DNA from: a bacterium
GTDB lineage: Bacteria; Patescibacteriota; Microgenomatia; UBA1400; UBA12108
Assembly: GCA_021788365.1 (NCBI GenBank)
Contig: JAJYKS010000002.1
Span: forward strand, 1-32,520
DNA length: 32,520 bases
Direction of reading: 5' to 3'
A model generated the notes under the pieces. It did no database searches and was not told where the DNA came from. It saw only the letters and a program-made list of their open reading frames with translations. Both the position numbers and the translations under genes were made by a program. Each line of letters opens with the position of its first letter. The stretch's first letter is position 1. Positions 1 through 32,520 of this stretch are shown piece by piece.

Positions 1-2
1 TC

Positions 3-329
3 AGCCAGCGGGTTACACCCGCCAAGCTTCGCCGGCTATACAACCAGAGCCGCTGCACGCTCGCTGTTGCTGTTCGTGAGCCGTTTGGTCTGTCGGCTGT
101 CGAGTCTATGGCGTGTGGCACACCCGTGGTAGCAGTCGACGAAGGCGGCTATCGTGAGACGGTGGTGCACGGGAAGACAGGCTACCTCGTTCCACGAGAC
201 GCTGGTATGCTCGCCGTCGCAATACAAAAAGTAGACAAGATCAAAGAGTCATCGTGCCTTGCCCACGTCCGCGCCCACTTTACTTGGTCGCGCGTCGCCA
301 AAGATACGCTGCAATTACTGCAAGGATAG
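3..329 (+). CDS. Glycosyltransferase family 4 (group 1), C-terminal fragment; 5' end outside the window
   Basis: Open frame from the window edge reads ...LAVAVREPFGLSAVESMACGTPVVAVDEGGYRETVVHGKTGYLVP, the typical GT4 C-terminal donor-binding motif (E-x7-E). The listed ORF start at 108 is internal. Confidence 0.9.
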   Translation, partial: SQRVTPAKLRRLYNQSRCTLAVAVREPFGLSAVESMACGTPVVAVDEGGYRETVVHGKTGYLVPRDAGMLAVAIQKVDKIKESSCLAHVRAHFTWSRVAKDTLQLLQG

Positions 330-3300
330 CGGCAACCCCTCCCCAGAGCCACCAGGTAGTAGCTAAATGATTCATAACATGGGCAGGTTCTTCAGAATTG
401 CTTGGTAGAGGAGTAGGTGTGGCGCTCGGTGTCGCGTCTTCGGGCACAAGTGTCGCCCCAAGAACTTCACCGGTCGCAGGCGGTACAGTACCACGCCCTA
501 CCGGAGAGGTGACGCCGTTTACCTCGGTACTAGCCCCGGCAATCGTGCCCGCAAAGGTCTGAGGACTATCTGCGGCGTTCACGGTGAACGTTTTGGTAAC
601 GCCCGCACTCTCGTTGCCGGCGAGGTCATAGGCATAGACCGTCACGTCGTAGCTGCCCACAATCGGCGAGGGGAAGAAATAGTTCCATGCCGCTGTCCCG
701 CTTGCCCGCACGATAGTTTCCGCACCACCGTCCTTCGTATAGTGCACGTCTACATAAGCTATTCCGCTCAGGGTGTCGCCGGCGCTTCCCGCGATCTCGC
801 TGCCCCACAAACCGATCTCTACGATAGGTGCAGTCACGTCGATGTTTGCAGGGTTGCTCGTGACTGCATCGGTTACACAGTTTCCTGCCAAGTCACAAAC
901 AGATGGCGATACGGTACAGGTGCTACCAACCCCCTCGGCCGTGATATCGCAGGTTGGCGAGGCGTAGGTCGCGGGGAGATTGGTATCGGTGTAGCTGAAG
1001 ACGCTCGTCTGCGGCGTGTTGTGCCATCCGGCAAAAGTACTTTTATCCGCCAAAGTGGGAGCGATAGAGTCATATGTGATGTCGCAGGGAGCGCTCCATG
1101 GGGAATAGTTGCCAGCATTGTCTTTTGCCCGCACAGAGATGGTATGCAGTCCTTCATTCAAAGAGCCGCGATACTGCGACGCGGTGAAAAATGTCTGCCA
1201 GTGTCCGCGACCCGTGCCGATTGGGAAGGGGTAGTCTATCGCGTAATCGTAGCCAGCGATACCACTCCCGCCGTCCGTGGCATCGCTCCAGTCCACCGTC
1301 TCCAGTTTGCTGTTTGTATAGCCGCCACAGGTGACAGTGGGAGAGAGGAATCCGAGCATTGTAGGGGTCGTTGGCGGGATGGTGTCTACGGTTAGAGCAG
1401 AAGAGGTCGTCACCCCGCCGGTATTGCCGGCTCTATCTTCGGCGTAAACCTCCATCTTCCATTGCCCGTCGGTGAGAGTAGTCGAGACACCGAGCACATT
1501 GCCGATCCACGCGTAGCTGCCGACAGGCGCAGAAAGCGCGTCGTACATGCGCTGCCAGTAGCCCTTTATTCCGCTGCCCGTGTCGCTACTTCCCGTCCAA
1601 TTCCAAGTTTGGGAAAGCAGGTTCGTGGGGTTTGGCGCTGTCACCGGACTCCCCGGAGCAGTCGGACTGGTCATTGGTGTCGAGTATTCCGCGTACGGGT
1701 TCGTCGCGAGTGCATTCCCGGCCAGGTCGTGTACTCCCTGTACACCCCACATTTGTTCCGGCGAGATATACCAGCCTGGCGTGATAAAGGTGATGGTTGC
1801 CGTGTAGCTCTCCCGGTCATAGGCTACGGTTGCGTGGCCCGTAAGTGGCCCGCTGCCGCCCTCCCCAGGCCAGTTTTGCAGAAAATAATTGGCCGGATCC
1901 GTTGCCTCTCCCTCCACGACCGGCTCGCTATATATCGCGGTAAACGCGGTGGTCGAGGGTCCTGGTGGCCCAAACGATAGGTCGACCTTGGGCGGTGTGC
2001 TATCCACAACTAGCGACCACGGCTCACTCCAGGCACTACAGTTATCGGCGCTATCGCATGCCTGTACCGACCACATATAGGTGTGGTCCGCGCTCCCGCC
2101 GGCGGGAATATACGAATTGGTGCCAGTCGCGACTGGGCCATAGCTTCCGCTCTCCCAGGTACTTCTGTATTGGTAGGTCACGGGACCGCTCGGGTCGGTT
2201 TCGTCGCTCCAATCGAGTACCAGTCCCGCCGTCGGGATATGCGTCCCATTGGCCGGGGAGAGTAAGGTGGGTACGGGGGGTGGTGTCACATCTAGCTCCG
2301 ATATTGTACTAAGACCGACGGTGTCGTGGTTATAAGTCAGGGAAAACGTGTGCCCGCCGGAGGGGAGGGGGAGGGTCTCCCGCTGTACGCCGCCGCCCGC
2401 GTCATAGAAATACACGTCCAGTGAGCCGTCACCTCCCGTAGTTGTCAGGCGATAGTTTCCACTTGCTGGTTTTGGTACATAGGCGAGGCGTGCAGAAATA
2501 GTCGCCGAGCCATCCACGTCATCGCTCAAACTTTCGTCGAAAATATGTGACGGAACGGCGCTGCCACCCTCATCGTACAAAGTCGTAGTTGTCCCCGCAT
2601 TGGTGACGAAGAGCATATATGACAGGTCCGTGTGGGACGGTGTATATACGCCGACAGTTTGCACGCCAGAAGTTGTGGCGGTAAGCGACGTGTGTGTCTC
2701 GTCATTTGGATCCAGGATATCGATGGTATCCGCCGTTGATCCCGTCCCCACTACAAAGTGCCCGGGGAGGCCGAGGATGCTGGGAGTGGTAAGTGCAGTC
2801 GGATCATACGGCGTGCGGCTATACTCCAGGGATACAGCCGAATGACTGGCTTCCTCCGACTGCTTCGACAGGCGCGAGATTGCGAGCCAGTTTAGGAGAC
2901 CACCGCCCACATATCCGTCCGGCTGCGCCTTCAGCCAATCATTAAGTGTGTCAGGATTTGCCACGCCACCATCCGGCATCTCTACGCTGTTATGCTGTAA
3001 TATCATCGCCGCAGAGGTTAGCGCGCATCCCCACCGGTCTATCCCCATCTTCCCCGGCGCCCACGTCCCCGCCGAATCATATTCCTTGCTCCCCCACGCT
3101 GCATCCTTCTGTGAAAGGTAGGGGAAAACCGAACTTAAAAGCGTAGATTTTACATAATCAAGTTCAATGCGTGCATATCCAGACTGAGAAGAATCAGCAA
3201 TTTCTGGATTACCGATCCAGATATACTTAGGTCTTCTGGTGGTGGACTGAGTTGTGTATGGAGACGAATTATCCAATGTAAAAGTGTATTTATCCTCTTT

Positions 3301-3837
3301 GTATTCAACATGTAGCGTATGCCAGCCGGATTGTGAAGCGTTTTCTACTAGAAAGGAAGATAAATTTGAGTTAGTGCAAACATCATTTGGACAAAATGCT
3401 ACGGGGAATCCCCAAGTTCCGGAAGAATTATACGGCCACAGCACAAACACATACGAAGTCGAATCAACAGGTATATTCCTCAATGCGAGATAACTATCAG
3501 TTACACCTATCCCGGCACCCTGAACAAACGCGTCGCCCAACACTCGAAAACGAATATCTATACCAACATCCATGCTTGGCAACGGATTACGCAATATTAA
3601 ATATGATGTCTGAACCGAGTTAACATTATAAGTGGTTAAATAACCTAAATTTAGATCACTTACAAGTTGCGAAGAATCCCCTGACAACACATTCCAATTT
3701 GCAAGAGTGGAAGTATTAAAGTTTTCATCTAAAATAAGCGTAGAAGCACTAGCCTTGCGCGGAGTAACAAAAAGTAAGGAAAATAGCGTAACAAATAAAA
3801 ACGATATTAAAAATAATCTATTTTTAATTAGATACAT
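280..3837 (-). CDS. Large secreted, membrane-anchored protein: signal peptide, LamG/concanavalin-like N-terminal region, C39-like (papain-fold) cysteine peptidase domain, multiple Ig/Fn3-like repeats, C-terminal TM
   Basis: N-terminal hydrophobic signal (MYLIKNRLFLISFLFVTLFSLLFVTP). C39-like Cys/His/Asp motifs: DRWGCALTSAAMIL, PGHFVVGTG, DILDPND. Repeated 'D.TPP..P' and 'AGN.S' Ig-like repeats. C-terminal WWLWGGVAAILAVIAAYLWRRATK. The ORF track starts at 3858, but the internal ATG at 3837 is a better signal-peptide start and avoids overlap with the divergent gene at 3844. Confidence 0.82.
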   Translation of the reverse strand: MYLIKNRLFLISFLFVTLFSLLFVTPRKASASTLILDENFNTSTLANWNVLSGDSSQLVSDLNLGYLTTYNVNSVQTSYLILRNPLPSMDVGIDIRFRVLGDAFVQGAGIGVTDSYLALRNIPVDSTSYVFVLWPYNSSGTWGFPVAFCPNDVCTNSNLSSFLVENASQSGWHTLHVEYKEDKYTFTLDNSSPYTTQSTTRRPKYIWIGNPEIADSSQSGYARIELDYVKSTLLSSVFPYLSQKDAAWGSKEYDSAGTWAPGKMGIDRWGCALTSAAMILQHNSVEMPDGGVANPDTLNDWLKAQPDGYVGGGLLNWLAISRLSKQSEEASHSAVSLEYSRTPYDPTALTTPSILGLPGHFVVGTGSTADTIDILDPNDETHTSLTATTSGVQTVGVYTPSHTDLSYMLFVTNAGTTTTLYDEGGSAVPSHIFDESLSDDVDGSATISARLAYVPKPASGNYRLTTTGGDGSLDVYFYDAGGGVQRETLPLPSGGHTFSLTYNHDTVGLSTISELDVTPPPVPTLLSPANGTHIPTAGLVLDWSDETDPSGPVTYQYRSTWESGSYGPVATGTNSYIPAGGSADHTYMWSVQACDSADNCSAWSEPWSLVVDSTPPKVDLSFGPPGPSTTAFTAIYSEPVVEGEATDPANYFLQNWPGEGGSGPLTGHATVAYDRESYTATITFITPGWYISPEQMWGVQGVHDLAGNALATNPYAEYSTPMTSPTAPGSPVTAPNPTNLLSQTWNWTGSSDTGSGIKGYWQRMYDALSAPVGSYAWIGNVLGVSTTLTDGQWKMEVYAEDRAGNTGGVTTSSALTVDTIPPTTPTMLGFLSPTVTCGGYTNSKLETVDWSDATDGGSGIAGYDYAIDYPFPIGTGRGHWQTFFTASQYRGSLNEGLHTISVRAKDNAGNYSPWSAPCDITYDSIAPTLADKSTFAGWHNTPQTSVFSYTDTNLPATYASPTCDITAEGVGSTCTVSPSVCDLAGNCVTDAVTSNPANIDVTAPIVEIGLWGSEIAGSAGDTLSGIAYVDVHYTKDGGAETIVRASGTAAWNYFFPSPIVGSYDVTVYAYDLAGNESAGVTKTFTVNAADSPQTFAGTIAGASTEVNGVTSPVGRGTVPPATGEVLGATLVPEDATPSATPTPLPSNSEEPAHVMNHLATTWWLWGGVAAILAVIAAYLWRRATK

Positions 3838-3843
3838 ATTAAT

Positions 3844-4731
3844 ATGATTACAAAACATAGCGAAAAGTCAAGCATATCTATTGTCACGGTCACGTACAAC
3901 TCATCAACGGTTATTGAAAAATACCTGCAATCACTGGCCAAAGATAAGGAAATAATTCGTGAATTAATCTTGGTAGAAAACAACTCTCCAGATAAGGAAA
4001 TAACAAAGCAAAAAATCGAAAAATATCAGAAAAAAGGTCAACTAAATATCAAATATATTAGCATGAAGGAAAATCTGGGATTTGCAAAAAGTTGTAATTA
4101 TGGAAGTAAAAGTGCGACCGCAGATTTTATCTTATTCCTCAATCCTGATACGGAAATCAAGAATAATTCTCTAAAGACATTATATTCGGATGCGATTAAA
4201 CTAAATGCCGATCTTATTGGTGGAAAATGTGTTAAAAAAAATGGCGAACGCCATAACACTATAGTACACAAACCTACATTAAATATAGGACTTTTTGAAT
4301 TTTCTAATCTAGGAAAACTATTCAATTATAGTGGTGGCCATAGATGCTTTTACTACCTCGACAATAACAAAATTTACAACGCAAAAAAAGACGTAAGGGT
4401 AGATGCGTTAGGTGGCGCATTTCTAATGGCTAATAAAATAGCTTTCAAAAAATTGCATGGCTTTGATGAACGATTTTTTATGTACCTGGAGGATGTCGAC
4501 TTAGGGGTTAGGGCGAATGAAAACAATATGAACGTTATATATTGTCCACACTCCGTGATATTTCATGTGGGAGGGGCTAGCAGCAAGAACAAATACAAAA
4601 TTATGCACCAGGCGTGGTATGACTCACGAAAGGTATATTACAAAAAACATTTCGGCACTATTGTAAATCTGATAATTCAACCAATTTTCATCCTAGATGA
4701 ATATTTATTGAAAATGCTCAGGCCACAATGA
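3844..4731 (+). CDS. Glycosyltransferase family 2 (rhamnosyltransferase-like)
   Basis: SISIVTVTYNSSTVIEKYLQSL, NLGFAKSCNYG, FLNPDTEI, ALGGAFLMANKIAFKKLHGFDERFFMYLEDVDLGVRA: GT2 hallmarks. AT-rich relative to flanks. Confidence 0.92.
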   Translation: MITKHSEKSSISIVTVTYNSSTVIEKYLQSLAKDKEIIRELILVENNSPDKEITKQKIEKYQKKGQLNIKYISMKENLGFAKSCNYGSKSATADFILFLNPDTEIKNNSLKTLYSDAIKLNADLIGGKCVKKNGERHNTIVHKPTLNIGLFEFSNLGKLFNYSGGHRCFYYLDNNKIYNAKKDVRVDALGGAFLMANKIAFKKLHGFDERFFMYLEDVDLGVRANENNMNVIYCPHSVIFHVGGASSKNKYKIMHQAWYDSRKVYYKKHFGTIVNLIIQPIFILDEYLLKMLRPQ

Positions 4732-5765
4732 CCGTTCTCATTCTTCGTGCCAGCAACGCCAACGAATTCGAGTTGCAAAACTACGCCCCTCTCGCAAAAA
4801 AGTTCGACATTTCGGTTATCACTAGCCACCATCCACTCACACCGGTCAGTACTCCCTCTATCTCCCTATGGTCGCCAACCGACCTTCCCGCTTTCCCGTA
4901 CCGTCGTCAAATACTTAACCGCTTAATCGGCGGCGAACAATGGCTCCTCGGTCTAGAAGCCTTAGTCAATCACTACCATGATTCGAATCATGGTAGTGTC
5001 ATGCTTCACACCGCCGAGACCTATACACCCTATACCCACCAGGCTGTGCAGCTCCGCCGGCAAGGTAGAGTGAGCAAACTCATTTGCACCTGTTGGGAAA
5101 CCATCCCGCACGCAAACGAAAAATTTGCACGACTGCGGCAGTGGAAGCGCGATGCCTACCGCTACGTAGACGTCTTCCACACGCCGACAAAGCGAGCAAA
5201 AGATGCGCTCGTTGCCGAGGGTGTCGATCCGAAGAAGGTCGTCGTCATCCCGTACGGTGTCGATCTCACCCACTTTTGTCCCATCTCCAACCGAAAGCAG
5301 CGCGCCATACGCCGTAAGCCAGTAGTCCTCACCGTTGCGCGCCCGGTACCGGAAAAGGGGATAGATATCGTAAACGCGCTAAAAAAACAAATGGCATCTG
5401 TCGCAGACTTTTGCCTCGTCTCCGGCGTACCGTACCGAGATATGCCCGCCGTCTACCAATCTGCAGACGTATTCCTTCTTCCCAGCCGCACCACACCTAC
5501 TTGGGAGGAGCAATACGGCATGGCTATAGTAGAGGCTATGGCTTGTGGTCTACCAATCGTAGCGACAAACACCGGCGCCATTTCCGAGGTTGTTGGCAAT
5601 GCAGGTATCCTCGTTTCACCAGATCACATACCTGGTATGCAATCTGCCATCCGTGCCGCACTAGAGCATCGTGTTTCGTTTTCTCGCCGCGCGCTCGCTC
5701 GTGCACGGGTCCTCCATGACGCGTCAAAAGTTGCCAAAAAATTGGCCACCCTCTACACAACTTGA
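4728..5765 (+). CDS. Glycosyltransferase family 4
   Basis: ATGA overlap with the previous gene; HTPTKRAKDALVAEGVDPKKVVVIPYGVDLTHFCP and YGMAIVEAMACGLPIVATNTGAISEVVGNAGILV (GT4). Confidence 0.93.
   Translation: MTVLILRASNANEFELQNYAPLAKKFDISVITSHHPLTPVSTPSISLWSPTDLPAFPYRRQILNRLIGGEQWLLGLEALVNHYHDSNHGSVMLHTAETYTPYTHQAVQLRRQGRVSKLICTCWETIPHANEKFARLRQWKRDAYRYVDVFHTPTKRAKDALVAEGVDPKKVVVIPYGVDLTHFCPISNRKQRAIRRKPVVLTVARPVPEKGIDIVNALKKQMASVADFCLVSGVPYRDMPAVYQSADVFLLPSRTTPTWEEQYGMAIVEAMACGLPIVATNTGAISEVVGNAGILVSPDHIPGMQSAIRAALEHRVSFSRRALARARVLHDASKVAKKLATLYTT
4971..4998. repeat. Perfect 28-bp palindrome (14-bp arms, no loop) inside the GT4 CDS
   Basis: CACTACCATGATTC|GAATCATGGTAGTG read directly. Confidence 0.97.
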
Positions 5766-5786
5766 CTATGAAACTATACTTAATAG

Positions 5787-6011
5787 GTGGGAGAAGAAGT
5801 ATTTGAGCCCGGAAAAAACTGCGTACACCCAGAAGAGTGCAGGCAACTTGGCTGCTGCTTTGAGGCAATGGTCCTAAATGGCGAAGTACACTACGCCTCG
5901 CTTGGGAAAAAGGCTGCTGTCGAATATCAAATGCGCACCGTCACCTGTGAACACCAAGAGCTGCACAGTGCACTCGTTTGGGCGATGACCTTTCTCATTC
6001 ACTCTCGGTAA
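5787..6011 (+). CDS. Small Cys/His-containing hypothetical protein (GTG start)
   Basis: 74-aa ORF with GTG start and C-x5-C-x4-CC (CVHPEECRQLGCC). No family recognised. Confidence 0.35.
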   Translation: MGEEVFEPGKNCVHPEECRQLGCCFEAMVLNGEVHYASLGKKAAVEYQMRTVTCEHQELHSALVWAMTFLIHSR

Positions 6012-6056
6012 ACAGGCGAGAAGTATTCCATCACCATTGTGCTACCATTAACTCAG

Positions 6057-6305
6057 ATGAAATCACAAAAGATAGGCCTGCTATCTGCGGAAGAAAAACG
6101 CCATGCAATCGACGCAATCATAGGCTATTTCTCAAGCGAGCGCGGCGAAGAAATAGGGATGATTGCCGCCGAGGACATTATGGATCAGGTTCTCGAACAA
6201 GTGGGTACGAAAATATATAACAAAGGGGTGGACGCCGTGGTCAAGTCTCTCCGTATGCGCCTCGGCGATCTCATAAGTGAGATCGAAATCGTAGAGAAAA
6301 AGTAG
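6057..6305 (+). CDS. DUF2164 family protein
   Basis: LSAEEKRHAIDAIIGYFSSERGEEIGMIAAEDIMDQVLEQVGTKIYNKGVDA matches my recollection of the DUF2164 pattern. Start trimmed from 6039 to the MKSQK ATG. Confidence 0.75.
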   Translation: MKSQKIGLLSAEEKRHAIDAIIGYFSSERGEEIGMIAAEDIMDQVLEQVGTKIYNKGVDAVVKSLRMRLGDLISEIEIVEKK

Positions 6306-6312
6306 GCTGTTC

Positions 6313-6534
6313 ATGGAGCTAGACATAATCGCGAAAACGAAAAGCAAGCGTCCTGGAGTAACGCAGCTCACCGAAAATGTCTATGAAGTTCGTGTTGCCG
6401 CAGCACCAGTCGGCGGCAAAGCCAACGAGGCGATTATCGAAGCACTCGCAAACTACTTTCACGTCCACAAAAATCAGGTGGAAATAGTTTCAGGCTTCAC
6501 TGCAGCAAACAAGACCATAAACGTGCTAGTATAA
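6313..6534 (+). CDS. DUF167 (YggU-like) family protein
   Basis: VYEVRVAAAPVGGKANEAIIEALANYF...VEIVSGFTAANKTINV. Confidence 0.85.
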   Translation: MELDIIAKTKSKRPGVTQLTENVYEVRVAAAPVGGKANEAIIEALANYFHVHKNQVEIVSGFTAANKTINVLV

Positions 6535-6538
6535 AAAC

Positions 6539-6883
6539 ATGGTAAAGAAAACGATTCTGTGGGGATTCCTTCTCTGGTTCTTCGGCTACATGCTCGGTTT
6601 CTTGTTTTTTGCTTTTGTCCCACCCGCGCTACTTGGCTGGGTTATTATGCCCTTTGGACTAGCCGCGACTGTATGGGTGCTATATAAAAAATTCCCTGTG
6701 CTAGCAATAAAAGATGCGCTTATAACAGGCGTAGTCTGGGCGATGATCGCTATAGTCGGTGACTATCTGCTCCTCGTACAAGTGCTCCATCCGGCAGATG
6801 GCTATTACAAATTGGATGTGTACCTTTACTACGCGAGCACTCTTGTACTGCCACTCATAATCTCCCGGCTTCGCACCCGCTGA
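6539..6883 (+). CDS. Small integral membrane protein, unknown function
   Basis: 114 aa with about four hydrophobic segments; follows the DUF167 gene closely. Confidence 0.65.
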   Translation: MVKKTILWGFLLWFFGYMLGFLFFAFVPPALLGWVIMPFGLAATVWVLYKKFPVLAIKDALITGVVWAMIAIVGDYLLLVQVLHPADGYYKLDVYLYYASTLVLPLIISRLRTR

Positions 6884-6888
6884 TAGGT

Positions 6889-6894
6889 TACAAT
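6889..6894 (+). promoter_or_regulatory. Candidate -10 element (TACAAT), 6 nt before the ATG of the DUF2130 gene
   Basis: TACAAT-AGTTCC-ATG. Confidence 0.5.
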
Positions 6895-6900
6895 AGTTCC

Positions 6901-7989
6901 ATGACCAATCTCGTTACATGTCCCCACTGTGGGCACCAGTTTTCGCCCGACGAAGCGCTGACACACCAGTTAGAGGACGAGCTACGCACGCGTCTCGAAA
7001 AAGAGTTCGCCGAAAAGGCTAAAGAAGCAACACAAAAGGAGCTCGCCGACCGTGACGCGCAGATCTCCGAACTCAAAGATAAAGCCAAAGCAGCAGAAGA
7101 TGCAGAGCTAAAATTGAGAAAAGAAAAGCGTGAAGTAGAGGAGGCCAAGGAGAAATTTGAGCTAGAGAAAACGCGGCAACTAGACGAAGAACGAGCAAAA
7201 ATAAAAGCGGACGCCGAGCGGGCTGTACTTGAAAAAGAAAAATACAAAATCGAAGATTACGAAAAGAGGTTGCGTGACATGCAAAAGGCAGTCGATGAGG
7301 CGCAGCGCAAAGGCGCACAGGGCAGTCAACAGCTCCAAGGCGAAGTACAGGAGCTCGACCTAGAGGCAACGCTACGTGCCATGTACCCGTATGACGAGAT
7401 CGCAGAGGTAAAAAAGGGTGAGAACGGCGCCGATATTAGAGAGACCGTCCGCACCGAAAAGGGGACCATCTGCGGGAAAATCTTGTGGGAATCAAAGCGC
7501 ACCAAGGCCTGGTCCGAAGGATGGGTGGGAAAACTAAAAGAGGATTTGCGCAGGGACGGCGCCCAGTTGGCAGCGATTGTCACCCAGGCCATGCCCCCTG
7601 ACGTCTCCGACGCCATCGCATCCCGCCAGGGGATATGGGTAGTGCGCCCCGAGGCCATAGCTCCCCTCTCCGCGCTCCTCAGGAAAAACTTGATCGACGT
7701 TGCATACCAAAAAGTCGTAGCAACACACAAGCAGACCAAAGCCGAGAATCTCTACGACTACGTCACCTCGAACGCGTTTGCCCAAAACGTCGAGCGCATC
7801 GTACGGGTATATCTAGAGATGAAAACACAAATCGCCAAGGAGGCGACAAATGCCGAACGCAGCTTCAAGCAGCGCAACATGCAGGTAGACATGCTCCTCT
7901 CTGGTATGGGTGGCCTCTATGGCGACATGCAAGCAATAGCTGGCTCCTCCCTACCCACACTTCCCATACTCGAGGGAGGTGTGACATGA
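6901..7989 (+). CDS. DUF2130 domain-containing protein: N-terminal zinc ribbon, coiled coil, C-terminal DUF2130
   Basis: CPHCGHQF zinc ribbon; long Glu/Lys/Ala coiled coil; ...GTICGKILWESKRTKAWSEGWVGKLKEDLRRDGAQLAAIVTQAMP. Confidence 0.85.
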   Translation: MTNLVTCPHCGHQFSPDEALTHQLEDELRTRLEKEFAEKAKEATQKELADRDAQISELKDKAKAAEDAELKLRKEKREVEEAKEKFELEKTRQLDEERAKIKADAERAVLEKEKYKIEDYEKRLRDMQKAVDEAQRKGAQGSQQLQGEVQELDLEATLRAMYPYDEIAEVKKGENGADIRETVRTEKGTICGKILWESKRTKAWSEGWVGKLKEDLRRDGAQLAAIVTQAMPPDVSDAIASRQGIWVVRPEAIAPLSALLRKNLIDVAYQKVVATHKQTKAENLYDYVTSNAFAQNVERIVRVYLEMKTQIAKEATNAERSFKQRNMQVDMLLSGMGGLYGDMQAIAGSSLPTLPILEGGVT

Positions 7990-8777
7990 AGATCGCCGTG
8001 GTCATGCTGCATTTTGGCAAAAGAGAGACGACAGAAAACTGTCTCACGAATCTCGCAAAAAAAATAGGCGACAACCAACTATATCTCGTGAATAATACTC
8101 CCGAAGATGTGGCGTCGCTCGCCAAAATCATCCCCGGTACACACCTCATAGACAATCGCAAAAACCTCGGCTTTGCCAGGGGAGTGAATCAGGGGATTAC
8201 TGCAGCCGTAAAAGATAAAGCGGTAGAGGCCATCTTTCTCATGAACAACGATTTGGTGCTCGCAATCGGCAGCTTCGACCAGCTCGCTCGTACGTACACG
8301 AAATATCCGCGGGCCGGGATTGTCGCACCCGTCTTACACCACGCTGGCGGGTACGACTGGGGCGGTACATTTAACAAATGGACAGGTATGGTGAAACACA
8401 AAAATTGGGAGAATAAACCAAAAACGACGCTCACCGTGGATCATGTGGCCGGTGCCGCCATGCTTATAAAGCGGGACGTAGTGGAAAAAATTGGTTTGCT
8501 CGACGAGCGTTTTTTTCTCTATTTCGAGGACTTGGATTATTGTCTGCGCGCCACGTCGGCTAGCTACACGATCCATATAAACTCAGACGTCGTAGCCGAG
8601 CACGAGGTATCCGCCGGCTCCTCGCTACTACGCCGCACACGGTACCAGTGGGTCTCTCATCGCAAGTTTGTCGCAAAACACCTCTTTACGCTTGTCTCTC
8701 CCACTGCCTACCTCTACGACATGGTGTTTTACCCACTGGTACTTATAAAACTTACGATCGTTGGTCGTTCACTATGA
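7986..8777 (+). CDS. Glycosyltransferase family 2
   Basis: ATGA overlap with the DUF2130 stop. MKIAVVMLHFGKRETTENCLTNL, NLGFARGVNQGI, FLMNNDLVL, DERFFLYFEDLDYCLRA. The listed ORF start at 7635 is too far upstream. Confidence 0.92.
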   Translation: MKIAVVMLHFGKRETTENCLTNLAKKIGDNQLYLVNNTPEDVASLAKIIPGTHLIDNRKNLGFARGVNQGITAAVKDKAVEAIFLMNNDLVLAIGSFDQLARTYTKYPRAGIVAPVLHHAGGYDWGGTFNKWTGMVKHKNWENKPKTTLTVDHVAGAAMLIKRDVVEKIGLLDERFFLYFEDLDYCLRATSASYTIHINSDVVAEHEVSAGSSLLRRTRYQWVSHRKFVAKHLFTLVSPTAYLYDMVFYPLVLIKLTIVGRSL

Positions 8778-9400
8778 AAAATCTTACCATCCTCACGCTC
8801 GACGAGCCGGGAGTGACTGACTTTGCTGCAGCGCGAAACAAGCTGCTTACAACGGTCAAGACTCCATGGGTATTCTTTCTCGACAAAGACGAGACGATAA
8901 CTCCTGCACTAGAGAGAGAAATAGACAAAGCTATACATGGTCGCTCGCCAAAAGACGCTTACTTAGTGCGCCGGCTGGACACGTTCTTGGGCAGGGAGCT
9001 CCATCACGGCGAGACCGGTGCAGTTACCTTGCTCCGTCTGGCACGAGCCGGTTGGGGCCGGTGGGAACGGCCGGTGCACGAAGTGTGGACGCCGCTTGGC
9101 CCCGAAGTACAAATTGGTCTACTCAAAAACCCACTTCTTCACGCTCCCCATCCGACAATTACCAGCTTTTTAGACAAAATAAACCACTACTCCACGCTCG
9201 AAGCTAAATATCGTCACAAGCTAGGTCGCAAGAGTTCGCTTTTTCATATCGCAATTTTTCCTTTTGCCAAATTTCTGCAAAATTATTTTCTACGACTCGG
9301 GTTCCTCGACGGCACACCGGGATTCATCATGGCCGTCATGATGGGTTTCCATTCCTATCTCACATGGACGAAATTGTACCTGCTATGGCACAAAAAATAA
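8774..9400 (+). CDS. Glycosyltransferase family 2-like (KdtX/LPS-core-type)
   Basis: ATGA overlap with the previous CDS; ITPALEREIDKAI, FFLDKDETITP, GRWERPVHEVW. Confidence 0.85.
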   Translation: MKNLTILTLDEPGVTDFAAARNKLLTTVKTPWVFFLDKDETITPALEREIDKAIHGRSPKDAYLVRRLDTFLGRELHHGETGAVTLLRLARAGWGRWERPVHEVWTPLGPEVQIGLLKNPLLHAPHPTITSFLDKINHYSTLEAKYRHKLGRKSSLFHIAIFPFAKFLQNYFLRLGFLDGTPGFIMAVMMGFHSYLTWTKLYLLWHKK

Positions 9401-10476
9401 CGCAGTGGCTTCTCATCTCCCTTGTTCTTACCCTCGGCTTTGGTCAGCTCTTACGTTTTACGACACCCCTAGGTACGCTGTATACACACGACCTGCTCGT
9501 ATCCGCAATACTGGTGATAAATATACCCACCATTCTCTCCCATTTACGGTACGCAGCCAATGATCTAAAAAAATCAGGGTTAGTCCTAATACTAGGGGGC
9601 CTCATATTGGGCTGGCTCCGAGCACTGACACTATACCCAATCCATTCGCTCCTCACACCATTCCTGTACACTGTTCGTTTGCTTGCCTACCTGCTGTTAC
9701 TCTCCGCCGTACGAAAAGGAAAATACAAAATACCATTACGGTATTTTCTTGTTTCGGGGCTCGTCGCACTGTCCATTGGGTATCTCCAATACTTTGCCAT
9801 GCCCGACATGCGCTGGGCGAGAGTCTTGGGATGGGACGATCACTTGAATCGCCTCACCATGCCACACTTTGACCCCACGTTTTCAGGAGTCATGCTGAGC
9901 CTTTTCGCGCTCCTTGCCATCGATGCTAAAAAATATCTGTTTGCAGTGCTCGCCGCTCCGGCGGTTTTGTTGACGTACGCGCGATCGATTTGGGTGTCGC
10001 TGCTTGCCGCCTTTGTTCCCCGCCTAAGGTTCGTGGGCGTCGTGATTGCGGCGCTGTGTGTACTCGGCGCTGCACTCTTGCTCCCCAAGCGTTTCGGCGA
10101 GGGAACCAATCTGCTCCGCACTTTTTCCATATCAGCGCGCTACAACGAGGATGCCTCAGTAGTAAAAAATCTAGGCTGGAACCTAATTACCGGTGTTGGC
10201 CTCAACACCTTTTCACAGAATACGATTTCTGAAAAAGGGTTTCCCAATCACGCAACTGGCCCGAACGACAGCTACCTCTACATCCTCGCAACCTGCGGAG
10301 TCATAGGGCTAATAGGGTGGGGGATCTTTCTCAAAGATATCTATGTGCACTCACACCACAAAACGAGCGTGCTTTTTATTCTCGTCGCCAGTCTGTTCAA
10401 TAACGTGTTGTTTTACCCCTTCGCCATGCTCTGGATGTTTCTACTGGAGACTACGGATTCCAGGTCAGGGTCATAG
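9385..10476 (+). CDS. O-antigen ligase/polymerase-like polytopic membrane protein
   Basis: ~10 hydrophobic segments; LLTYARSIWVSLLAA; GWNLITGVGLNTFSQ...NHATGPNDSYLYILATCGVIGLIGW (Wzy/WaaL-type periplasmic loop). Start could also be 9364. Confidence 0.85.
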   Translation: MAQKITQWLLISLVLTLGFGQLLRFTTPLGTLYTHDLLVSAILVINIPTILSHLRYAANDLKKSGLVLILGGLILGWLRALTLYPIHSLLTPFLYTVRLLAYLLLLSAVRKGKYKIPLRYFLVSGLVALSIGYLQYFAMPDMRWARVLGWDDHLNRLTMPHFDPTFSGVMLSLFALLAIDAKKYLFAVLAAPAVLLTYARSIWVSLLAAFVPRLRFVGVVIAALCVLGAALLLPKRFGEGTNLLRTFSISARYNEDASVVKNLGWNLITGVGLNTFSQNTISEKGFPNHATGPNDSYLYILATCGVIGLIGWGIFLKDIYVHSHHKTSVLFILVASLFNNVLFYPFAMLWMFLLETTDSRSGS

Positions 10477-11161
10477 TGCTGTCACTTTCATTCCCGGCCC
10501 CGTCAATCGCTTTTATAGCGATCTGTTGCGATCCCTGTGTCAACTGATACTGGAAGGAGAAGGTATTGTCGGGGTTCAGGATGACCATGTGATCGCCGAT
10601 ATAAACCTTTGCCCCTGCCTTGTCTACCGATCCTTGGAAGGTAACGAGCTGCTGGCTTTGGCCAGTCATGGTGTCACCATCATGGGGGCTCGTAATCGTT
10701 ACTTGTGGCTTGGTAGTGTCGAAAGAAATGGTATAGCTCTGCGACTGATCGCTTAGAACGCCGTGCAAACTAGATGCATATGCGTATATCTCATTATCTC
10801 CCGAAGAGAGGGTAATCGAGGGGAATGTAAACGTGGAGGAGTCCGAAGTCAGCACTTGATTGACCTTCGCCCCGTTTACGTACAGCTCAACCGTCACCCC
10901 CGGTTGCGAAAACCCGGATAGCGACACGGTCGCAGAGTTTGTCGCGGTAGGGACATCGGTAAATATAGGCGGAGTGGGCTTTATCGTATAGCTCTGCGAG
11001 GTGGGCGTGTTGGGGTTCATAAACACGCCAGCTAGTTGCGACAGTGCGGGTAGCCCCCACACCAGCATCGCAACGGCCGCGAAGATTGCGAGAACAAGAT
11101 AAAAAATCCCTTGCCGCGTCTCACGCTTACTTCGTACCCTCGTCAGCCTGCTTCGAACCAT
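10451..11161 (-). CDS. Membrane-anchored protein with two Ig-like (glucodextranase-B-like) domains
   Basis: N-terminal TM (GIFYLVLAIFAAVAMLVWGLPAL); TKPQVTITSPHDGDTMTGQSQQLVTFQGSVDKAGAKVYIGD...QIAIKAIDGAGNESDSTMTLTW. ATG at 11161 preferred over GTG at 11176. Confidence 0.8.
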   Translation of the reverse strand: MVRSRLTRVRSKRETRQGIFYLVLAIFAAVAMLVWGLPALSQLAGVFMNPNTPTSQSYTIKPTPPIFTDVPTATNSATVSLSGFSQPGVTVELYVNGAKVNQVLTSDSSTFTFPSITLSSGDNEIYAYASSLHGVLSDQSQSYTISFDTTKPQVTITSPHDGDTMTGQSQQLVTFQGSVDKAGAKVYIGDHMVILNPDNTFSFQYQLTQGSQQIAIKAIDGAGNESDSTMTLTWNP

Positions 11162-11167
11162 ATCTCG

Positions 11168-11173
11168 AGTATA
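11168..11173 (-). promoter_or_regulatory. Candidate -10 element (TATACT), 6 nt before the ATG at 11161
   Basis: Minus strand TATACT-CGAGAT-ATG. Confidence 0.5.
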
Positions 11174-11204
11174 CACCCTATGTGCATGCTACAATATTCA
11201 CTGC

Positions 11205-11277
11205 GCCAGGATAGCTCAGTTGGTAGAGCGGCGGTATCGTAAACCGCAGGTCCAGGGTTCGATCCCCTGTCCTGGCT
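11205..11277 (+). tRNA. tRNA-Thr (anticodon CGT)
   Basis: GCCAGGA/TCCTGGC acceptor; TAGCTCAGTTGGTAGAGC D-arm; GCGGT-AT-CGT-AA-ACCGC anticodon arm; GGTTCGATCCC T-arm. Confidence 0.95.
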
Positions 11278-11301
11278 CAGTCAAGACAGCGATATGGGTT
11301 C

Positions 11302-11331
11302 TGGGCCAAAGGCCCATCGGCCTATGGCCGA
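11302..11331. repeat. Two tandem perfect hairpins: TGGGCC-AAA-GGCCCA and TCGGCC-TAT-GGCCGA
   Basis: 11302-11316 and 11317-11331, abutting without a gap. Confidence 0.93.
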
Positions 11332-11349
11332 GATCCCCTGTCCTGGCTC
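11332..11349 (+). repeat. Direct repeat of the tRNA-Thr 3' end (GATCCCCTGTCCTGGCTC; copy 1 at 11261-11278)
   Basis: 18 bp identical, extending to AGTCA if a 1-bp indel is allowed (GGCTC-AGTCA vs GGCTCCAGTCA). Spacing 71 bp. Confidence 0.95.
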
Positions 11350-11360
11350 CAGTCATAAAT

Positions 11361-12293
11361 ATGCTAAGTTTTCTCTCCCTCACCACCCCCACCAATCTCG
11401 ACTCCGAAGCGGTCAAATTTTTTGCCTCCCCCACCTACCACCCCGTCTTTCACTACACATGGCAAGACACGTCGCCGGTGGTAGACACAAAAGATGCCCG
11501 CAAAAAGAAACTATACAAGGCAATTTTCCAGCAAGATACCGGTGAAATCACGCGGTGTGCCGCAGAACTTTTTGAAATAGACATGACCGACGATCTCCTC
11601 ACGCAGGCGCGCCGTGCAGCAACAAACGCTCAGGTTGCCAAGCATACCGGCTCCGCGACGGAATTTGCAAAACTATTACAACAAGCTTTCCGGACATTTT
11701 CGCTTGGCTATACCGTCGAGATTACGGACGCCAACGGTTTTAACGCTCGGCCCGAACAGTCAAAGCAGCGGATTGTGATTAGCAAAAGCATCCACTACGA
11801 ATTTTTTTCTATGGAAGGTGGTGTGCGCCACGACTTGGTGCATATCCTGCGCTATGAAAATGAAAAATACAACGGGCTAAAGCGTTCCCCGAACTATCTC
11901 CCCACAGAGGAGGGGCTGGCCTCGTGGGCGCAGGACCACACTGTACCGGATAGCGGCCTCGCGCAGCACGCTGCCGAGTATGTCGGCTCCGCGATAGGTA
12001 CAAAAGGCACTCTCCGCGATATCTATACTTACATGGTGGATATCGGTATGAGCAAAGAGTTGGCGTGGAAACGCGCTGCTCGTCACAAATTTGGATTTGT
12101 CGATACCAAAGAGCCCGGCGACATCATGAAACCCGCCATGTACTACGCCGGGGAAACCAAAGTCGCCAATCTATCGCGAGACGAGAAACTCCGCCTGTTC
12201 GTCGGCAAAATTGGCTTCGCCGACCTTCCCCGTTATCCCGCCTACACCGGCCGCTGGTCTGGCGACGAGCTCGTGTCCTACTTTCATCTTTGA
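11361..12293 (+). CDS. DUF1704-like (tyrosine/phenylalanine carboxypeptidase/MATCAP-like) putative metallopeptidase
   Basis: EGGVRHDLVHILRYEN...YLPTEEGLASWAQD...AWKRAARHKFGFVDTKEPG. The ORF track start at 11220 runs through the tRNA; ATG at 11361 is the plausible start. Confidence 0.7.
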   Translation: MLSFLSLTTPTNLDSEAVKFFASPTYHPVFHYTWQDTSPVVDTKDARKKKLYKAIFQQDTGEITRCAAELFEIDMTDDLLTQARRAATNAQVAKHTGSATEFAKLLQQAFRTFSLGYTVEITDANGFNARPEQSKQRIVISKSIHYEFFSMEGGVRHDLVHILRYENEKYNGLKRSPNYLPTEEGLASWAQDHTVPDSGLAQHAAEYVGSAIGTKGTLRDIYTYMVDIGMSKELAWKRAARHKFGFVDTKEPGDIMKPAMYYAGETKVANLSRDEKLRLFVGKIGFADLPRYPAYTGRWSGDELVSYFHL

Positions 12294-12295
12294 GG

Positions 12296-12301
12296 TATAC
12301 T
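12296..12301 (+). promoter_or_regulatory. Candidate -10 element (TATACT), 6 nt before the SDR ATG
   Basis: TATACT-TTGCCT-ATG. Confidence 0.5.
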
Positions 12302-12307
12302 TTGCCT

Positions 12308-13051
12308 ATGGATTTGTCTGGCAAAACTATCATCGTTACTGGGGCTACGGGGGGTATTGGCAAAGCACTCGTCAAAAAACTAGCAGCAGACAAACCACAT
12401 CTTATCCTCATTGCCAGGTCCGCCTCAAAACTTAAAGCCCTAACCAAGACCCTTCAAGGTGTAACCTTGAAGGGTGATACGTATGTGAGTGACCTGACAG
12501 ACTCCGCAGCACGTCGACGCCTCGCCAAAACCCTCGTCAGAAAATATCCAACAGTCGACATTCTAATAAACACAGCAGGAATCGGTGTCTATAAGCCCAT
12601 CGGAGCTGTCACAGAAAAAGACTGGAATACGTCATTCGCGCTCAACGTTGCCACCCCATATTTTCTCACACAGGCGCTCATCCCATCTCTCAAAAACTCG
12701 TCACTTTCACTCGTGCTAAATCTTGGCTCCGGAGCCGGTGTCATCCCCATGCGCGGACGGTCCGTCTACTGCAGCACCAAATTTGCCCTTCGCGGTGCCA
12801 CGCTCTCCCTGGCCGAAGAGTACAACGATCAAAAACCACACTTCTGTCTCATCACACTCGGCTCCACTCTTACCTCATTTGGTCCCATGACACTGGCAGA
12901 AAAGCAACGTGACTGCGACTCGGGGAAAGCCTATTTCACTCCGGAATGGGTTGCCAAGAAACTAGTAGAAATCATCAAAGACGATCATCGCGAAACAGAA
13001 TACACGCTCTACCCCGGTGACTACGGATTTGGCGAGTGGAAGAAACCATAA
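12308..13051 (+). CDS. SDR family NAD(P)-dependent oxidoreductase
   Basis: KTIIVTGATGGIGKALVKKLA (TGxxxGIG), NTAGIGV, YCSTK (YxxxK). Confidence 0.95.
   Translation: MDLSGKTIIVTGATGGIGKALVKKLAADKPHLILIARSASKLKALTKTLQGVTLKGDTYVSDLTDSAARRRLAKTLVRKYPTVDILINTAGIGVYKPIGAVTEKDWNTSFALNVATPYFLTQALIPSLKNSSLSLVLNLGSGAGVIPMRGRSVYCSTKFALRGATLSLAEEYNDQKPHFCLITLGSTLTSFGPMTLAEKQRDCDSGKAYFTPEWVAKKLVEIIKDDHRETEYTLYPGDYGFGEWKKP
12450..12474. repeat. Perfect inverted repeat, 11-bp arms and 3-nt loop, inside the SDR CDS
   Basis: CCCTTCAAGGT-GTA-ACCTTGAAGGG. Confidence 0.97.
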
Positions 13052-13079
13052 CTTTCGTTAAATTCAAGGCGATTTGATG

Positions 13080-13108
13080 TTGAAAATCCTATAGTATTGG
13101 GATATAAT
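13080..13108 (+). promoter_or_regulatory. Sigma70-type promoter: TTGAAA-N17-TATAAT
   Basis: -35 at 13080-13085, 17-nt spacer, -10 at 13103-13108; ATG 7 nt downstream. Confidence 0.75.
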
Positions 13109-13115
13109 CACGCGG

Positions 13116-13538
13116 ATGGCAGAAAATAAAGAACTATTAGCAATACTTAAGGGTAGTGGCTACCAAATTAACTCAAGTGAAATTGTAGATTATCATCTCT
13201 TGAGTACCCTCCTTATTCCACTCGGACTAAAGAGTATGGTAGTTTGTGTAGGTGGCAGAATTTCGAGTCGTGACACAGCTAAATACTTAGGAAGCATCGA
13301 CATTCCGGCTGTTTCGTTCTCCGGAGGGATTGCAGAAATCTCTCGAATTAGTACTACCGACACTTTTACATTTGGTAAACTAGTAAGCGAAATACTCCAA
13401 TTGGAAGCAATTGTCTCCCTATTTTCACAGGATGGGGTAGAAAGTGAGTTCCCAAATGTTTTTAAAGCATTAGGGAATATGCACTTCATTACGAACAAAA
13501 ATGACGCTAGGCATTTTATAAAAGGGTTATATGACTAG
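13116..13538 (+). CDS. Hypothetical protein, 140 aa
   Basis: Good promoter immediately upstream, complete ORF; no family recognised. Confidence 0.7.
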   Translation: MAENKELLAILKGSGYQINSSEIVDYHLLSTLLIPLGLKSMVVCVGGRISSRDTAKYLGSIDIPAVSFSGGIAEISRISTTDTFTFGKLVSEILQLEAIVSLFSQDGVESEFPNVFKALGNMHFITNKNDARHFIKGLYD

Positions 13539-14210
13539 CTATCGCGCCACCGCGACCAAATTTTGTCCGTGCATGACGTCGCTCTTTTTTCCGTGGTAGT
13601 CAGCATAAAATAACTCGTCTATCTTCCATCCCGCTTCCGAGAGTACGTCGGTCAACGACTGCACATCAAAAGCCACGCAAAAACGTTCGCGGTCGAGGTA
13701 GGGGACCTGCGTCCAATTCTTCTTGCCTAGGTGGTACTGTACATACTTTTCTTGCCACAAGTTCCACACCGTGAGGTAGAGAAATCCCTTTGGAGCTAGG
13801 TGTTTACGAATATGTTTGAGCATAGCGACCTGCTGCTGCCGTTCGGGGATGTGATGAAGTACCGCCACACAAAACACCGCGTCATAGGTGCCAAGCTTTT
13901 CCCATATGCTTTTGTCGAGCACGTCTCCATATAAAAATCGTTGCCCAGGGAACTGTTTTTTCGCCTCAGCAAGAAGTGTTTTAGAGAAATCGAACCCGGT
14001 ATACTTGACGCCGTTGGGGAGGCCGGACACGAGTCGTCCGTTTCCACATCCCACGTCGAGCACGGATTGGCTCTCCCAGAGCCGTTTTAGATACACGTCA
14101 GTGACGGGCCAGTTTTGTGTACCCCCCTCATACGTTTTACTCCTGGTTCTGCTAAAATGAGTGCCGACCGTATCGTAGAATTGCTGGACAGATCTCACTA
14201 TGTCATCCAT
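13539..14210 (-). CDS. Class I SAM-dependent methyltransferase, Trm9/ALKBH8-like
   Basis: VLDVGCGNGRL, GFDFSKTLLAEA, FCVAVLHHIPERQQQVAMLKHIRKHLAPKGFLYLTVW; N-terminus VQQFYDTVGTHFSRTRSKTY resembles Trm9 N-termini. ATG at 14210 preferred to TTG at 14228. Confidence 0.8.
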   Translation of the reverse strand: MDDIVRSVQQFYDTVGTHFSRTRSKTYEGGTQNWPVTDVYLKRLWESQSVLDVGCGNGRLVSGLPNGVKYTGFDFSKTLLAEAKKQFPGQRFLYGDVLDKSIWEKLGTYDAVFCVAVLHHIPERQQQVAMLKHIRKHLAPKGFLYLTVWNLWQEKYVQYHLGKKNWTQVPYLDRERFCVAFDVQSLTDVLSEAGWKIDELFYADYHGKKSDVMHGQNLVAVAR

Positions 14211-15747
14211 ACCCGACCTCCTCACCAACTATAGTACCAAGCTTACCGCAGAAAACCTACGTGTAGTGAAGGTGTATCTTGCAAAAGAGCTGGGCGCTAC
14301 ACCGAGAGACTCCGACATACTTGCTGGCTACCGTGAACTCGTTGCAAAAGGCGTATGGGAAAAAGATATAGCGATCGAACGTTTGCTCACAACCCGCGCT
14401 GTCCGCACACTCTCCGGTGTCACCCCATTTGCCGTTATGACGAAGCCGTACGTCTGCCCGGGCATGTGTACCTTTTGCCCACTCGAACTGGGGATGCCCA
14501 AAAGTTACCTGTCGGACGAGCCCGCAGCTGCGCGTGCCAAAAAGTTGGGCTTCGATCCACGCCTGCAGATCTCCTCACGACTCACGCAATTGGTAGATAC
14601 CGGCCACGACACGGACAAAATCGAGCTGATCGTCATAGGTGGAACATTCGGCAACTATCCCACGGCGTATAAGCGGCAGTTTTTCAAGGACATGATCGAC
14701 ACGGTAAATGGCTCCGAGAGCGCGTCGCTCGAAGAAGCGCAAATCAAAAACGAGACTGCGCCGCGCCGCATCGTCGGCATGTCGGTGGAGACGAGGCCCG
14801 ACTGGATAGACGAAGCCGAGGTTAGACTTTTTCGCGAGCTCGGCGTCACCAAAGTGCAGGTTGGCGTACAAGCATTCGATGAAAAAATACTCGCCCGCAT
14901 AAAGCGCGGCCACTCGCTCCAAAAAGTAGCAGACGCCACTCGCCTCCTAAAAGACGCCGGAATAAAAGTTTGCTACCACTTTATGCCCAACTTGCCCGGT
15001 AGCACCCCAAAAAAAGACCTAGACATGGCGCGTCTCATGTACACCGACCCGCGCTTCAAGCCAGATTTTGTAAAGATCTATCCAGCCCAGGTCATACCTG
15101 GTACAGAAATGCATAGAGAATGGGAGCGGGGAGAATACACGCCCTACAGCGACGAGCTACTAAAGGATGTGCTTAAGAAAATTAGTCTTGTCACACCGCC
15201 GACAGTACGCGTAGATCGACTTGTCCGGGATATAAGTAAAAAATGGGTCGCGGCCGGTACGCGCGCGACCAACATGCGACAATACGTAGAGGCGGAGCTG
15301 AAGAAAGAGGGTAAGGTGTGCCGCTGTATCCGCTGCCGCGAGATTCACGGTCGGACATCTACTGGTACGCCACACCTTGTAGATCGAAAGATGGCAACCT
15401 TTGGTGGTACCGAGCACCTCCTCACCTATGAATCAAAGGGTTCGCTGTTCTCGCTGCTGCGCCTGCGTTTACCGGACAGTGATAGTACGCTCTTCCCCGA
15501 GCTAGGTGGCGCAGCGCTTATCCGCGAGCTGCACACCTATGGGAAAACCGTGCCACACGATCAAAAGGGTTCGAGAGACACCCAACACCATGGTCTTGGT
15601 AAAAGGCTGATGATTGCCGCCGAGCGACGGGCACGGGCAGCCGGATACAAAAAGATTGCGGTCATAAGCAGCATTGGCACACGCGAGTACTACCGACATC
15701 TGGGGTACAGCCGCGAAGGTTACTATATGTGCAAACGACTTGTTTGA
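14200..15747 (+). CDS. elp3: tRNA uridine(34) 5-carboxymethylaminomethyl-modification radical SAM/GNAT enzyme, Elp3 family
   Basis: Radical SAM motif CPGMCTFC; GMSVETRPDWIDEAE; QVGVQAFDEKIL; CRCIRCREIHGR; C-terminal GNAT HQHGLGKRLMIAAERRA-like region. Confidence 0.95.
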   Translation: MSSIPDLLTNYSTKLTAENLRVVKVYLAKELGATPRDSDILAGYRELVAKGVWEKDIAIERLLTTRAVRTLSGVTPFAVMTKPYVCPGMCTFCPLELGMPKSYLSDEPAAARAKKLGFDPRLQISSRLTQLVDTGHDTDKIELIVIGGTFGNYPTAYKRQFFKDMIDTVNGSESASLEEAQIKNETAPRRIVGMSVETRPDWIDEAEVRLFRELGVTKVQVGVQAFDEKILARIKRGHSLQKVADATRLLKDAGIKVCYHFMPNLPGSTPKKDLDMARLMYTDPRFKPDFVKIYPAQVIPGTEMHREWERGEYTPYSDELLKDVLKKISLVTPPTVRVDRLVRDISKKWVAAGTRATNMRQYVEAELKKEGKVCRCIRCREIHGRTSTGTPHLVDRKMATFGGTEHLLTYESKGSLFSLLRLRLPDSDSTLFPELGGAALIRELHTYGKTVPHDQKGSRDTQHHGLGKRLMIAAERRARAAGYKKIAVISSIGTREYYRHLGYSREGYYMCKRLV

Positions 15748-15750
15748 TGC

Positions 15751-15756
15751 TATTCT
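15751..15756 (+). promoter_or_regulatory. Candidate -10 element (TATTCT), 6 nt before the A2M ATG
   Basis: TATTCT-TAACTA-ATG. Confidence 0.4.
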
Positions 15757-15762
15757 TAACTA

Positions 15763-18700
15763 ATGCTGAAAAAGTTTCTGGTTGTAGCTAGTTTACTACT
15801 CATTTCCGCATCCACCGTTCACGCTTCTTTTTTCGACACGATTGCCAAAGAGGTACAAAATTTGTTTCCCACCCCGACAGCCGCGTCCACCGTCAGTGCA
15901 TCAAGTGCGCCAGAGGCCGTGCTTGGCAGCGGCTCATACAACACCGAAGCTCCCTCCATCTATATAAATGGCAGCAACAGCGCCTACAGTAGCGGCGGCC
16001 TCATAACCCAAGCGGTGACAGACGATCCCGGCATATTTATTTCTGGATACAAACTCCCGGCAGAGCTGCAGATAAAAATATACCGAGCCTCAGAAAATGA
16101 CCTCTTTAACTATTTGGTACACGACAAGGACTACAAGCAGCTCCACCCCCACATAGACACGTCGTCCATGACGGTACAGGGGACAGCCACGATCTCGCTT
16201 ACGTCTGATGCAAATGGCAATTACCAGAGTACCTATCACGCCTTGCCGTTTAGCGGCATGGGCATGTGGTACTTGGAGATTGCCGGTGAGAATGTACAGA
16301 CAACGGCGTTTATCTTGCGCTCTGGTCATGGAGTGTTTACCTCCGAAGAAGATAACACGCTGCTCTTTTGGGGAGAGCGGTTCGACAATATGCGCTCAAT
16401 CGGCGCAGGTGGGACGTTAAAAACATATAGTGTCCTCGACACGCCAAAGGAGCTCAGCAGCGTTTCGTACGACGATGCAGGGACCGCGCGCACACCACTC
16501 ACCGATCAGGCAGACTTTGCGATTTCACAGCTTGGCGATGACATTGCGCTCGTACCGCTAAATCTAACCTATCTCAATTCTGGCTACAACTACGACCAGT
16601 TCCGCCCGCGCGCTTTGAGCGACCACTACTTTACCTTTGTCGATCGCCCTGTCTATCAGCCGGGCGACAAGCTCTACTTCAAGTCGGTCATTCGGACCGA
16701 CAACGACGCCCAATATTCGATCCCCACCGGCGTTGCCTACGCAACGCTCTTTGAGAACAACAACAAACTCCAAGAGTTAACCATTCCCATTTCAGCGGAC
16801 GGTACGATCGACGGCACCATCAGTTTACCCGCAGACATAAAAACAGGCTGGTACACGCTGCAAGTGCAGACATCAGCCGACCGTGTGCAGTCGTCAGGGA
16901 GTCAGGGCTATCCGTCGTATGGCGAGTACACCGGCGTCTCAAACTACTCATCCGCCTATTTCCAGGTCCAGTACTATCGCAAGCCAGAGGCTAGTCTCGA
17001 CATAGAGAGCAACCGCAACGACCTGATCGCGGGCTCGCCACTCACGGTGACACTCGACGGGAGCTACTACAGTGGCGCACCGCTCATGTCGCAGGGTATC
17101 ACTTACACCGTACGCGCAGCCGATTATTACGAATATGCCTACTTGAGCGACTACGAGCAGTACAAGAGCAACATGAGCGACGACTACCAATATGGTGGCT
17201 GGTATGGAACGCATGACATCAAAAAGGGCACGGTATATCTCGACAAAAATGGCAAAGCACAAATAGACATACCGACAACGCTAAACTACGACAACCAGGG
17301 CAAGCCGCAGGTATTTATCGTAGAGGCGACGCTCGAAGATGGCTCGCAGGACCCGCTCTTCGCTCGCAAAAACATCCTCGTCCGACCAGGTCAGTTCGGC
17401 ATTTTTGCAACCGATTACACCTGGAGTGCACAGGTTAATAAAGAGGTTCGATTACCGGTCGTGACAGTCCCCTATGAGACCGGGACAAAAATTACCGCCA
17501 CCTCATTGCAAGCCAAGCTGACACTCCATCAGTGGAACAAAATAGTCGACTCGAATGAGAAGTATCCGCGCTACGAAGAAAAAGTAACCGACCTGGGGGG
17601 AGCGCAATTCTCGACAGACAACTTCGGCCACGGGACCTATACGTTTACCCCACAAGCCGAGGGTTCGTATCAAATCCTGATAAGCGGCACCGATGCGCTC
17701 GGAAACAAGGTTAGCAAAGAATTTTACGTCTACGCGTCGAGTTCTAGCTACTCGGTTTACATCCCTGGCATGTCAGAAGAGTCGCTGTCCGTCGCGACCG
17801 ATCGTAAAAAATATACTCCCGGCGAGTCGGCGAATATCACGATAACCTCATCCATCCCCGACCGAGACGTCCTGCTCTCCGTAGAGCGGGGCTACGAGCG
17901 GCGATTCCAGATAGTAAAAATGAGCGGGACCACGGGCACGGTATCGCTACCCATAATCACGTCGGATCAGCCGAACATCTATCTCGCCGCCTATGGCTTC
18001 AGCAAATATCGGCTAGATCGCGCCCAGACAGCGCTATCCATAGACACGGCCGACAAGAAGATGGTCGTGTCACTCGTGCCGGACAAAACAGTATACGGAC
18101 CGGGCGAAACGATGAAACTCGATATTACAACCACTGACGCAAACGGGCATCCGCTCTCGGCCAACGTCGCCGTATGGGCGGTGGACAAAGCTATTTTCGC
18201 CTTGACTGATAGTCGACTAGGGGACATCTTCAAGACATTTTGGGGTGATCGGGTAGACTCGACCTCCACCTCCCACTCACTGCGTGGCATACTGGTGCAG
18301 ACGGCCGAGCGCGGTGGCGGGTGTTTTGTGGGCGACACGGCAGTGACACTCGCAAATGGGAGTACCGCGCTGATAAAAGATATAAAAGTCGGGCAAGAAA
18401 TCCGCACGCTAACCGATCTTGGCACCACGGTAAACGCTCGGGTGAGCGCAGTAACGCATACCGAAGATGATGGCTACATGGTGATAAACGGCGTGCTCCG
18501 CGTCACCCCCGACCACCTCATTAACGTAAATGGCACGTGGCGTGAGGCAGGACAAGCGCAGATTGGAGATTATCTAAGTACGATCTCAGGTAGTGAAATC
18601 ATCTCCTCGCTGAGCTACGAGGGGCAAAAAACAGAGGTGTACAACCTAACGGTCGACCGTGAGCACACATTCCTCGCCGATGGCATATGGGTTCACAACG

Positions 18701-20940
18701 AGAAGGGCATGGACCGCACCATCTTTAAGGACGTGGCATACTGGAACCCCAACGTTCGCACGGGGAGCGACGGCAAGGCCACAATAACCGCAAAGCTACC
18801 CGACAACCTAACCACCTGGACCATTGCGGGTGTGGGCAACACAACCGCAACGGCAGTCGGTCAAAGCACCGTCGACATCCAGGTAAACAAAGACCTCGTC
18901 GTAAAGCCGATCGTCCCCAACCTTGTGCGGGTCGGCGACAAACTAACGCTCTCGGCGATTGCGCGTAACTTTACCGAGGTGAGTGGGCTATACAACATTG
19001 GACTGCAGCTAACCGGCGGCACCATCGACGGCCCCGCAGCCTCCCAGATCACGCTCGCCGGAAAGAGCTCGGAGCAAGGGTACTGGTCTGTTACACCCGA
19101 TGCGGCGGCAAAAGAGTTGAAATATACCATGGGTGTCGAGCTGGCAGACAACAAGAACGTTCGTGACACGGTGACAGGAGTGATACCCGTAGAGCCGTTT
19201 GGCTTTAGCGAAAAAGATGCACAGTTCCAGATAGGCGACGCAAGCTACACGCTTACCTTGCCTGCGGACGCAAAAAACACGAGCTCACAGGTCACGCTCT
19301 ATCTGGCGCCCTCACTCGTGACTTCTCTCCAGTCGTCGATGCACTATTTGTTGCAGTACCCTTACGGGTGTGTTGAGCAGCTAACGAGTCGCCTGGTACC
19401 CGCACTGCTAGCCAAGGGCAACGCCGCGCTATTTGCCGACGCTGCGGCAGGCATAAACCTGGACACCTACATAAAAGACGGCATCAGCAAAATCAACGAA
19501 GCGCACGACATCTGGACTGGGTGGGGCTGGTGGAGTCACGGGAACGTCACCCCCTTCGTGACAAGTTATGTCCTCGAAGCCTATCAGGATGCGCAAAAGC
19601 TTGGGTACGGAGCCGATGTGAGCGACCCCATTACAACAGGTCTGAATTACCTCGAGCACCAAACCAATGGGCAATCAATGGGGAACGAAGAACGTATTAC
19701 CCGTAGGTACGGACTTTCACTCTTCAAGAAGACGACGGCAATCCCCGGGCCCGACGGCAACCTAGCTGACCTAGACCCTGACCTGATCGCCATGCACGTC
19801 ATAACAAGTGTCAATTATGGTGACAAAAGCGGCGTGGAAAATGGCGTAAACGCCTTGCTGGCGACGGCTCAAACCGAAGGCAATACCGTGTACTGGAAAG
19901 CAGGCAACAGTAGCCGTCTCGGCTCGATTGGCGCCTCAACGGCCTGGGCTGTACGTGCGCTGACAGCCGCTGGGGCAGATCAGGGGACTGCCGCAAAAGG
20001 GTTGCAATATCTTCTTAAGAATCACCACACCGACTACTGGTACAACTCTTACGCAACGGTGCTCACCGCGCGCGCCATCCTTGCAGTCTACACGGCAAAC
20101 GGCGAGTCCGCACCTGACTATACCTACACCGTGAAACTGGGAAACAAGGTAGTAAAAACCGCCCGTGTCACCTCGGCAACACAAGCACTAAAGCCAATCA
20201 CCCTGTCGATACATGATTTGGCGGCAGGTGAAAATACAGTTACCGTCACGCGTACAGGGACGGGCCAGCTCTACTCGACCCTCTCGAGCGACCTCTTTAG
20301 GACAGATCCACACGCAGGTGCCGTGAGCCACGGGCTCTCGCTCAAGCGCGCCTACATAAATGACCGCAACCCAGACCGTACGATAGCGCTGGGCGACATT
20401 GCGAGAGTGGAGTTTACCGTGAGCGGTCTAGGCGCCGGCAGTCAGTATCTCGTTATAGAAGATCAGCTTCCTGCTGGCCTCGTCCCGATAAATGATACCT
20501 TTACCAATGAGCAGTTTAGTACGGATAACGGCGCCCCGAGTGACTACCGTGTGAGCAAAGAATTCACAAAAAATGGTGCCAACCTCGTCGTCTATCAAAC
20601 ACAGATCGGTGGGGGCGTCTACTCGTACAAAGCTCGTGTGGTGAGTATGGGCGATTTCCAGGCACCTCCCGCAGTTGCCTCGCTCATGTACAGTCCCGAG
20701 GTAAACGGAAGAACGGTGGTCTCAAATGTACACATCGACTCCGAATCCAAACTCCTACCAGGGAGAGTAGCACAGTCGATCGCAAAGGGAGTATCGCAGT
20801 GGCTATACTATGGTATAGGAGTACTTGTAGTAGTGGTTGGCATCGTAGGATATTTCGTATATCGCCACCGCCGCAAGGTGAAACAAAATGTTGAAGATAA
20901 CCCACAAACTCCACCTGATGGCACGCCTACTACCGTATAA
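15763..20940 (+). CDS. Bacterial alpha-2-macroglobulin family protein with thioester and embedded Hint (intein-like) domain; signal peptide and C-terminal TM
   Basis: Signal peptide MLKKFLVVASLLLISASTVHA; DRPVYQPGDKLYFKSVIR (MG domain); ANVAVWAVDKAIFAL; TIFKDVAYWNPNVRTGSDGKATITAKLPDNLTTWTI (A2M domain); YPYGCVEQLTSRLVPALLA (thioester CxEQ); C-terminal WLYYGIGVLVVVVGIVGYFVYRHRRK. Confidence 0.96.
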   Translation: MLKKFLVVASLLLISASTVHASFFDTIAKEVQNLFPTPTAASTVSASSAPEAVLGSGSYNTEAPSIYINGSNSAYSSGGLITQAVTDDPGIFISGYKLPAELQIKIYRASENDLFNYLVHDKDYKQLHPHIDTSSMTVQGTATISLTSDANGNYQSTYHALPFSGMGMWYLEIAGENVQTTAFILRSGHGVFTSEEDNTLLFWGERFDNMRSIGAGGTLKTYSVLDTPKELSSVSYDDAGTARTPLTDQADFAISQLGDDIALVPLNLTYLNSGYNYDQFRPRALSDHYFTFVDRPVYQPGDKLYFKSVIRTDNDAQYSIPTGVAYATLFENNNKLQELTIPISADGTIDGTISLPADIKTGWYTLQVQTSADRVQSSGSQGYPSYGEYTGVSNYSSAYFQVQYYRKPEASLDIESNRNDLIAGSPLTVTLDGSYYSGAPLMSQGITYTVRAADYYEYAYLSDYEQYKSNMSDDYQYGGWYGTHDIKKGTVYLDKNGKAQIDIPTTLNYDNQGKPQVFIVEATLEDGSQDPLFARKNILVRPGQFGIFATDYTWSAQVNKEVRLPVVTVPYETGTKITATSLQAKLTLHQWNKIVDSNEKYPRYEEKVTDLGGAQFSTDNFGHGTYTFTPQAEGSYQILISGTDALGNKVSKEFYVYASSSSYSVYIPGMSEESLSVATDRKKYTPGESANITITSSIPDRDVLLSVERGYERRFQIVKMSGTTGTVSLPIITSDQPNIYLAAYGFSKYRLDRAQTALSIDTADKKMVVSLVPDKTVYGPGETMKLDITTTDANGHPLSANVAVWAVDKAIFALTDSRLGDIFKTFWGDRVDSTSTSHSLRGILVQTAERGGGCFVGDTAVTLANGSTALIKDIKVGQEIRTLTDLGTTVNARVSAVTHTEDDGYMVINGVLRVTPDHLINVNGTWREAGQAQIGDYLSTISGSEIISSLSYEGQKTEVYNLTVDREHTFLADGIWVHNEKGMDRTIFKDVAYWNPNVRTGSDGKATITAKLPDNLTTWTIAGVGNTTATAVGQSTVDIQVNKDLVVKPIVPNLVRVGDKLTLSAIARNFTEVSGLYNIGLQLTGGTIDGPAASQITLAGKSSEQGYWSVTPDAAAKELKYTMGVELADNKNVRDTVTGVIPVEPFGFSEKDAQFQIGDASYTLTLPADAKNTSSQVTLYLAPSLVTSLQSSMHYLLQYPYGCVEQLTSRLVPALLAKGNAALFADAAAGINLDTYIKDGISKINEAHDIWTGWGWWSHGNVTPFVTSYVLEAYQDAQKLGYGADVSDPITTGLNYLEHQTNGQSMGNEERITRRYGLSLFKKTTAIPGPDGNLADLDPDLIAMHVITSVNYGDKSGVENGVNALLATAQTEGNTVYWKAGNSSRLGSIGASTAWAVRALTAAGADQGTAAKGLQYLLKNHHTDYWYNSYATVLTARAILAVYTANGESAPDYTYTVKLGNKVVKTARVTSATQALKPITLSIHDLAAGENTVTVTRTGTGQLYSTLSSDLFRTDPHAGAVSHGLSLKRAYINDRNPDRTIALGDIARVEFTVSGLGAGSQYLVIEDQLPAGLVPINDTFTNEQFSTDNGAPSDYRVSKEFTKNGANLVVYQTQIGGGVYSYKARVVSMGDFQAPPAVASLMYSPEVNGRTVVSNVHIDSESKLLPGRVAQSIAKGVSQWLYYGIGVLVVVVGIVGYFVYRHRRKVKQNVEDNPQTPPDGTPTTV
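18322..18699 (+). other. Hint / bacterial intein-like (BIL) domain inside the A2M (residues 854-979)
   Basis: CFVGDTAVTLANGSTALIKDIKVGQEIRT (N-terminal block A), VTPDHLINVNGTW (TxxH block B), EVYNLTVDREHTFLADGIWVHN (blocks F/G ending His-Asn). +1 residue is Glu, not C/S/T. Confidence 0.93.
19369..19380 (+). other. Thioester motif CVEQ of the A2M
   Basis: tgt gtt gag cag; Cys1203-Val-Glu-Gln. Confidence 0.95.
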
Positions 20941-21787
20941 GTACTTGCTGCTTGGCCTCCTAGCGCTCGCTATCTTTTACGGCGCGATACGCGCCTTGCA
21001 CCCGTCCGCCCAATCTACTGACACCAGTACGCCATTTCCCGTCACCCACTACCGCATGGCGGACGTCCAGGGAGGTATAGCGAGCTACCCGCCGCGTAGT
21101 GGCGACAGTCCGCCAGTTGTGCGGGGCGGTGTAGTCTCGCATCACTTACTAGCAGAGCGCTACATCGCACGCTATTTTCAGAATTTGAGTGGCCATGCAT
21201 ATCGGCAGGTTGTGCTCATAGGACCCAATCATGCAAACGCAGGGGTAAGCGACGTCATAACCTCAACGCGTCGCGACTGGGACACCCCGTACGGCGTCGT
21301 ACATGTTGCACGGGTGCTCCCGGAGCTCCCCCAGGGAGACGCGGTTATGGCCGGCGACCACGCACTCGAGGTCCTTATGCCATACATAAAGGTGTATCTA
21401 CCGCAAGCATCAGTAATCCCCATCCTCATAAAAAGTAGTGTGACGGAAAACGAGCTTAATAGTCTCGTGGTAATACTGAGTGGCCTCGTGGGGAGCGATA
21501 CGCTCGTCTTGGTCTCAAGTGACTTCTCACACTACTTATCGGAGGAAGACGCCTTTGCACACGACACAATAGCTCTCTCGGCAATAGAGAGACGTGACTA
21601 TGCCTTTTTGGCTCCTGTTCGAGCAGATTATCTCGACAGTCCCGGGTCGGTAATCGTCATGCTCAAGCTCATGGACGAAATTGGCGCGAACAAGCTACAG
21701 GTTTTTGCCCACGCGAGCGCCGCAACAATAGCCAACACTCCAGGGGCACCAACGACAACGTATTACTTTCTTAACGTCTATGAATAA
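20918..21787 (+). CDS. MEMO family protein (AmmeMemoRadiSam system protein B-like), N-terminal TM
   Basis: GGVVSHHLLA, VVLIGPNHANAG, VLVSSDFSHYLSEEDA. ATG at 20918 overlaps the A2M 3' end. Confidence 0.9.
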   Translation: MARLLPYKYLLLGLLALAIFYGAIRALHPSAQSTDTSTPFPVTHYRMADVQGGIASYPPRSGDSPPVVRGGVVSHHLLAERYIARYFQNLSGHAYRQVVLIGPNHANAGVSDVITSTRRDWDTPYGVVHVARVLPELPQGDAVMAGDHALEVLMPYIKVYLPQASVIPILIKSSVTENELNSLVVILSGLVGSDTLVLVSSDFSHYLSEEDAFAHDTIALSAIERRDYAFLAPVRADYLDSPGSVIVMLKLMDEIGANKLQVFAHASAATIANTPGAPTTTYYFLNVYE

Positions 21788-22694
21788 AAAACAAATCGCG
21801 CTTACCTTGGTGGCATCACTCGCGATAAGTATTGCAGGTATAGGGGTGCACCGTGCTCCAGGCAACGTCCAGTCAGCTCAATCGCCAGACTTGGCGAAGG
21901 ATACCACCATCTTTGTCGCTGGAGACGTCATGCTCGCCCGCTCGGTCAATGCACAGATACAAGCGCGTCACGATCCAAACTGGCCGTTTATCTATGTGCG
22001 TAGCGTGGTGAGTGGCGCCGACCTGGCAATCGGCAATCTAGAAACCCCACTTATCGCCAGCTGTCCCGTAACACGCGAGGGGATGATCTTCTGTGGCGAC
22101 GCGGCAAACGCGAGTGGACTAGCATACGCTGGATTCGACGTGCTCTCCCTCGCCAACAACCACACGGCCAACTATGGCCCCACGGGCCTAGCGGAGACAG
22201 AGGCCGCGCTTACTCGATACGGCGTAGGGTATTTTGGCACGGGTAGCGCCGTATTCCGGGAGGTACGCGGGGTGAGATTTGCCCTTTTGGGCTACAACGA
22301 CGTGACAAGGCAAGTGGACGAGGGCGAGGTTGCGGCAGAGGTGGCGGCCTCCCGCGCACAGGCTGACGTAGTCATTGTGTACTTTCATTGGGGGCAAGAA
22401 TACAAGGCTGCACACAATGCGCGGCAGGCGGAGCTCGCCCACCTTGTGGTAGACGCAGGAGCCGACATAGTTTTGGGTGCACACCCACACGTAGTCGAAG
22501 ATCACGAAGTCTATCATGGCAAGCCCATCTACTACTCGCTCGGCAATTTCGTGTTCGATCAAGAGTGGAGTCCAGCGACAAAAGAGGGGCTCGCGCTCGA
22601 GCTGACCTTCCACGGAACCCATCTTTCTGCGGTGAAAGAAATACCCGTTTTTCTCGAGAACTATGGACAGGTATCCGTACGTGGTATTCTATAA
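21780..22694 (+). CDS. CapA family protein (PgsA/CapA-type metallophosphatase)
   Basis: FVAGDVMLAR, AIGNLETPL, DVLSLANNHTANYG, VYFHWGQEY, DIVLGAHPHVVEDHEVYHGKPIYYSLGNFVFDQ. Confidence 0.95.
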   Translation: MNKKQIALTLVASLAISIAGIGVHRAPGNVQSAQSPDLAKDTTIFVAGDVMLARSVNAQIQARHDPNWPFIYVRSVVSGADLAIGNLETPLIASCPVTREGMIFCGDAANASGLAYAGFDVLSLANNHTANYGPTGLAETEAALTRYGVGYFGTGSAVFREVRGVRFALLGYNDVTRQVDEGEVAAEVAASRAQADVVIVYFHWGQEYKAAHNARQAELAHLVVDAGADIVLGAHPHVVEDHEVYHGKPIYYSLGNFVFDQEWSPATKEGLALELTFHGTHLSAVKEIPVFLENYGQVSVRGIL

Positions 22695-22709
22695 GAGAAG
22701 GGAGGTAGT

Positions 22710-23033
22710 ATGAAATTTAATATTCGTCTGCTCTATCTCTATTTATTCGCCTTTGTCGGGCTCCTGATTACTACGATAGGTAGCATCCAGCTTGTGGATC
22801 TCGGGCTCAAAACCTACGTCTTTCATGTCTCGGAGTTTTCACCGGTTGTTGCACCAATAACAGATCCCTCAGGGAAAGCGATGATTTCGACAGCGGATCA
22901 GCAAAAACAACAGGAGGCCGAGGCGGAGAACCAGCGCAAGCGTCAGCTCTCAAACTCAATAGCCATGATCGCGGTCGGTATCCCGCTCTATCTCTATCAC
23001 TGGAAAACGATCAAAAAAGAAAACAAAGGGTAA
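22710..23033 (+). CDS. Small membrane protein with two TM segments, DUF5671-like
   Basis: RBS-like GGGAGGTAGT before ATG; LLYLYLFAFVGLLITTIGSIQLVDLGLKTYVF. Confidence 0.65.
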   Translation: MKFNIRLLYLYLFAFVGLLITTIGSIQLVDLGLKTYVFHVSEFSPVVAPITDPSGKAMISTADQQKQQEAEAENQRKRQLSNSIAMIAVGIPLYLYHWKTIKKENKG

Positions 23034-23049
23034 CGTGTAGTCCCACAAG

Positions 23050-23313
23050 CTACGAGTTTGTATTGTTTAGATCAAGATCACCCAAATGCATTCGTACCCA
23101 AGAAAGCGCGGCGTCGCCGGTACTTGCCACGTCGCTTGCAGGATTGCTCCCCGACATGCCACTGTATATACGATCAAGCACTACAGCTATCTCAGCAATA
23201 GTAAATCCTTCCTCGAGCGAGTTGACAATTTCCTCCACCAAAACACTCTGCGGCAAAGTTATCTCCTTTACGTTAATAGCATTATCGACAATTTTAGCTC
23301 TATGAGGTTCCAT
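23050..23313 (-). CDS. Hypothetical protein, 87 aa
   Basis: Complete ORF, amphipathic helical composition; no family recognised. Confidence 0.5.
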   Translation of the reverse strand: MEPHRAKIVDNAINVKEITLPQSVLVEEIVNSLEEGFTIAEIAVVLDRIYSGMSGSNPASDVASTGDAALSWVRMHLGDLDLNNTNS

Positions 23314-23386
23314 ACGTACTTTTGTCTGCAGATTTTATCACTTTGTGTGGCGAGTGCATGCTAAAATAGCAGGAGTTGTCCTACAT

Positions 23387-23460
23387 GCGGGTATAGTTCA
23401 CCGGTAGAATGATTCCTTCCCAAGGAATAGAAGAGGGTTCGATTCCCTTTACCCGCTCCA
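23387..23460 (+). tRNA. tRNA-Gly (anticodon CCC), CCA encoded
   Basis: GCGGGTA/TACCCGC acceptor; TTCCTT-CCC-AAGGAA anticodon region; GGTTCGATTCC T-arm; TCCA end. Confidence 0.95.
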
Positions 23461-23586
23461 TAAGGTAACCAAATTCAGATTTCCCCTATTTTCCTCTGTA
23501 AATTCAACTTTTCCCGAGTCCAAGCCACTATTTTTAACGTTTTGTCTTTAGCCTGGAATTTTGGATACTGGATACCGGAGTCGGAC

Positions 23587-25416
23587 CTATCGGGAAAGCT
23601 GCTGCTTAATAGCACTAAAAAATGAATTTAACTCTACATATGTCTGCATTTCTTCAAAATCACTCTTAGTCATTTCGATAGCTGCTATAGAAGCAAATTT
23701 TGCTTTAATACTTTCTGCTCCGTAATTTTTCAAGAGCTTGTTTCCAGAAGTAAACTCTGCGTGAATAAAATCACGTAATTCAGATGGTATATTTCTATTG
23801 TTCCAAGTAGTAAGCCATCCTTGATTTGACAGATCCACAAACGACTTTGTGAGGCTTGGCCAAACTTTAGAATAATACTTAGGATGAATATAGCTCTCTA
23901 AAGTTAATAGGTTCGTAAGTTCTGCCCAACAGTCAGGCTTCTGTTTTAAAGTATCTACGGCATCTTTATATTGTTGATCTGAATCCTGGTCAAACAGATA
24001 AACTTGAGGTAAATTTAAAATTTCTAAATATCCTTTTTCAACATAATCTCTTAACGTACCGCCGCCCATTGGAACCCACAAGATTTCGGGATTATCTTTA
24101 TCTAAGTCATAAATGTGAGAGATATTTTTAAGAAACTCTATGTCATTGGGTCCCTCTAGTCCTACAATTACTTTGACACCTTCAAGTTTTGGTAAAACAC
24201 CCAAAGTGTTTCCTATCTCCTTGTAATTATTTTCAGCACCCTCTTTAATTACTACTTTGTCATTTTCATCCTTCTTTACAAAACGAATATCCTCCAGCTT
24301 TACAAGTCCGCACAGTTCGGGATGGTGTGAAGTGAGAGCAATTTGTACGCCATCTTCTTTAGTTAGTTCGCGGAAAGCATCAAAGAGCTTAATTTGCCAA
24401 TCAGGATGCTGGGATGTTTCCGGTTCTTCAATTGCATAAAAAACATTTACCTTGCTTGATTCTGTTCTTTTCCTTTCGGCTTCTTGCCTAAAGAAATTAA
24501 TCAATACGAGTCTCTTTACCCCGCTTCCACGCTTGTTGAGCGGAACACCATCACTTTCAATGTTAATATTAAAGGCTTTTTCCCAAGCGGGTTTATCAGC
24601 AACGGATCTCAAAGTTTTTGCTACTTCTGGATTCATTTCTTCAAGTTTTTTAATTGTGCCATCAGAAATTGCATCTAATCTAGCGAGAACTTTATTCCTT
24701 ATTGGTTCTAAATCAGAGTTCAATTCTTTCAGAAGTTCTTTAATACTAGATTTAATTGGTGCTTGTATTTCTTCATCTTGATCGCTATTTTTTCTGTCAA
24801 CTGAAAAAAGTGTGTAAATTGGAAACTCTGTTTCAAGTTTTTCATAAAGCTTTTTCCCGTCCTCCTTATTTATATCTATATATAAGTCTTGAAGTGTGGT
24901 TGTATCATGAGCAGCCCATATAGCTTTTCTGATTGAGTTATTGATACTGGCAGTATAATTACTCGGATTAATTTTTAATTCGTTGGCCTTGGCTTTTAAC
25001 TCTGAATTTTTCAATGTAATAAGCGGATCTATTGATTTCGGTGTGCTTGCATATAGATAAATCTTTGGTTGTGCTGACGACCCTACAGTAAAAATTTTTT
25101 TTACTTCAAGATGTCCTTTACTGTTTAGAAGAAATTCTTCTTTCAGGGATGTTGGCGCCCCCGCATCAATATCAATTTCATCTGGATAACCAGAAAATTC
25201 TACAGATATTTCTATTTTCTCTACTTCTTTATTGCACGTAATATTTATGTCGTCTTGATCTGGTTTATGATTATCAAAAAAAATATCCAATGCCTCGAGG
25301 ATGGTAGATTTCCCAATATCATTTTTGCCAACAATCAAATTGAGACTTCCAAATTTAACAGAAATTTCTTCTTTATAGCCACGAAAGTTTTTAACTTTAA
25401 CTGATTCTATTTTCAT
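23587..25416 (-). CDS. OLD-family ATP-dependent nuclease (AAA ATPase + TOPRIM)
   Basis: MKIESVKVKNFRGYKE...LIVGKNDIGKSTILEAL (Walker A); FYAIEEPETSQHPDWQ (Walker B/signature); VIVGLEGPNDIEFL and VYLFDQDSD (TOPRIM E and DxD). Confidence 0.92.
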   Translation of the reverse strand: MKIESVKVKNFRGYKEEISVKFGSLNLIVGKNDIGKSTILEALDIFFDNHKPDQDDINITCNKEVEKIEISVEFSGYPDEIDIDAGAPTSLKEEFLLNSKGHLEVKKIFTVGSSAQPKIYLYASTPKSIDPLITLKNSELKAKANELKINPSNYTASINNSIRKAIWAAHDTTTLQDLYIDINKEDGKKLYEKLETEFPIYTLFSVDRKNSDQDEEIQAPIKSSIKELLKELNSDLEPIRNKVLARLDAISDGTIKKLEEMNPEVAKTLRSVADKPAWEKAFNINIESDGVPLNKRGSGVKRLVLINFFRQEAERKRTESSKVNVFYAIEEPETSQHPDWQIKLFDAFRELTKEDGVQIALTSHHPELCGLVKLEDIRFVKKDENDKVVIKEGAENNYKEIGNTLGVLPKLEGVKVIVGLEGPNDIEFLKNISHIYDLDKDNPEILWVPMGGGTLRDYVEKGYLEILNLPQVYLFDQDSDQQYKDAVDTLKQKPDCWAELTNLLTLESYIHPKYYSKVWPSLTKSFVDLSNQGWLTTWNNRNIPSELRDFIHAEFTSGNKLLKNYGAESIKAKFASIAAIEMTKSDFEEMQTYVELNSFFSAIKQQLSR

Positions 25417-25425
25417 AATTAGTGA

Positions 25426-25496
25426 GATCTCTGCAACTAAGACAGTCGCAATAGTGCTATCACCTTCCCCAAAACGGTACTTTCATCGCAGAGATC
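25426..25496. repeat. 9-bp inverted repeat (GATCTCTGC ... GCAGAGATC) immediately upstream of the OLD gene
   Basis: Arms 25426-25434 and 25488-25496, 53-nt spacer, in the gap between the OLD start and the 79-aa ORF. Confidence 0.85.
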
Positions 25497-25515
25497 CTTC
25501 GGTACCCAAATATTA

Positions 25516-25755
25516 TCACTTTCTTCTGTCTTTTCTATATTTTCCGAAGACTTCAAAGTACAAATATGGATTAACCTTTTCCAAATAGCCTTTGAAAACT
25601 GTAAGTTGTAAAATTAACTCAGGTTGGGCTGTAATGCAGCAGCGAAGGCCGATTTTTATTTTAGAAATTAGAGACAAATCAGGGTCGAGTAGATATTGTT
25701 TGATATACTCGTCCTGGCCAAATAGGTCCGAGCCAATTACGGTATCCAGCTCCAA
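25516..25755 (-). CDS. Hypothetical protein, 79 aa (TTG start)
   Basis: Complete ORF, AT-rich like the OLD gene; no family recognised; may be a fragment. Confidence 0.35.
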   Translation of the reverse strand: MELDTVIGSDLFGQDEYIKQYLLDPDLSLISKIKIGLRCCITAQPELILQLTVFKGYLEKVNPYLYFEVFGKYRKDRRK

Positions 25756-25756
25756 A

Positions 25757-26380
25757 TTATCGCGGTAGCTTCAACACCTGGCCGGCGTTTATGACGTTCG
25801 GGTTACTCAAGTTATTCGCCTTCGCGACCTCCACCCACTTGTATCCGTCCGCATACGCGCGAACCGAGATACTCCAGAGACTATCACCCTTGGCGACGGT
25901 GTAACTATCACCGGTTATCGAGTTGGTGGCAGTTGGCGTCTCGACTGCTGCGAGCTTCACGGCACCGACGAGTTTGACAGCAACTTTTGGCAGTTTGAGA
26001 ACCTGTCCTGCGGTGATAACACCGGGGTGCTGTAAACCATTCTCCTTGGCGATGTCGACATAGTTGTAGCCGGATCCGTATGCATTCTGCGCGATATGCC
26101 AAAGATCGTCGCCGGCCTTTACCGTGTAGGTCTCGGGCAAGCTAGCGGGGTAGGCTTGATTGTCAGTGACGGTGACAGGCACCGAGCCGACCATTCCCGC
26201 TGCAGTAGGGGATGGTTCGGTGGTCTGCTGTGCCTCGCTCGTGATCGCGGGTTTATTTGTTTGATACATTCTAAAGACAAGCACGCCGATGAGAATAACG
26301 GTGACGATACCAAACAGCATAGAAAGCATGGATTCGTTTAACTTTATAGTCTTCAGGAAATCCTTCAGTTGCTTGTCCAT
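25757..26380 (-). CDS. Membrane-anchored protein with two LysM domains
   Basis: TM MLSMLFGIVTVILIGVLVF; YTVKAGDDLWHIAQNAYG...ITAGQVLKLPK and YTVAKGDSLWSISVRAY...INAGQVLKLPR. Confidence 0.93.
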   Translation of the reverse strand: MDKQLKDFLKTIKLNESMLSMLFGIVTVILIGVLVFRMYQTNKPAITSEAQQTTEPSPTAAGMVGSVPVTVTDNQAYPASLPETYTVKAGDDLWHIAQNAYGSGYNYVDIAKENGLQHPGVITAGQVLKLPKVAVKLVGAVKLAAVETPTATNSITGDSYTVAKGDSLWSISVRAYADGYKWVEVAKANNLSNPNVINAGQVLKLPR

Positions 26381-26484
26381 AAAAATAATCTCCAGGGCAG
26401 GAAAAATATACTAATCTCACCATAGCAAACTTCTATGGGCTCGTCAATAATAAAACTGAAAATGAAAAATCTATTCGTTTTATG

Positions 26485-26558
26485 CGAGGCTGAGGGGGAT
26501 CGAACCCCTGACCTTCCACGTGACAGGCGGACGCTCTAACCAGCTGAGCTACAGCCCC
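26485..26558 (-). tRNA. tRNA-Asp (anticodon GTC)
   Basis: Reverse complement GGGGCTGTAGCTCAGCTGGTTAGAGCGTCCGCCTGTCACGTGGAAGGTCAGGGGTTCGATCCCCCTCAGCCTC. Confidence 0.95.
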
Positions 26559-26584
26559 TCGCACCTACGTATTTTACTACAAAA

Positions 26585-26995
26585 CTACCAAAAATAGTTT
26601 TCTGCCAGAGTAATCTTTTTATTTTGGCCGTTTACTGGCGGGGTTAGCCTTATATACAAAACCTTTTTCCCCACAAAAACATTTGTTGGAAACCAGCACA
26701 ATCTCTCTAATTTAGGAATATAAACGATTAAAGCATCTACCTCAAAGTCAGAATAGGTATAGACGTGCTGGCGATGTCTAGTCTCATATGCAAGTTTTGC
26801 CATAACTGCACCATTGGAGTGAAAAGGCTTTCCGTTTGCATATTTCACCTGTATTCGCCATAACTTATTCCCATCATCTAATACCAGATCGTATCTGCAA
26901 TCCATTGTGGGAATACTCGGGATCAACCCTTTCTCTAAAGCGCGCGCCTGTACTTTTGTTACTGCTAACTGTCCTTTCCAATTCGATGTTTCCAT
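26585..26995 (-). CDS. PD-(D/E)XK nuclease-like protein, resembling group I intron-associated (I-Ssp6803I-like) endonucleases
   Basis: NWKGQLAVTKVQARALEKGLIPSIPTMDCRYDLVLDDGNKLWRIQVKYA (D...QVK core). Start at METSN preferred over 27013. Confidence 0.7.
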   Translation of the reverse strand: METSNWKGQLAVTKVQARALEKGLIPSIPTMDCRYDLVLDDGNKLWRIQVKYANGKPFHSNGAVMAKLAYETRHRQHVYTYSDFEVDALIVYIPKLERLCWFPTNVFVGKKVLYIRLTPPVNGQNKKITLAENYFW

Positions 26996-27102
26996 AACCC
27001 AAATATAAACCAAATAAACACGTATAACAATGGAATAGTTACAGCTAAGAGTCAGGAAAAAGAGTATAGTAAGGCAAGATAAAGATAGAAAAAGGAGGTC
27101 CC

Positions 27103-27681
27103 ATGATCTACCTACTTGTTGTCGCAGCCGCGATTGTGCTCTATGTCATCTCTCAGTACAACTATTTTCAGACGGCTCTAACCCGCATCAAAGCAAGTAT
27201 CCAGGAAATCGGCAATCAACTTAAACGACAAGCAGACCTCATCCCCAACCTCGAAGCCTCGGTAAAAGGATACCTGAAACACGAGAAGGACATACTCCTG
27301 GCGCTCGCCGAGGCGAGAAAAGCCGTCGCAGCGGCCAGCAAATCGGGAGATCTCGGCAAGCAAACCAAAGCCGCCGGTATGCTCGGAGACATCCTGCCTC
27401 GCCTCGCCGTGATTGTGGAGAGCAACCCACAGCTCAAGGGTAGCGAGCCGGTACAGTCCTTGATGGAAGAGCTCCGCGACACAGCCGACAAGGTTATGTA
27501 CGCACGTCGCACCTTGATAGACCTGACAGCCGACTACAATATTAAAACGGTCACCTTCCCGAGCAACGTAATCGCCAATATGTTTGGTTTCAAGTCACAG
27601 CCTGGCCTTACCGTCGGTGATATGACCGAAGCCACCTCCGTCTCGGCTGCAGATACCAAGACGCCAAAGATAAGCCTGTAG
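27103..27681 (+). CDS. lemA: LemA family protein
   Basis: SD AAAGGAGGT before ATG; N-terminal TM; YNYFQTALTRIKASIQEIGNQLKRQADLIPNLEASVKGYLKHEKDIL. Confidence 0.93.
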   Translation: MIYLLVVAAAIVLYVISQYNYFQTALTRIKASIQEIGNQLKRQADLIPNLEASVKGYLKHEKDILLALAEARKAVAAASKSGDLGKQTKAAGMLGDILPRLAVIVESNPQLKGSEPVQSLMEELRDTADKVMYARRTLIDLTADYNIKTVTFPSNVIANMFGFKSQPGLTVGDMTEATSVSAADTKTPKISL

Positions 27682-27694
27682 CGAGGGCCCCCAC

Positions 27695-28603
27695 ATGCTA
27701 AACGTCTACGAACAAATCGACGCCAACAAACGTAAGAGTTGGCTCGTTATAGCCGTCTTTGTTGCCTTTATGGGCGCATTCGGCTATTTCTTCAGCTACA
27801 TCTACGGCTACGACTGGTCGTTTATGGCCTTCGCGATCCTACTCTCGGCCGTCGGCTCGTGGGTATCCTATTACAACTCGGATTCGATCGCGCTATCGCT
27901 GGCGCACGCCGTGCCGGTCACCCACAAAGACGCACCTGCCTATGTAAACATCGTAGAAAATCTCTCCCACGTCGCACAAATCCCGACACCCAAGACCTAT
28001 GTTATCGAGAGTCCTGCCCTAAATGCCTTTGCCACGGGTCGTGATCCCGAGCACGCCGCAATTGCCATAACCCGTGGGTGTCTCGAGACAATGACCAGAA
28101 CCGAGCTAGAGGGCGTCATCGGCCACGAACTTACCCATGTCAAAAACTACGACACACGCCTCATGGCAATAGTCGCCGTTTTGGCCGGCAGCATCGCCAT
28201 GGCCATGAACTGGGCGTGGCGCCTGTCGTGGTTTGGCGGCGGTAGGAGAAGGAGCGACGGGGAGGGCGGTGCAAACGGCATCATTATGCTCATCGGTCTC
28301 GTCCTTGTTATTCTGGCGCCGATAATAGCCGCGCTGATCCAAATGGCCATATCGCGCCGCCGCGAATACTATGCCGATGCAGGGAGTGCCATGCTCACCC
28401 GCCAGCCGTCGGGTCTCATTGGCGCGCTAAAAAAGATCGCCGCCCACGAAGACATCCCACTGGAGACCGCCAATACGGCAACAGCCCACATGTATATCGA
28501 TAATCCATTGACGACCGAGACCCACGGCTCCTGGATGGCGAATATGTTCTCTACCCATCCACCGATCGCCGACCGCATCAAAGCCCTCGAGCAAAGTATG
28601 TAA
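27695..28603 (+). CDS. htpX: M48 family zinc metalloprotease HtpX
   Basis: GVIGHELTHVKNYDTRLM (HExxH), NAFATGRDPEHAAIAITRGCLE, SRRREYYADAGSAMLT, FSTHPPIADRI. Confidence 0.96.
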   Translation: MLNVYEQIDANKRKSWLVIAVFVAFMGAFGYFFSYIYGYDWSFMAFAILLSAVGSWVSYYNSDSIALSLAHAVPVTHKDAPAYVNIVENLSHVAQIPTPKTYVIESPALNAFATGRDPEHAAIAITRGCLETMTRTELEGVIGHELTHVKNYDTRLMAIVAVLAGSIAMAMNWAWRLSWFGGGRRRSDGEGGANGIIMLIGLVLVILAPIIAALIQMAISRRREYYADAGSAMLTRQPSGLIGALKKIAAHEDIPLETANTATAHMYIDNPLTTETHGSWMANMFSTHPPIADRIKALEQSM

Positions 28604-28627
28604 CTGGAAATTAAAAACGGGAAATTG

Positions 28628-28633
28628 TACATT
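28628..28633 (+). promoter_or_regulatory. Candidate -10 element (TACATT), 6 nt before the ClpB ATG
   Basis: TGGAAA (28605-28610)-N17-TACATT-GTATTC-ATG. Confidence 0.45.
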
Positions 28634-28639
28634 GTATTC

Positions 28640-31258
28640 ATGGATCCCGATAAGCTTACTCATCAAGCGCAGCTCGTAATCTCTGCCGCCGTCGAAGAAC
28701 AAACGCGCCGCGCCAATCCTCTCCTTGAAGACGTTCACCTGCTCCATGCACTCCTCGCCACGGAGGTAGTCGGCGATATTCTTGCCCACTTGAACTTAGA
28801 GGTCTCTCCTCTAAGTATCTCAAACCAGATCAAAACAGTGTTAGACAATCTTCCCGAGGTATCCGAGCCGACCCCGGGATCTGCTTCCTCGACCGTCGCC
28901 AAAATACTGACGACAGCTGAAAAGCTTGCGAAAGAGCAAGGAGACGGCTACATAACCGTTGATACCCTTTTCTTAGCACTCGCATTGACAGAGTGCCAGT
29001 CTACTCATATACTTAAGTCGTTTGATATTACAGCAGCAAAAATAAAGGAGGCCCTGCCTATGACCAGAGGAGATGGTACAGCACAGTCCCAAGATGCAGA
29101 GGGTACGTACAACATGCTTGCCAAATACACCACCAATCTGACCGATCTGGCCCGCGCTGGCAAACTGGATCCGGTTGTTGGCCGTGACGCAGAAATTCGG
29201 CGGCTCATGCAAGTCCTCTCCCGCCGTACCAAAAACAATCCCGTCCTGGTTGGTGACCCAGGTGTGGGCAAGACGGCTATAGTTGAGGGGCTGGCAGAGC
29301 GGATCGTTGCCGGTGACGTCCCCGAATCACTGAAGGGTAAAGATCTCCTGGTAGTCGAGATCGCGAGTATTCTGGCCGGCGCCAAGTTTCGCGGCGAGTT
29401 CGAGGAACGGCTAAAAGCTCTGCTAAAGGAGATCGATAAAGCCGCAGGTAAATATCTTTTGTTTGTCGACGAGCTCCACACCTTGGTCGGCGCCGGCGGA
29501 GCAGAGGGAGCAGTAGACGCCGGCAATATGCTAAAGCCCGCGCTAGCCCGGGGCGCGCTCCACATGATCGGCGCGACGACCTTGTCAGAATACCGGAAAT
29601 ATATCGAAAAAGACGCCGCACTCGAGCGCCGCTTTCAGCCAGTCATGGTTGGCGAGCCGAGTGAGGAGGACGCACTGGCGATCCTTCGCGGCCTCAAAGA
29701 AAAATACGAAATTCACCACAACATAAAAATTACCGACGACGCGCTCGTCGCGGCCGTCAAGCTGTCCATGCGCTATATCCCTGACCGCTTCCTCCCCGAC
29801 AAAGCGATAGATTTGGTAGACGAGGCTGCCTCAGGGCTAAAAATCGAAACGGAAAGCTTGCCGACATCGCTCGACACCCTAAAGCGGAGCGTCACGCAAA
29901 AGGAGATCGAGCTAGCAGGTCTCAAAAAAGATTCCTCGGAAAGCGCCAAGGCCAAAGTCAAAGAATTGGCAAAGGATATAGCCTCGGCAAAAGAAGAACT
30001 GCAAACCAAGATGGGCGAGTGGGAGGGGCAGAAAAAGGTACTAGCAGACGTTGCCGCCGCCAAAAAAGAGCTGGATAGCCTAAAAGGTGATCTCGAGACG
30101 GCAGAGCGCGACGTAAACCTGCAAAAAGCCGCTGAGATTAAATATGGCAAAATCCCCGAGGCCGAGAAAAAGCTGAAAGGGGCGGAGAAAGAGTGGTCGG
30201 CCATACCGGAGGATAAACGGCTCCTAAAACAAGAGGTGGGAGAAGAAGATATCGCCGCCGTGGTCTCTCGCTGGACCGGCATCCCGGTAACCAAGCTGGT
30301 TGCCTCCGAATCGGACAAGCTGCTGCACCTAGAAACGGTGCTCGAGAAGCGCGTGGTAGGACAAAAGGAAGCCGTACAAGCCGTAGCAAACGCCATCCGC
30401 CGCACTCGCGCAGGGATCGCCAGTCACGACAAGCCACTCGCTACCTTCCTGTTCCTCGGCCCAACCGGCGTGGGAAAGACCGAAACAGCCAAGGCGCTCG
30501 CCGCAGAGCTATTCGCCGGTGAGCACTCTATTATCCGCATCGACATGTCGGAGTATAGCGAGGAGCACACGGTCGCGCGCTTAATCGGTGCACCACCGGG
30601 ATATATTGGCTACGAAGAGGGTGGGCAGCTCACCGAAGCGGTACGGCGCAAGCCCTACTCGGTCGTGCTCTTGGACGAGGTAGAGAAGGCACATCCCCAA
30701 ATCTTCAACATTTTCCTGCAGATATTCGACGAAGGACGTCTAACAGACGGCAAGGGTCGCACGGTGGATTTTAGAAATACAATTATCATCATGACGAGCA
30801 ATATGGGGAGCGACATTATCAGGGATGCAGCCATCACACCCGGTGTGAAGGGCGCCCACACACCGGGTGTGTCAGGTCGCGACTGGCAGCACGTACAAGA
30901 CGAGGTAATGGACGTCGTCCGCTCGGTCATGAAGCCGGAGCTGCTAAACCGCATAGATCAAGTGATTATGTTCCATCCGCTCGGCAAAGACATGATGGCC
31001 AGCATCGTGGAGATAGAACTCGGGAAGGCACTCACTCACGTCGAGGAACAGGGGATAACGCTGTCGGTAGACGAGAAGGTAAAACAATATCTCGCCGAGA
31101 AAGGGTATGACGCGCTGTACGGCGCCCGCCCCTTAAAGCGCCTCATCCAAAATGAGCTCTTGGATCCGCTTGCCCTTGTGCTCCTCGACCCCAAATTGGG
31201 TGACAAAAAGGTGCTAGCCGCAAACCTCAGCAAATCTGGTGTCATCACCATCTCTTGA
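28640..31258 (+). CDS. clpB: ClpB/ClpC-type AAA+ unfoldase (two AAA domains, coiled-coil middle region)
   Basis: [92 protein letters not shown]. Start at ATG 28640 rather than 28625. Confidence 0.96.
28794..28816. repeat. Perfect inverted repeat, 9-bp arms and 5-nt loop, in the ClpB N-domain coding region
   Basis: ACTTAGAGG-TCTCT-CCTCTAAGT. Confidence 0.95.
30835..30871. repeat. 13-bp inverted repeat in the ClpB second AAA domain coding region; each arm is itself near-palindromic
   Basis: CACACCCGGTGTG (30835-30847) / CACACCGGGTGTG (30859-30871), 11-nt spacer; encodes [12 protein letters not shown]. Confidence 0.95.
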
Positions 31259-31293
31259 CTAATTACGGGTGAGTATTACGATACACACAATAT

Positions 31294-31455
31294 ATGCCAT
31301 ACCTTAGTAGTGAAGGCAAAGATAGTCGTTATCGGTACATGAACGTATTTGGTGCCATTGGTAGCGTAATTCTCGGGATTGAGAGCGGTAATGTGGTAGG
31401 AGCAATAGGCGGTGTCGTGTTTGCCGCAATGTTAATCTCCATGAATCTCGCATAA
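31294..31455 (+). CDS. Small Gly-rich hydrophobic protein, 53 aa (not in the ORF track)
   Basis: MPYLSSEGKDSRYRYMNVFGAIGSVILGIESGNVVGAIGGVVFAAMLISMNLA*, read directly. Confidence 0.45.
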   Translation: MPYLSSEGKDSRYRYMNVFGAIGSVILGIESGNVVGAIGGVVFAAMLISMNLA

Positions 31456-31510
31456 TAATTCAGTTCTAGATTCTCCCCAATCTTCCGATTATAATGGCTG
31501 TAAGGTTCTT

Positions 31511-31816
31511 ATGGCCAAAACACAACTTTCTGATAGCGATTTTAAAAAACTGGTTCGCCAATCAAATCTCGTGATCTCCGAGAGCGACGAGAAGACGATC
31601 CGCCCCCAGCTATCAGAGGCCCTGTCTGCTGTCCGCGTCCTCGACGAGCTAGATACCAAAAACGTACCTACACTCGATCATCCAACCGGCGACCTCAAAA
31701 ACGTCTGGCGTGAGGATGTGGTCGAGCCCTCATTGCCGCAAGATCTCGCGCTTTCCCAGGCACACGAACAACACGATGGGTATGTCGTTACCAAGGCGGT
31801 GTTTGATGAGCAATAA
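31511..31816 (+). CDS. gatC: Asp-tRNA(Asn)/Glu-tRNA(Gln) amidotransferase subunit GatC
   Basis: Size, order before gatA, and VLDELDTKNVPTLDHPTGDLKNVWREDVVEPSL. Confidence 0.92.
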   Translation: MAKTQLSDSDFKKLVRQSNLVISESDEKTIRPQLSEALSAVRVLDELDTKNVPTLDHPTGDLKNVWREDVVEPSLPQDLALSQAHEQHDGYVVTKAVFDEQ

Positions 31817-32520
31817 ACCACTAAATGAGCTGTCGGTGAAAGAGGCACAGACCATGCTTGCGGATGGAACGGTCTCCTCTGTCGAGCTTACTCGTAGCTG
31901 CCTCGAGACAATCGAGGCCAAGGATCCTGAGATACACGCGTTTGTCACCGTGCTTGCAGATGATGCTATGGACGCCGCCAAACGTGCTGACCAAGTAAGG
32001 AAAACCGCTAAAACCGTTCCGCCGCTGCTTGGCATCCCCTTCGCCGTCAAAGACAACTTCTTAACCAAAGGTGCACGTACCACGGCCAGCTCCAAAGTCC
32101 TCGACAATTATTATCCACAATACAGTGCCACGGTTATAGAGAAGCTAGAGGCATCCGGCGGCGTTATCCTTGGTAAAACCAACATGGACGCTTGGGCTCA
32201 CGGCTCTTCGACTGAAACATCTGACTACGGCCCCACGCACAATCCATGGGATACGAGTCGTCTTGCCGGTGGCTCATCCGGCGGCTCAGCAGCAGCACTC
32301 GCGGCAGCTGAGACAATCGCTGCAGTTGGTACCGAGACAGCTGGTAGTATTCGCCAGCCCTCCAGTTGGTGTGGCACCATAGGCTTCAAGCCAACGTACG
32401 GCCGCGTCAGTCGGTACGGCGTTGTGGCGATGGGCAGCTCACTCGACTCGCCAGGCCCTATGACAAAATCGGTGGAAGATACTGCCCTTATACTCGGTGT
32501 CATAGCCGGCCATGACGCGC
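31806..32520 (+). CDS. gatA: Asp-tRNA(Asn)/Glu-tRNA(Gln) amidotransferase subunit GatA, 3'-truncated by window end
   Basis: Reads open to the window end: LLGIPFAVKDNFLTKGARTTASSKVL, GKTNMDAWAHGSSTETSDYGPTHNPWD, GGSSGGSAAALAA (amidase signature). Overlaps gatC by 11 bp. Confidence 0.95.
   Translation, partial: MSNKPLNELSVKEAQTMLADGTVSSVELTRSCLETIEAKDPEIHAFVTVLADDAMDAAKRADQVRKTAKTVPPLLGIPFAVKDNFLTKGARTTASSKVLDNYYPQYSATVIEKLEASGGVILGKTNMDAWAHGSSTETSDYGPTHNPWDTSRLAGGSSGGSAAALAAAETIAAVGTETAGSIRQPSSWCGTIGFKPTYGRVSRYGVVAMGSSLDSPGPMTKSVEDTALILGVIAGHDA

Follow-up and report, generated by a model that had tools for sequence, protein, structure and literature searches.

We found that the bait region of an alpha-2-macroglobulin (A2M), a protease-trap protein, from a Patescibacterial genome holds an A-type bacterial intein-like (BIL) domain, an intact Hint whose catalytic residues are invariant throughout a family of similar proteins (hereafter Hint-A2Ms). 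We propose that this domain may cut its host chain from within. The window, i.e. the whole 32,520-nucleotide stretch of DNA that was analysed, belongs to a tiny bacterium of the UBA12108 lineage in the Microgenomatia (assembly GCA_021788365.1, contig JAJYKS010000002.1, positions 1 to 32,520; features are on the forward strand unless stated).

The A2M gene occupies positions 15763 to 20940 as a single uninterrupted frame of 1725 aa. Its product was identified from the ORF, Pfam and Foldseek as a Hint-containing bacterial A2M, secreted, anchored at its C-terminus and bearing a thioester. The N-terminal signal peptide (MLKKFLVVASLLLISASTVHA, 15763-15825) and the C-terminal transmembrane anchor (residues ~1681-1702, 20803-20868) were recognised by eye. 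MG2, A2M_BRD, A2M and bMG10 all score above their Pfam gathering cut-offs, the bait-region domain A2M_BRD covering residues 675-814 (17785-18204, E 1.3e-15) and the A2M domain residues 992-1071 (18736-18975, E 3.8e-15); TED_complement scores 21.9, just under its cut-off of 22.0. The TED thioester motif itself, CVEQ, was located in the sequence at 19369-19380, its Cys being C1203. The protein has the type I bacterial A2M domain set (MG2, BRD, A2M, bMG10) together with a CxEQ thioester. When residues 545-1660 were submitted to Foldseek, the best match was native E. coli A2M (5a42, E 5e-44), and Salmonella A2M was also matched. Elsewhere in the window, positions 280-3858 of the reverse strand encode a protein of 1192 aa that contains several bacterial Ig-like domains and is likely a surface protein; glycosyltransferases lie beside it.

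Between the BRD and A2M domains, two Hint families of Pfam are detected, Vint (32.2 bits for a cut-off of 27.0) and PT-HINT (29.1 for 27.7), and the NCBIfam profile TIGR01443 (intein_Cterm) matches the isolated domain with an E value of 4e-7. Profiles, predicted fold and homolog conservation delimit the domain to C854-N979 (18322-18699). It starts with Cys854 (18322-18324), which is Hint position 1 and the nucleophile of the N-S acyl shift, contains TPDH (T915-H918, 18505-18516) as the TxxH of block B, and ends with the C-terminal cleavage pair His978-Asn979 (18694-18699). EKG follows (18700-18708), with a non-nucleophilic Glu980 at +1 and a conserved Lys981 at +2. Upstream, a Gly-rich linker (18262-18321) ends in AERGGG, with Gly at -1; it is disordered, pLDDT being mostly below 50. 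In AlphaFold models the Hint is mostly above 90 and hangs between two such linkers below 50, while the pTM of the A2M model, only 0.58, is too low to place the Hint relative to the TED. The best solved structures matched by the Hint model were BIL2 (6y75, E 3e-11) and a BIL from C. thermocellum (2lwy, target TM 0.82). The latter is also matched by sequence with the family profile, through the Hint columns alone (E 7.7e-19). A genome-wide check showed that this Hint is the sole one of its genome.

With a Hint fold, an N-terminal Cys, TxxH, a C-terminal His-Asn and no Cys, Ser or Thr at +1, the domain is an intact Hint of the A-type BIL kind. An ordinary (class 1) intein is ruled out by the +1 residue, which is Cys, Ser or Thr in 0 of 53 readable junctions; true inteins of the same phylum, caught with the same profile (L214-L216), do carry S or T there. 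A Hedgehog Hog domain, which acts on its N-part and makes no C-terminal His-Asn cut, is ruled out by the invariant His-Asn. The Pfam and NCBIfam scores and the conservation over 54 A2Ms rule out a chance motif match, and an assembly or annotation artefact is ruled out by the identical architecture found in many independent genomes. No homing endonuclease is present in the Hint of Hint-A2Ms.

To locate the insertion, a profile of 26 family A2Ms was aligned to E. coli A2M. It aligns as two blocks with the Hint columns exactly between them, flanked by residues 883 and 939 of 5a42 (~900 and 956 in 4rtd numbering). In elastase-cleaved E. coli A2M, the bait Arg923-Leu942 is disordered, and its untethering on cleavage was proposed to expose the thioester (PMC4498604). 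Since this segment falls within the gap in the profile, we conclude that the Hint occupies the bait region proper, in place of the disordered bait of E. coli A2M. The equivalent place in Hint-less A2Ms is taken by a short linker of 37-96 residues, which is usually rich in Gly. Once the Hint is subtracted, the linker of Hint-A2Ms measures 40-53 residues, which falls inside this range and suggests that the host linker was kept. In L070 (3032-3421), AEKGG stands on both sides of the Hint with 15 of 15 bases identical, which looks like a duplication of the linker during insertion. Flanking residues are repeated too in L076, L135, L059 and L131 (AEKGG before, AEKGG or EKGG after), again resembling a duplicated linker.

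A sequence-only reading of the same DNA had described a 126-aa Hint module from C854 to N979, of A type for want of a +1 nucleophile and placed in a bait-like position. All three points hold: the module is intact and in frame, its +1 residue is Glu980 in the window, and the alignment to E. coli A2M places it in the bait. The CVEQ thioester was also correctly recognised, with two corrections: 224 and not 223 residues separate N979 from the thioester Cys, and the processing domain spans only 18322-18699 rather than 18250-18760.

We collected relatives from the same order, from 384 genomes drawn evenly over the phylum and from named public genomes, the last being scanned with one peptide pattern, so that their Hint-A2M tally is a lower bound. 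At least 54 distinct Hint-A2Ms were obtained. Among the matches listed, all came from Patescibacteria bins (labelled Daviesbacteria, Microgenomates, Pacebacteria, WWE3, Collierbacteria, Peregrinibacteria, Magasanikbacteria, Uhrbacteria and others) except one bin labelled WOR-1. About 21 of the 384 genomes of the even draw were carriers. No Hint-A2M was found in 251 Chloroflexota and 113 Myxococcota genomes searched with the Hint profile, the A2M core not being detected at the matched loci, and the 76 genomes of the WOR-1 phylum yielded a single one, the WOR-1 bin itself. CxEQ is missing in 40 of 53 Hint-A2M rows, i.e. most of these proteins have no TED thioester.

A tree of 118 A2Ms was built with the Hint columns left out. 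The window protein falls in a supported clade whose 14 rows all bear a Hint, and most members of a second large clade, which is thioester-less, bear one as well. This tree requires the Hint state to have changed at least 6 times. The Hint tree broadly tracks the A2M groups, with a few apparent transfers (e.g. L055). In three A2Ms of a single family (L057, L058, L212), this bait position is taken by a different, longer Hint, of 139-141 aa in the two that are complete, which is possibly a separate insertion. In L115 and L142, a second VHN lies inside the F/G region of the Hint (VHNL or VHNF, for VYNL in relatives).

Although the median identity of the 54 Hints is only 43%, C1, T62, H65, H125 and N126 are invariant in them. 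Only 11 Hint positions are invariant in all, and the five catalytic ones are among them (P ~2e-6 under random placement). The homolog survey for degenerate Hints suggested by the sequence-only reading thus returned Cys1, TxxH and His-Asn in 54 out of 54, the catalysts of both the N- and the C-junction being conserved. Purifying selection is strong, with dN/dS of 0.025-0.083 in five usable close pairs. Part of this conservation of catalytic residues could reflect a role in folding. In the 53 readable junctions, Gly is found at -1 in 50, and Lys between +1 and +3 in all, its exact place shifting from one Hint-A2M to another (EKG, AEK, EEK, QEK, KEA). A Lys in this range is found in only 8 of 17 intact Hints from two other phyla. 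Within the same phylum, Hints outside A2Ms are sometimes degenerate and have lost catalytic residues (L102, L097, L209). Other secreted Patescibacterial proteins (L104, L105, L106, L096, L095, L211) have A-type Hints with a Lys immediately after the His-Asn (HNK), and some of these are small, 250-300 aa, with little beyond a signal, the Hint and a tail.

How could such a domain act on its host? In the reading that we favour, and to which we would give an even chance, both junctions would be processed and the A2M chain would be left cut at the bait position. Cys854 would attack the Gly853-Cys854 bond by an N-S acyl shift assisted by TxxH, after which the N-terminal half would end in a GGG thioester. 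Cyclisation at His978-Asn979 would then cut the Asn979-Glu980 bond. The Hint would be released, and two associated chains would remain, resembling a protease-cleaved A2M, presumably with the attendant switch in conformation. The A2M would be matured or triggered from within, besides or in place of the protease of an attacker. As no +1 nucleophile is present, ordinary splicing cannot follow, and chain cutting is the main outcome to be expected. Type A BILs without a +1 nucleophile indeed mainly cleave, with some splicing, in which the freed amine can act as the nucleophile towards the N-terminal thioester (PMC4031507; PMC7664689). Immediate cutting in every molecule would be a useless firing of a thioester-bearing A2M, so that some control (redox, a metal, a partner protein or resealing) must be assumed. 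The sequence-only reading had proposed triggering by self-cleavage. The intact catalytic residues agree with this, but about 40 Hint-A2Ms have lost CxEQ, so that the domain cannot serve in general to fire the TED thioester. The same reading had the N-terminal half shed from a tethered thioester half, which is unlikely: in MagD, the bait-cleaved halves stayed associated (PMC5764988).

Simple cleavage would not account for the invariant Lys after the junction. After self-removal of the Hint, the chain might instead be rejoined through attack on the GGG thioester, the nucleophile being the alpha-amine freed on the C-terminal half or the side chain of this Lys; the latter would form an isopeptide bond. 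Once mature, the protein would look like an ordinary A2M whose bait is Gly-rich, and the Hint would be a device for maturation, not a trigger. We regard this as unlikely, yet several observations point to it: a Lys kept in 53 out of 53 junctions despite its shifting place, against 8 of 17 elsewhere; the Gly at -1; a Hint-subtracted linker of Hint-less length; and the nearest fold, BIL2, which was reported to form a Lys isopeptide bond (PMC8616854). However, splicing by type A BILs is poor, cleavage being dominant (PMC4031507), and the 53 rows share ancestry and are not independent. Lys-plus-Gly is moreover common in the bait linkers of Hint-less A2Ms, so that the junction Lys may be inherited. 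The thioester on the N-terminal half might otherwise be attacked by an outside amine, on an attacking protease, on the host surface or on the bacterium's own, which would make the Hint a second acyl warhead at the bait, and the replacement of the lost thioester in homologs without CxEQ. Coupling of the N-terminal half to another group had been raised by the sequence-only reading, and is favoured to some extent by the nearby invariant Lys and by the BIL2 precedent (PMC8616854). Tagging of this kind would follow Hedgehog and BIL2, in which the N-part is passed to an outside nucleophile, and would give a use to the Hint in the roughly 40 proteins without CxEQ. It would not require the conserved His-Asn, though, and MagD, itself thioester-less, traps proteases without covalent bonds (PMC5764988). 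On the tree, Hint and thioester states offer only 3 independent pairs and no testable association, and the Hint as a substitute for the lost thioester was rejected on this count. We consider covalent tagging improbable.

Lastly, the Hint might be an inert plug, a folded domain that only shields or spaces the bait, or the fading relic of a mini-intein. Its activity is so far predicted from sequence, some degeneration is seen in other Hints of the phylum, and the Hint state changes at least 6 times on the A2M tree. Against this stand the five catalytic residues, invariant in 54 Hints at 43% median identity, the low dN/dS, the lack of a homing endonuclease and a Hint tree that broadly follows the host protein, and we find such inertness very improbable. 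Returning to chain cutting, a broader proposal can tentatively be made, which we judge possible but somewhat less than evenly probable: Hint-A2Ms may form a class in which an internal self-cutting enzyme serves as the bait. A second thioester would be formed there, and on cue the enzyme would cut the chain, or reseal it through the neighbouring Lys. Activation would be self-driven, and in thioester-less members this would be the sole acyl-transfer chemistry left.

Directly downstream of the A2M gene lies a Memo-family gene (AmmeMemoRadiSam system protein B type, 20888-21787), identified with TIGR04336 and in the neighbour survey. Its product has an N-terminal membrane anchor, and its start overlaps the A2M stop by 53 nt. 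An anchored Memo gene is found at this place in 29 of 46 Hint-A2M loci, in none of 26 Hint-less A2Ms with a thioester, and in 5 of 27 Hint-less A2Ms without one, these 5 loci forming one clade within the Hint-bearing group. A tree-based test of the Hint-Memo association had only 2 independent pairs, and the link is suggestive. A PGA_cap gene is found further downstream in the window.

The A2M superfamily (A2M, C3, TEP) is defined by its activation, in which another protease cuts the bait or its equivalent, and to our knowledge the biological purpose of BIL domains is largely unknown. If our reading is true, a conserved self-processing domain at the bait would be a different kind of activation or maturation route for this superfamily, and a concrete job for BIL domains. 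In the open-access papers searched, we found none joining a Hint domain with a macroglobulin (subscription papers could be missed). Macroglobulin, intein and bait region came together there only in a GAIN-domain context, and mentions of macroglobulins with Patescibacteria or CPR were sparse, one of them being confined to a list of references. Many Patescibacteria are thought to be attached to other cells, as the window bacterium probably is, and Hint-A2Ms hint at the way in which they handle surface proteases.

Compared with known systems, the domain shares with the A-type BIL of C. thermocellum (2lwy) the Hint fold, Cys1, TxxH, the C-terminal His-Asn, the lack of a +1 Cys, Ser or Thr, and a size of ~130 residues. 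It differs from A-type BILs by its host, an A2M, by a fixed functional site, the bait loop, retained across much of a phylum, and by its conserved junction residues, a Gly at -1 and a Lys at +1 to +3. Its closest Foldseek fold is BIL2 of Tetrahymena thermophila BUBL1 (6y75, 6tmm), for which splicing with a Lys acceptor was reported; BIL2 differs in being from a ciliate and lying between ubiquitin-like domains, whereas Hint-A2Ms show only the Lys itself (53 of 53), as read from their sequences. With the type I A2Ms E. coli YfhM (ECAM) and Salmonella SaA2M, the window protein shares domain order, bait position, CxEQ thioester and membrane association. YfhM and SaA2M, by contrast, have no Hint but a short disordered bait that serves as protease substrate, and their operon partner is PBP1c, not Memo. 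The type II A2M of P. aeruginosa, MagD, is thioester-less, as are many Hint-A2Ms, but has a plain bait and belongs to the mag operon. Complement C3, C4 and C5 offer a further parallel: they carry an extra folded domain, the anaphylatoxin, at the equivalent loop, and work as cut chains. Furin and convertases do this cutting, however; it is not autocatalytic.
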